Assembly: GCA_025617745.1 (NCBI GenBank)
Contig: CM046853.1
Coordinates: 9,626,974-9,690,973, forward strand
DNA: 64,000 nucleotides
Direction: 5' to 3'
Source: Heliocidaris erythrogramma
Lineage: Eukaryota; Echinodermata; Echinoidea; Camarodonta; Echinometridae
Positions 1 through 64,000 of the stretch are shown here, piece by piece; positions within the stretch are counted from its first letter, which is position 1; each line of letters begins with the position of its first letter. Position numbers and translations under genes: made by a program. The notes under the pieces were generated by a model. The model was given only the letters and a program-made list of their open reading frames with translations. It made no database searches and was not told where the DNA came from.

Positions 1-265
1 AAGTACTACATGTAGCCCTATTAGCTGAATTATTGTCAACTTGTACTCCAACATGAAAACAGTGAAAAACAGTAATTGATCTTCATATAGATTTTCACAT
101 TACATTTTCAATTGGCTGATGTGAAAATGTTATCTTTTTAAAAAATGTATGTTAAATGTATGTATTTTAATGTTCTAATACATTTCAGGCTTTATTCAGC
201 TCTTTTCCCCATTTCTTGAATTTACGAATACTCTGTAATTAGTGTAAATTAGTATTGTAGAATAC
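1..265. other. AT-rich sequence, no feature seen
   Basis: Non-coding AT-rich DNA. All frames are broken by stops, and I see no repeat structure or exon-like sequence with splice signals. Confidence 0.6.
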
Positions 266-430
266 TGTAAACGTGGAATATTTCGCGGTGTGCGCGAAAA
301 TAAAAACACGCGAATATTTTTGCTTATGTATTCTTTTGTCCATGCGCCTAGCGCGTCAGCGAAATTAAAAACACGCTAAATTCTCTTTATTCAGTCGAGC
401 GCGAAAAATTAATCGCGCGAAAATAACTAA
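266..430. repeat. CGCGAAA-rich dispersed repeat
   Basis: Short blocks of the type TTCGCG, CGCGAAAATA and AAAAACACGC recur in both orientations in an otherwise AT-rich stretch that is locally unusually rich in CpG. The layout resembles the degenerate CGCGAA-containing repeats common in marine invertebrate genomes. Related, more decayed stretches occur at about 2205-2280 and 12385-12590. No coding potential. Ends are approximate. Confidence 0.5.
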
Positions 431-487
431 TTGTAGAATATTTGAAAGCAAAAAGATTGTTATAATATTGAACTGCATTTTACATTT

Positions 488-538
488 TTGTTCAAATGTG
501 ATTATCTACATGTCATGTAGATAATCACATTTGAACAA
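488..538. repeat. 51-bp near-perfect palindrome
   Basis: Two 25-nt arms (488-512 and 514-538) are exact reverse complements separated by the single base at 513. Pairing stops immediately outside these limits. It could extrude as a cruciform, or fold as a hairpin in RNA. No known element is recognised. Confidence 0.9.
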
Positions 539-711
539 TTGTAACAAGTTTGTGAATTGTTGCCATGAGATTATCAGTTTATGTACAAGCTCACTAAATG
601 TAGGTCACAATGTTTATAGGTTGGGTTCAAAGCACATGCTTGTCAATGCTCAATCCTGCACACACAATAATACAATAATACCCAAATGGCCTGGCACAAT
701 GCTCTCTAATC

Positions 712-790
712 ATACACACATCACACACACTCATCACACACACACATCACACACACTCATCACACACACACATCACATACACACACAAAT
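712..790. repeat. CA-rich minisatellite
   Basis: Repeats of ACACACAC interrupted regularly by TCAT or ATCAC, giving a compound (CA)n/TCA minisatellite. The + strand open frame through it (531-848) is a product of the low-complexity repeat. Confidence 0.85.
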
Positions 791-941
791 GCAGGGCCAA
801 AGCACTGACATATTTGTACTGTGTGAATGCCCCATTCACATAATGTGATCCCTGGCCTTCATTCATGGATGCATGAGTCATGGCTATGTGTAGTATGGGG
901 TGTGTAGGTATGTGTAGGTGTGTGTGCCATAAAGCTCTTCA

Positions 942-967
942 GTGTGTGTGTGTGTGTGTGTGTGTGT
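942..967. repeat. (GT)n microsatellite
   Basis: About 13 GT dinucleotides in a row. The complementary (CA)n tract lies about 200 bp upstream, so the two could pair. Confidence 0.9.
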
Positions 968-1129
968 ACTTTGCATGCACTATAACATACATGACTGTTG
1001 GAATTGAATGTGCACTGAATGTGAGGAAGCCTGGACTGAAAGGCATCAATTTTTTTTTAGTACTATGTTTGGATTTTGTACAGTGATGAATATTATTATT
1101 TCAACCAAATAAAGATATTTTGGCAACAT

Positions 1130-1151
1130 GGTTTAAACCATGGTTTAAACC
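1130..1151. repeat. 22-bp perfect palindrome (tandem GGTTTAAACCAT)
   Basis: Two adjacent copies of GGTTTAAACC separated by AT form a perfectly self-complementary 22-mer. Confidence 0.85.
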
Positions 1152-1278
1152 TGCTCCTGGGTTTTTTAAGCATACGTGCGCACAGAATCCGATCCAATCA
1201 TATATTTTCTTTGAATGTGTGCATGGGCAATGTGCGCTTACCGGTATTTACGCTTATTTTAGTTTAAACCTCCTTTGT

Positions 1279-1678
1279 GAATTCTTGCTACCCCAAATAC
1301 GCAATTTCGCCAACAGATGGCGTTTGTCATGCAAACCACGCATGCGCAGTGCTGACAATATCCCGATTGGGTCGACAAGTGTTTGTCTTTTTGCATTGAA
1401 AATGTACACAGGTATTACAAAAATCCTCGAGTTTGAGTATAAATTAACCGACATGTTTGAAAAGATACCATGATTTATTGAGACAATTGGTTGCATTTTC
1501 AAAATTTGAGTGGTTTATGTCATGCGATCCAAAAATTAAGCATTTTAGCACTCATTTTATTCATAAGCCGTAGTATTTCAATACGGACCGGAAGTGAAGT
1601 TGACGAAGATGCGGACCACTTCCATGCATAATATTGCCCTCTACGTCGAAAATTGCATATTTGAGGTAGCGAGAATTC
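1279..1678. mobile_element. Inverted-repeat element with an NRF-1-like site
   Basis: Arms at 1279-1309 and 1647-1678 are inverted copies of about 31 nt (GAATTCTYGCTACC at the outer end) with roughly four mismatches and one indel. The interior is GC-richer than its surroundings and contains CGCATGCGCAG at 1339-1349, which matches the NRF-1 binding consensus. The minus-strand open frames here only read through the two arms. It may be an eroded MITE, or a CpG-rich regulatory segment with an accidental inverted repeat. Confidence 0.5.
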
Positions 1679-1699
1679 GGGCCTTTGTGTACACCTGTA

Positions 1700-2285
1700 T
1701 TTATTCACTGATTTGCGATCGGTAGAATTAGAGTGTTTCTGTTCCTATGGGTAGTGTTATAGGCCTTTAAATATCGTACCGTACCTCAAATTCATTTTAA
1801 TTGACATCTTTGTCAGCTTTGGCTTAAATTAAACGATTTAAAGATTTGCTGTATAAATACAAATTTTACATGAACATTTACATTTTCATTTTCAGGCCTA
1901 CAATTATTGTCATTTCTGTCTCGGACTGAAAATTTCAAATTTAGAATAAATTTGAGAAACTACGTTTTCTGCAGGATGTCTATCCACATGTAGTCTAAAC
2001 AGTGCAGGCTAATAACACTAAATACAAATGGGTGGCAACTGCTTTGTTTTTGTGGTGGATATATACATGTATACAACCTGTATAGGATTGCTTTCACATG
2101 ACTTCTATCATACATGTAGGCCTACATACATGTAGGTGATATAGAATTTAACCAAAAGAAAACTTTTATCAAGTAATGATAAAGAATCTTCAATGCTGTA
2201 AAAGCTGTTGTTTTCACAAGGGTTTGATTTTCACGAATTTTGTGAGTTGATATTGGGACGCGAATTTAACAGCTCGCAAAAATGT
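1700..2285. other. AT-rich non-coding stretch
   Basis: No exon-like sequence. It contains several TACATGTA/ACATGTAGG palindromic words at 2065-2140 and a decayed CGCGAA-type repeat at about 2205-2280. Confidence 0.5.
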
Positions 2286-2289
2286 CGCC

Positions 2290-2868
2290 ACTTAAAAGAG
2301 AATGCAACCCCAAACTTGTATGCACTTTAACAGAAGCAGAAAAATCTTAGAAGCATATCACTGAAAGTTTGAGGAAAAACGGATAAAGAATGAAGTTATG
2401 AAGATTTTAAAAACCTAAAATCACTAAATGAAATTGGCACCATACTCATGCTAATGAGATGCTCTGATGTATTTGAGCTCTCTCTTCATAGGTAACAAAA
2501 AGATTATCAGATTTCAGCTTTTAGACCTAGAAAATTTGATTATCAACATTGTGAGGAATAAATTTATGAACACCACCTATAATACAGAAATCAAATTTTC
2601 TAAGGTGTATTCAAGGAAAGTGGATTTTCATGACATCATTTGTATTTTATAAGGCAGTTGGAAAGTATAGCACATTTACATCATAGCATTTCATTAGCAT
2701 AAGGACATTGCCAATTTCAGACCATTCATTTAGCGATTTTAGGATTTCAAATATTCAGAACTTATTTATTAGTTGTCCATTTTTCCTCAACCTTTCACTG
2801 ATATGCTTCTTTGATTTTTCTGCTTCTATTAAAATGCATTTAATTTGGGGGTTTCATTCTCCTTACGA
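2290..2868. mobile_element. Fold-back MITE with ~150-bp inverted arms
   Basis: The left arm (about 2295-2440) contains CAACCCCAAACTTG, AGCAGAAAAATC and CACTGAAAGTTTGAGG. The right arm (about 2700-2866) carries their reverse complements in order, ending in TTTGGGGGTTTCATTCTCC. The arms are diverged but collinear. This is a non-autonomous element with long terminal inverted repeats and no transposase. The AAAGAATGAAGTTATGAAG-type words recur in other fold-back elements here (about 4026 and 17035), suggesting related families. Confidence 0.75.
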
Positions 2869-3027
2869 CTGTACTCATATGTGCCTCGAAAAAGAGAAGC
2901 CAGAGTACGGGCCGCTTCGTTCAGGAAACCGGACCTCAGATCACAATAATCGAAGCCTAATTTATCTCCCTATTCTATTTGATATATGTGTTAGCACTTA
3001 CATGTAATATGTAGATAAATTCTACTA

Positions 3028-3537
3028 CGTAAAAGTTGGTTAGACACTTTACAAATTGGCTTGAATTTCACTTTTATTCTAGTTTAAAGCTAAAGTCTTA
3101 TGCCTCAATTCATCCTCCATTAAAAGACATTTATATTCTTTCATTTAATAAGATTTTATAAATTTGGATTCCTGTTGCAGTAATTCGGTTTTGGTGTCAG
3201 ATTATTGAATTTCTCTGATCATTCTCCCTCTTTAAACATGTATACATGTAGTCACATGACTCATGTTTGCGATCACGATTGTAAAATCTGCTATCGCGAT
3301 CATGAACGTGAACGTGAGTCACATGAATACGTGTTTGAGAAGGAAGGATAGGAGAAATTCAGTATTTTGACACCAAAACCAACTTTTTGAAACAGGAATT
3401 CAACAAAAAATCAAATTAGATAAAAGAATGGAAATGTCTGTTACTGGAGAATGAATTGTGGCATGAGTTTCAGCTTTGAGCTACAATTATAGTAAAATTT
3501 AAGCCAATTTTCTGAAGTGTCTAACCAACTTTTACAT
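3028..3537. mobile_element. Near-complete hairpin MITE (~510 bp)
   Basis: Begins GTAAAAGTTGGTTAGACACT and ends with the inverse, AGTGTCTAACCAACTTTTAC. The arms stay complementary through most of the length (GGTTTTGGTGTCA pairs with TGACACCAAAACC) and meet near 3290 around a CGATCACGATTG/CGATCATG centre. No open reading frame of interest. Confidence 0.8.
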
Positions 3538-4025
3538 GGCAGAGTTTATGTTCAAATTAAATGCAAGAAATTAATATAAATTAGCAATTTAAACGGAAAT
3601 GCTAAACCTGTACAATATTCTGGGTCACTTGGCAAACTGCAAAAACAACAACTCGCGTAATCGTCTGAGACCTTGCCATTCTGTACATGAAAATAACAGC
3701 TTTTACAGTAGTTGATAACAGTTACATGTCTTTCTCCTGCCCGATTATATGGGCCCTCTCTCTTCCTGTGATTACATGTGTCATTTACAGATTAATCATT
3801 GACTATCATAATCTAATTAATTCAAATTTCCTCGACTTCTTCGCTTATTCTTTAGAAATGGGACAATGTCCTGTCATTTTTCACATACATGTAACAAATC
3901 AGAACTATTCCAGTTCTTTCTGAAAAATAGACATCTTTGATTAAGGTAAAGTGTTTTGTCATTTTCTGCATTGAAGATAATAAATCTGTAGTCTTTGCTT
4001 CAAAATTTTGTGCCTGCAGTGAGCT

Positions 4026-4440
4026 ATTAAAGGCCAAGTCCACCCTGACAAAAAGTTGATTTGAATAAATAGAGAAAAATCCAACAAGCATAACACTGAA
4101 AATTTCATCAAAATAGGATGTAAAATAAGAAAGTTATGGTATTTTAAAGTTTCGCTTAATTTCGCAAAACAGTTATATGCACATCCTGCTCAGTATGCAA
4201 ATGAGGGAACCAGTGACGTCACCCACTCACTATTTCTTTTGTATTTTATTACATGACATATGAAATATTTTAATTTTTCCTTGTTTATAATGTGAAACAA
4301 GGTTTGATTCTTCGCTGAACATGTGTAATTGCCATTGTTGCAACCTATACACAATTCAATGAGAGCTTCCTAATTGTGAAATCTGCAGAAATTAAAATAT
4401 TCTATATTTCACATAATAAAATACAAAATACGAAAGGCCT
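4026..4440. mobile_element. Dispersed MITE-like repeat with GCCAAGTCCACCCTGAC end
   Basis: It opens with AAGGCCAAGTCCACCCTGAC, followed by TGAAAATTTCATCAAAATAG and AAGAAAGTTATGG, an arrangement I recognise as a common echinoid interspersed repeat. Internal inverted words at 4244-4275 and 4396-4430 (TATTTTATTACATGAC / inverse) give a hairpin. Non-coding. Confidence 0.6.
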
Positions 4441-4444
4441 AGGA

Positions 4445-6373
4445 CTTTCATCGATACAGTGTTGCTATTTTGTTATGGCTGCAAGTGATCCTGTGCATGA
4501 TCAAGGATAACTCCTTGGCATGAATAATCCATCTTGTTTTTCTATAGCACCTATATGCTCTAATGTCAAGTATTTTTTGTAATTTATATCATTGTACATT
4601 TTGGAGAGGGGTGAAAATATGTTTAATGTATTATATTAATGACTTTACCTGTACAGTGTAGGAGTAAGAACAGAGGAAGACACATGACTATGAGGAGCCT
4701 GTATTTTCTACACTCGCTCTTTAATTCCCTCATTTATTTCACACACCCTAATATCCAGTGAGTTATGTCAGCTAAAGCTCTTGCCCCCCAAAGCCTATTC
4801 AGAGCCCTGCGAGTGAGTTGTTGGACCATGGGTATTGTAAGCAAGAACAGTCAGTCCGCAGCGCCCGCGAATTAGCTCTAATTTATAAAATACGTATGCA
4901 TGACACTTACGGTCATGAATACGAAATGCGAAATGAAAGGCCCAACTTTGCCATCTCCTTATTCTGCAGAGAAAATACATATGAACATGAAATTCTCAGA
5001 ATATTGAGATTATACTATGACAGTATGAACCATGTAAAAAAAAGGTCAAAATTTACTTTTCAAAATACGAAATATTGTGAGGTATATTTAGGAGAAAAAT
5101 CAGTATAATTACTGTTCGAAACTTTAGCTTTTAAAACACCCTTCTTTTTTAATGATTCTATGAAAAAATGAGTTCATCATCTTTAACAACTCTTCAGCTT
5201 TCTATTGGTACTCAAAACATACGTATTATTTCACGTTCAATACCAGTCAGGAGCCAGCAAAATACAACGCATTTACCAAAAACACCGAGGTTCCACTGTA
5301 TAGGTTTTCAAGCTCGAGACATACACAGACAAATTTAATTGAGAAAAGATGTTCCAAATGGCAAGAGAATTTTTAACACATGTAGTAAGCAACTGACATA
5401 GGCTACATAAAATATTTGTCTTAAAAAAAAAAGCAAACATGAATATGTCATAAAAATAACAAAACGAAAATATGAATTAAACTCTTTAAACTGCTTAGGC
5501 GTATCTAACAATACCATAAAAGAGAATGGGTTGTGTGTCCCCTTAGTTACAAAAACATTTTTTAAAAGAGAAAATTATAATTTTTTTTCAAATAAGGTGA
5601 ATGTTTATGCTGTCAAATTTTAGTAGAACTACATGTATGCATCAAGGAATAAAAGAAACAACATGTGTGCATCATACACACAAACATAGTTTAGTTGTGT
5701 AAACCTATCTTCACAATTGTCGTGATATTTTTCTTCTCTGTATGAAAATGAAATACACCAATGATACTGTTGCTTCTGGGGAAAATATGATGTCCAACTC
5801 CAGATACAAACCAAGTTCTTAGTCAAAGGAATAAGAAGGAAGCTGTTCCTGTAAACCGTGAAAAGTAGAATCTCCAAATGCTGTTATCTCCAAATGCTGT
5901 TATCTTCAAATAAGAACACTGGGGTGACCTGAAATCATGAACATAAATTCATTAAGTCAATTGCATGAAGGATAAGATGAAATCATCTCTCCCTGCTGAA
6001 ATTACAAAAGTATGTTATATTATGAATTTAACCTTACAATACAAACGAGGAGCACTTCTAAATAACAATTTGGAATATACATTTAACATTGAAGTCATAG
6101 TTGATTTGTCCAATGAATCATGACAATGATCGGCTGACAATTTCACTATCTCAATACCAACCGAGTTGCTCAATCAATGACTTGAAGGCTTAATCAGACT
6201 TTCCAAAATTGTGACTGACATTATCCATATTTTTCACCTGATCTGGAACCATCAAACTCACTAGATTATGTATAAAATACAGGCATTGCATACTTAGTCA
6301 AGAATCTAGGACCATGATGACCAAGGTTAAATCTGTGTTTAAAGATCACATTACAAGAAAATTCCATCAATAT
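4445..6373. other. AT-rich non-coding stretch
   Basis: No exon or RNA gene recognised; the short open frames lack domain-like composition. A 23-mer at 5239-5261 recurs exactly at 7890-7912. A short duplication of CTCCAAATGCTGTTATCT lies at 5872-5909. Confidence 0.5.
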
Positions 6374-6642
6374 AAATATTGGCTTAATACTTATTATTGC
6401 ATAGATGGCATAAATTAAACAAGGTTATCCATATTCAACACTTGGAAACATTTGAAGTAGTGATTATTATCAATTATAAAACGGTAAAATACAGCCCCCG
6501 ATATAGCAGCTGAAGAGCTCCTCGAACGCTGCTGAGATGTGTGACGACACACCAGGAACCAGTCCTTTCTAAAGCAGACGATGTCCCATAACATCTTACA
6601 CATTTTTCAGTGCCTGTTTTGTCATCTCCTCTTCACTTATTC
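6374..6642 (-). mobile_element. Repeat E, copy 1 (inverted relative to 59118-59384)
   Basis: This 269-bp block is, with few changes, the reverse complement of 59118-59384. Shared landmarks are GACGATGTCCCATAACATC, GCTGAAGAGCTCCTCGAACG and GGCTTAATACTTATTATTGC. The similarity stops at 6642-6646, where a copy of repeat family A begins, so the two elements are directly juxtaposed. No protein. Confidence 0.85.
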
Positions 6643-7548
6643 CTAAGGCTCGAGTGAGCTATTGCGATGGAAATTTGTCCGGCGTTCGTCCGTTAACTTT
6701 TTACATTTTCATCATCTTCTCCAAAACCCATGATCGGAATTCAACCAAACTTGGTAGGAATCATCCTTAGGGGTAGGGGACCCAAAGTTGCTAAAATGGT
6801 ACATGTGGCCGCCAGGGGGGCCTAGGGGGAAGGCCCCCAATTGTAAAAGCTATGTAAATTTCAAACATCTTCTTCTCCAGAACCAGGCATAGCTCAGACT
6901 TGGTATTGTGTATGGAGATACCTCTGTAGATGAAGAATGAATGTTCATGAAATTTCTCTGAGTGGCCCTATAGGGGCCCTGTGGGGGTAACATACTGGAG
7001 GGGGGGGGGGGGGGGGGCGCTGCCAGGCAAAATGTACATTCTGATCTTCTTCTCCAAAACACATGATCGGAATTCAACCAAACTTGGTAGTAATCATCCG
7101 TAGGGGTAGGGGACCCAAATTTGCTAAAATGGTACGGAGGGCCCCCAATTGTAACCAAGCATAGCTCAGACTTGGTATTGTGTATGGAGATACCTCTATA
7201 GATGAAAAATGAAAGTTGTTCATTAATTTTTTCTGGGTGGCCCTATAGGGGGTCTGTGGGGGTAACATACTGGAGGGGGGGGGGGGGGTGGGGCAAGTTG
7301 TCCGCCATCCATAAACTTTTTACATTTTCAGCTTCTTCTCCAAAACCCATGATTGGAATTTAACCGAACTTGGTAGGAAGCTCAGACTTGGTATTGTATA
7401 TAGAGATACCTCCATAGATGAAGAATGAAAGTTGTTCATGTGCTAGAGAGAACATGCACTAGAGAGAACATGCACTAGAGAGAACATGCACCAGATGTGA
7501 ATTGATCCACCTCAGGTGAGCGTCGTGCCCCCTGGGGCTCTTGTTCTG
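6643..7548 (+). repeat. Repeat family A, copy 1 (tandem-monomer element)
   Basis: Starts CCTAAGGCTCGAGTGAGC and ends CCTCAGGTGAGCGTCGTGCC / CTGGGGCTCTTGTT, the same ends as the larger array at 39133-42959. The interior holds about 2.5 monomers of ~300 bp with landmarks CCAAACTTGGTAGGAATCAT and CCCTATAGGGGCCCTGTGGG, plus poly-G tracts at about 6991-7017 and 7275-7289. Minus-strand frames rich in proline come from poly-G and are not proteins. The left tip (GCTCACCTGAG) is missing, so this copy is truncated. Confidence 0.85.
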
Positions 7549-9098
7549 ATTGAGATTCAAAAATGATCTCTTCTTATGCAAAAGGCCACAGAAAAGGTCT
7601 AACAGCCGAGACAAAATAACCACCTTGGGCTTGGCTTGCACTTGTCTTCTCCTAGCTCCGTCAAATAAACAGCACAAATCTGAACACACGGGACAATGTA
7701 CAGCTTGTGTCGCGTATCGTCAGAGCATTGTAAACAACACTGTTTTCGCGCGGTTTTGCTGTGATTCTTGGCCATCATTTAAACTTTGGTTTTGGAGAAC
7801 AGAATGAATGATTCCACGAAATTGTTTAGTGGCGTTTGAGATCAATATCTCACCTATTCGGGGAAAATGTTTGGACAAAAAACAACTTTAATACCAGTCA
7901 GGAGCCAGCAAATCAAAAAATTATGTCAAATCGTGAATGTAAAAATGCCAAAATTATCCCAAACTTTGAGCTCAGGTTTCAGAAATAATAGAAATAATAT
8001 ACCAATAGAAAGAGAAAAAATTGTAGAATTCACTTACCACAACATTGCGCCATGTAGCCGAGTGGCCTTTCACAGTGTACGTATGTATAGGCGCTTCCAA
8101 AAACCTTGTGAAATCTCGCGATGGACTGAGGGAAGAAAGGCAGAACAGGATTTATTATAAATTCGCACAGTACAGCTTATTATCACTGACAGATGCTGAG
8201 GTCTGATTGAGAAAAGGTTCCATTATTTGCCCAGTACCAGTCTTCTCATCACAATAAGCCACTTCGGGGATGCAATCTGAGCATGAGCAGATAAAGGTCA
8301 TCTGTACCAAATTCTAAAACCCACTGACACTAATATTCGATATGTGCTCATGAATGTCATGTAATCATTATTGAATTATGCACTAATGGTGCATTCCATG
8401 ATATCCAGGTGGAAGTATTCTTTTTAAAGGGGGAAACAAAAGCTATTCATGAGGCACCTCTATCACTCCCAGAGTTATTTTTCTGAAGTGCACATAAAGG
8501 GACCCTCCATGTCTAAAATATCTGTGGATATTTGGGGTCATTTGTACAATCTCAGTACCATGGGCTAACCCCAAACTGGCTTATTGAACTTGATAATACA
8601 TGTACCAAGGCAAATGGCAAAATAGATCCTGTGGCCAGATATAGGCTTGGCTTGTGGTTGAATGTATTGCATCATATTACATAACACCCCATGTGGAGGG
8701 CCTGCATATTTATGAAAGGTATGCAGGTAAATAGAGGATGTACCAGGGAAGTGTAAACACTTCCCTGGATGTACAATAGGCTCTAGAGGGAGAGTGATAC
8801 AGCAATTTACCAGCTCAAAAGGGGTACTGGGGAATAATCTATACAATGGGAAGGAGGATCTAGAGTCATTTGCATATTACTGTCCACAGTTAGATGGATA
8901 AGCCATGTCAATAAAGTTATTTTGAAGGGAAAAAACCCATTTATCTCTGTGCATGAGATGAACTACCAAGGCAATCAACAGACATCCCACCAAACTTTTA
9001 AAAAACTATTATGCCGAAACCATTACTGTAGATTGGGTCTCTTTCATTGTACTTTTGTTTATCAGTATGCATACATGTAACTGCATCACAGAGCCTTT
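7549..9098. other. Non-coding stretch with one small hairpin
   Basis: No exon recognised. It contains the 23-mer AATACCAGTCAGGAGCCAGC (7890-7912) shared with 5239-5261, and a hairpin at 8743-8768 with perfect 12-bp arms (CCAGGGAAGTGT / inverse) and a 2-nt loop. Confidence 0.5.
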
Positions 9099-9832
9099 TA
9101 AAGGAAACATCACCCCAAGAATTAAATGTAGTTGTGAAGAAAGATGAATTTATTTCCTGCCTAATGATCTACAATATTCCTTACGAAAATGCACAAGAGA
9201 TATATAAATGAAGATATTCTTGGTATGTTGTAAGATCTGTTAGCATGACATGGGCGCTGCCATTTTCTTCATGTGATGTGTCAGACGAAGTTGTGCATGT
9301 ATCATGGGCCAAGCTTTCGTTAGATAGACATTTGAATTCAATAACAAAATCTCTATTTTTCAATGAGGGAAAATCAAAGCTGAGAAGGCAAAAGTAATAT
9401 TTGGTGGTAAACATTTAAAGAGGGGAAAATGTAACTCTTTTATTTAAAAACAATGAATTATAGCAGTTGACAAATCAGTTCTATTTATGCAAAACCTTCA
9501 CCCCGCAAGAGTCACAATGTAGATTTATGCAATTTGTAATTACAGTACAAAAGATAATAGCAGGTGAATGAAATACTTCAGCACCATAGACACTTGGGAA
9601 GGAAGCGTCCATAAATTTGAGTAAGTTAACTTGCTAATCGACTTCGCTTAGTACGTCAGTTATAAAGAAATGGAAATGCCCATGTCGTGCTGATAATCCT
9701 TACATTACTTTCATATCTTAATTTATACCTGCCTCGTACACTTTGAAGGGGAATCTTGTAAGTTGACATGCAAGAATACAATAAATTTTTCAGAATAACT
9801 ACTTTTATTTCTTGGGGTGAAGTTTCCTTTAA
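9099..9832. mobile_element. TIR element (~735 bp)
   Basis: The left end AAAGGAAACATCACCCCAAG (from about 9100) and the inverse of the right end, AAAGGAAACTTCACCCCAAG (ending 9832), form terminal inverted repeats that remain alignable for about 40 bp. The interior has no transposase-like frame, so the element is non-autonomous. Confidence 0.7.
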
Positions 9833-10500
9833 TATCAGTTCGAATAATGCATTTTTGCAAAGTAAATACGTGATTTGTGACAAAAGATTTGGGTAGAAAA
9901 TGTATAGGCCTACTTGCTGAGTAATGAACAATTAAGAGATAAGGTATATATTACATTAATGCATATCATTGTTTGTTCTACATTGTATAGAAAAATCAAA
10001 GACCCCCGCCCCCAACAAAGAAAGAAAACACACACACACAAACACACAAAAACAACAACCACCACCACCTAACATTTTAATGGAACTTCATCTTTCTGTG
10101 TGCCTTCCTTTCCCTTGTACCACATGGGTAGGCCTTATTATGACACAGATTTCTTATATAGGATGCATGTAGGCCACATCGGTTTTTTGTTAGCCTTGCC
10201 CATAGGGTCTCTGTCATGATATACCTTCATGAGAGAAGAATGCCCTAGAATTTGGAACTGGTGTATTTTCATGTCAACAAAAATTCAGCTTCATTTGAAT
10301 GTGATTTTGTAAATAAATAGCTTAGGAAGCTCCTTTATGGATGATGCATTTCTAATCCATTTTTTAAAGACTTTTTTCAAATCCAATGAATTACAGATAC
10401 ATTGGAATAGTCTGTAAATAATTAAAGATCATGGATAGTTTTGGAAACAAAAAGGGAATTGGAAGAAATGTTTTAAATATAGTCTCATATTGTTCTCCTT
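9833..10500. other. AT-rich non-coding stretch
   Basis: Contains a CA/AAC-rich low-complexity patch at 10027-10072. Nothing else recognised. Confidence 0.5.
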
Positions 10501-10984
10501 AGACCCCTGTACACATACCTCTGAAAGTGGACTGAGGCCGCCTCTGGAGACGGCTCGACGTATGTGTAACATCAACTTTTTTTAAAAAGCCGGACTGAGG
10601 CCGCTTCCATCCCAGTCCACCTCTGGATGTGGTTTGAGGCCGGCCTCGAGCTGGACTCGGTCCCGCAATCAGTAGGTGTAACACCAAAGTTGACTCGGCG
10701 CCGGCTTATAAGCGGAAGTGACTTAACCCGTAAGAGCTGTGCATGCGCGGACCGTTCGCAATGTCAATGAGATAGTACAGCACCTGCAGTGCGAGTGTGC
10801 GAAGTGCACAAAAATTTTTACATGGGGTGCGCCCCAACGTCAGCTCGTGAAAAGGCGACGTGTAGACACAAAATTGCGGGCCCGAGGTATGTGTAACAGG
10901 GGTTTTAATGGTCTCGAGGCAGCTTCAAATTGCAGGCGTGAAGCCGGCTCCGGGCCGCCTTTGAAAGACGACGCATGTGTAACA
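10501..10984. mobile_element. Repeat family F, copy 1 (GC-rich TIR element)
   Basis: A GC-rich island in AT-rich surroundings. It shares nearly its whole length with 27608-28071 in the same orientation. It opens AGACCCCTGTACACATACCT; an internal inverse GAGGTATGTGTAACAGGGG lies near 10886-10904, and the far end is GCATGTGTAACAG, so CTGTTACACATRC acts as the terminal inverted repeat. It carries GTGCATGCGCGG near 10739, an NRF-1-like word kept in both copies. The minus- and plus-strand open frames are not conserved between copies. Confidence 0.75.
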
Positions 10985-12379
10985 GATTATATCAAAAGAG
11001 ATTTGTTAAAGATCATGTGGTATTCCACCAATAATTTCCAGTGAATTTTATTGTAATTATCTGTAGGGAATGCTAGATCACTGTAACATAGTCATAATGC
11101 CCCATGCTAGGACCAGGGAAGACAAGTCTCGGAGCTTTGCGTGGAGATAGCATGTGTATCACTGGGTGGAATTTACATTATCCTCATAGGTTTTTGCATG
11201 TGATCCTGTCCTAGTATATTACTTTTTACCTCTCATTTGTAAAATAATTAACTTTAGGAGGTGAAATCTTCACAGCATCTTGGTGTTTCTAGTATCTTGC
11301 TATTTATCAACAAAAAGACAAGAAATCTGATAAGTTTTTGAGGGAGTACCAAAACTAAACATTTCCTTTAAAAACTGCTAGGAGCCAGGAGGGTGATAAC
11401 CATAACCAATAAGTTTTTTAAATAGAGTTAATACCTTTCCAGCACTCATTAGACTAGGCCTATATTTTTCATCTATAAACTCTGATATATCTAGGTAATA
11501 TATAGGTCTACTCTACATGTAGGCTGTTTGCTTCCATCTTTTGAGCTGTTGTGCCATGTTTGTGAAATGGCATCCAGGTGGTATAGTGAGACCTGCTGAT
11601 TCATCTCTTCTTTCTCCACAAGGGATTACCTGTATGGGGCCCTTGTCTCAAATACACTCCATGTCTTGTTACTAGCAATGTGAACACAACACGTACTTGT
11701 GCTGGAAGAGCCCAATGCAAATAAATAAACTGAAATTGTTCTGAAAATATACTGTACACCTAGTTACGAGCAGTATGAACATGGCATATATATTTAGATA
11801 CCATTACCAATTGTTTCATGTTAAAATAACCAGAAAAAGAGGAGGTCTTTATTTTTGTGCATTTTTTGGTGCATTAAGAAAAGGCATCATTCTAAATGAT
11901 AAAAGCAGATTGTGTTATTTTCTCTGGAAGATAAATCTCTACCTTGTGTATGAATTATATGGGTAGGAGAATGACATTGTAGTTTTGAATAATCCAGATG
12001 CTTGAAAGCAGGCAGATTTTGTTTGTCACTCAGTATCGTAAGGAAGCTATCTGTTTTCATTGGGGTCATCCTCACTGATGATGCATGCCAACTTTTGGGG
12101 CTAATCCTACCCCCATCCTCCTTCTTCATATTCAGGAAGTCAGAACTTGCTCTGTCATGTGTAGAACTCAAATTCAGGAATACCCATGTCTATGGAAAGT
12201 GGTGCATTAGCAGTTACTTATAACAAAGATGATGAAATAGTCTAGACTGTATGTCCCCCTATCCCTCTGTCTCTCCCCCTCCCCCTATCAAAATTCAGTT
12301 GAGCTATTGTATTTTCAACTACAGTATATATGTAGACTTTTTCCTGCAAAGTAAGAAATGAAATCATTCATTAAAAAGC
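10985..12379. other. Non-coding stretch, nothing recognised
   Basis: Moderately AT-rich intronic or flanking DNA. A pyrimidine/CCCCCT-rich patch lies at 12255-12290. I looked for a signal-peptide exon ending in phase 1 and did not find a convincing one. Confidence 0.5.
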
Positions 12380-12595
12380 TGACTGTATAACCTGTAACTT
12401 TTGCGTGCATTTAATGTTCACAAATTTTGCAAGTGGTACAGATTCGCAAAGTTTCATGCCGCAAAATCATTGAATGATAATTGACATGATAGTAAATTTG
12501 TGCAAATCACAAGTTTCTTGCTGTGAAAATGGCTGTAGTTAACAAATCGTGAAGGTTTCATGTCGCGATTGTTCTCTGGTTTACAGTATACATGT
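12380..12595. repeat. Decayed TTCGCAAA/GCGAAA-type repeat
   Basis: Loose repetition of words such as TTCGCAAAGTTTCATGCCGC and TTTCATGTCGCGATTG, ending in GGTTTACAGTATACATGTAC. It resembles the CGCGAA repeats at 266-430. Non-coding. Confidence 0.45.
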
Positions 12596-12965
12596 ACTTA
12601 CGTTACCGTATGTGGATTTATTTGGGAATGTGAATTTTTGGGGCAGCATCTACATTGTCCATTGTTTAAAGTTAATGTATAATTTGGGTAGCAAAAAGGA
12701 AATTGGAAAGAAACTTGTTCAGTGTGGTCTCGGGTTGTTCTTTTATCAACAGATGTTTGTAAGAGATCATTTAGCCTCTGAATTGTCTTCACTTTTACAT
12801 GATGTCACTTTCATTCACATGCACTCTTTCTTTATATTGGGTTTATCATTGAAAGTAATGATTTCTATTTGTTAACTATTTTGACCGGTTAATCTTCTTG
12901 TAAGTTTTATTCTGGTATTTTAACATTTTTTCTCTCTCTTTTTCTTCTCTTGTTTTCTTCTGCAG

Positions 12966-13259
12966 GCACAACTGTTTATAGTAACATTGTTATCAAGAAA
13001 CCTCAAGATGTGATCGCATATCCTGAGGAGCCCCTGACATGGCATTGTCAGGTAGATGTGCCACGACCATACGAGAGAGTATGGACCTTTGGCAATCATG
13101 TTATAAACACTACTATCAATGCACACAAGTATGTGCTAGCAAACGGGTCATTGTACATAGATAGCGTGGTGGCCCAGAAGGACCGCGGTCTCTACAGGTG
13201 CTGTGTCAAAAATGTGACGGGGATTCTGTGCAGTCAGGAAGCACTTCTCCAAATTGCTG
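12966..13259 (+). CDS. PRTG-like: Exon A: Ig domain 1
   Basis: The acceptor follows a long pyrimidine tract ending TTCTTCTGCAG (12965); the donor is G|GTAAGT at 13260. The exon enters and leaves in phase 1 (294 nt, 98 codons), so it is a self-contained Ig module. The translation starts TTVYSNIVIKKPQDVIAYPE and shows the Ig cysteines in LTWHCQV and GLYRCC, a tryptophan in RVWTFG and the E-strand motif LANGSLYIDSV. Extra cysteines (RCC, GILCS) are unusual and could pair with each other. N-glycosylation sequons are NTT, NGS and NVT. No start codon is expected: the upstream exon with the signal peptide is not visible. Confidence in the exon is high; identity as the first Ig of the family rests on domain order. 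Confidence 0.92.
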
Positions 13260-13967
13260 GTAAGTATTCTTGCTGGGTACATGATTGACGGCAGCATCTT
13301 ATAAGTAATGAATATCAGTTGCATAAATTGAGAAAGAAACATGTATGGAATCGTTTTCTTTTATTTTCTTCAACAAACTGACATGATTAGATACAAAAAG
13401 AGTATATGCAAAGTGACATACAATGTCCATTCTTGGTGAAACAAGTCACTTAGAGGTCTAGAGCACATGGTACAAAGACCTCCTGTAATATGAAAGAATA
13501 ATACTAATGAACTATTGTATGAGGGGATATCCCAAATAAAGTGATAAAAACAAAGAAATAAACAAATACGGTACCTGGAAAATCTTTGCGTTTACTGATG
13601 TTAATAATAGTAATCATTTTCATCAATTTGAAGCATTTTGGATGAGCCCAAAACAACAAGCATTTGCAAATCAACTGAAGAGCCCAAAAGCATTTCTTTA
13701 AAAAACTGTCATCTACTAATATTATTTTTCACTTTATATGTACAGCATAAATTTGGTTGATGTAATAAGTTCAGCTACATAATATATCTTGACATAATCC
13801 ATTCTAGCAAGATCAGGTGGGTTTAATAATCTATAAATTCCATAATCTCAGTTTGTCAGAGAAGATTTGAAATTCTCATGTGGTATTAATAACAGTTGCT
13901 TTTACTGCAAATGCTTACTGCAATTAATTCCTAGGGGATTTCATAAATTTATTTAATTTTTGTCTCC

Positions 13968-14370
13968 CCTGCAAACGCGTAAGCAAAAAGACATACATGT
14001 AGGTGCTGCTTTTCCGGCAGAGGCAGTGGCGACGGCGTCAACAATTTTGGAAATGCTCTCATTTCAAAAGCATGTGCTCGATTTTCATGAAACTTGAACA
14101 CAAGGATTGTAGAGTATCACAAATAATGGGGAACAAATTTCAGGTCAAAAGTCAAGGTCAAAGGTCAAGTAGGGTCAATTGTGTTCCAAAAACTTCACCT
14201 TAGGTTTAATAAGTTTTTGAATTTTTACTTTATTTCAAAAGTATTTGTTCAAATTCTTTGAAATTTGGCTTTATTCTTGGTAGGGATTGTCTTCATGTCA
14301 CCCTCTTTCAAATGAATACCCAAATCTTACATTTTCATCACATTAAAGTTCACCTACTGACAGTTTTGAG
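13968..14370. repeat. Dispersed repeat with AGGTCA half-sites
   Basis: A segment starting TTGTCTCCCCTGCAAACGCG, then TTTCATGAAACTTGAACACA, then AGGTCAAAAGTCAAGGTCAA near 14143 continuing into AGGTCA and GGGTCA half-sites. The layout (a GAAACTTGAACACAAGGA word followed by a cluster of GGTCA words) parallels the monomers of families B and C. Ends are approximate. Confidence 0.55.
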
Positions 14371-14394
14371 TTTTTGGTAAAATTCAGTCTCTAC

Positions 14395-14450
14395 ATACAG
14401 TACATGTATGTACATGTAGTATGTACATGTACATGTATTGAACACATGTA
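14395..14450. repeat. ACATGT-rich palindromic microsatellite
   Basis: Overlapping TACATGTA and GTACATGTAC words; the clearest of many ACATGT palindromic clusters in the window. Confidence 0.8.
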
Positions 14451-15282
14451 TTTGACTTCTTCTCAAAACCTTGCTGGTGGTGGATTGGGGGTGTGCCTTA
14501 TATACGTGTGTGCCATGTACATAGTATTTTACGGTAATATATTTTCTATCTTCATGAAAAAATTTTCTGTCTCATTATTTCAATGAATATCTTATGTGGG
14601 GACATGATTAAAAGAGCAAAATTATCAAGTAAAAAAATCATGTTTGAGATAAAATAAATGCAATTCATCAGTGATGTCAGGGAATTGCATGCATCGCTGT
14701 AAAAAGTAAAAAAGATTTCAGATTATTTTGATATCCCCATAACTTCCTCCACAAGTAACTAGTAAAATTTACTTTTATTGCCTACCTCTCTAGGGAAGAT
14801 AAGTTGACATTTTTAAATATCATTCAGAAATTTTGGACACATTTAAAGTATAATTGAAAGGGGTTAACCAAAGCTTTTTGACACCTGTAAACAAACCTGT
14901 ATTTCCTTGCATCAACATGCTGATCTAATGTGGTGACCCATGTTAGAGGGAAGATCTTGTTGAGCAGTTGTTATAGGAAAGTGGTGACAGGTTGTGATGA
15001 AATTTCACGAAGGAGGTCTGCAAAGTCAGTACATGAACATTCATTGCTTGTTCTGCTCAAACAAAATTCAACCATTATATTGCAGTATTGCAGTTTAATG
15101 ACTTTTTTTGAGCTACCTTTAGAAGTTTTCAGTTTAGAAGTAGCAAGTCAGGGTCCTCCTTGCATGTAATGATCTTGTCTTGGAGTGGAGTGATCTCCAT
15201 GGTTATGCAACATCAAAAAAACATAAGACATTTTTTTTTTTTCTAGGGAAATGGGAAATATTTACTATTTGAATAGATGCAA
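14451..15282. other. AT-rich intron stretch
   Basis: Nothing recognised apart from a poly-T run at 15231-15243. Confidence 0.5.
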
Positions 15283-15314
15283 ATTGACATGAATATCTTT
15301 ATATTCATGTCAAT
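15283..15314. repeat. Hairpin with perfect 14-bp arms
   Basis: ATTGACATGAATAT and its exact inverse flank a 4-nt CTTT loop. Confidence 0.85.
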
Positions 15315-15519
15315 AATATATATTTATAAAATGCTTACTTTTGATTGGTTGACACACGCTGTGGGAGCTGTGGGTCCGGCTTTCGGTTTTGTTGTCTACT
15401 TCTGGTCTTTTCGCTTACAGTACATTTCTATTGCGGTCCTCTTATTTTCCTCTGACCAGCACAACGTTGCTTTGCGACGGAACCTCATACCCACAAAACC
15501 ACTTTGTATGATATAAATC

Positions 15520-15745
15520 AATCTTTAAAGGGAATCTTGAGTTCTAGGAAAGGTGAAAAATAACTTGTGAGCTTTCTCATTCCTTTTATGTCAGTTTGGA
15601 AGAACATCATAGTAGAAACATCCCCTGAAAATGATTGCTCTTCAAATGCTCTTATATTTGAAATAGGACTATATGGTCAACCTTTCCTAATTCCTTTGAG
15701 ACAGTTTCTTTCACAATGTAATTGCATGTCCAAAACTCTACTTTA
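15520..15745. repeat. Repeat family D, copy 1 (internally deleted)
   Basis: Shares GAGTTCTAGGAAAGGT, GTCAGTTTGGAAGAACATCA and GATTGCTCTTCAAATGC with 56433-56810. After GAAATAGGAC it jumps to GGTCAACCTTTCCTAATTCC, so it lacks about 150 bp present in the middle of copy 2. Non-coding. Confidence 0.75.
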
Positions 15746-17024
15746 TCTTTCAGTCACTTTTCAATAATGTTTTAGACCCGTTATTGACTAAAACACATTA
15801 GCTAATCAATAGGAAAACACACGCCTGTATTTACTAGTTATGTGCTATGGTTTAGAAAGGGATTTGGTGCACCTCCCTGCCTGGGCTTGGCCTATGACCA
15901 GTGGACAAGTGCTCAAAGAGTCGACTGTTGAACTCCAGTGAGGCATAACCTTTGACTTTATTTTTGGTTACCATGGAAACAGTGTGAGACGAGGGTACCA
16001 CCTGTTCAGTTGTATGGCAATATTTCAATGGGAAGAGATATGTGGAATTATGATGAATATTAGAATTTATATTTATTTTTTTCACATAACCTTGTCCTTC
16101 GAGCCCGAGTATTTGTATGAAAAACTTGGTTTTTAAGTATGTTTTTGGATTGTCTGTTTGTCCATCTCTTCTTGGCGCTAATATGTATCGCCATAGGAAG
16201 ACAATCTGATTAGAGTTTAGCAAATGTAGGTCAAAGGCAATGGAGGTCATTTACCATGAAATTTCAGCTTTTTGCCTTGTTAACACTCTCTTGAACAATA
16301 TAACTTTCATATCCAGGAATTTACAAAGTGATGAAGATTATTAAATTTCTGCATTTTTGTCTATTTAGTTTCGATTTAAGAGTGTATTCACAGAAAATTA
16401 TTTCAGAAATTGAAAGCATCAAAGAGTTTATGAGGAAAAAATGAATACTTGTGATTTGTACAATAGCTCAATTTCTACTTTCCCATACTATTTGTTTAAA
16501 CATTGTATCTATATCTATCTTTTAATAATCTAAAAAGATCTGGGATATATAGCGGGTAAATTTTACAATTGGTCGTAGAAAAACATTGGCCAACTAAAAA
16601 ATTATTAGAGTCCCACATCCTGTGAGTTAATATTAATGACCACCCCCCCCCCCCCTCACCAGCCAAGAAGTTTATTTTGCATTCAACATTCTGATTGATG
16701 CTGGCACAAATGAGTTGGAATATCTGCTTGTTCGAGCAGCCACTGATTGTCACCTCCTCCCACTCCGTAGTAACATAAACTTTTCGTATAATGGATGTCC
16801 CTGGTTAAATGCAATCTTCTCTGCATTTTTAATAATCCTAGACTCACAGATCAAAGAAAACAATTTCAAACCCTTAAAAAGGTGATTTTTATTTTAAACC
16901 AAGTGCACTTTCTAGTTGAGCTATTTGAAAAATTTAAAAAGGATTGTTTTCTTTGATACACATATTTTGATATTGCCAAATAACAACGCATACCACTTCT
17001 TTTCTCGATATATGGTCTTTAAAT
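15746..17024. other. Intron stretch, no gene recognised
   Basis: A 132-codon minus-strand open frame (15852-16250) has no domain-like features or splice context and is left uncalled. A poly-C run lies at 16641-16655. Confidence 0.45.
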
Positions 17025-17495
17025 GAAGCAGAAAAATTAAAGAAACAGATCAGCGAAGGTTTGGGCAAAATCTGGTAAGAAATAAGAAAGTTAAGAATTT
17101 TTGAAGTGGTAATCAATCAGACACAAATTGGCAACTCTGTGACGTATCTTCCGTGCTCCTCTCCCATTTGCCTCTCCCATTTGCCTCTCCCATTTGCCCT
17201 GTACCCCCAAAATCATCAATTTTCATTTACTCTAAAGGAAATATTTAATCATACATGCACCTTAGATATAATCATTGCTCATATGTTTTTACACAAAACC
17301 TGTATGAAACAAATATTTTTCTTCATCAAACACTAAGAAAATGAAAATTTTTAGCAAATGGGAGAGGAGCTCGCAAGAGTTGCCAATTTTTGTCTGATTG
17401 ATTACAACTTCAAAAATCCATAACTTTCTTATTTTTTATCGGATTTTGCTCTCACTTTCACCGATCTGTTTCTTTTAAAGCCAACTTGTAATCAG
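17025..17495. mobile_element. Fold-back MITE with ~100-bp inverted arms
   Basis: The left arm (about 17036-17145) runs GAAACAGATCAGCGAAGG ... AAGAAAGTTAAGAATTTTTG ... CAATCAGACACAAATTGGCA. The right arm (about 17370-17487) is its reverse complement in the same order, ending CCGATCTGTTTCTTTT. The centre contains three tandem copies of TCTCCCATTTGCC (17158-17198). No transposase. Confidence 0.8.
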
Positions 17496-17549
17496 GGTGG
17501 ACTATCCCCTTAACGTGTAATTGTACATGTGGGCTTTTTATACTTGTTT

Positions 17550-17633
17550 TCACAATACTTCAAGAACAGTTTGAGCCATCAACTGAATTTAGGTGGAGGC
17601 ATATAGGAGAAGTCGTCACATTCATCCTGTTGT
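17550..17633 (+). repeat. Repeat family B, solo terminal fragment
   Basis: Contains CAGTTTGAGCCATCAACTGA, TTTAGGTGGAGGCATATAGG and CATTCATCCTGTTG, matching the distal end of family B (49000-49054) with a few changes. No monomers remain. Confidence 0.8.
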
Positions 17634-18671
17634 ATCTACAGATGTGTATTCAAGTTTTTTGTATGAAAAGTTGTAGATGAGCTCCCCTTAAACTTCTGTT
17701 GCAAATTACATAAATTTTCAATTTATTTCACTTTATATTAATAGGCAATGTACATGTATTTACATGAAGGGAAAATGAAAACAGATCCTCTGTTGCCTTA
17801 AAAATTATATCCCTTGAGCCTAAGTTATTCTTTTTTTTTTTTTTTTTTTACATGGGATCTTAAATGAATTGCCCTGATCATGCAGTGAATTATTGAAGTC
17901 TCATATAGAATGGATTTGCTAAACTAGAACTAAAATGAAATATAAAAGTTTTATCTTTATTGCTGCAATCTATTCCCACTAGCTCTATTGCCTTCACAAG
18001 TTTATATTCTTTTTTCTTTTTTCATTTTGACCCAAGTAATTGAATTTTAATCTTACAGTTCAAGAATTTGGAGTCCCCTCCCCACTTTTAAGCTTTGTAA
18101 AATTGTATAAAGAAAATTAAATGCCTATACTTGAATATTAAATTTGGAATGAAGTTGACTAATTCTTACTACACATGTAAACACCATCAATATGATGTTG
18201 TGGGATCAATATCAATTACTACTGTGTGAGAGTGGGAATATGAATGGCAAGGTCATAATCAGTACCACACAGCTACGGATGTGGGTTAATTTCATTACAC
18301 AGATATGGAAGAGAAAGCCTGGGCCATGAACCTTGTGGTCATGTATGTTCTTGAATAAGCATGCTATTTTAACCCTTCAAGGCTTTGAGTACTTAGCTAT
18401 CCAAACTCCTGTCACATGATGGTCAGATGACATGGACAGCAGTTGAGCCCTGAGTAAATATTTATACAGGTAGACATGTGCTTGCCACGAGCTGCCAGTA
18501 TAATTGTAAGACTAATATGATATGATCTGTGCAATATTCAACCATGTGTGAGTTATGAGCCAAGTTATTGTATTCTTTGCATTGTGATAACTATTATGAA
18601 GTAAAGAATAATATTTAAAAATACTGGGGATATTGATTAATTGAATGAAAAAAATTGATGTAAAATAACTA
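17634..18671. other. AT-rich intron stretch
   Basis: Poly-T run at about 17831-17849. No exon or element ends recognised. Confidence 0.5.
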
Positions 18672-18845
18672 CACAATGGAACCTTGTTATAAAGAACACT
18701 GTTATAACAAACTCTCGTTATCAGAAGCTAATTGTACCACTTCTTTGGATTTTTTTTTTTTTTAGCTCCGATATAACAAGGTTTCGATATAACAAAGTAA
18801 TTTCCGTAGTCCCAAGGAGTTTATTTCAAACGAGGTTCCATTGTA
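18672..18845. mobile_element. Small pogo/mariner-like MITE (~174 bp)
   Basis: Left end ACAATGGAACCTTGTTAT and inverse of the right end ACAATGGAACCTCGTTTG, with inner repeats of TATAACAAAC, GATATAACAAGG and GATATAACAAAG. TIRs rich in GGAACCTCGTTATAAC are typical of pogo/Tigger-like non-autonomous elements. Confidence 0.7.
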
Positions 18846-19380
18846 GTTTTTAGTACAAAGGCTAAAATAAAATGTCATTACTGGTATACTCATGAGAATT
18901 TAGTATTTTCACCATCAGACTTGCATGTCATTTGGGGTATTAACTTTGTTTTCATTTTTGTACTTCTTACGCCTTATATGCTAAATGGATGTGTTGGGAA
19001 ACCAATGAATCAATTCTCTGTGCATTTTATGCGGTTCATGTAGCTCATAAAAGCATGCTTATTTCTGTAAATATGCCCCTATAAAAACTTAGCCAGGCAC
19101 GCCATTTAATTTGGTCATTAATTTCCTATTTACATTGTAGTCGTGTTCTCTAAGAGTCCTTATCAATTGAGAAAGAATCCTCCATGATTGGAAAATGTTT
19201 TGTGGTGTATCATATATGTACATTAAAAAAAAAACTTCATGTTCAGCACCTTTGGTTAAGATATACATGTAGACGAACTGGTCCTGTCTCAAATTATATA
19301 TAGTTCTGAAATGATTCTTAGGATAGTCTTTTAATACCATATCAAAGATTATATGACACCTAATTAGATCCTTGCCATTT
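18846..19380. other. AT-rich intron stretch
   Basis: Nothing recognised. An 83-codon minus-strand frame (19089-19340) has no supporting features. Confidence 0.45.
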
Positions 19381-19399
19381 GATTGGTTGTTTGATGTTG

Positions 19400-19835
19400 A
19401 TCATTTGTCCCATTTAACAATTACGTCATCAATCGTGCAAATTTGATCCATTCACCGTGCAGTTTTGGATCCATACGAAATTGTCCATTGCACTCGTGAC
19501 CACCAACACGTCTACATACGCAAGAACGACTTGCCTTTGCAGCGCGCATGCGACTATCAAGTACATGTACATCGCCGCGGGCTCGCGCTCAGCAACAAAA
19601 TGTAAGTCCCTTCACAATTGTTTCTGAATTCATAAAATGTCAAATGAGAAGGATAGCTATTTTTACAATGTAGGTGTCATATAAAACAAATGTTTTTTCA
19701 TTCGTGCAATGGACAGAATATTTCATTCGGTGAAAGATGAAATGAGCCATTCAACTCGGCTCCGCCTCGTTGAATGGGTCATTTCAGATCTTTCACCTCA
19801 TGAAACATTCTGTCCATTGCACTCATAAACATTCA
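19400..19835. mobile_element. Hairpin-ended repeat around GTGCAATGGACAGAAT
   Basis: At 19706-19826 GTGCAATGGACAGAATATTT and GGTGAAAGATGAAATGAGCC are followed by their inverses (GGGTCATTTCAGATCTTTCA, ATTCTGTCCATTGCAC) around a CTCGGCTCCGCCTCG centre: a 120-bp hairpin with about 55-bp arms. The upstream part (from about 19400) holds related words (TTGTCCATTGCACTCGTGAC at 19482) and a CpG-rich block with GCGCGCATGCG at 19542-19552, so the element probably extends left. Confidence 0.65.
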
Positions 19836-19934
19836 TTATTTGTATACTGATCTGATGGTTTGAAGTTAGATATAGGGCCTATAGATACATTTTGTCTTAC
19901 ACATGAGTTTGAGAAACTGGTTTACTTCCTATTC

Positions 19935-19977
19935 CCCCCCCCCCCCCCCCAAAAAAAAAAAAAAAAAAAAAAAAAAA
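19935..19977. repeat. Poly-C/poly-A homopolymer pair
   Basis: An uninterrupted C run followed directly by a run of about 27 A. Length is likely unstable and error-prone in assembly. Confidence 0.9.
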
Positions 19978-21950
19978 TTCTAATTCAGGTTAAAAAAATG
20001 GAAATTAAACAAAATTTTTATTGAAATGAATATTAGCATATATGATAAAAAGGAAAAAAAAAATGTATTGATGGGAGCTCTTGTTTGTAATTCCACTGTA
20101 AGTACCGTAACACTGTTCGCATTGTAAAAAATGGCATGGTCTAGAATGTTTTATCTCTGCTGTGATAAGCTGTCTAATATCAATTCGACAGGCCTAACAG
20201 AGGACCAGAGCAATCAAAACACAAGGTCCACCTTTGTAATGATAACCGTCTATGATTGTCATGTATTTTAAATGAACTGGACCATGTAGATGAACTACAA
20301 CATGTTAAAGTTCTTTGACCTCTAGATCTATTTACATTATGAGGTAAGGAAATATTATTTGAAGAGTATAAGGAAGATAAAAGAAACTTAGTGAAGCTCC
20401 ATGTCCACATGTTGCGCATGCTCTTTTTATGTTTTAGGTTATTCAGTGTCAGAAAATGGATCACATTGATCAAAAGAGATGCTGTATTATACAAATTCAT
20501 GAATAAATTAATAACTTCGAAGTGTGTAACCTGAATAAAATTTATAATAGGTTCTATGTAATTTGTTGTTATCTCATGTACCATATGACAAAATTCTATT
20601 TTTTAATTTTCTGAATTGCTCAGGAATTGAAATATACCAGTATCTGATTTTGTAATTCTCCAGTAATGGTCATTTGCAAATCGTAAAAGAAAAACATATA
20701 TATAAGAGAGCACAGTGTTTAAAAGGAAAATGGATTCCTGTTTAATGTGACCATTAGATAATAAATACTTTAGGTGATTTTCAGGCAGATTGCACACGTT
20801 ACTAAATGAAAAAAAAAATATGAATCACATCATAAACCAGATCCTTTAATCTTTAAAAGCATTTTGGTTTATTTCTAAAAATACATTGCGCATCGCCAAT
20901 ATTTAAATCCATTACATGTATCTCAGGCTTCAAGAAGTTGATAAGAATAGCATCATGCAGCTCCTAGGAAATGAACAGAGGCTTTTATTGCAGAATGTAA
21001 TAAATAAGTGTTCATATGCCTATTCAAAGTGATCATATTTTCTTTTATTGAGAATTTAATGTGCAGGCCTACACATAAAAATGTCTACATTCTTATTTAG
21101 TTCATGACCTAGATATATTTTCAGGATGTGCATTAAAGCCTGGATTGTACCTCCTATAAATTGTCCTCCGTTAAATTGCAATATGGACATGTGAGATGTG
21201 ACACTTATTTACTCCAAGCAGCCTTTTAAGAACACAGCAGCCTGCAACTCTTACACAGGTACTCTGATGGATGAATAAATGCATATTACATGCACACGTC
21301 AAAACACCTTGTGGGTTGTTATGCATGCAGTGCTTGTTGTAATTCAGTACGACCGTGCAATGCTGCAGCGCAGTGAAGGAAACCCCCGCTTCGTGCTTTG
21401 TCCCACATTCGGCCATGCAGCTCAGCAGTTCTCAAGTGCGAAAATGGTGCACTTGGCTTTGTGCCCAAAATTCATGCTCAGAATTATCTTGTGAGCCTGG
21501 TGACTCCATGGAGGTGGCTTGCTTGCTTGCTTGCAGAGCTAGAGTGAACTTGTTCTTCATTCTCCTCTGATTCATAGCGACGGTGTTACATGATATTCAC
21601 TGATTGCTGCCAAAAATGAGGAGCTTATATCAGTAGATAGCATTTTATCACGTCATATACCCAGTCCTTATTATCATAGAGTCTTAATGTTTACAATCTG
21701 TGATGCTCTGAAATGTGCATATGATCTTGAGTTTTATTTCACTTGTTACAGTGTACTTTCAATGATGGGGGTTACAGAATGACACTTCTCCCTGATATTT
21801 GACATACTGGTGTAAAAAATGATAATATATTGGGAAACAATAAGATAACTGAAGCTGATGTACACTCTAAAATGCTATGGACTAGAGTAAGATTAATAAC
21901 TGTTACAAAAAATAAGTAGATGAATTGTTCCAATTATGCCCATATTAAAA
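19978..21950. other. AT-rich intron stretch
   Basis: A 134-codon minus-strand frame (20180-20584) and two overlapping + frames near 21279-21570 have no domain-like sequence. A short (GCTT)n run lies at 21520-21535. Confidence 0.45.
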
Positions 21951-21954
21951 GGCC

Positions 21955-22415
21955 ATTTTTGGTAGTCGTTTAAACGGACATTTTTTCGGACGAGTAATCG
22001 ACTACTCGGTATGATGATTTGGCCAATAAGACATTGCCCCCCAGCCCGCAACTTTTCTAGGCTGGAGCGCCAGCGTAAAGCTATGAAACCAGTCGAAAAA
22101 ACATCGCGGTGACCAGTGGGTGGCTCACACACCCGCTATAAACTGCAGCCTCCGATGTAGCGGGAGAATGCACAGTCAGACTTTGTTTTTACTTCTCGAT
22201 CCTCGAGAATTTCGCTACCGAAAACAAATGTTCTGATGTGAATTTTATCGATTCAAATGACATTAAAATATCTTAGAACTAACAAATTGAATGATAAATT
22301 TCTATATTTTATTCTGAATTAGAGGTTTTGTGGGGTAGTCGATAGAAATTTAATTAGTCGTGTAGTGACCCTATCGGGCGAGTACACGGTTAATCGAGTA
22401 TTCGAAACGGGCTTA
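21955..22415. mobile_element. Candidate hAT-like remnant (TAGTCGA-rich)
   Basis: The left part has GGTAGTCGTTTAAACGGAC and GTAATCGACTACTCGG; the right part has GGGTAGTCGATAG, TTAGTCGTGTAGTG and GGTTAATCGAGTATTCGAA. Repeated TAGTCGAC/ACTAATCGA words at both ends are reminiscent of hAT-type terminal sequence, but I could not define exact ends or a target duplication. Confidence 0.35.
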
Positions 22416-23060
22416 GTTCCAATGGAAGCATATTTATACATTTATAGGGCACAACATGTGCATTGTATTTTCTTTGTTTTATTTCTGAATTACAAGAAAA
22501 CATTTTAAAGTAACATTGTAAAGTAGAATGTCATTTTTATATACATTCCAATCAAACTGACAATAATGGGAAAAGTATTCAAGGTTTTGTTTTTCTATTT
22601 GTTTTTCTGTTTTGTTTTTGTGTTTGCAAGTTATTATTTGATTGTGCAGGGATGTGTATTCTTGGAAATAGACGCTGCACGTAATTAGCACCCTGAAAGC
22701 TCTTCCTTTGTATAAAATAGTTGACATACCAATCCATTTTTTATCCCTCTTTGGGTAGAAGGAAGAAAGAAAATAGCCTGGTATCAATGGAATGGAGGAA
22801 ATCAAAGCCAAGTTGAGGTTGCGATCTTCTATGCTTGCTCAAGTCCTGTTTTGTGTGGGCAGTGTACTTGGCTCCATGCCAATGCAAATCACACAAAAAT
22901 TGACCTCTGCAAACTGGTATTAGACTAGTTGTCCAGCAGGTTTCTGAATGCTTGTGTGGGTGTATCATCATCTTGAATAGGCTTTGGTAAACAGGTGTTT
23001 AGTGAATGAAATTATCTATATTTCAACACTGCCTTGCATTGATGCTGAAAACTACATGTA
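22416..23060. other. AT-rich intron stretch
   Basis: T/G-rich low complexity at 22590-22630. Nothing else recognised. Confidence 0.5.
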
Positions 23061-23843
23061 CAGGGGAAACTCGATATAACGAGTCCGTCGGGGCCGAAGG
23101 ATTTTCCTCGTTATAGGTTATCTCGTTATATCGGAACATAATTTAAAATGTACATATGGGACTAGATTCTACATGTACACTTAGTAATAATGAATGTTCC
23201 GGTACCTAGTTCTTCTGCCGCTTATGTACTCATTTGAAAGCTATGAAGGCATTAATAATGTTAATTCTCGAATTAGCTAATAAAATATTAGATCATGTCG
23301 GAAAATGTGTTAAAAGTAACCGACCAAGAGTCAAGTCCATCACACTTCCGCGTTGAATATCGGGACTGCGCCTGTACTGTCAGCATATATAGCGCGCGCA
23401 TACTCATGGTATGAAAAAACTCATTCACACTTCCGGGGCCGGTCTCCTTTCTTGCGCTGTGATATGACTAAAAAGATACTGCCTGCGGTGTGACACAAAT
23501 AAAAAGACGCTGCCTGCGCTGTGTGTGATACAAATAAAAAGCTGCAGCCCGCTTCGCATTGCAATCTCTACTATATGTGCAGATTCTTCAGCTGATGATT
23601 TTTGTCTATTTGAGGCGCAGGGAAATTTGCTTGCTCGTTATAATGGGAATGATTACCAATCTTTTTCTTTGTTTTAGAGGCACAAGATTTAGCTCGTTAT
23701 AGCAGATATCACATTATAGCCGACCTCGCTATAAAGGTTGTGCCGCCATAGAATTACACGCAAGTAAATTTGGGACCGTGACAATGTTCTCGTTATAGCC
23801 GTTACCTCGTTATAGCTGACCTCATTATGTCAAGTTGCCCCTG
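23061..23843. mobile_element. Pogo/mariner-like TIR element (783 bp)
   Basis: Left end CAGGGGAAACTCGATATAAC; inverse of the right end CAGGGGCAACTTGACATAAT. The ends are flanked on both sides by TA (23059-23060 and 23844-23845), as expected for a TA target duplication. Subterminal CTCGTTATAGC words are repeated on both sides. The interior is CpG-rich and lacks a transposase frame. Confidence 0.8.
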
Positions 23844-26134
23844 TACATGTGAGCATATTTTGAACTTTGACAGTATATAGTCTTTTTCATATCCTAAACA
23901 TAAATAAGGACATGGAAAAATTATATCTGCTGCTTGTTTGTAACTGCAGAGTCAAAATACAAAAAGAAGTTTTCTCTGTTATTTACCAGTTTCTAATCAT
24001 ATCTAAACATGATTGGGAGCAAAACAATGTCAAACATATGTATGCACACAGCCTATAGAGTGTACAAGCCCGCATACAGACATTATCCACTGTGCAAACA
24101 CTCTTTTGAGTGGGGGTCATCACAGATTGCTTTCGTTAAAAATTATTTTCTGATTTGTTGATCTTCCATTGGTGATGGGTCATTAAACTTCAGATTGATT
24201 CCCAGTCAAATCAGGCAATTTCAAAACAAAAACTTCTATAGGAAACAATATCTAGAGCCAGAATTGACAATTTCTTATTTACCAGATACATGATTTTTTT
24301 AGCTCTGCATGTTAACATTTCAAGATGTCATTATTTTGATTAAGATTTAGCCTTTAGAGTTTGTAATGGGAACTGCTCTGGGATCTTCTTTTAATTTTAG
24401 TTTTTCATAATGCTTTTTTGAGTTTTCAAGAGCTAAATTATCTGAGCTAGTGTAAAAAATACTTTTTGTTTACAGGAGCTCTCTGTGATAAAACTGATTT
24501 TGTCGTTTCAGTTCTTATGTATTCCTTTGTTTTTTATCAGAGGTTTTTTTTTAGCTTTCCTGAGCTAAATCGCTCACCGCTCCACTGTATTTTTTTCCCC
24601 ATGGAGCCTTCATTTCTGATTCATGAGATGCAGATGGTTGGAGAAAGATTGAACGATAGTGGTGACACAAACACGGAAGTACTATTTCATCAGAAAAACC
24701 AACCATTTTTACACTATAACTGAATAGATCTTAAAAATCCATTTGTAAATGATATATGATCTCATTTGTGAGCAGGACTATTTCCAGATATAGTATATGT
24801 GTGGGCGAATCCATCTTGTTCATAAAAAGTTAATCTTCTTCTTCATTCTGAAAGCCTGTTTCTATGAAATAACAGAATGTTTCATTATGAAATTGGTGTG
24901 AAGTTTGCTTATAGCATACGCACAGCATTAATAGCAACTGGGTTTTCATAATTGCATTAGTTCAGTTGCCTTGAAGCAACTACATTGTACATGTATTTGT
25001 TTGATTGTTATAGATCGAGTCCTCAGAGTTTCTGATATTTTTCTAAATTGCGTACCTGTCCAATGGCATGTTTTGGAAACAAGAAAATTTCACATTCTTA
25101 TATTTCTTAGGATCTTTTTGGACTTTCACTGATTTATTTTCTGCTTTTAGTTGAACCCACTAAATGTCAGGTTGCATTTCCCCTTTAAGAAATATACAGG
25201 TAGGTATATTACATGACCTTGCATTGACCATTGATGTATAGATCTGTAACATAAAAGTGATAGAATTTAACATCAAGAAGAATTATGCTGCTTATCAATT
25301 TGTAACAATGCTCTTTGAAATGCACATCTAGAAGTTCTTTTTAAATGATATATAACCAATTTTGATAGTAGTCTATAGGAAATAATTTTTTTAGGGGGCT
25401 ACTTTTTTCCAGCCTTGAGGCTACTTTTTAATTGTTTTTTATATTAAGGAGCTACCATTTTAATGCAAAGTGCAGATTGGTTATCAATTAGGTTTTTTGT
25501 GATATTGCGATCGCTGATGCACAGGTTTACTTCACCATACTGACCAATCTAATTGGAAAATTCAGATTTTCAGGGTTTCCAGCATTTCTAGGGGCTATTT
25601 AGGGCTGATTAGGGCAGAATTCCAGTTGCCCCCATATTGTGACGCCGTTTCAGTAGTATATAGACCTGTCATTAAGAAAGTATACTATTGAAAAGAGAAC
25701 ATTATTTTTTTAATCCAAAACTGATAATTATAGTATTGAAAACTTACTCATGTTGAGTGTGCAAAATGATATTGATGATAATGTTGTTAAACAACATGTT
25801 TCCTGATGTGACCACTACATAATATTACCGTTACTTATAAAGGTGTAGAGTAACTGAAAATATTAAGTTGCTTCTACTTACAATTAATGATGAAGGTCCT
25901 GAAGTGATGGTGGAGATTCCACGGAGCAGTGACTGATTCCGAACGCGAATAGTATAGGCTAGCTAGCCTATTCCCAAGTTATTTATGTTCACAAAATTAT
26001 AAATCCAAATGAAATGATCCCAGCGAAAATGAAAGTAATGAAGAATCGCTAACGAAGAAAATAACGATGTCACAATACAATATCCTGAATATAAATCCAA
26101 GTGAATGGGTAGGTATGTGTGTAAAATTGACTAT
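23844..26134. other. AT-rich intron stretch
   Basis: Non-coding. A fragment at about 25085-25190 (TTTCACTGATTTATTTTCTG, then GGTTGCATTTCCCC) resembles one arm of the fold-back family at 2290-2868. Confidence 0.45.
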
Positions 26135-27230
26135 CTATAATTTCTGGTGATGCTGCCCCCAGTGTTCCGTCTTTTATAGGGTAAAAGGCCATATTTTGGG
26201 GGATAGTTTGTGTGCACTCTTGTGTGTACTCTTGTGTGTGCTCTGGCGGTCACATTTCTCAACGGATTTCATTCAAATTTTGCATGAAGGTGTCTCTTAG
26301 TGTAATCTAAAAACCTATAGTTTTTGGTGATGCTGCTACCAGTGTCCCCGTCTTTTATAGGGTCAAAGGTCATACTTTGGAGAATGGTGTGATTGCACTC
26401 TGTAGGCCACACTTCTTGATGGATTTCTTTCAAATTTTCCATGGAGATGTAACTTGGTATAATGTACACTTTACTTTTTGGTGATGCTGCCCTCCTTTTT
26501 TCCGTCCTGTATAGGGTCAAAGGTCATTTGTCCATTTCTTGCACTCTTACTTCTGCATTTCTTGACAGATTTCGTTCAAATTTTGTATGGAAGTGTATCT
26601 TGGTAAAATCTACGCACCCATAGTTTTTGGTGATGCTGCCACCAGTGTCCCGTCTTTTATAGGGTCAAAGGTCATACTTTGGAGAATGGTGTGATTGCAC
26701 TCTGTAGGCCACACTTCTTGATGGATTTCGTTCAAATTTTCCATGGAGATGTAACTTGGTATAATCTACACATCTTTACTTTTTGGTGATGCTGCCCTCA
26801 TTGTTCCGTCCTTTATAGGGTCAAAGGTCATATGTCTTTTGTGCGCTATAACTTCCGCATTTCTTGACGGATTTCTTTCAAATTTTATTTGGAGGTGTGT
26901 CTTAGTGAAATCTACACATCTTTAGTGTTTGCTGATGCTGCCCCCCATTGTTCCACTTTTTATAGGGTTAAATGTCATATTTTGGTTGCATGAATTCTGG
27001 AGGACACATTTCTTGACTGATTTCTTTCGAATTTTGTATGGAGGTCCATCATAGATTACTCTAGGCCTCTACAGTTTTTGGTGGTGCTGCCTCCAGTGTT
27101 CCGTCTTTCATAGGGTCAAAGGTCATATTTTAGTGGATATCTTTTGTGCGCTCTGAGGTCACATTTCTTGAGAGATTTCTTTTGAAATTTCTATAGAGAT
27201 GCATTATACTCTAATCTACACACATTGTAG
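26135..27230 (+). repeat. Repeat family C: tandem array of ~155-bp monomers
   Basis: Seven monomers begin with a TTTTGGTGATGCTGCC-like word at about 26147, 26325, 26479, 26628, 26784, 26929 and 27081. Each then carries GTTCCGTCTTTTATAGGG, usually GGGTCAAAGGTCAT, a CATTTCTTGACGGATTTC-type word and TTCAAATTTT..ATGGAGRTG. Spacing is 150-178 bp. GGGTCA-A-AGGTCA is a DR1 nuclear-receptor half-site pair and is present in most monomers. Element ends were not identified. Not coding. Confidence 0.85.
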
Positions 27231-27607
27231 ATTAGGGGAGGTTCTTTGTCCCTCCTTCGAATCGCTGCCATTGCCGGGGGATACATTGCATTTCCAGTGG
27301 AAAATATGAGGTCATTGGTTTGGTCAGTTTGCCAGCATTTTTGCCCTTCCGGCATTCTACAAAATTGAAAATCTGGCCTGCGTTTGTACTGATGAATATT
27401 ACAAATTTGTTGACTGCTATACAGTAAGAATTCTGGGAATACCCCAATGCTTTTTTGTTTTATTCTTTTCATGGGAAGTCATTTTGTTTGCATTTGTGTA
27501 AACCCTTACAAGGAAAATAATGACTAAATGAATAATGGTATGTCATGAGATGCACATTTGTCAAAGTTCTTTAAATCACGTTTCGAATCATAGAGACTTC
27601 TCATCTA
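27231..27607. other. Spacer between two repeats
   Basis: The 93-codon minus-strand frame (27191-27472) begins in the spacer and reads into the array; it shows no domain. Confidence 0.45.
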
Positions 27608-28071
27608 AGACCCCTGTTACATATACCTCTGAAAGTGGACTGAGGCCGCCTCCGGAGGCGGCTCGACGTATCTGTAACATCAACTATTTTTAAAAGCCGG
27701 ACTGAGGCCGCCTCCATCCCAGACCACCTCTGGATGTGGTTTGAGGCTGGCCTCGGGCCAGACTCGGTCCCGCAATCAGTAGGTGTAACACCAAAGTGGA
27801 CTCGGCGCCGGCTTATAAGCGGAAGTGACGTAACCCGTAAGAGCTGTGCATGCGCGGACCGTTCGCGATGTCGATGCGAGTACGAGTGTGCAAAGCACTC
27901 AGAAATATTTACATGGAGTGCGTCCCAACGTCAGTTCGTGAAAAGGCGACGCAAAGCCGGCCTATGTGTAGACACAACATTGCGGGCCCGAGGTATGTGT
28001 AACAGGTTTTAATGGTCACGAGGCGGCTTCAAATTGCAGGCGTGAAGCCGGCTCCGGGGCCGCCTTTGAAA
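27608..28071. mobile_element. Repeat family F, copy 2 (GC-rich TIR element)
   Basis: Collinear with 10501-10965. Shared words include CTCTGAAAGTGGACTGAGGC, CCCGCAATCAGTAGGTGTAA, GCGGAAGTGACKTAACCCG and GCATGCGCGGACCGTTCGC. It has GAGGTATGTGTAACAGG near 27991. Unlike copy 1 it lacks the final GCATGTGTAACAG end after GCCGCCTTTGAAAG. Confidence 0.8.
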
Positions 28072-28169
28072 GCTACTAAAGATGCTACTTGTCTCTTTGT
28101 GACCTCAACATATGTTGTGTAAAATACATTTTACCATGATATACATAGAGCTAAAAAAGAGACAAGCTG

Positions 28170-28430
28170 TACCTTGAGAGATAATGGAGAAAATCTGAAA
28201 TTTTGTGTACAAAACGTATGGAGAGTTGTCCACAAAAACCTGCCACATTGAAGCAAATAGCCAATTTGAGGATCGCCATAGAAAGTAAATCGAGACTTTT
28301 CAAACTTTCACAACTTTTTCATTTCTTAACCGATTTTGATGGAACTTTTTTAAAATTGCTTCTCTCTTTACTATCTTTTCATTAAAATGGATATTTCCCC
28401 AGGGTTTCATTCTCCTTTAAGTTTACTTTT
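28170..28430. repeat. Fragment related to fold-back family
   Basis: Contains GATAATGGAGAAAATCTGAA and, inverted, TTCTTAACCGATTTTGATGG, ending CCCAGGGTTTCATTCTCC, which matches the right tip of the element at 2290-2868. Probably a diverged copy. Confidence 0.45.
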
Positions 28431-28477
28431 GAGACGCTGAAAAGGTTTTCATGTAATGAAAATCATAAAAATGAATA

Positions 28478-28660
28478 CATTACCGAGGTATGATGCTCAC
28501 AGCTTAGTTAACACCCGACCAGGGTTCCCATCACTCATGGATAAAATGCCTTGCCCAAGGACATAAACACCAGACATAGTAGGGTTCGAACCCGCGACCC
28601 TCAGATCCAAAGACGAGAACCCCAATCCACTACACCACAGCGCATCCGCAATTAATTCTT
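28478..28660 (-). mobile_element. tRNA-derived SINE
   Basis: Read on the minus strand, GTGGTGTAGTGG (28627-28638) is a good RNA polymerase III A box and GGGTTCGAACC (about 28582-28592) a B box, about 45 bp apart as in tRNA genes. Downstream is TCCTTGGGCAAGGCATTTTA, the conserved body word of many marine-invertebrate tRNA-SINEs. There is no paired acceptor stem or clear anticodon arm, so it is a SINE head, not a functional tRNA gene. Confidence 0.75.
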
Positions 28661-28739
28661 ATTGAATGGTAATGAGGTGGGACACTACATCGCGCAGACG
28701 CGGCGGTTCACTGTTGCTAAACAGTATCAATCTAGTTCA

Positions 28740-28990
28740 ATATATGTTAAAAGAGAATGTAGATAAAATGCCTTGCTCAAGGACATTTGGGCCCTGTGCT
28801 GGGGACCGATTGTGTCAGTAATGCATTTGTATACTCAATATAACCATGTATCATTCATTCAGTGTGCATGCAGTACTGATTAAAAATGCACATAGTACGG
28901 ATAAAGTGAAGTCAGACTCTGTTATTATAATGAATTAATATAAATAATAATAATAAAATTATTTATACAGCGCATCATATATTAGACACT
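28740..28990 (-). mobile_element. SINE/LINE tail fragment
   Basis: Contains AAATGCCTTGCTCAAGGACA (a second copy of the SINE body word) and, about 170 bp on, ATAATAATAATAAAATTATT followed by TATACAGCGC, which on the minus strand reads as a GCGCTGTATAAATAATTT(TTA)n tail. A similar tail occurs at 63580-63625. Confidence 0.5.
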
Positions 28991-29794
28991 CTCTCTATGT
29001 AAATACTACAAATGACAAAATACAATTCTATGCTTCTACATTACGATGATAATAGCATAACAAAATCTCAGATTGAAGTTGGGTTATTTCTTCATGTATA
29101 ACAACATGATCTTTTTTTTTAATGAGTAGAGTGACTGTGTGCATCATCTACACTTCTGTTAATATTACACTTGTAAGACATATCTCTTTGAAACTTTTCT
29201 GAAAATAATGTTGGATTATGTCTTCAACATGATACAGTTAATTTAATGTTTATGTGCCTTATCAATTCTTTAAATAACGCTCTGTTGGGTAAGGGCTAAC
29301 TTTATATAATGGGAAAGGAAGGGAGTGATAGGGAATGTGATGAGCCCACAATGAGGTTATTGGGCCATGTTTATCCATATTATCCCCCCCCCCCATACCA
29401 GGATTAGGATTATCTTTGTCCACAATTAGTCTTAATTCCATGCCAGCTATAGCCACTTAGAGGGATCGATAGACCATCTCTACCCCATTAATAAAGGGGT
29501 TTGTTTCCCTTTATAATATCTTTTTATAGCATTGAGTACTTTCCAGAAGTGAGCACTTGTTTAAACCTTATCAAACCTTGTCAAACTTCAAACCAATGAG
29601 GTGTTTTTCTAGTGTAAGGCATCAATTTCCAGTGACCTTTAAAGATAAAGTAGAGTTCTGGTCATGCAATTGTTTTGGAATCATCAAAATAGATGAGAAA
29701 TTGACCAGTCTTGCTGAAAAGCACATGTACTGCATACATAGTCATAGTCAGGTCTGTTAAGCCCATACAGAGTTTACAAAAGCACCAAACTTTG
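28991..29794. other. AT-rich intron stretch
   Basis: Poly-T at 29111-29120 and poly-C at 29385-29394. Nothing else recognised. Confidence 0.5.
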
Positions 29795-29797
29795 CAG

Positions 29798-30075
29798 ATG
29801 TACTTGTTGGGACAATAGCTTCATTTTTCCCCACAGGACCCATTGAATCAAACCACATCTTCATGCAAAATTATGCTAATTTATGCAATTTATTTACATG
29901 CATGAAATCAGTAAGTCCATTGACAAGATAAATATCAATGGATTAAAAATGTTCCAAACTTTCTATATGTTTTTCTTATGGCAATAGCTTTATTTTTTCC
30001 CACAGGACCCATCAAATTAAATCTCATCTTCATGCAAACTTATGCTAATTTCGGTCAATTATTGTATTGTATGTA
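29798..30075. repeat. Two-unit tandem repeat (~173 bp)
   Basis: The unit CAATAGCTT..ATTTTT..CC / CACAGGACCCAT / CATCTTCATGCAAA / TTATGCTAATTT occurs at about 29813-29890 and again at 29984-30056. Confidence 0.75.
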
Positions 30076-33000
30076 TCTAGACAAGTTCAAATTCAAAGTG
30101 CTTGAAGCAAAAGGAATTTAATGATTTTATTAGATTCACCTGGATATGAAAAATCAAACTATTTTATATATTTCGAGACAAACAATTGAATTTGTGTTTT
30201 TGCATAAATTAGTATTTTTAAATAGGATGGGTGCCATTCACCGATTTCGTGGCACCCTATCTAAAATTAACTCTTTTAATACATATGACTCACAGGCAAA
30301 AAATTGCGCTTTTGTAAATTCTGTCCCCCAAATTTTCTTAACAGATCTGACTATACAGAGTAGGTTACTTTCTGAATAGAACATCTTTTTTTCTCCCCCC
30401 CTTTTTTTTAAAGAAGGAAGAATCACTATAATGCGCTCAACATGCAGAGTTTGTATGAAAAATTCTCCAAAAGTAATGAGGTATTACATTAGGCAAATGG
30501 GAGAGATCTACACATTAAAGTCCTTAATGCTTTAAGATTTTAAAAAATCAAATGAATTAATCTGAATCTGTCTCACAATTATGAATGACTATTTCATTCA
30601 GGAATTCAGAAAATATGCAGTTTATATTATGTCCATCTCCAGCCATGTGTGGAGACACCAATACCAATTTCATGTTGATTATGTAATGTGTCGGGTTGTA
30701 CTGTAAACTATTGTAGGGCCTATAGATTAGTTATTTCTGAACCCCACTGACCCCTTTTATGATAGACACAAATATTATTTACCAGCAGGCAAACAGACTT
30801 CCAGTTTGAAATTCTGTGATCTTTCAATTTTGGTAGAAATCACAAACGAGCTTTGAATGGAAATGCTATTTTTGTTGGCAAGTGCAATGGTGCAAAGAGG
30901 ATCCATTTTGAGGTCTAGAGGACAAGGATGTTAGGAGGGTTTGAGTCAATAAGAAGTGAGTAGAGGGGGTAAAGAACTGTGGTTGTCTTGAGATTTTCCC
31001 CGTGGTAACCTTGTAAGTCTGAAAATGAGTTAGTCCAGGAAGAGAGGAAGTTGTGGTGTACCCTGGGGAGTCTGGTTAGTAACTGGGTGTCACAGAAACA
31101 AAGTGAACTCTGATATTACAATATGTGTCCAGTTATACAAGAGAAAAGAGGGATGAGTGTAAGAAGTTTGTGTTTAGGTGGAAAAACATATTTTCTTTTA
31201 AGACTACATTACTTATTGCTCTTTTTAATTCTTTATCACGGTTAAAAAAAAATTGAAAGGATTTCAAAAGGATCTTGGGCTTCCATATTAATCATAAACC
31301 AATCAATTCTTGATACAAGCTAAGTTTGGTTAACTGATAAAGGCCTTCTGCTTTACGCCATTATCACATATAATTCAGAAAGAAAAAGAGCTTAAAAACA
31401 GAGAGTGGCAGAACAAGAAGAATTTATTGATCTACCCCCTTGTGTTGCCTTTGTATTTTACTTAGCAGATCTTAAGTTTAGTAGAGTAAATCTGTCTTTT
31501 GTGGAATCAGGGAAAGAGCAGTTAAGATGAAAGAAGCGTTGCAGTAGGGAAAGTTTTTATTCTGTGTTTTCTTTGTTGTTATTTTGAATTGCCTTGACTG
31601 AATGGATGTATCAGGCTCATAAATAGAGGAAAGACAGTTGTGATATCACAATTCAGGTCTTTCCAGCTTCCTGCCTTTGATTGTTAGGGAAGTGTAGGTT
31701 ATCAAAATAATACCACAGCAGTGTATGTGTGGATATATCAGAGGTGTGAAGTTCATAATCAAGTTGAACAAAGCCCTGTGGCCATGGCAAGATAAAAAAC
31801 CAAACAGCATCAGAGCTGACCTACTAACCCTGTAAGTTGTGGCATTTTCCCATTTAGCAATGAGGGTGTGACCTATTTGATGCTTTCCAAGAAGTTGACT
31901 ATAAAATCTTGCTTCCCGCTCTAGATGGCAATGACCATTTCAGGCCATTGATTGTAGAGTTTACCCTCCCTCCCTCCCTCCCGCTTTGCCCACACACAGC
32001 TTTGCCATTTAGCATTCATTGAGGAAGCCAATACTGGTTTGTAGCAAACACAAAACGTTTTGCAACTCTATCTCATTTTGATCATACTCAACCCTGAATG
32101 GGCCCCCATTGTGTTTGCATCTAGGCTTATTCTAAATGACCTTTGATGCCATGCTCAGGCTTTGCTGCAGTAGGAGCTGAGCTAAGCTGATGCACTTGGC
32201 AGTGACCTTCCGCGGTGGTCAGTGTGTGTGTGTTTGTGTACTGTATGCATGTGTTTCTGTGTTTGGTGTTTGGTGTTGGGTAGGAAGCATCCAGTGCTGA
32301 TAGCACCTGGTGAAGATAGTTCCGTCTGGATGACCTCATCACCCGTTTACAAACACTACAAAACAGTTTGGTACTATGACCAAGACTATGACTTACGTTC
32401 CTTGCTACAGGTTAATCGTAAATGTGCCATTGTCAGTGAAGATATTCAGGGGGAAAAGGGGCCTCTCTTCATATGAATAGGCCTACATAAAGCACAGAAT
32501 AGTTCGATAGTGTGTTGGAGAATGATGGCGGGGAGCATCGTTGCTTTTTTCGCATGGGTCTTCATCAGACGACGCTGAAATACAGATGACTCTCCATCTC
32601 TGTTTCTTTCTCTCTTTCTCTCTCATCTGTTGGGTTAATGCTTAGGGTCAGGTTCATGGTAGGACTGAAATGGTAGACATGTGTGATGTGAGTGGCAATG
32701 GCCCCTTGTCTCTCTAGCTGTGTGCCCTTGGGAGTCCCAGAATCATCCTGACCTTTTAGACCCCCCTTTGTACAGCTCATCTCACATTTACATCTGTACT
32801 CACTGACTCGCCAACATATATATACCTCTTCCTCTAGTTGTGTATTCTTTATATTCATATGCTTACTTTCTCATGCCTGCTTTTATTTACCCTACATCAA
32901 TTTAATGATTGTCTTGAACATTAGAAGTGTTGTATACAAATTTTCCTTATTATATCCTGATGATGAATGAGTAATTAAAGGAACTGCTTGCTTCAATGGA

Positions 33001-35590
33001 ATATGAAATGTGGTAAAGCCAGCAAGGCAGGGTAGAGAAAATTAAGGAGCCCATATTTGACTTGCATGAATTGTTCTGTCTAAATCCAGATTAATTTCAG
33101 CCGACATTGATTATTTGAAAAACTGATTTTGAAATTGTAATTTACATTGAGAGAATTACATGATATTGAAATTTATTGTTGTCATTTATAATATTCAAGC
33201 TGCACTATGGCAGATGAAGTGAAGCATTCTAGGATATAAGAGAAAAAAAAACATATGTATTCAAGTACCAGCATTATAATGAAAAGTGATTTATTGTCCT
33301 TTTGTAAAGAATAATGACCATACACATCCATAGTATCAGACATCTGAGCTGTGGTGCAAACCGGGTTAAAGAGTGTAATATTTCTTTTGACACCCTCTTT
33401 CGCAAAAGCCTATGTACTTTTACTTGTTATTAAAATGGGCATTGCCTTGCCTTGTGGTGCAGCACACAGTATTGAAACGTGCAGTTGCAGCGCGCAGTTG
33501 TTGTTGTGCATAGTTGCTGGCTCAGTGCAGTTGGAAATTGGATTTGCAAATTTTGACAAAAAGAGTAAGATAATGATTTTAGGATCCATTTTACGATAAT
33601 GTTTGACTTGTTTGCTAAAGTCAAGATGTCTGATGTGGATAATGACAGCAGTATTGAATGGCTCCTACTTTTAGGAGATACAACATATGATCAATATTTC
33701 CTTCGTCTATGACTCGGGCAATATGAATCTAGTTCAGGGAATATATGTTGTGTCACCTCAAGGCCAGTCAATATTATATAACTATTTTACTGGTAATTCT
33801 ATGACAGTTTCATCAAAGTGTTTATTTCTCCCTCTCTTGACTTCACTTTGATTTTTCTCAATCATTAAAAATCACAGTCAAAATAAAATACATCTTTCAT
33901 GTACAATAGTCTAACGATAAAGAAAAGGAAGCTCATTAAAAGCAGAGCTTTCAGTGTCCTTTTGACACAAAAAGAGAAAAAATTAGAAAGAAATTTATAA
34001 ATAACTGTCATAAATAAATCAGTCTCACATAGTGAACCTATTCAGTCAAACAATTAGATAAACTTGATGTGTAAGTGCCCTAAAATCACACCAAAGACTG
34101 TTGCAATGATTGTTGTGAATATGCACAATACACACCATATTAGACACATAAAATGCCTTTTTTAACACAGTGGCAGGAGATTTTATCTTTGAATTCAAAT
34201 TAAAAGAGTTCTCTTTTGCTGAAAGGAAAGAAGAAAGTCATATGAAGTTCCTTAATTCGAGCTGATTTCCCTTATCATATTTCAACCTCCTTTTTGTAAT
34301 AAGTAGGCCTATCTCCATCAAATGTTTTCCTTACAGGCAAGAGTTTTTTTAAAAGTTTATATCATAAATCAAGCTGAAACGATACCCCCAGGACTCTGGC
34401 ATGTGATTTGGTGTTAACTTTGTGTATCTAAACAGTGATGAGCTCACTGCAAGAAATTTCATCAAATATTCCTTACTTCTTTTACCACAAAGCATTGCAT
34501 GGTCAATGGTATGGTCATGGCCACTCCAGGATTGAGCTGATGAGCTGTGAGAAATAAGATCTTGATAGAGTATACTGTTTACAATTTACCATGTCCATTC
34601 AAACCCAGGGGCAGTTTTATGATAGAATGATTGATGTGCATTAACTTTGCTCCATCTTTTTCAGAGATTGGGTTTCATTGGTTATTTTCCTTGGTCATTT
34701 AAAGGTCAATGGCTGGAGCCCTGTTGGCATCAGGAAGAATTTCTTGGAAATCAGATTTTCCAAGATATAGGCCTAGTGTTTTTGTGTATGCACACCTCCT
34801 TTTCTATTTTAGCACCCCCCTCCCAAGAGACAGTTTTCTTGTATACTTTTAGCATGGCATTTGTAGTAAGAGTGATTCCAGATAGAATTGTATCCCGGTT
34901 TCAACTGCAGCCCAGTTGTGACTTGAACTGCAAATAACAGATTCTAAATGAGATTGGTAATTTTTCATATTGTCTTTGTCTAATGAATATTAGGTACTGG
35001 AAATCAGACTCAATTACATTGTTTAATTATTTAGTTTGAGAAGAAAGAATATGCCTGTTTAATATCTAGCACATGGCAAGAGCTTTCATGTAGATGTGTG
35101 TACTGAAGCCTACTTGGCCATGATCATCAGGAGTTTTTAATTGCCAGAACATTACGGGAGTCTTTTTGTGACCAGTTTTCTAGACAAATATTTTCAAACT
35201 GATCATTTATGAGATAGTAGTGATAGGATATAAGATTTTGTATGGTCATTGAAAACAAACGAATTTGAGCATGCTTTATACTCAGGATTTTTTTATCTTC
35301 ACAATGAACTTGATACTCAAATTCTATGTTTGATTTGTTTTCAGATTTTTACTCCAGGTAAAATGCAGTGTATAATAATGTACAATTTACAATTCTGGTC
35401 ACAGTTGTAACATTTTGTTATGGTAGGGTCCCATTACAATAATAAATTTGAAAAAATGGACATTTGATGGAGGATTGGGGAGGAAGGGGCATGGAATAAT
35501 ATCTATGTTACATATTCGTACAGTAATGTAATTATTTCTGTTATAATCATGTTTGAAGTGTCAATTGTTCATATCCACTGTAAAAAGAAT
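30076..35590. other. Long AT-rich intron stretch
   Basis: No exon with Ig/FN3 signature and no element with clear ends. Low-complexity patches: (CCCT)n at 31967-31981, (GT)n at 32221-32232 and a TCTCTCTTTC tract at 32603-32625. Open frames here are short and lack domain features. Confidence 0.5.
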
Positions 35591-35632
35591 TTCCGTTGAG
35601 GACAATAAATTCAATTCAATTCAATTCAATAC
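35591..35632 (+). mobile_element. Candidate LINE 3' tail with (CAATT)n
   Basis: GAGGACAATAAATTCAATTC runs on into four or five CAATT units. A GACAATAAA word leading into an (AATTC)n microsatellite is a common 3' end of CR1/L2-type LINEs in marine invertebrates. No reverse-transcriptase sequence is preserved upstream. Confidence 0.4.
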
Positions 35633-35790
35633 CTATATATGCCTTTTAACATGTGATTGACTAAAAGTGAAAAAAGAAAAGCACCTTCTTTTGTCCTTAT
35701 TACATTTGTATGGTACTACAATTACATAACTGAATAGTACACATTTCTGTAGTTTTTTTTTTCCTGCAAAAAGTATAGGGAGTTTATAAG

Positions 35791-35872
35791 CAGGCGCGGA
35801 TCCAGAGGGGGAGGGGGGGCGCTAGGGGCATGCGCCCCCCCCCCCTTTCTGAAAATCCTGTATCCGCCCCTG
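35791..35872. mobile_element. 82-bp hairpin MITE with target duplication
   Basis: Left end CAGGCGCGGATCCAG; inverse of the right end CAGGGGCGGATACAG. The inner parts (GGGGGGGCGCTAGGGGCATG and CGCCCCCCCC) also pair. Flanking ATAAG occurs immediately on both sides (35786-35790 and 35873-35877), consistent with a 5-bp target-site duplication. Confidence 0.75.
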
Positions 35873-35877
35873 ATAAG

Positions 35878-37302
35878 AGCCATTTGTGTGGGCGTAAGTA
35901 TCGATAATGTGTTGTTATTTTTTAGAAGTAGTTGCGAAGCTGTTGTACATCATTCATTGCCTCATGAATTTTTGATCGTACATGGTTGCAAGTCTTTTTT
36001 TGCCTTTTTATTGAAAGCTAATCACCAGGTCTCTTTGTTCTCAGCTAAAAGGTTATGAAACTAATCAGTTATTCATAATGAGAAAGGATAGAGTTGTGAT
36101 ATTTTCTGAGCTGAACTGGTAGATAATTCCATTGATGTCAGTCAATGGTCTGTTCTCGTCCGTGTTCTGCATTCTTATTTTTCTTCTCTTTCTTCTTGAT
36201 CCTCTGCAGCCATTTGTTTTGCATGCAGTGCTTGTGAGCTCTGTCTAGGTCCTTTCCCCTTGTTCATTTCACTTCAAATTTTGTATGCATGTTCCTTGGC
36301 ATGTCAAGTTGTGCACCTGACTCTTAATTTTCCGAAAGCACTCATGCATGACCGTCCAGGCGCCATTTTGTCCGTTTTCATGCCTTTTGTTATCCTTGCC
36401 TATCTCCACTATCCTACATCCTACAGACTTCTAACAAATTGCTCTAGATAGTCCAAGAGTTGCTCTTTACATTCTAATAAAAAAATTAATACGAAAAATT
36501 CAATCTTCACTCTGTAAATTTAAGTCCGTAATCGGCCATATTGAGAAACGCTAAATTTCTTGAAATACCCACTCCCGAATATTTAAAATTCCTATTTTTT
36601 TCTCATATCAATTCATATTTGTCTCAAATTCTTACTGTCTCTTGGTCTTGTCATTACACACATTTCTGCCAAATCTCATGCATTTCTGATTACGCATTAT
36701 ATAAACGGCACCCTCAAAAGTTTTCAAAACAGCTCTCTTCACATGGCCGTATCTCCGTCATACCTGGGTAAAGCCGTACCCTTTTTTGGATTTTCAGTCA
36801 TAAAAAAATATATACCTTATCACTGACCCACTTTGAGAAAATTGCTCGTGAAAATCACAATATTTACATAAATAATGTCTAATTTTGCAAACGTTTAACA
36901 TACTTCTTTGAAATTTGGTGGGTATGTGTATTTGTGTATTCGACAACTAACAGCCAAATTTGGTCGAAATCGATGACGTCATCCCGAAGATATTGCGCAA
37001 AAACCTTAATTTACTATGCATTACATAATAATACATAATATGCTTAATATTTTAAATGGTGTGCAAGTGGGGCTCAAAGTGACAGCAATTAAATGCCCTT
37101 CTCAGAGATACAAAAACGATATATGGTCTCACAGAATATTTTCAGTAAATCGTGATTGAAGTCGGGTGATTGTACAGATCCTGCACATGCATTACACGTA
37201 TTGTCTTACAGCAGACCGTTTTGGTCCTCTGAACGATCTTTGAGGCAAAACGCAGGTCATCTCGAAGCCAGATTTTTAAAATCTATCAAGCGTTCGTTTT
37301 AA
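35878..37302. other. Intron stretch, possibly unclassified element 36530-37200
   Basis: The part from about 36530 to 37200 is less AT-biased and contains CATGGCCGTATCTCCGTC, AAATTTGGTCGAAATCGATG and GACGTCATCCCGAAGATATT, the kind of low-level conserved words seen in dispersed repeats. No ends or frames can be assigned; it could be a 5' part of the Penelope-like fragment that follows. Confidence 0.35.
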
Positions 37303-37485
37303 ATGCAATTTTATAGCCTGCATAGATGCCACTACCGACAAAGCTATGCCGACGATCAATTCTCAGTTATGTCCCGGGCCAGAAGTGCAGCGCATTTACG
37401 CTTTCTGGAAGCCGCCTACATTCAATCGCACGAACTCCTTCTGTGCAGACAAAAGGAGTTCGTCCAAGCTTTGCGATTGTTCTGA
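37303..37485 (+). pseudogene. Penelope-like element, C-terminal coding fragment
   Basis: The translated frame contains HLRFLEAAYIQSHELLLCRQ followed by KEFVQALRLF and a stop. The order H-L-R-x-x-E-A-x-x-I, then LC-x-Q-K, then a short hydrophobic end is how I recall the C-terminal part of the GIY-YIG endonuclease region of Penelope-like retroelements. Only about 60 codons survive and no GIY-YIG or reverse-transcriptase motif is visible, so the copy is dead. The hammerhead-like fold 80 bp downstream supports the assignment. Alternative: a fragment of another retroelement. Confidence 0.5.
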
Positions 37486-37563
37486 AATTACTGCGTCTGG
37501 GTTGCGTCAGGGTTCATCGAGTATAATATAGTTGATTTTGAGTAATTTGTTTAATATATACCT

Positions 37564-37609
37564 GCGTGATAACCTGATGAGTGCAGGTCGAAAAGCTTCG
37601 TTATCATGT
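37564..37609 (+). ncRNA. Hammerhead-ribozyme-like motif
   Basis: The conserved parts occur in type I order. Stem I is GCGTGATAAC (37564-37573) pairing with GTTATCATGT (37600-37609), 10 bp with two G-U pairs. CTGATGA lies at 37574-37580, a short stem II/loop at 37581-37589 is closed by G-C, GAAA lies at 37590-37593, and a UUC cleavage triplet at 37597-37599. Stem III is only AAGCTT, a palindrome that could pair between two molecules, as proposed for minimal Penelope-associated hammerheads. Stem II is poor beyond its closing pair, so activity is uncertain. Confidence 0.55.
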
Positions 37610-38004
37610 CTCTTTTTCGTGCCATATTGAAATTTTGTAGTACCAAGAAATTATTTGATACGATTGCAGTTCTAGTTTGTTTACTTGTTATCAGGGTGGT
37701 ATGGAGGAGAGATTGACCTGTAATCTAGGGAGTGGTTGTGTGCTGCATTCTTGATTATCCTAGTTACATTCCAGTTTCTTTTAGAAATCTGTTGGAAAGA
37801 GAAATCTACCAATATATCTCTCAGTTTTAGTAACTTCAATATCCTGGTACTGACATGTTTATCATAGAGTAATTCAAATACAATACAACCAATGAATGCT
37901 TGTACATTACATTGTACGTGTGTAATACTTTGACGGCTTATCCAATGGTTGTATACTGTCCGTATTAACACTTCTTTGTTTTTTGTCTTTTCTTTTAAAT
38001 GCAG

Positions 38005-38164
38005 AACTACCTCAATTTGTAACTCAACTCGAGCCTACAGTAGCTTATCAGGGAGGGGTTGCCAGGTTTCAATGTGATGTCTATGGTGTCCCTAAAGTTA
38101 ACATAACATGGAAACATATCAGGAGTGGCAGTGACAGAACTAATATCAGAATAGATGCTATCAG
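38005..38164 (+). CDS. PRTG-like: Exon B: Ig domain 2, first half
   Basis: Acceptor AAATGCAG (38001-38004 = GCAG) entered in phase 1; donor TCAG|GTAAGT at 38165, leaving in phase 2. The 160-nt exon encodes ELPQFVTQLEPTVAYQGGVA then RFQCDVYGVPKVNITWKHIR, with the B-strand cysteine and C-strand tryptophan of an Ig-I domain, and an NIT sequon. The phase 2 exit matches the entry phase of exon C. Splitting this Ig across a phase 2 intron, while neighbours have phase 1 borders, is a useful gene-structure marker for the family. Confidence 0.92.
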
Positions 38165-38569
38165 GTAAGTAATATTTAGATTTGTTCTCAAAGTTTGAGT
38201 CAAGGGCCAAATGAGATTATCCCATCTGTTTTGAGTGGGAATGTTATGAAAAACTGTTACAACATGGATAAGATTACAAATCTGGAAGGGATTAAATGAA
38301 ATTAAAATGATTAAAAGATTAAAGGGTAACATCAGGTATTAGTGTGAATGATCCTTCTCAATCTGTTTTTATTCTATTTTGCATGAATATATGAATCGGG
38401 AGGAATATAACTTTACTAGATCAAGGAGAAATCTTGACAAGTTGCCTATACAAGAGTCTTCCAATTACTGATAAATATTGATAAATAACCTTTTTAAAAA
38501 TATTATTATTAAAGCTCAAATTTGTGATCAAATTAAGGACTCAATATATTTTGTTCCCCCTTTTGTTAG

Positions 38570-38847
38570 TGCCAGGCATGTAATCCTGCCCAATGGTGTA
38601 CTGCAGATCCACAATGTAACACAAGAAGATGAAGGCAGATACAAGTGCATCGCGTCCAACTCTTTGCAGACTGTGCGGAACAACTCTGCAACATTATCAG
38701 TGCTACCTCAAGTCATGGCCCCGATCCCAGCATCCGAGCCGTTCTTCATGGAAGGCCCCATCTCCCAACGGTTACTACCAGGCGAAGATGCCTTGTTAGA
38801 ATGTCTGGTGGAAGGCTCACCTGTAAGAGTTACTTGGAGGAGAAAAG
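38570..38847 (+). CDS. PRTG-like: Exon C: Ig domain 2 second half and start of Ig 3
   Basis: The acceptor is a pyrimidine-rich TTCCCCCTTTTGTTAG; the exon begins at 38570 in phase 2, completing AG|T = Ser. An alternative AG at 38574-38575 would change the frame. The donor is AAAG|GTATGT at 38848, phase 1. The 278-nt exon encodes ARHVILPNGVLQIHNVTQED, then EGRYKCIASNS (the Ig2 F-strand cysteine), a linker, then LPGEDALLECLVEGSP and RVTWRRK of Ig3. Sequons NVT and NNS are present. Confidence 0.92.
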
Positions 38848-39132
38848 GTATGTTCCCAAAGCTTTCAATTTTTTTTCCCAGCCTTCTCCATACACTGCAA
38901 TTAACTGCCCAAAAGCTTTCACTCCGTCCTGCCTAATTTGCATAAAATAAACAATTTGTTTACGTAAAACCGTCTCAGCTAAATTGTGAAATCTCGCCCT
39001 AGAAACAACCAAATGAAATGAACTAAACATCAAATTCCAGAATAAGAGTTGCTCTAACCCATAATTGTATTACTCGTAGTCAAATAATTTTTTAATTTGT
39101 GAAAACTTAGAGAAATGAGGAGCCATATCTTT

Positions 39133-40055
39133 TTAGCTCACCTGAGCCTAAGGCTCGAGTGAGCTATTGCGATGGAAATTTGTCCGTCGTCCGTCGTGCG
39201 TCGTCCGTTAACTTTTTACATTTTTATCTTCTTCTCCAAAACCCATGATCGGAATTCAACCAAACTTGGTAGGAATCATCCTTAGGGGTAGGGGACCCAA
39301 AGTTGCTAAAATGGTACATGTGGCCCCCAGGGGGGCCCAGGGGGAGGGCCCCCAATTGTAAAAGCTATGTAAATTTCAAACATCTTCTTCTCCAGAACCA
39401 GGCATAGCTCAGACTTGGTTTTGTGTATGGAGATACCTCTATAGATGAAGAATGAATGTTGTTCATGAAATTTCTCTGAGTAGCCCTATAGGGGCCCTGT
39501 GGGGGTAACATACCGGAGGGGGGGGGGGGGGGGTGGCCCTGCCAGCCAAAATGTACATTCTGATCTTCTTCTCCAAAACACATAATCGGAACTCAACCAA
39601 ACTTGGTAGGAATCATCCTTAGGGGTAGGGGACCCAAAGTTGCTAAAATGGTACATGTGGCCCCCAGGAGGGCCCAGGGGGAGGGCCCCCAAGTGTAAAA
39701 GCTATGTAAATTTCAAACATCTTCTCCAGAACCAGGCATAGCTTAGACTTGGTATTGTGTATGGAAATACCTCTATAAACGAAAAATGAAAGTTATTCAT
39801 GAATTTTTCCTGGGTGGCCCTATAGGGGGTCTGTGGGGGGAACATACTGGGGGGGGGGGGGGGGGGGGGCAAGTTGTACGCCATCCATAAACTTTTTACA
39901 TTTTCAGCTTCTTCTCCAAGATTGGAATTTAACCGAACTTGGTAGAAAGCTCAGACTTGGTATTGTGTATAGAGATACCTCTATAGATGAAGAAAGAATG
40001 TTGTTCATGAAATTTCTCTGAGTGGCCCTATAGGGGCCCTGTGGGGGTAACATAC

Positions 40056-40095
<40 letters not shown>

Positions 40096-42959
40096 CTGCC
40101 AGCCAAAATGTACATTCTGATCTTCTTCTCCAAAACACATAATCGGAACTCAACCAAACTTGGTAGGAATCATCCTTAGGGGTAGGGGATCCAAAGTTGC
40201 TAAAATGGTACATGTGGCCCCCAGGGGGGCCCAGGGGGAGGGCCCCCAAGTGTAAAAGCTATGTAAATTTCAAACATCTTCTTCTCCAGAACCAGGAATA
40301 GCTCAGACTTGGTATTGTGTATGGAGATACCTCTCTAGATGAAGAATGAATGTTCATGAAATTTGTCTTGAGTGGCCCTATAGGGGCCCTGTGGGGGTAA
40401 CATACTGGAGGGGGGGGGGGGGGGTGGGGGGGGGGGGGGGGCATTGCCAGGCAAAATGTACATTCTGATCTTCTCCAAAACACATAATCGGAATTCAACC
40501 AAACTTGGTAGGAATCATCCTTAGGGGTAGGGGACCCAAAGTTGCTAAAATGGTACATGTAGCCCCCCGGGGGGCCCAGGGGGAGGGCCCCCAATTGTAA
40601 AAGCTATGTAAACTTCAAACATCTTCTTCTCCAGAACCAGGCATAGCTCAGACTTGGTATTGTTTATGGAGATACCTCTATAGATGAAGAATGAATGTTG
40701 TTCATGAAATTTCTGTGAGTGGCCCTATAGGGGCCCTGTGGGGGTAACATACTGGAGGGGTGGGGGGCGTTGCCAGGCAAATTGTACATTCTGATCTTTT
40801 CCAAAACACATAATCGGAACTCAACCAAACTTGGTAGGAATCATCCTTAGGGGTAGGGGACCCAAAGTTGCTAAAATGGTACATGTGGCCCCCAGGAGGG
40901 CCCAGGGGGAGGGCCCCCAAGTGTAAAAGCTATGTAAATTTCAAACATCTTCTTCTCCAGAACCAGGCATAGCTCAGACTTGGTATTGTGTATGGAGATA
41001 CCTCTATAGATGAAGAAAGAATGTTGTTCATGAAATTTCTCTGAGTGGCCCTATAGGGGCCCTGTGGGGGTAACATACCGGAGGAGGGGGGGGGGGGGGG
41101 GGGGGGCTGCCAGCCAAAATGTACATTCTGATCTTCTTCTCCAAAACACATAATCGGAACTCAACCAAACTTGGTAGGAATCATCCTTAGGGGTAGGGGA
41201 TCCAAAGTTGCTAAAATGGTACATGTGGCCCCCAGGGGGGCCCAGGGGGAGGGCCCCCAAGTGTAAAAGCTATGTAAATTTCAAACATCTTCTTCTCCAG
41301 AACCAGGAATAGCTCAGACTTGGTATTGTGTATGGAGATACCTCTCTAGATGAAGAATGAATGTTCATGAAATATGTCTTGAGTGGCCCTATAGGGGCCC
41401 TGTGGGGGTAACATACTGGAGGGGGGGGGGGTGGGGGGGGGGGGCATTGCCAGGCAAAATGTACATTCTGATCTTCTCCAAAACACATAATCGGAATTCA
41501 ACCAAACTTGGTAGGAATCATCCTTAGGGGTAGGGGACCCAAAGTTGCTAAAATGGTACATGTAGCCCCCCGGGGGGCCCAGGGGGAGGGCCCCCAATTG
41601 TAAAAGCTATGTAAACTTCAAACATCTTCTTCTCCAGAACCAGGCATAGCTCAGACTTGGTATTGTTTATGGAGATACCTCTATAGATGAAGAATGAATG
41701 TTGTTCATGAAATTTCTGTGAGTGGCCCTATAGGGGCCCTGTGGGGGTAACATACTGGAGGGGTGGGGGGCGTTGCCAGGCAAATTGTACATTCTGATCT
41801 TTTCCAAAACACATAATCGGAACTCAACCAAACTTGGTAGGAATCATCCTTAGGGGTAGGGGACCCAAAGTTGCTAAAATGGTACATGTGGCCCCAGGAG
41901 GGCCCAGGGGGAGGGCCCCAAGTGTAAAAGCTATGTAAATTTCAAACATCTTCTTCTCCAGAACCAGGCATAGCTCAGACTTGGTATTGTGTATGGAGAT
42001 ACCTCTATAGATGAAGAAAGAATGTTGTTCATGAAATTTCTCTGAGTGGCCCTATAGGGGCCCTGTGGGGGTAACATACCGGAGGGGGGGGGGGGGGGGC
42101 TGCCAGCCAAAATGTACATTCTGATCTTCTTCTCCAAAACACATAATCGGAACTCAACCAAACTTGGTAGGAATCATCCTTAGGGGTAGGGGATCCAAAG
42201 TTGCTAAAATGGTACATGTGGCCCCCAGGGGGGCCCAGGGGGAGGGCCCCCAAGTGTAAAAGCTATGTAAATTTCAAACATCTTCTCCAGAACCAGGAAT
42301 AGCTCAGACTTGGTATTGTGTATGGAGATACCTCTCTAGATGAAGAATGAATGTTCATGAAATTTGTCTTGAGTGGCCCTATAGGGGCCCTGTGGGGGTA
42401 ACATACTGGAGGGGGGGGGGGGGCATTGCCAGGCAAAATGTACATTCTGATCTTCTCCAAAACACATAATCGGAATTCAACCAAACTTGGTAGGAATCAT
42501 CCTTAGGGGTAGGGGATCCAAAGTTGCTAAAATGGTACATGTGGCCCCCAGGGGGGCCCAGGGGGAGGGCCCCCAAGTGTAAAAGCTATGTAAATTTCAA
42601 ACATCTTCTTCTCCAGAACCAGGAATAGCTCAGACTTGGTATTGTGTATGGAGATACCTCTATAGACGAAAAATGAAAGTTATTCATGAATTTTTCCTGG
42701 GTGGCCCTATAGGGGGTCTGTGGGGGGAACATACTGGGGGGGGGGGGGGCAAGTTGTCCGCCATCCATAAACTTTTTACATTTTCAGCTTCTTCTCCAAG
42801 ATTGGAATTTAACCGAACTTGGTAGAAAGCTCAGACTTGGTATTGTGTATAGAGATACCTCTATAGATGAAGAATGAAAGTTGGTGGTGCTAGAGAGAAC
42901 ATGCACCAGATGTGAATTGATCCACCTCAGGTGAGCGTGGTGCCCCCTGGGGCTCTTGT
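39133..42959 (+). repeat. Repeat family A, copy 2: 3.8-kb tandem array
   Basis: Begins TAGCTCACCTGAGCC / GGCTCGAGTGAGC and ends CACCTCAGGTGAGCGTGGTG / CTGGGGCTCTTGTT, so CTCACCTGAG is inverted at the two ends. Inside are about 11 monomers marked by GTGGGGGTAACATAC at roughly 39502, 39836, 40042, 40392, 40740, 41068, 41405, 41746, 42066, 42396 and 42720 (spacing mostly 320-350 bp). Variants repeat every third monomer, a ~1.0-kb higher-order unit. Each monomer has a poly-G tract. Proline-rich minus-strand frames are artefacts of it. Confidence 0.9.
40060..40095. repeat. 36-nt uninterrupted poly-G tract
   Basis: The longest of the poly-G runs of the family A array, at the same monomer position as the shorter runs near 39518, 39849, 40411, 41085, 41420, 42082 and 42410. 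It lies on the sense strand of the receptor intron. Confidence 0.9.
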
Positions 42960-45900
42960 TTTTTAAAGTCTGAAAATGTAGCAGTATTTTCACAATTGCT
43001 GTCATTGCACAAGATCAAAACTTGATCAAAACTTTGATATGAAATATCAAAGTATATTGAGGGGATCCTCAAAATATCTTTTCATAATTATCCGTCGAAC
43101 GGTTATGTCGGGGAAAAAATCGAAGGCATTGTCATTCATGAACCCTCTACCGTTCTTCATGTGTGGTCCCACGTATAGCTGTGCATGCAGGATGGTTTCC
43201 ACTCGAGTATACGCTAAACAGGGGGCATGTCTTGTCAGTGACATGTTACCGACAAATTTGCTCTCAGCCAATCAGATTGCAAGGATTTCAGTATTTTTCA
43301 TGTTAAGTCTTCGATTTTTTATGGCAGTTTTACAAAAAACTACTAACTGCACAAACTTGAAACTGCGCAGGGAGTGAGACTGGAGTTTAAAGTTTAGCAA
43401 TATGCCATTTGTTTGCATATTCATTTCGTCCCAGACTTGTGTCGGGGGAAAAAAACAAAACCTCTTTTCTCGGCTCTTTTTGAACAGAAAAATACTTGTA
43501 TCTCAAAAAATACTCAACCGTTTTCAGTGAAAATTGATATGAAGCATAATATTATCATTTCCTATCTACTCTGGAATTTTCATGATATTAAGGCCCAAAT
43601 GAGGGAGATACGAGAATATGAATTTTCGAGGATTTCTGCTCCTCGCTCAGCGGAGGACTTCGATAGCCGTTAGGGAATTCAAAAGCTTTTACGACTTTAT
43701 GATGAGTTAATTGGGGTGTAGAGCCGTGCCCGTTACCCAAATATCTTATTTAAATTTCATTTGCACAACACATAAGAGGCTCTGTACTATTTTGATATTG
43801 TGGGGAATAATTCTAAACAGTGTTGACCAATTACTCTAATGGTCCAATTTGTAGTGAAGAGCTAAAATTATCTGACTTTTAAATGATTTTGTTATGTCGC
43901 GTGCTTCCCTGTTCTTTCTCACTCTCTCCTTCTCTGCCAGTCACTATCTCTTCATGTCTCTCTTTTAGCAACTCTTTTTAATGCCTATATACGTCTATGA
44001 TTTCAGTGGCCTCATATCTTGTCACTATTAATCAAAGCAATTCCAAATTCCAAATCTACATTCTTGAAGTGATCCAAGGCGATTCCATGCAGTAACAGAT
44101 TAATTAATGTATTATTGAATTGGATTTAATAAACTGGGTCAGCAATTGAATAAGTGATCCACAATGAATATGAGAAGATGATGTGGCACAGATGTTGTTG
44201 GCATGACTCCACCCTCAAGTGCCTATTTAGCTGTGCATGCCTTCAGACTTTCCATTTAATCTACTTACAACTTGTATATTACATGTAATTGGGCCACAAT
44301 CTGTTTTCCTTGTTATGAAAAAATTGTTTTCATCTTGTTATAAAGATGAATGAATACCTTTTGATTTTGTTATTGATAAAAATGTTTTTCTTCAAATTTA
44401 CGTATATCATCACCATTCTGTTGGTGATTATTTACAGTTAAGATTCAGAATAATTCATTGATAATGAAAAAAGTAATAATTAACCGGTGCAAATTAAAAA
44501 GGATATGTCTGAAGTGTGTGATAAATATTTGTGGCTGATTATTGACATAACAGTCTGAAATGAACTTCGAGAGTGCGTGTTTGAAATATGTTGATTTTAA
44601 GTTGATGTAAAATCTTAAATTTGTTCTCTATTTCGACCTTGGAAAGATTACATCCACCAGATTTTAAGAAGAAATATTTCATAATAATTTTTGTTCTTTC
44701 TATTGTTCATGCTAATCCAGTCTTGAATTATCATGAAGCAAATGTATTGAATGTCTTGTAGGCCCGATTAGTTAATATTCAGATATTTATCTTATCATAT
44801 TTTTGTAGAAAATATTTCTTACTTTCTTTCCAATCAATATTCTGTGTTTTCATAAAGAATTCCAGATATTTGAAAGAGAATGTAAGAATAACATTGACAA
44901 TGTAAAAGAACAGAATTATCTATTTCTTCATCAGTCTAGGGCACTTACTAGAATTTTTTCTGTGCTAATGAAAGGGTAACCCTAGGTCATATTCAAAATA
45001 GAATGCACCTTCACCATATCATCATCTTTTTACACTTTACATTCTTGTTTGCAGAATGTAATGATCCAACAATTTCTCTCATTTCCTACTCGTCATGCAA
45101 TCATTTCCTGTATTTCCCTCTTGTCATGAAGAAGTGAGACGGTTAGTCACTCTTCAGCAGGCTTCTTATTCAATATACATGTTGCAGCAGTAAACTTTCA
45201 CTGTGCACATCATACTCAAATTTTTGTTAATGTATACTTCACTATATGTTTGTAGGTTTCCCATGTCTAACATATTTTCTCTGAGCCTCTTTCTTGTTGC
45301 CCTTTTTCCTTCTAGTTTGTGCTCATTATGACTGTTTAAACAAAAAATGGTAGTCATTATTTTTAACACATTCCAAGTATGTAAATGATAACTTCATCCA
45401 TAATTTAGTGTAACTGTTGAGCACTGGTAATGTTTTGAGGTTTTGCCATTGCAGACTTTACTACATGTGGTTGTGATGTTTTCAGTGAACAGCTAGAAGT
45501 GTTTTGTTCACTGCAAAGTGGGTGACAATGTCCGTAAATACTTTGAAATTTATTGGCTGATAATCTTACAGGAGCACTTTCAAGCAAGCAATTTTAGGGG
45601 GAGGGAGATAGGTATTTAATTTTTTAGCACCTTTTCCTTTATTAGGTGCCTTGCCACAAAAACGTTTGCTTAGAGTGATTGATAATGAGGGCATTGTATT
45701 GTAACAAAATGATTCACTGACCTGAGCAAATATTTGTACCTGAGGAAAGAGAAAACTGACAGAATCAGGTGTGTTCTTAAGAGCAATATAAACATTTCAA
45801 TAATACTCAACTTGTGTGTTTAATACAAAGTGTACAGGGTTCAGATTTCATGCTGCAATATGGTTCAAGAGTTGCCTAGTATGCGACACAATCTTTTTGA

Positions 45901-46450
45901 TTGATTTAGTTTTATAAGTGATGAATATATTTACTGTATTACATAATAGATTTGGTTAGTATCAATTCATCTACACTGGAAAGTGCACTTGAACATGATT
46001 GGCTGAAAACATATCTTAAGGTACTTGTGGAGCAATATTGTATGTATTTATTTTAAATTCAATATTTCAATGTACTCTTGTAATGTTGTTTTATTTGAAA
46101 GCCATGAAAGGTATATAGAACTAAGGGCAACATATTTAGGGGTATCTATCTATTGATATGGACATAACTAACCCCCCCCCCCCCGAGCGATTTTTCTAGT
46201 ACCGGTACCGGTATACTTTTTTTTCTTCTTCAAAACATACATATTCTTTAACAACAAATAAAAAAAGAGGACGGGTAGAATAATTAAGAGGGATAAAAAG
46301 AGGTTGTCAATGTCATGATGTTGATCATAATATTATGCAAGGTATTGGTTCTTGACAATCTTAGAATATGCATTCATTTTTATTTTATTTTATTAATCTG
46401 TAATTTATTCAACGAGACCTTTTGATCATCTTTCTTCATTGCTCTTTCAG
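42960..46450. other. Rest of the Ig3 intron, AT-rich
   Basis: At 43239-43300, GACAAATTTGCTCTCAGCCA / ATCAGATTGCAAGGATTTC matches the core of the hairpin element at 59997-60135 and is a partial copy. Poly-C occurs at about 46172-46183, followed by a GTACCGGTACCGGTA palindromic word. No exon. Confidence 0.55.
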
Positions 46451-46612
46451 ATGGGCGCCCCATTCGCAGTGAAGGAGTCAGCTATCTTGGTGGGAGCAAT
46501 CTTTTGATAAGGAATGTGCGCTACTCGCTGGACAATGCAACTTATCGCTGCCAAGCTACAAATCCTGAGACCGGTCAGACCATCTTGGCAGAAGCTAAGC
46601 TGGATATTATGT
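46451..46612 (+). CDS. PRTG-like: Exon D: Ig domain 3, second half
   Basis: Acceptor GCTCTTTCAG (46441-46450), donor ATGT|GTAAGT at 46613, both phase 1 (162 nt). It encodes DGRPIRSEGVSYLGGSNLLI, then RNVRYSLDNATYRCQATN and AEAKLDIM. The LGGSNLLIxNV E-strand motif is characteristic of the third Ig of the DCC/neogenin group. The usual D-x-G-x-Y motif before the F-strand cysteine is changed to LDNATYRC, which adds an NAT sequon. Confidence 0.93.
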
Positions 46613-46967
46613 GTAAGTTAAATCATACAGTTTCATCTTTTTTATTCAAAAGGGGTTTCCATTTTTAAGAATTTAAAAATGTATCCTTAATCAATTATCA
46701 ATATAATAATTGAATTGGATCTATTTGTTGATGATACTTATTCCTAATTTCTGATATTGGTCATTGAATCTGATGACATAATATACTCTGGAAAGTGGTT
46801 TGATTGATTACTGGTAAAGGCTATAGTTTTTCAGCCATTTTTCTTCTTTTTCATTAAATTTTCATCAAGGTTGATGAATATTAAACAGTAGTTTTCTATC
46901 TCTGTGATATAATATGTGTGTCTTTTATGACATATTCTGTAAAAAGTTTTCTTTCATCTATCTCTAG

Positions 46968-47240
46968 CTCCACCTGTGATCACAGTGGTACCTGAAGTCA
47001 ACCACAGGGTTATTGGTAGCAAGATTCGATTCTGGTGTCAGGCGACCGGTGAGCCTCGTCCAGAGATCACCTGGCTCCACAATGGTGTACCAGCCCTTAT
47101 CGATGACTTCCACAGTCACATGGACAACAATGACTATGTGATATCACAGCTATGGTGGGAGGATGAAGGTGTCTATCAGTGTGAGGCCAGGAATGAGGCA
47201 GGCAGTGCCTTAGTGACCGGATCGGTCACCATTGATGCAT
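46968..47240 (+). CDS. PRTG-like: Exon E: Ig domain 4
   Basis: Acceptor ATCTCTAG (46967), donor GCAT|GTAAGT at 47241, phase 1 on both sides (273 nt, 91 codons). A complete Ig-I domain: APPVITVVPEVNHRVIGSKI, then RFWCQATGEPRPEITWLHNG, then WWEDEGVYQCEARNEAGSA. The cysteine pair, the tryptophan of the C strand and the DEGVYQC motif are intact. The PP after the junction follows the Ig3-Ig4 linker typical of the family. Confidence 0.95.
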
Positions 47241-47651
47241 GTAAGTAGTTTTTTGACTCTTTGAGTTATGTTTATAACCTGTTCGTAGTGCCAATCAGGA
47301 AATCTTGGATAGTATTCCCTTTCTAATTAGATGAAAATTGTACATTAATATTTCAGTTTGTGGATTCAAATAGAATTGATTAATGACAATAGAAAGTACC
47401 TGTATATTCTTTTAAAATCAATAAACATCTGTGTGAAAGGACGGCTTTGAATTCCATTTGGTATTACCCATGCATTGATGTTAATATACTGATTGAAAAT
47501 ACAAAGACCATTTCATTTGGAAAAGAATAGAGATGCTCAGTATTACATACCGTGTAAAAAGTAATATACGTATACCTTAGTGAATTGAAGAAAGTCAAAT
47601 ATTACCCCGATTAAATTGATTAATAACTAGATTTCTTGCCTTGTCATACAG

Positions 47652-47798
47652 ATCCAAAGGACACATACCCAGGGCCCATTCGTAACCTCTCCATCAATCT
47701 GATCTCAAGTCGGCGTATAAGAGTAACATGGGAGCCTCCTGCCGATCTACCAGCTCCAGTTATAGCCTACCATCTGGAGTGCAAGGCATTAGTAGAAG
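47652..47798 (+). CDS. PRTG-like: Exon F: fibronectin type III domain 1, first half
   Basis: Acceptor CATACAG (47651), donor GAAG|GTGAGT at 47799, phase 1 (147 nt). It encodes DPKDTYPGPIRNLSINLISS then RRIRVTWEPPADLPAPVIAY and HLECKALVE. The PxxxxNLS opening, the A-strand proline, and TWEPP of the B-C strands mark an FN3 domain. The family usually splits this domain over two exons, as here. Confidence 0.9.
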
Positions 47799-47849
47799 GT
47801 GAGTAATTGCTGCCCCCTCTTGGGATTCACTTTGTATTTTTGTTTTGTT

Positions 47850-47875
47850 TGGGGGCGGGGGGGGGGGGGGGGTGA
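47850..47875. repeat. G-rich homopolymer tract in intron F-G
   Basis: GGGGGCGGGG followed by an unbroken run of G, 50 nt after the exon F donor, on the sense strand. Such G tracts can act as intronic splicing enhancers or form quadruplexes. Confidence 0.8.
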
Positions 47876-48180
47876 ACAAGAAAATAAGGATAGTGAGCAT
47901 AAGAGGGGAGTATTGTGAATTGTTAAGGTGCAAGATAGTAAAGGAGCAAGATAGTGCCACTTCTTGACTATCATATAAGTGTTAGCTGGGAAGCTGATAT
48001 ACAAGTTCAACGACTAGAGTTCAGAAGGAATACTCCCATTAAAAAGCAAGTAGTGAAATTGTATTTGACTATCATGCCCTTCTGTATTTTCATACTGCGC
48101 AATGCCCCCAATTAATCTCAGTGGATAGAGATGGAAACTTGATATATGAGATTCATTGCTATCACATGACATTTCATTTT

Positions 48181-49054
48181 TATGCCTCCGCCCACCGAAG
48201 GGGGGTGCCGGAGGCATTATGTTTTCGGGTTGTCCGTCCGTACGTCGTAACGTCCGTGCGTCCGTCCGTCCGTCCGTCCGTCCCACTTCTCGTTACCGCA
48301 ATATCTGAAGAATCATTTGAGGTAGGAACCTCAAACTTGGTACTAGTATGTATCCCCATACGAAGATGAACTGATTAGATTTTGGGGTAAGTAGGTCAAA
48401 GGTCAGAGGTCACAGAGGTCAATTTACATGAAATTACATGAAATTCTTGGTTTTTAGCACCGTTACCGCGATATCTCAAGAACTATCTGAGGTGAGAACT
48501 TCAAACTTGGTACCATTATGTATCCCCATAGAAAGATGAACTGATTAGATTTTGGGGTAAGTAGGTCAAAGGTCAGAGGTCACAGGTCAATTTACATGAA
48601 ATTACATGAAATTCTTGGTTTTTAGCACCGTTACCGCGATTTCTGAAGAACTATTTGAGGTAAGAACTTCAAACTTGGTACCAGTATGTATCCCCATAGA
48701 AAGAGGAACTGATTAGATTTTGGGGTAGGTAGGTCAAAGTTCAGAGGTCACAGAGGTCAATTTACATGAAATTACATGGAATTACTGGTTTTTAGCACCG
48801 TTACCGCGATATCTCAAGAACTATCTGAGGTGAGAACTTCAAACTTGGTACCAGTATGCATCCCCATAGAAAGATGAACTGATTATATTTTGGGGTAAGT
48901 AGGTCAAAGGTCAGAGGTCACAGAGGTCAATTTACATGAGATTACATGAAATTACTGGTTTTTAGCCTCGTTATCAAATATTTCTAGAACAGTTTGAGCC
49001 ATCAACTGAATTTAGGCGGAGGCATATAGGAGACGCAGTCGCATTCATCTTGTT
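48181..49054 (+). repeat. Repeat family B, copy 1 (four ~168-bp monomers)
   Basis: Starts TATGCCTCCGCCCACCGAAG, then GCATTATGTTTTCGGGTTGT and a (TCCG)n tract, then four monomers starting at about 48286, 48461, 48629 and 48797, then GAGCCATCAACTGAATTTAG / GCGGAGGCATATAGG and CATTCATCTTGTT. GCCTCCGCC and its inverse sit at opposite ends. Each monomer has CAAACTTGGTACCAGTATG, a GATTAGATTTTGGGGTA word and clustered AGGTCA half-sites (for example 48393, 48400, 48407 and 48416). It ends 8 nt before exon G. Confidence 0.9.
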
Positions 49055-49062
49055 TTATATAG

Positions 49063-49212
49063 ATGCAGATGCATTTGAGCAAGTGGTGCCTAACCCATCT
49101 TGTGACCTGAATAAACTGGAGCCGTACACTGAATATCGGATCACTGTGCAGTGCTTCACTAACAAGGCACCTTGTCCGCGCTACCAAGAATATGTGGTGA
49201 CGGCCCAAGATG
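49063..49212 (+). CDS. PRTG-like: Exon G: fibronectin type III domain 1, second half
   Basis: Acceptor TTTATATAG (49062) entered in phase 1; a second AG six bases on (49067-49068) keeps frame and would drop two residues. Donor GATG|GTACGT at 49213, phase 1; 150 nt. It encodes ADAFEQVVPNPSCDLNKLEP then YTEYRITVQCFTNKAPCPRY and QEYVVTAQD. LxPYTEYxIxVQC is the FN3 E-F-strand signature with the conserved tyrosine. Three extra cysteines (SC, QC, PC) are unusual for an FN3. The polypyrimidine tract belongs to the repeat immediately upstream. Confidence 0.88.
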
Positions 49213-49561
49213 GTACGTATTGTTTCTTTACTACTTCTGGCTTGAGAAATGTTTGAAAACAGAAAAAATATCTGTATTCAGCTGAAGCAATGTTTCTTCA
49301 AATCTAAATTTTGATAGGGCTTTGATACAGTGCCATATTGTAATCTTTGGAGACAAATGATGGTTGCAGAGAGAGAGAGAGAGAAAGGAAGATAATAGTA
49401 ATGAAGTAAAGGATTGCATGTACCATTCAACATCTTTTAGTTTTAACACAATTGGTCCCATTACATAAATCTATTATAAAATGCTTGAAAATGTATTTGA
49501 ACATTGCTTTCATATTGATACTCATATAAATACTCTCATAATTTTGTTTATATTTGAACAG

Positions 49562-49866
49562 TTCCTACAGGTAGTCCTGAGTTTTCCTTAGCGAGTGAAA
49601 GCCCAACCTCCATTACTGTCACATGGGATGAGCTCCTTTCACATCGTGCTAACGGTATCATCACCAGTATGGCATCACATATTGCCGTGCCAACAACCGA
49701 TACTGCAATGTGACAATGGTAGGCGGGGATCTGCACGAGTACACCATCAATGGCTTGACACCAAATTCCAACTACAGTGTGAGCATGACTGCAGCAACCA
49801 AGGTTGGTCTCGGGAGTTACTCGGGTAATGTTACAGTGGCAACACCAAGGAACATCAATGAGACAA
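49562..49866 (+). CDS. PRTG-like: Exon H: fibronectin type III domain 2, with a 1-nt frameshift
   Basis: Acceptor TTTGAACAG (49561), donor ACAA|GTGAGT at 49867. Both borders are phase 1, which needs a multiple of three, but the exon is 305 nt. The entry frame gives VPTGSPEFSLASESPTSITV, TWDELLSHRANGIITS and then runs into nonsense with a stop at 49711-49713. From 49668 another frame continues YGITYCRANNRYCNV and ends TAATKVGLGSYS ... VATPRNINET, a normal FN3 C-terminal half. The break lies at about 49666-49668 (one base missing). A sequencing or assembly error is the simplest explanation; an allelic null or pseudogene is possible, since all other exons are intact. Confidence 0.85.
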
Positions 49867-50424
49867 GTGAGTTGGGTTTGGATTATCTCTTGATAGCTAT
49901 AGCTAGTTCTTAGAGCCCACCACGTTGGATAATGATTGATACAGATTGTCAGGTTTAAAGAGTTGGTTTAAGGACTATCAGTTTGCTAGAGCAAAGAATG
50001 CTTTATATTTCAACTCCATATTAATTCATCCGTGTACCCTATTTTCTTGGAAATAAGTCCAGAATAACTTGATATGTCACATCACTGCTGTTGATACTGC
50101 TTGTCTTTAATTTTGTCTCTGTCCTGACCAAAGTATAGACATTTTGTATAAATACATTTATCATAGTGTAAACTACATTGTACATGTGATGTAGCCTACA
50201 TGTATCTGTAATAATTGGCATAGCAATGCATTCAAAAACTTTTTATCTCCATGATCTGTATGAGGTCATTTTGAAGGACATTTTTAATATTCTTGTGAAA
50301 TGATTATTTTTTCTGCTTTTAGTATCAGATGTTGTTTTCCTACTTATACTATGGTGTTCTAGTGGTCATCACTATAACATGGTTGTGAAAAAACTGTTTT
50401 TGTTTTCCTATTTGTTCCAATCAG
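49867..50424 (+). other. Intron H-I (558 nt)
   Basis: GTGAGT to CCAATCAG. Nothing inside besides an ACATGTGATG/CTACATGTA patch near 50180-50200. Confidence 0.8.
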
Positions 50425-50613
50425 CACCCAAGCCCCCACTATATTTGCAAGTCTTACCAATGAACCATACTACGTTGAGAGTAAGCTTCCAGCCAGCACC
50501 CAGTCCACCCATCACTGAGGGCTATAAACTAATGGTATCCTTGAACATGGCTAACAACTGGAATACCTATCTCTTGCCTGTAGACACTACGGAGTACTTT
50601 GTCACAGATCTGG
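50425..50613 (+). CDS. PRTG-like: Exon I: fibronectin type III domain 3, first half
   Basis: Acceptor TTCCAATCAG (50424), donor CTGG|GTAGGT at 50614, phase 1; 189 nt. It encodes PKPPLYLQVLPMNHTTLRVS, FQPAPSPPITEGYKLMVSLN and YLLPVDTTEYFVTDL. The pattern P..L.......TTL.VSF.P.P is the A-C part of an FN3, with GYKL of strand C' and a TTEYxVTDL E-strand. An unusual phenylalanine replaces the conserved B-strand tryptophan. Sequon NHT. The remaining half of the domain is not found before the window ends. Confidence 0.9.
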
Positions 50614-51462
50614 GTAGGTGGATTTCAGATTGATTTTGTGGTTTTTGTGTGTTTTTGTGACGTTTTCTGTTCGTCCTTATTTAGGTCCAGTTTCGAATTC
50701 ATTGACAGTTTAGAAGAGCTTAGTTTTAAAATATTTCTCAGTCGGAATTTCTTTGCTACTTTTTGATGTGGAAGAAATGCTACACCATAATGTTGGCGCC
50801 TTGGAAATTGTAGCGAGTTTTTAATTTGTTGCAGTGAATGTGTTGTGTGATCAGTGACTTCACTTTGAGGCATTCTAATCCAGTGACAGGAACTGGGGTT
50901 TGTTTATGTTGTCATGTAAAAGACAGTGTGGTGGTAACAGAATGGCTCTACAATATATACATAGAGTTGTCACTGTTATAAGTCTGTGGGATTTAAAATC
51001 GTATTTGCCTATTTTGATAATCCATTAGTTGAAACACTGTAATGGAAAATGTAAATGTGTTTACAACATGCATACGTGGCAGATATGGTTCCGTTGTTTT
51101 TTTTTTCAAGGTCAAGTATTTTGTAGTAGTGAGAATGAGAAGATTCCTTGTTGTATTAACAGAATTGTGAGTAAAAATCGTATGGTTGTAGAGTGGTTGT
51201 GAAGCATATGGTAGACATTCCTTTGAATGAGTCAAGTTTCATAGAAGTATACTCGGTCACAGATTTAGATGGATAGGTTTGTAGCGTCAAGTATGCCTTA
51301 GGCAATCAGTTATTGTGGCAAGTTCCACTTTCATTCGTCATTAAACATTGACTCCTTTTTTTCTATTTCATTCCGATCATTAATTTTGGAAAGTAATTAT
51401 AAAAATTATGATATTGTAGGCTTGTGTGCTGCTAGTATGAGTGCTCTTGTTATAGAAATAAC

Positions 51463-52803
51463 AAGATGAATGCGACTGCGTCTCCTATATGCCTCCGCCT
51501 AAATTCTGTTGATGGCTCAAACTGTTCTAGAAATATTTGATAACGAGGCTAAAAACAGTAATTTCATGTAATTTCATGTAAATTGACCTCTGTGACCTCT
51601 GACCTTTGACCTACTTACCCCAAAATCTAATCGGTTCATCTTTCTATGGGGATGCATACTGGTACCAAGTTTGAAGTTCTCACCTCAGATAGTTCTTGAG
51701 ATATCGCGATAACGGTGCTAAAAACCAGTAATTCCATGTAATTTCATGTAAATTGACCTCTGTGACCTCTGAACTTTGACCCACCTACCCCAAAATCTAA
51801 TCAGTTCCTCTTTCTATGGGGATACATACTGGTACCAAGTTTGAAGTTCTTACCTCAAATAGTTCTTCAGAAATCGCGGTAACGGTGCTAAAAACCAAGA
51901 ATTTCATGTAAATTGACCTCTGTGACCTCTGACCTTTGACCTACTTACCCCAAAATCTAATCAGTTCATCTTTCTATGGGGATACATACTGGTACCAAGT
52001 TTGAAGTTCTCACCTCAGATAGTTCTTGAGATATCGCAGTAACGGTGCTAAAAACCAGTAATTCCATGTAATTTCATGTAAATTGACCTCTGTGACCTCT
52101 GAACTTTGACCTACCTACCCCAAAATCTAATCAGTTCCTCTTTCTGTGGGGATACATACTGGTACCAAGTTTGAAGTTCTCACCTCAAACAGTTCTTGAG
52201 ATATCGCGGTAACGGTGCTAAAAACCAAGAATTTCATGTAATTTCATGTAAATTGACCTCTGTGACCTCTGACCTTTGACCTCCTTACCCCAAAATCTAA
52301 TCAGTTCCTCTTTCTATGGGGATACATACTGGTACCATGTTTGAAGTTCTCACCTCAAACCGTTCTTGAGATATCGCGGTAACGGTGCTAAAAACCAAGA
52401 ATTTCATGTAATTTCATGTAAATTGACCTCTGTGACCTCTGACCTTTGACCTCCTTACCCCAAAATCTAATCAGTTCATCTTCGTATAGGGAAACATACT
52501 AGTACCAAGTTTGAAGTTCTTACCTTAAACAGTTCTTGAGATATCGCGGTAACGGTGCTAAAAACCAAGAATTTCATGTAATTTCATGTAAATTGACCTC
52601 TGTGACCTCTGACCTTTGACCTACTTACCCCAAAATCTAATCAGTTCATCTTTGTATGGGGATACATACTAGTACCAAGTTTGAGGTTCCTACCTCAAAT
52701 GATTCTTCAGATATCGCGGTAACGAGAAGTGGGACGGACGGACGGACGGACAACCCGAAAACATAATGCCTCCGGCACCCACCTTCGGTGGGCGGAGGCA
52801 TAA
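51463..52803 (-). repeat. Repeat family B, copy 2 (inverted, seven ~170-bp monomers)
   Basis: Reads in the opposite direction to copy 1. It opens AACAAGATGAATGCGACTGC, has monomer borders GGTAACGGTGCTAAAAACCA near 51714, 51886, 52046, 52216, 52386 and 52556, then a (CGGA)n tract, CCCGAAAACATAATGCCTCC and GGTGGGCGGAGGCATA. TGACCTCTGACCTTTGACCT words are the DR1-spaced half-sites on the minus strand. One monomer is 10 bp short because of a missing ATTTCATGTA duplicate. Confidence 0.92.
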
Positions 52804-53740
52804 AAAGTTTGTCTAACTCATATTTCTTTAGGAGTCATTTTTGCACATTATGATTATGTAGTAGATCTATTCAATCATTCAGTTAATCTAGTAATTTCTT
52901 CAAAATTCTTATTTATCTGCTTGTCTTCTTACAGATCTTCAGATTTAAATTTTTGTATTTAAATAAAATAGGGAAAACCCCAAATGTGGTATTAACTGTT
53001 TAAATGATTCAGAATTATTTTAGGATAAAATCTCCCATTTAAAGATGAAAAGAACAAGTTGAGATGCATACATTTAAGTTGTCATTTTTCAAAGTTCTAT
53101 TAGCATAAATGTATTATTAGTGTACCTTTGGTATTTATTTAGAAACTGAAATGCATCCTTTTTGTTACAATCATCGTGCTTTATTACTGAATCATGTTCT
53201 ATGCAGAATTGTATCTTCAGTGGGAGTGTACTCACCAGAATATATCTGTGCCTTCTTCTCTTTGTAGGTTAACAAACAAAAGCTTATTTAACGCCCAAAA
53301 TAGATTGCTTCCTAGAAATTCATACTTTGCATATGCTTACTCGAAACATTGTGTAAATAATTGAACAATTAAAAATCAAAAGTTTTACATTAAAACCACA
53401 GCAGAATAAACACATGTTCCATCGAAATGTATTGGAACTTTGGCTGTATTCAACATGTTATTGACAGCCTATGAAAAAACTGTTCCTTTTACTGTGTTTT
53501 GTCATTTTGGAGATAATATTACAATTCTATACCTACTTCAAGATATCAGCATGATCAGTATTGCTTGTGATCTCATTCACGTATTCTGTTATCTGGATAT
53601 TTACATTTGAAAATGAAATATTTGACAAGTTTTGTGAATGAAATGCATGTATCATTTCAAATTTACAATTATTGATAGTAGTATTTTAGGAAAGATAACA
53701 TTTTTTCTGGAGGATAATTCTCTAACTGTTAACTCTTGAG
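52804..53740. other. AT-rich stretch, no exon found
   Basis: Candidate acceptors (for example 53206-53209, TGCAG) open onto early stops. No FN3-like sequence. Confidence 0.5.
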
Positions 53741-54110
53741 AATCTGGTTTTCATGGACAGTTTTAAACAGAGCTTGTGCAAACCTAGAATGGTACCCGCC
53801 CATTTAGAATAGGATTCTATCAAACTCTAAAATCTGTACATTAAAATTATCATTCTGACATGGTAGAGATAACAAACACAATTGTATTGAATGGTGGAAT
53901 AAATAGCATTTAAATTTTTTGAGTATCTTTTGAATCTGGTTTTCATGGAAAGGTTTAAACAGAACTTGTGCAAACCTAGAATGGTACCCACCGAATTAAA
54001 TATAAGTCTATCAAACTCTAAAATCTGCACATTAAAATTATAATTCTGACATGGTAGAGATACCAAACACAATTGTATTGGATGGTGGAATAAATACCAT
54101 TTAAATAAAT
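53741..54110. repeat. Two-unit tandem duplication (~192 bp)
   Basis: AATCTGGTTTTCATGGA, AACCTAGAATGGTACCC and GACATGGTAGAGATA occur in the same order from 53741 and again from 53933, with about 10% divergence. A short echo of the end (AATAAATACCATTT) follows at 54127-54140. The 131-codon minus-strand frame here reads through both units and is not a gene. Confidence 0.85.
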
Positions 54111-54623
54111 AAAAAAAAAAGTTAAATAATAAATACCATTTGAAAATAAGATGACTTTCTGAATCGATCACGGTTGAATAGATGACAAAGGGAACTACCA
54201 ACTCAAGAACTCCTAATCCCACGAATTTGATATAGAAAGCCGTAAAGCTTTACATTTATTCGAATCTGCGAATACAACCAGCAGAAAACCAAAGCAAATA
54301 TTAAGTATATTTGTCATTTATACTGCATATCAACATTTTAAATATTAATATATCTGAGTGCATTTTCAAATCATACAAAACTTCAATTATTGTATGAAGA
54401 CGTGTTACCAAAAGAGTTTGATAATTCACTCTTTGCTTCTGTATTAATTTGTTAAACTTATTCATTTTGTAATATCAAAGTCAAAGCACTCAATTTTGTT
54501 GTCAATCTACTTTAGCCAATCTCTGACAAACTAATTTGATGTTTGTCTTATAATAAACAATAAACTAATGCATTCTCTGATTGCATATGAAAGTAATATT
54601 GTTGTTTGAGCCTTTCTTTGTTA
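54111..54623. other. AT-rich stretch
   Basis: Nothing recognised. Confidence 0.5.
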
Positions 54624-54968
54624 CAGTGGAACCATCTTATAATGAAGTTCTATTATCTTATCTTATGGAAATAAATGTTCCATACCAATTTTGCATATCT
54701 TCAATTTCTAGGTGTCATTCAACAGAATCAATAAAAAAAGAGCCAAGGTTTTATTATTAATTTCTGTTAAATTCACCAATGCTTTAAAACTTGCTGAACT
54801 TGCTATTAAACAATGTTAAATTCCAAGCCTTGTAATTTTATTTTAAATTTTCAATTCTGAGCTACATTGTCAAGCTCTTTTGAAATAAGCCAAATTAAAT
54901 AATTCCCTTTTTTATAATTGTGCAATTTTAAGCCAACTAGCAGCGTTCTTTGTAACGAGGTTTGACTA
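54624..54968. mobile_element. Decayed pogo/mariner-like TIR element
   Basis: The left end CAGTGGAACCATCTTATAAT and the inverse of the right end TAGTCAAACCTCGTTACAAA are alignable but diverged. TA flanks both ends. No coding sequence. Confidence 0.4.
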
Positions 54969-56432
54969 TACTTGAATAAAAACACAGCATTTTAGTCAAC
55001 CAAATCATTTAATGAAGAAAACCTCCAGTTCAATTGTATTTTTGAGGCTGAGCTTTCCTTCAGTTTTGGCTCACGTTGACTTGGTATACATGAATTCAAC
55101 TAATAAACTGAACTACTTATTTTAGCAATTCTTTGAGTAAATCTTCTCATAAAGAGAACAACCAACAACCAACAACCACATTGTATACATATCATTGTCC
55201 AAACCACATTACTTCAATTCTAAATGCATGTACTTCTCTGCATAAAACTTGATACCAAACCAAATATAATTCGCTCTAGCATTGATCAAGTTATACCCCC
55301 AGAACTGCCAAGTTAAACTGCTTTGCAAATATCTAGCAAATATTGTTGAAATATACTCAACTTTACAAATTAACTTTTGCCAGTTATAAGAAACAATCCA
55401 TTTCGAAACAGTTATATCTCAATGCCAAAGTTTATATCCTTCAATCAAAATGATTGCAAATTGTGAAGTTCAATTTACTATAATATTGAATTATCTGTAA
55501 ATCTAAAAACAGATACAAATCATGCATTCCATAATAATCTTGGCAATTCTGTTCATAATAATATGCACATTTTATAGTGCTTTCTCTAATTTGATGATTG
55601 AGTTTGACAGATATCTTTAAATTAAATTTGTCTCAAATACATGTATCTAAATATCTGTCTCCGAAACCAAAGAAATGTCCAACGTTATTTCAGAAATAGA
55701 TGTTCATTTATGAACATCATACGAATCAAACATGGCGCCTGGGTGTGGCACTTTCACTGCCACGTCTACATGTACACAGCATATAATGCAAATCAGTTAA
55801 TACGTCAAGCTCATTTCAATCTCTCGCGAGCACCTTCCGTTCAATATTATTTCAGGTTCCTGATTTAACATATAGTTTGTTTCTTTCATAACTTACTTCT
55901 GTGGCAGGATTAGTTTGTGACTTGAATGGTCTCTTGAACATGGTGAGTTATGAACGTCAATTGTCCTGTTCAGCAAACAGCGGTTAGAATTTTACGTGAC
56001 ATCGATGGTCGTGTCCTGTGGCTAACTGACCAACATGGCGAAAAAACGGACAAGCTTGTACATTTAAATTCCACTGCGCATGTCCGAAAACGGTGTCGCG
56101 AAAAAGAGAAAAAGAATCGTAAAGGAAATTTTATCACATTAATTAAATTTAACCTAACTTTCGCTCCGCAAACCATCGGTAAACACATGAAAATGATGAA
56201 GTGCACAATTTTATGTCTAAAGATTGGAATATAGCCGTTAATTTGATTGTAATGGTTCATCTGGTCATGGAAGTAAAGTTCTATTCCTAAAGAAAGTGAT
56301 TGAATTAATATTGAGTGTTTGCAGTTGCAATGAAAATGCATTTTTATATTCCTTGGACAAGCTAAAATCTAATAATATTAGGAAATACTTTCTAAAAATA
56401 GAAAAGGAGAATGTATTGATATTACATGTATT
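54969..56432. other. AT-rich stretch with a CpG-richer patch at 55720-56110
   Basis: Around 55720-56110 CpG is more frequent, and CAACATGGCG at 56032-56041 resembles a YY1-type or start-site word, but the ATG there opens only nine codons. The 94-codon + frame and the 123-codon minus frame overlap each other and show no domain. No gene is called. Confidence 0.4.
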
Positions 56433-56810
56433 TAAAGGGAAGGTTGAGTTCTAGGAAAGGTAAAAAATAATTTGTGAGCTTTCTCATTTCTTTTATGTCA
56501 GTTTGGAAGAACATCATAGTAGAAATGTCCTCTGAAAAGGATTGCTCTTCAAATGCCCTTATACTCGAAATATGACGAGAAACAGCTGAAATGTTCGGGC
56601 TGAACATGTGTATATAGTGATGTAGTCCCATATAACCTTTTCTGTGTGCAGTGCATGTGACTCTCAGCAGGATTGAGTAGATTTCTGCTCGTTTTGGTGA
56701 TTTCAAAACCTTACAGCGTACACCAATTCTTATGTACGATATAATCAACCTTTCCCAATCGATTTGAGGCAGTTTCTTTCATGATGTTATCGCATGACCA
56801 GAACTCTGTA
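56433..56810. repeat. Repeat family D, copy 2 (longer form)
   Basis: Matches 15520-15745 at both ends. It additionally contains about 150 bp in the middle (from GACGAGAAACAGCTG to TATGTACGATATAATC). The left GGAAGGTTGAGTTC and right AATCAACCTTTCCC words are inverted relative to each other, suggesting a MITE. Confidence 0.75.
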
Positions 56811-57520
56811 ATTGCAAATAAGTGAGGACTGTGAGTTAACTCTTTGGAAAATAATCCTGAGATAACTAAGGCTAAAATCAAATGGAAGTGTATATAATTG
56901 ACAACAAAACATTTTTAACATATTGAATTGTCTACAGTAATGCTGGATAATCTTTGTGTATTTATAAAATCATGTGAGTGTTTCATCCTATTTCTCCCTA
57001 GAAAATATGTCACATCAGCAATGCATGAAACAAACCAATGTAATGCTCTTATAACTAAAATATAACTGAGCTTTTAACAGAGTATCTAGGATGTATTTTT
57101 CTGGCTAAAGTGGGTGTGTCATAGTGGTAATTGAGAAGAGTTCAGGTGGAATAGATATAACAGTCTGTAAGGCATGGATTAGTTTGTGAAATGAACATTG
57201 CATTTGAGATTCGCTAAAGAGAGAAACAACCATTGTGTTGTAGAATAATCTAGATTTGTCCATCATGGCTCTCGGTCAAATCACCCAATCTTTAGAGCCT
57301 GTCCAGGGAACTGACCCGACTTCTCAGAAATACGAGAGAAGTCGGAGGCTTAAAGTACAAAACCCTTTAACAGTTGCTGGTGGGTACTTTTACTACTTTG
57401 TAACTATATAGAATATTGACTCGAAATGGTCTATTTTTGTAGCTAATCAGCTTTAGATGTTTAAGAAAAGTTTTTGAAGTCTTGGCAGTATTCTTGGAAG
57501 AAAAAAAAGTGCATACATAA
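56811..57520. other. AT-rich stretch
   Basis: Nothing recognised. The phrase at 57300-57345 repeats ACTTCTC and inverse GAGAAGT around a short loop. Confidence 0.45.
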
Positions 57521-58087
57521 TACAGGGTTGGAAAAAAGTTTGGAATATTTTTATTCCAAGAATTATTTCTTGTCTTAAACATATCCCTCGTTATTTTAAG
57601 TTCTTCGTTGAGGTTCAAATAAAAGATATGTGTCCCTTTTTAACTTTAAAAGCACAACATTAAAAATCAGGCTTATCACACAGTGCAGAGGTCCACTTGG
57701 AATTCGGAAGCGTATATTTGCTGTTTTTGCAAATGTCTAACGAAAAAGTTAAATAATCAGATACAGTTTAATTGCTATACCGAAGTCCTCAAAATGACTG
57801 CAAACTGCACGTAGCTTTTTCAAAATTCCACGTGAAGTACAGAAATGTATAACAAGATGTTCAAACACAAATAGAGCAAATCTGACAACATGTGGTTCAT
57901 TGGTCAGCCATTGTAACATGTTTAACAATATTACGTAATCTTTGGTACAAGATGGAACAGTAGACTTCATTCAACACAGTTAATCCGATTTGGATGAATT
58001 ATTCATCACAATATAGTAGAAACTAGCATTTAAAATCAGACATACTCATCGCCAAAAAAATATTCCAAACTTTTTTCCAACCCTGTA
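57521..58087. mobile_element. Tc1/mariner-type MITE with perfect 30-bp TIRs
   Basis: CAGGGTTGGAAAAAAGTTTG and the next 10 bases (57523-57552) are repeated exactly in inverse at 58056-58085. Both ends are flanked by TA (57521-57522, 58086-58087). Total about 563 bp. TA duplication plus CAGGGTTGG-type TIRs are Tc1/mariner hallmarks. The interior minus-strand frame (57749-57970) does not show a D,D(E/D) triad that I can identify. Identical TIRs suggest a recent insertion. Confidence 0.9.
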
Positions 58088-58600
58088 AAGTGCGTTGCAT
58101 GCTGTTGATATTATGAAACTGGATTCTGAATTCTTTTCTAGACCCCTGAGTAGAGACCAGCAAAGAGGACAACAATTTTTAAACTGAGGTATCTACATAG
58201 GCCTTTAAAAAAATATTTTTTCCCCTCCTGCCTAGAGCTCCATTTAAGAGGAAGGATAGGCTCTTTCAGTCCAGTGAGTCTGAAAGTAAAGGCTATAAGA
58301 TTGAAAGTTTCATATTCCCTGTTTGATATTTATTGCTAGGGAACCTCAAACTTTATCCTACTCTGAGTAGGAATTTCCTGAAGGAAACCCAACAAAGAAG
58401 ATGCATAGAACATGAAAGAGTGATATAGGGAGTAGAAAAGTACATATAATAATAATTGATCTCATTTGTTAAAGTAGATATTCAAAGAAAATCACAAATA
58501 TGGCAATTAATGTATCACTAGAAACTGGGAAGCTTACAGATGGCAATCGTATAAGTTTTATGTCAACTGCGTATCTGGTGATTATAAAAACAACACAAAT
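58088..58600. other. AT-rich stretch
   Basis: Nothing recognised. Confidence 0.5.
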
Positions 58601-58619
58601 AAAAGCTCTTCTCAGCATC

Positions 58620-59384
58620 TGGAATATCCGAGGATTCGCCAGAAATATAGCGATGTTTTGATGTCGTCACACTCGGGATCGATCCTGCTTAAGCAGACGA
58701 CGTCCTATAATGAATGAACGTAATTGCAATGCAATTATTTATCAAATTATAAAGAGTTTGGTGTATTTAAACATGACCTTATTTCACACCATTATAAAGG
58801 GAAAGTGAAACTGATTCTGATAGCTAAAACCGTTTGATTGTAAATACATAGGAGAAGGGTCAATGATCAATGAAATAAACCCCACTTTCAAATTGAAAAG
58901 CCCTCCGAATAATAGCAGGATGGTATTCGTTCCCTCTTGAAACGCCGAACATGCCCCGGTGCAAGCAGCTGAAAATACAATGGCGTCTTATTTTGTTTAC
59001 AAGTGACTGATTCCTTTATTTTTTTAACGCTGCATTTTTCATCAAAATAATACCATACACGAAGTTAAGAGTGAGGCAACAGACTAACATTAAGACTGAC
59101 GCTAGTGAAGGAAGAGAAATAAGTGAAGAGGAGATGACAAAATAGGCTCTGAAAAATGTGTAAGATGTTATGGGACATCGTCTGCTTAGACAGGACTGGT
59201 CCAGGGTGTGTCGTCACATATCTCAGCAGCGTTCGAGGAGCTCTTCAGCTGCTATATCGGGGGCTGTATTTTACCGTTTTATAATTGATAATAATCATTA
59301 CTTCAAATGTTTCCAAGCGTTGAATTTGGATAACCTTGTTTAATTTATGCCATCTATGCAATAATAAGTATTAAGCCAATATTT
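58620..59384 (+). mobile_element. Repeat E, copy 2, with internal inverted arms
   Basis: The right part, 59118-59384, is the inverse of 6374-6642. In addition GTCGTCACACT ... CTTAAGCAGACGACGTCCTA (58663-58711) is inverted at 59165-59219 (GGGACATCGTCTGCTTAGAC ... TGTCGTCAC), making ~50-bp arms about 500 bp apart. This looks like a non-autonomous fold-back element of which copy 1 keeps only one arm. Outer ends are not defined. Confidence 0.75.
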
Positions 59385-59996
59385 AAAATCATTAACGTTC
59401 TACTTTAAATGTCATTGGGGTGGGGGGGGGGGGGGGGTTGTTGTTGATGCATGCATTTTAGTGGTTGCTTGGTGTTTTCAGTTTTACTAGGGCATATAAA
59501 GCTTTCAACTTTCAGATCTATATTTTAAAGCAATTTAGAAGATGTGTATTATAAGTCAACCAACAGGACAGATATTTTTGTTTTTGTTAGTAATGGTACC
59601 AATTTCCTTTCAATCTTTTGTTTCAGAATTGATTGAAGATTGAAGAGTAGATTTTGAGTGTCCATATTATCTCAACCAGTCATTGTACTAGATACAAAGA
59701 CCTACTGAACTTTTTGTTTTGACCATTAATCTGATCTTTCCTGACCTAGCTTTGTGGAGGCAGCGATATATATAACAGATATATTGTCTAAATTAGATGT
59801 GAATGTAGGGTTGAGAGGGTCACTGAAGCCGCATTCACACTTGACATTTAAAACCACCTTCGAAAAGAACGTCTTTACAAGATAAAACAAAAGAGTGCAT
59901 GTGACAAAGGCCATGGTCTTGACATATTCCAGTTCCAAATTTGCTGATGTGCTATTTCTTAATATTCAATATTGAGTGGAATTGGTTAGTTGAAGT
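59385..59996. other. Spacer with poly-G
   Basis: Poly-G near 59419-59438 followed by TTGTTGTTGATGCATGCAT. No gene. Confidence 0.5.
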
Positions 59997-60135
59997 GGGG
60001 AGCGTTTCATCAAGCGTTTTGTCAGTGATTTTTTTCTGACAAATTTGCTCTCAGCCAATCAGATGCAAGGATTTCTGTAGCTTATAACAGTTGTCGATAA
60101 ATATCACTGACAATACGCTTAATGAAACACTCCCC
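59997..60135. mobile_element. Short hairpin MITE (~139 bp) with GGGGAGYGTTTCAT ends
   Basis: The left end GGGGAGCGTTTCATCAAGCG and the inverse of the right end GGGGAGTGTTTCATTAAGCG pair for about 35 bp (both continue to TTGTCAGTGAT). The core CTGACAAATTTGCTCTCAGC / CAATCAGATGCAAGG also occurs at 43247-43300. Confidence 0.8.
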
Positions 60136-62034
60136 TGATCACCTAAGAAAGGTACTTACAATGATTTACTCATTGTATTGTGCTGATGAGTCTCTGATCC
60201 TGAATTCTCACTTGTTTTTACACAAGATAGCATATAGAATTTATCGTGGTTAAATGCATTTTGGAAGATACATTACAGTATATGCATTACACTTTGCTTG
60301 TTATTTTTGATTGAACATCGAAGACTGATTTTTAGTTTGCCAAATATGGGTTCTTTTTTCATTTTTTTTGCTCATATATGATAACCCAAAGTATGAATGC
60401 CTCTTTGCCCAATTCATAGAAATCTTCTCCCCTTTACAGTGTAGTCCTTGTCACTGTGTCATTATATTACTGCTACTTCATGTATATTTTAGTTAGGCCA
60501 AAATTTATTCAGATGTTGAGTAAGGCCAAACATAAGTAACATGATTAATCATCACCACTTGATAACCCTGTGGAAATCATAACTCAAAGCAACAACTGAA
60601 AAGTTTTGCTACACCAAGTTTGACATCCATGTGAACAGGGATTTATAATGAAATGCATTGTGAGGTGGTTTGTTTTCACCTGTTCGCACTGAAGTACATG
60701 TAGATGACGTCAGTTTTTATGAAGAGGTCACTTACTTCTAGGTCATGTTTCTGTCTTGTTAAACTTGTTTATTTCTAATTTTCTTCACTTCTCACTGAAC
60801 TCCCAGGTGTTACCTCACTGCTACCAATTATTCCTTCAATTTAGTGGATGTTAGGATGGATTTGAGGAGTAATGCCATGTTTGAATAATTCTTTGAATAA
60901 CTTTGTTAACCCTCCATAATTGCTATTTTCTTGAATATATTTTTTGTAGTTAAAAGTACGTTGTTGGCCATGGATGCTCTTTGGATTTTCAAAATAAAAA
61001 TTAGTTTTCTTGATATTCTCCAGAGTTAATTTTCATAAATTCCTGTTTTTCATGGGCTTGATTTTTTTAGTTTGTAATTGCTTTCTACTTCTGTGTAATT
61101 TAATACTTATTTGTCTGTTTGCAGTATTTTTTCTTTGCTATTCATTGGAACATTGAGTCTGTCATTATTTGATAAGATGTAGAAGTTGAGACTCCTTCTA
61201 TCCGATGAGTTATGATTTATCTAGTCAGTAACAACCATAATCTAGGTATAAAGAAGCATTAGTTATTGGATTAATCAAGTGATATTACATTTTTGAGCAA
61301 TGCATTTACAATTCATGTTTCTAATGCTTTTTAAATAAATGTTAATTATTGATTAGCTAATTAAAACAATAAAACAATATTTGCTTTTGGTTTTTTTCAT
61401 CCCTTTATTTTCCCCTCTTTCCCCTTTTAAAAGCATAAGGTCTAAGAGTTGGTTATGAATGGATATTGGAAGTACCAACAAAGAAAGAGGGTTTTGACAA
61501 CTGTATACATAAAGCAAAAACAAACTATGTATTGATTACAACTGTAGAATTGTGGATGATTCAGAAGGTTGTTATTACTACTCTCTCAAGGGCAAACCAT
61601 CCCAAGAACATTGATTGACCTCATTCCATTTGTCTTATTAGGCTTTTTCACTCCCAAACCAACTTGGAAATTATACCGAACACTATCCAGAGAAGGAAAG
61701 ATGTTACTTAATAGTTCATACTAGCAAGCTTTTGCCAGAATGAGCCTTTTGTTACGCATTTAGTTCAAAACACGGTTGCGTCTACTGTTATTTTCATATA
61801 ATCGCTGATTTAAAATGATGATGTAAAACTCACAAAAAGGGGTGTTTTGAATTGACGTCTGAATAGACATATCTTCAGAAAGACGGTTTCTGGGGAAGCA
61901 TAAACACGCAATCATTTTTAAACAGGTTTCCAGTTCACGTGAAAATCTGCGTGCCACTTGCGCAATGATTGTTTTTTGCTTTCTCAATGCATGCATGAAC
62001 AAGCAGTTGGCATCCGAGCAAAGACCTTGTAGTT
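60136..62034. other. AT-rich stretch
   Basis: No exon, RNA gene or element ends recognised. Acceptor-like sites (for example TTTGCAG at 61122-61128) lead into early stops. Confidence 0.5.
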
Positions 62035-62332
62035 ATCTTGTAGTTCCAGACCCTATGAACAGACTTGTAGTTTCAAAACTTAAAGTTTAGTTCAAGAACC
62101 ACAATGCTGAAATGCTGAAACTACCTCCTTGTAGTTATGGACCGTGTGGACAGAACAAACTTCATGTTTAGCAATCTCGTTGTTAATGATGACCTCTCTG
62201 CTTATGTTAAATGGTTAATTTACTACGCTCGACTTGTAGTCTCAGAACAATGAGCATCGTTGCGTGTGAACCCTCGTTGTTAGTGGGCCGTTGTTTCGTG
62301 AACTGAAAGTTTCGAAACTACAAGTCCCATAT
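62035..62332. mobile_element. MITE with GACTTGTAGTTTC inverted ends
   Basis: GACTTGTAGTTTCAAAACTT (62062-62081) is inverted at about 62308-62329 (AAGTTTCGAAACTACAAGTC). Further CTTGTAGTT words are scattered between. No coding potential. Confidence 0.65.
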
Positions 62333-62513
62333 TTGATTCTTCATTACAGTTTCATTACAATTCCTTCCAACTGTGTTGGGTTAATACAAATGTTGCTGTC
62401 CATATGATGTTAGGTGTAATAACATGCTTCTATCTACTTGGAAATTTTTGAGCCAAATTTTGTATTTCAAAGGATGGAATTCATAGAATTACAGATAAGG
62501 CCAAATAAAAATT

Positions 62514-62811
62514 ATTCCTAGTTTCTCGTCCCCGCCCACATCCTTTTTTGCGCCTGCCTCCTTTTTTTTGTTATTTGATATTTTTGTATTTTTTTTAAAA
62601 AACCACTGACATTTTGCTGCAGACCCCTAAAGTTATAACTTGATGCCTTTTTGTGGGTTTAAAGGGAGCCCAGAAGAATACAGATATAACGGGAAGCCTT
62701 GCCTAATAGCATTTGTATGTGCGGCGGCCATCTTGGAAAAATATAAAATATAAAATAAAATGGTACCCCCTCCTCATTTTTCGAAAAATCTGGACAAGAA
62801 ACTAGGAATCA
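62514..62811. mobile_element. MITE with ATTCCTAGTTTCTCGTCC ends
   Basis: The left end ATTCCTAGTTTCTCGTCC and the inverse of the right end ATTCCTAGTTTCTTGTCC differ at one position. The interior is T-rich and non-coding, with GGCGGCCATCTTGGAAAAAT near 62722. Confidence 0.7.
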
Positions 62812-63579
62812 ATTTTGGTCTAAAATATCTTTATAATAGAGAGTTGGTTGATCAATAAAAAGTGAGGGTAGATTTCTTTTTATTACTCTTATCATCTAAA
62901 TGACAGAGTGATGTTACAATTGGCCTCAAGTTCATCTACCCCTTGACTTGTAACATGTATTCCTGATTGTAATAAATTCTATGTGCTTCTGCCTCACTAG
63001 GCATAACAAGCACATGCCTCCTAGTGCAATAAGCACCATTACACTTTCCATTCTGTCTATGTGCATGTGTGTGTGTACGACCGAGTGTAGCTTCCTTTGC
63101 TTTGTGCAAGCATGACCCATCTGTTGTCCGCTTTCCTCGCTTGCGCCGAGTGGTCAACCATTTTGAATTTCATTTGCAGAGAGAGAGCAAGTGAAGCATC
63201 CCATCATCCTTTGTGGTGCCCCATGCATGAGATGTTTACCTGGCTATTTGATTTTTTTTTGTTCTTCTCGGATTCTGCAAGCCTGTTTTTTGGCATGAAG
63301 CCAAAGACCTCAAGCATGAAGCAAGCGCTTGATTATGGACTTGGCCATAAGCCCTTGACCCAGAAAGATAGGGAAAAAAGGAAAGGAAGGGGGGAACAGG
63401 AAGGATGACCTAATGAAATTGGAAAAGAAACGACCACCAAAGAATCCTTTTTGTGTGTAGTTCTTTCCTTCTTTTGTGGGACTGGTAGAGAAAAGGGACA
63501 AAATATGTGATGACGTCAGTAAATAAAGAGTTATGAATGGAAAGCTTTGTTAGTAGGGTGATTCGGTCCTGTGGTATTA
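62812..63579. other. Stretch without a convincing exon
   Basis: ATTTGCAG at 63172-63179 could be an acceptor, but what follows (EREQVKHPIILCGAPCMRC in phase 1) is not FN3-like. The region 63096-63180 is GC-richer. Confidence 0.4.
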
Positions 63580-64000
63580 TAATAATAATAATAATTTTGT
63601 ACTTATATAGCACACGAATCTGCATGAAAGAGGCACCCTAGGTGCACAATAAATGAAAAGCATAACAAATGTTACAAATCAAAAGTAAACTATGATTAAG
63701 AATGGAAAAACACCATGAAAACAGATATAGCATGAGCAAAGAAACAGTGCAATATAAACAATAACGTATTTCAAATAATTATTTTAACATTAATGGAATG
63801 CCTTCTTCATCAAGAAGGTTTTCAAGTTCTTTTGGAAGTTCCAAGCCGATGTGCTGGATTTAATGTCCAAGGGAAGGGAGTTCCAAGCAAGTTTTTGATC
63901 TAGGCGATATGAATCCACATCTTTCTGTATGAGTGATGCTCTCTTGTATTGTGTACATTGTCCTTTAATGATTTGATCCATGGAAAAAAGAAATGGTGAA
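63580..64000 (-). mobile_element. 3' end of a non-LTR retrotransposon (CR1/L2-like)
   Basis: On the minus strand, 63981-63790 encodes RLDQKLAWNSLPLDIKSST followed by AWNFQKNLKTFLMKKAF and a stop. The WNSLPxxI...FxxxLKxxL pattern is the typical C-terminus of CR1/L2-type LINE reverse-transcriptase proteins. After the stop, about 165 nt of 3' UTR contain GTGCTATATAAGTACAAAAT and end in an (ATT)n tail (63582-63596 on the + strand as ATAATAAT), a usual LINE/SINE 3' end. The body lies beyond the window edge. Confidence 0.75.

Follow-up and report, generated by a model that had tools for sequence, protein, structure and literature searches.

Two near-identical copies of one mobile element, inserted in opposite orientations, flank exons G, H and I of an Ig/FN3 receptor-like gene, one in the intron ahead of exon G and the other in the intron that follows exon I. 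We propose, with a probability of about 0.55, that the duplex these copies can form would give rise to editing and to partial skipping of exon G, that early splicing of exon F to exon G would keep exon G in the transcript, and that circles using the exon G acceptor would be rare. Coordinates refer to the window, i.e., the whole stretch of 64,000 nt that was analysed. Exons F, G, H and I all have splice sites and phase-1 junctions, and the exon following I begins at 65541, outside the window. Matches to Pfam fn3 are fragmentary: just the second half of exon H exceeds the 25-bit cut-off (30.4 bits), exons F (22.3), G (19.2) and I (14.9) fall below it and the first half of exon H is unmatched. 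Exon H, at 305 nt, is frameshifted by one base in the assembly, which the original prediction did not mention. The exons, the two copies and the exon G acceptor are arranged as follows.

47652..47798, + strand: exon F, 147 nt, first half of FN3-1
48177..49054, + strand: copy 1, HINE/DINE-1-like, 878 bp, in intron F-G; ends from comparison of genomic copies
49026..49062, + strand: exon G acceptor region, made up of the tail of copy 1 up to 49054 and then 8 host bases; 49036-49054 paired with copy 2 in the minimum-energy fold
49063..49212, + strand: exon G, 150 nt, phase 1-1, second half of FN3-1
49562..49866, + strand: exon H, FN3-2, 305 nt, reading frame off by one base in the assembly
50425..50613, + strand: exon I, 189 nt, phase 1-1, first part of FN3-3
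51460..52806, - strand: copy 2, the same element as copy 1, 1347 bp, in intron I-J, 846 nt past exon I

The original prediction had described inverted copies about 2.4 kb apart around exons G, H and I, and this was confirmed: copy 1 (+, 48177-49054) and copy 2 (-, 51460-52806) are near-identical and separated by 2,405 nt. Its boundaries (48181-49054 on the + strand, 51463-52803 on the - strand) are correct to within a few bases of ours, which were set by alignment to 30 genomic copies and count in five leading T and the trailing TT. We found 22 inverted arm pairs, the longest of them 393 nt ungapped at 94% and another 364 nt at 98%, and local alignment of the inverted copies extends over 764 nt at 95.0% (bit score 1192). 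Over their homologous parts the copies differ at 11 of 831 aligned bases, with 46 gap columns, and core units 1, 2, 3 and 4 of copy 1 correspond to units 1, 5, 6 and 7 of copy 2 at 97.6-99.4%. Their terminal parts differ from each other at 8/463 bases, and from copies on other chromosomes at 6/464 (copy 1 against L004) and 5/463 (copy 2 against L006), in a comparison of nine copies that left out L005, whose 5' end was missed by the pattern. As the two are no less diverged from each other than from copies on other chromosomes, their sequences point to two independent insertions of one high-copy element during a single recent burst. An origin of the pair by segmental inversion or palindromic duplication was rejected, since the flanks beyond the element are unrelated and mutual identity is not above that with copies on other chromosomes. 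The differences between the copies in unit number, substitutions and flanks likewise argue against a collapsed or mirrored misassembly.

The element is a non-autonomous Helentron of the known HINE/DINE-1-like type, a placement that rests on anatomy as described in papers. The following parts were assigned.

48182..48192, + strand: 5' subterminal inverted repeat of copy 1, ATGCCTCCGCC, opening the 5' hairpin; from sequence
48232..48283, + strand: GTCC microsatellite of copy 1; period 4, 13 copies (Tandem Repeats Finder)
48291..48973, + strand: tandem core of copy 1, made up of four roughly 170-bp units
49015..49025, + strand: 3' subterminal inverted repeat of copy 1, GGCGGAGGCAT, 29 nt from the 3' end of the copy
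51541-52724, - strand: the seven core units of copy 2; from unit matching
52022..52531, - strand: the three core units that copy 2 has beyond those of copy 1; the minimum-energy fold leaves them as a loop between helices of the duplex; from unit matching and the gap between helices

Passages of PMC7492417 and PMC4067079 describe HINE/DINE-1-like elements as having subterminal inverted repeats of 11-15 bp, a 5' internal inverted repeat, a left microsatellite (often GTCY/GTCC), a short palindrome near the 3' end and insertion at TT in T-rich DNA without target-site duplication; central tandem repeats, commonly of 140-180 bp, occur in oyster HINEs and are not obligatory. In both copies the 3' repeat is the exact reverse complement of the 5' one over 11 bp. 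The internal inverted repeat at the 5' end folds into a hairpin of -13.3 kcal/mol as DNA in copy 1 (z -3.90), with a z of -6.20 in copy 2, and none of 200 shuffles was as good in either case. Copy 2 also carries the GTCC microsatellite, matching the left-part microsatellite of such elements. All 25 left ends found have T at positions -1, -2, -4 and -5, and CTTG followed by TT occurs at 29 of 30 right ends (among them copies 1 and 2 themselves and two copies that share identical flanks). T runs flank both ends of the element, in agreement with a TT target, and by eye target-site duplications are absent, a judgement that is ambiguous within a T run. As far as those passages describe them, Cg_HINE of the Pacific oyster (PMC7492417) and HINE/DINE-1 (PMC4067079) are the closest likenesses, sharing the 11-bp subterminal inverted repeats, the 5' hairpin, the GTCC microsatellite ahead of a core array of about 170-bp units, the short right end, the T-rich TT target, occurrence in both orientations and thousands of copies. 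One feature departs from the published descriptions, and a second may. The distance from the 3' subterminal repeat to the end of the element is 29 nt in copy 1, against 38-60 nt reported for HINE-Mo, and the tails, for which a short palindrome is expected in this family, gave no stable 3' hairpin when folded (z 0.10 and 0.45 in copies 1 and 2), with just GAC-GCA-GTC, a palindrome with 3-base arms, visible by eye. Element pieces of 30 and 20 bases had no match in viral_contigs, nor the 20-base piece in genome_contigs (virus and prokaryote collections), and six short pieces searched in open-licence PubMed Central texts returned only matches unrelated by title.

Exon G begins 8 nt after the end of copy 1 (TTATATAG), a spacing absent from the original prediction. 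When the flanks of copy 1 are rejoined they resemble a splice acceptor, and a crude score built on base frequencies puts this empty site at 3.0 or 1.4 for different divisions of the T run and the present exon G acceptor at 4.9; exon H scores 4.3. The sequence shows that copy 1 landed in the T-rich acceptor of exon G, whose branch-point and polypyrimidine region is now supplied by the tail of the element.

Pairing of the pre-mRNA over hundreds of bases, as originally predicted, is borne out by the folding model. The predicted minimum-energy fold contains 826 bp between the copies, the longest perfect helix being 183 bp, at -2260.8 kcal/mol; reversing copy 2 to the direct orientation changes the energy to -1183.2 kcal/mol, so the long duplex is due to orientation. 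In this fold the duplex covers 49036-49054, the sole room for the exon G branch point and for the greater part of the polypyrimidine tract. In sampled folds (200 each) the exon G branch-point and tract region is unpaired at 0.34 before copy 2 is made and at 0.40 with both copies present. According to the model, copy 2 would thus change the pairing partner of the exon G acceptor without lowering its accessibility, which speaks against the proposed skipping. The acceptor and donor of exon I are unpaired in the sampled folds (1.00 each).

If transcription passes both copies while intron F-G is still in place, the 826-bp duplex would be a substrate for ADAR-type editing and, by covering the exon G acceptor, may cause some transcripts to skip exon G (joining F to H with phase 1 on both sides) and others to skip G-H-I (F to J). 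Copy 1 contains 253 A and copy 2 contains 388. Should intron F-G be spliced first, exon G would be retained through the element-borne acceptor. Circles through the exon G acceptor would then be rare, and an H-I circle might form. Passages of PMC9989829 name young repeats as the chief editing targets in animals, including sea urchin. The nearest parallel for skipping is exon 3 of human RABL5, where, as related in part of PMC2533698, an Alu 24 nt upstream of the exon leads to skipping, which starts to return only once an inserted spacer is <68 nt. Both loci have a young repeat in opposed copies, one of which adjoins a 3' splice site. They differ in that the repeat is a tandem-core DNA transposon here and a SINE (Alu) there, that the RABL5 Alus share one intron while copies 1 and 2 occupy separate introns with three exons between them, and that the spacing to the exon is 8 nt here and 24 nt in RABL5, where the effect was measured and not, as here, predicted. 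A search of open-licence PubMed Central for exonization or cryptic splicing of HINE/Helentron elements found none among the matches listed.

It is possible, although we consider it rather unlikely, that the copies are neutral passengers that leave with their introns before pairing and cause at most occasional editing of unspliced RNA. Introns are often gone before a further 3.7 kb has been transcribed, so the duplex may seldom form. The abundance of the family also speaks for this reading: the 1.06-Gb genome contains 2,449 tails (3' ends with <=3 mismatches), 1,095 of them exact, from which about 7 and 1.4 inverted pairs within 2.5 kb, respectively, are expected under uniform placement. A hand count among 100 exact tails listed (all C1, of the 1,095) gave four neighbour pairs <5 kb apart, one inverted (this locus) and three direct. 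Such inverted pairing is ordinary across the genome, though uncommon for one gene, and selection for the arrangement is unsupported, with about 7 close inverted pairs expected by chance and no sign of selection. The tail of copy 1, moreover, gives exon G a usable acceptor by the crude score (4.9, exon H 4.3). Against a purely passive role, the 8-nt spacing lies well within the critical range reported for RABL5 in part of PMC2533698.

The original prediction raised a circular RNA of G-H-I (644 nt as assembled), formed by splicing the donor of exon I back to the acceptor of exon G, which we regard as improbable. Its general premise, that such repeat pairs can cause back-splicing, skipping or editing, agrees with the literature in the passages seen here, as a set of possible results. 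According to passages of PMC11766002, circle formation is promoted by inverted repeats in the flanking introns, of which 30-40 nt can be enough; here 826 bp can pair, and the splice sites of exon I are free in the sampled folds. As in the base-pairing circRNA loci described in parts of PMC11766002 and PMC11263572, long complementary sequences lie in the introns flanking a group of exons; unlike at those loci, one repeat contains the acceptor region, and the circle is a prediction from sequence. With the branch point and tract (49036-49054) inside the duplex and just 8 free bases before exon G, the pairing that would bring the ends of the circle together would also hide the acceptor needed to close it. 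The near-identical inverted repeats around G-H-I thus stand, while the I-to-G circle is weakened. Since back-splicing into exon G needs the acceptor that the duplex covers, editing with partial exon G skipping is favoured over the G-H-I circle, and the anatomy agrees better with loss of exon G, or with a smaller circle of H and I. Removal of G, H and I together would join F to J in phase 1 and so delete part of the ectodomain without scrambling it.

An extension of the preferred reading of editing and partial skipping is that the tail of the Helentron serves as a 3' splice site that travels with the element: given the T-rich target and the element end CATTCATCTTGTT, insertion into a polypyrimidine tract could rebuild an acceptor rather than destroy it, and use of exon G would be switched by the 826-bp duplex, with editing or early splicing relieving the pairing; we hold this to be quite unlikely. 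Acceptor-like AGs occur within 20 nt of the tail at 10 of 28 insertions (the set minus copy 1 and one locus with duplicate flanks), compared with 3.48 expected from random flank positions whose T content was unmatched, and 3 of 2000 such random draws, with the same unmatched T content, reached 10. Elsewhere in the genome, support for a portable acceptor is thin. No text combining AGGTCA, nuclear receptor, tandem repeat, transposable element and Helitron was found in open-licence PubMed Central. Least probable is that copy 1 alone acts as an exon trap, in which an upstream host branch point, the first element AG (48199-48200) and an element donor would define a cryptic stop-bearing exon that pairing with copy 2 masks, protecting the gene: nine donor-like sites in copy 1 as transcribed (mean 2.22 in 300 shuffles, one of which reaches 9), an acceptor-like site ending at 48200 (score 7.7) and, in part of PMC11263572, pairing in RABL5 that partly offsets the effect of an Alu are in its favour, but acceptor-like sites in copy 1 are scarcer than in shuffles (1 versus 7.35), the AG sits in the strong 5' hairpin (-23.1 kcal/mol as RNA) and all 4 cryptic exons tried contain stops, so that such exons would lower gene output.

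If editing and partial exon G skipping do follow from this arrangement, the locus would be a recent natural experiment in which a mobile element rebuilt the acceptor of a coding exon and a second copy drew that acceptor into a long RNA duplex. Alleles or relatives with zero, one or two copies would separate the effect of adjacency to the splice site from the effect of pairing, and such a test case would lie in an animal outside the usual models. Where inverted repeats bracket exons, circular RNA should be predicted only after a check on how far the repeat lies from the splice site.

Two inverted copies of one mobile element flank exons G, H and I of the Ig/FN3 receptor-like gene. Both copies and their opposite orientation were borne out by a local alignment of 764 nt at 95.0% identity and by a repeat search of 46500-54500, in which all except the smallest of 22 inverted arm pairs link copy 1 with copy 2 on a scale of hundreds of bases. 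The features are as follows:

46451-46612, exon D
46968-47240, exon E
47652-47798, exon F
48177-49054, plus strand, element copy 1
49063-49212, exon G
49562-49866, exon H
50425-50613, exon I
51460-52806, minus strand, element copy 2

By reading, the junctions of exons D to I are in phase 1 throughout; the next exon, J, starts at 65541, giving an I-J intron of 14,927 nt. The domain order is Ig followed by FN3; of the FN3 parts, the second half of exon H alone exceeds the Pfam cut-off. Contactin-2 (2.9e-40), DCC (6.7e-38) and Robo2 (2e-35) are among the 89 solved sequences that the joined protein matches at 1e-10 or better; the four Ig domains read within the window tentatively suggest a DCC-like layout. 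Exon H (305 nt) contains one frame change, reading as FN3-like in one frame to about 49665 and in another from about 49653. Since exons G-I are single-copy DNA in the genome, this change reflects a mistake in the assembly, an allele or a gene that is broken.

In its own sense, the element starts with TTTTT-ATGCCTCCGCC and comprises a 5' hairpin, a GTCC microsatellite, an array of ~170-bp units, GGCGGAGGCAT, to which the 5' repeat is exactly reverse-complementary, and a 29-nt tail whose last six bases are CTTGTT. This is the plan outlined for HINE/DINE-1-like non-autonomous Helentrons (PMC4067079), and the oyster Cg_HINE is likewise described as having 11-12-bp subterminal repeats, a GTCY/GTCC microsatellite, monomers of 140-180 bp and target sites at TT in T-rich DNA (PMC7492417). 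The 3' repeat lies closer to the end than reported for HINE-Mo, and folding the tails of copies 1 and 2 gave no stable hairpin for the 3' palindrome that belongs to this plan. The element is HINE-like, a class assigned by structural plan with published elements compared by description only.

Across the genome (1,064,227,859 bases, 26 contigs), the 38-base tail has 1,095 exact occurrences (500 on the forward strand and 595 on the reverse); allowing up to three mismatches raises the count to 2,449, compared with 0 matches for a backward control. We fetched 30 tails from one contig, C1, including copies 1 and 2; TT follows the tail in 29 of them, and the left end is recognisable in 25, preceded by T at -1, -2, -4 and -5 in every case and at -3 in 24. 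The 30 also include one pair, L038 and L039 (C1:14664654 and C1:14902665, ~238 kb apart), that has identical flanks and therefore represents a duplicated segment, not two insertions.

Copy 1 contains four core units and copy 2 seven, units 1, 2, 3 and 4 of the former corresponding to units 1, 5, 6 and 7 of the latter (98.8, 98.7, 99.4 and 97.6%). As only 11 of 831 bases differ between the homologous parts (46 gap columns), the arrays derive from a common source, three units apart. The ends of the two copies differ at 8 of 463 bases, compared with 6 of 464 between copy 1 and L004 (contig 15) and 5 of 463 between copy 2 and L006 (contig 7); being no closer to each other than to these genomic copies, they are separate insertions from one recent burst. 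Uniform placement of 2,449 tails would give ~7 inverted pairs within 2.5 kb; among 100 exact tails listed, copies 1 and 2 form the sole inverted pair within 5 kb, and there are three direct pairs. Decayed plus-strand stretches at 16171-16297 and 17535-17638 are apparently an older third copy of the family.

Several other repeats were observed in the window. An inverted pair, 6373-6644 and 59115-59385 (272 nt at 95.6%, ~52 kb apart), spans its Ig and FN3 exons, and a large tandem array at 39948-42748 has period 326, 8.4 copies and long G runs. The nuclear-receptor-like direct repeat RGKTCA-N-RGKTCA occurs 29 times: 23 within copies 1 and 2 (9 + 14), five in a tandem array at 26253-27131 that seems unrelated and one in another repeat-like stretch at 14155.

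Copy 1 landed in the exon G acceptor, so that the intron upstream of the final 8 bases before the exon is element tail; without the element the flanks read ...CACATGACATTTCATTT^TTATATAG, the split of the T-run being uncertain. A crude frequency-based score puts the acceptor as it now stands at 4.9, at least level with the joined flanks (3.0 or 1.4) and with the exon H acceptor (4.3). As transcribed, copy 1 carries nine donor-like sites at 48321-48894 (2.22 in shuffles), about two per unit, of the types GAG|GTGAGA and GGG|GTAAGT; copy 2 carries one.

The original prediction that the copies could pair over hundreds of bases held in the predicted minimum-energy fold of 48177-52806, where 826 pairs in four helices join them, the longest perfect helix being 183 bp, with three copy 2 units looped out and 49036-49054 paired throughout. 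Turning copy 2 round changed the fold energy from -2260.8 to -1183.2. In 200 sampled structures, the unpaired fraction of the acceptor region was 0.34 while copy 2 was still absent and 0.40 once both were present; the computation therefore does not show the acceptor closed by pairing.

For the human RABL5 gene, exon skipping is attributed to an Alu lying 24 nt away that acts together with a second, inverted Alu, and spacers of at least 68 nt largely remove the effect (PMC2533698). Alu structures can reportedly occlude splice sites, and U2AF65 can be kept off the tract when ADAR is bound to dsRNA there (PMC7404189). With copy 1 only 8 nt away, effects of these kinds would be expected at the acceptor of exon G. 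Editing is the safest expectation, because 86% of purple sea urchin editing sites are reported in repeats, with young repeats as primary targets (PMC9989829; see also PMC5625713). Editing with partial skipping of G or G-H-I ranks first, although the sampled structures leave the acceptor region no less open with copy 2 and pairing would have to contend with intron F-G being spliced out early. That the copies have no effect ranks second. A G-H-I circular RNA ranks third, since I-to-G joining would itself use the acceptor 8 nt from copy 1.

Altogether, the observation is confirmed and its earlier interpretation, namely back-splicing, skipping and editing, is partly supported. The kind of arrangement is already known; of some interest, as a clean test case, is that one mobile element sits within the polypyrimidine tract preceding a coding exon and its inverted counterpart lies beyond exon I.
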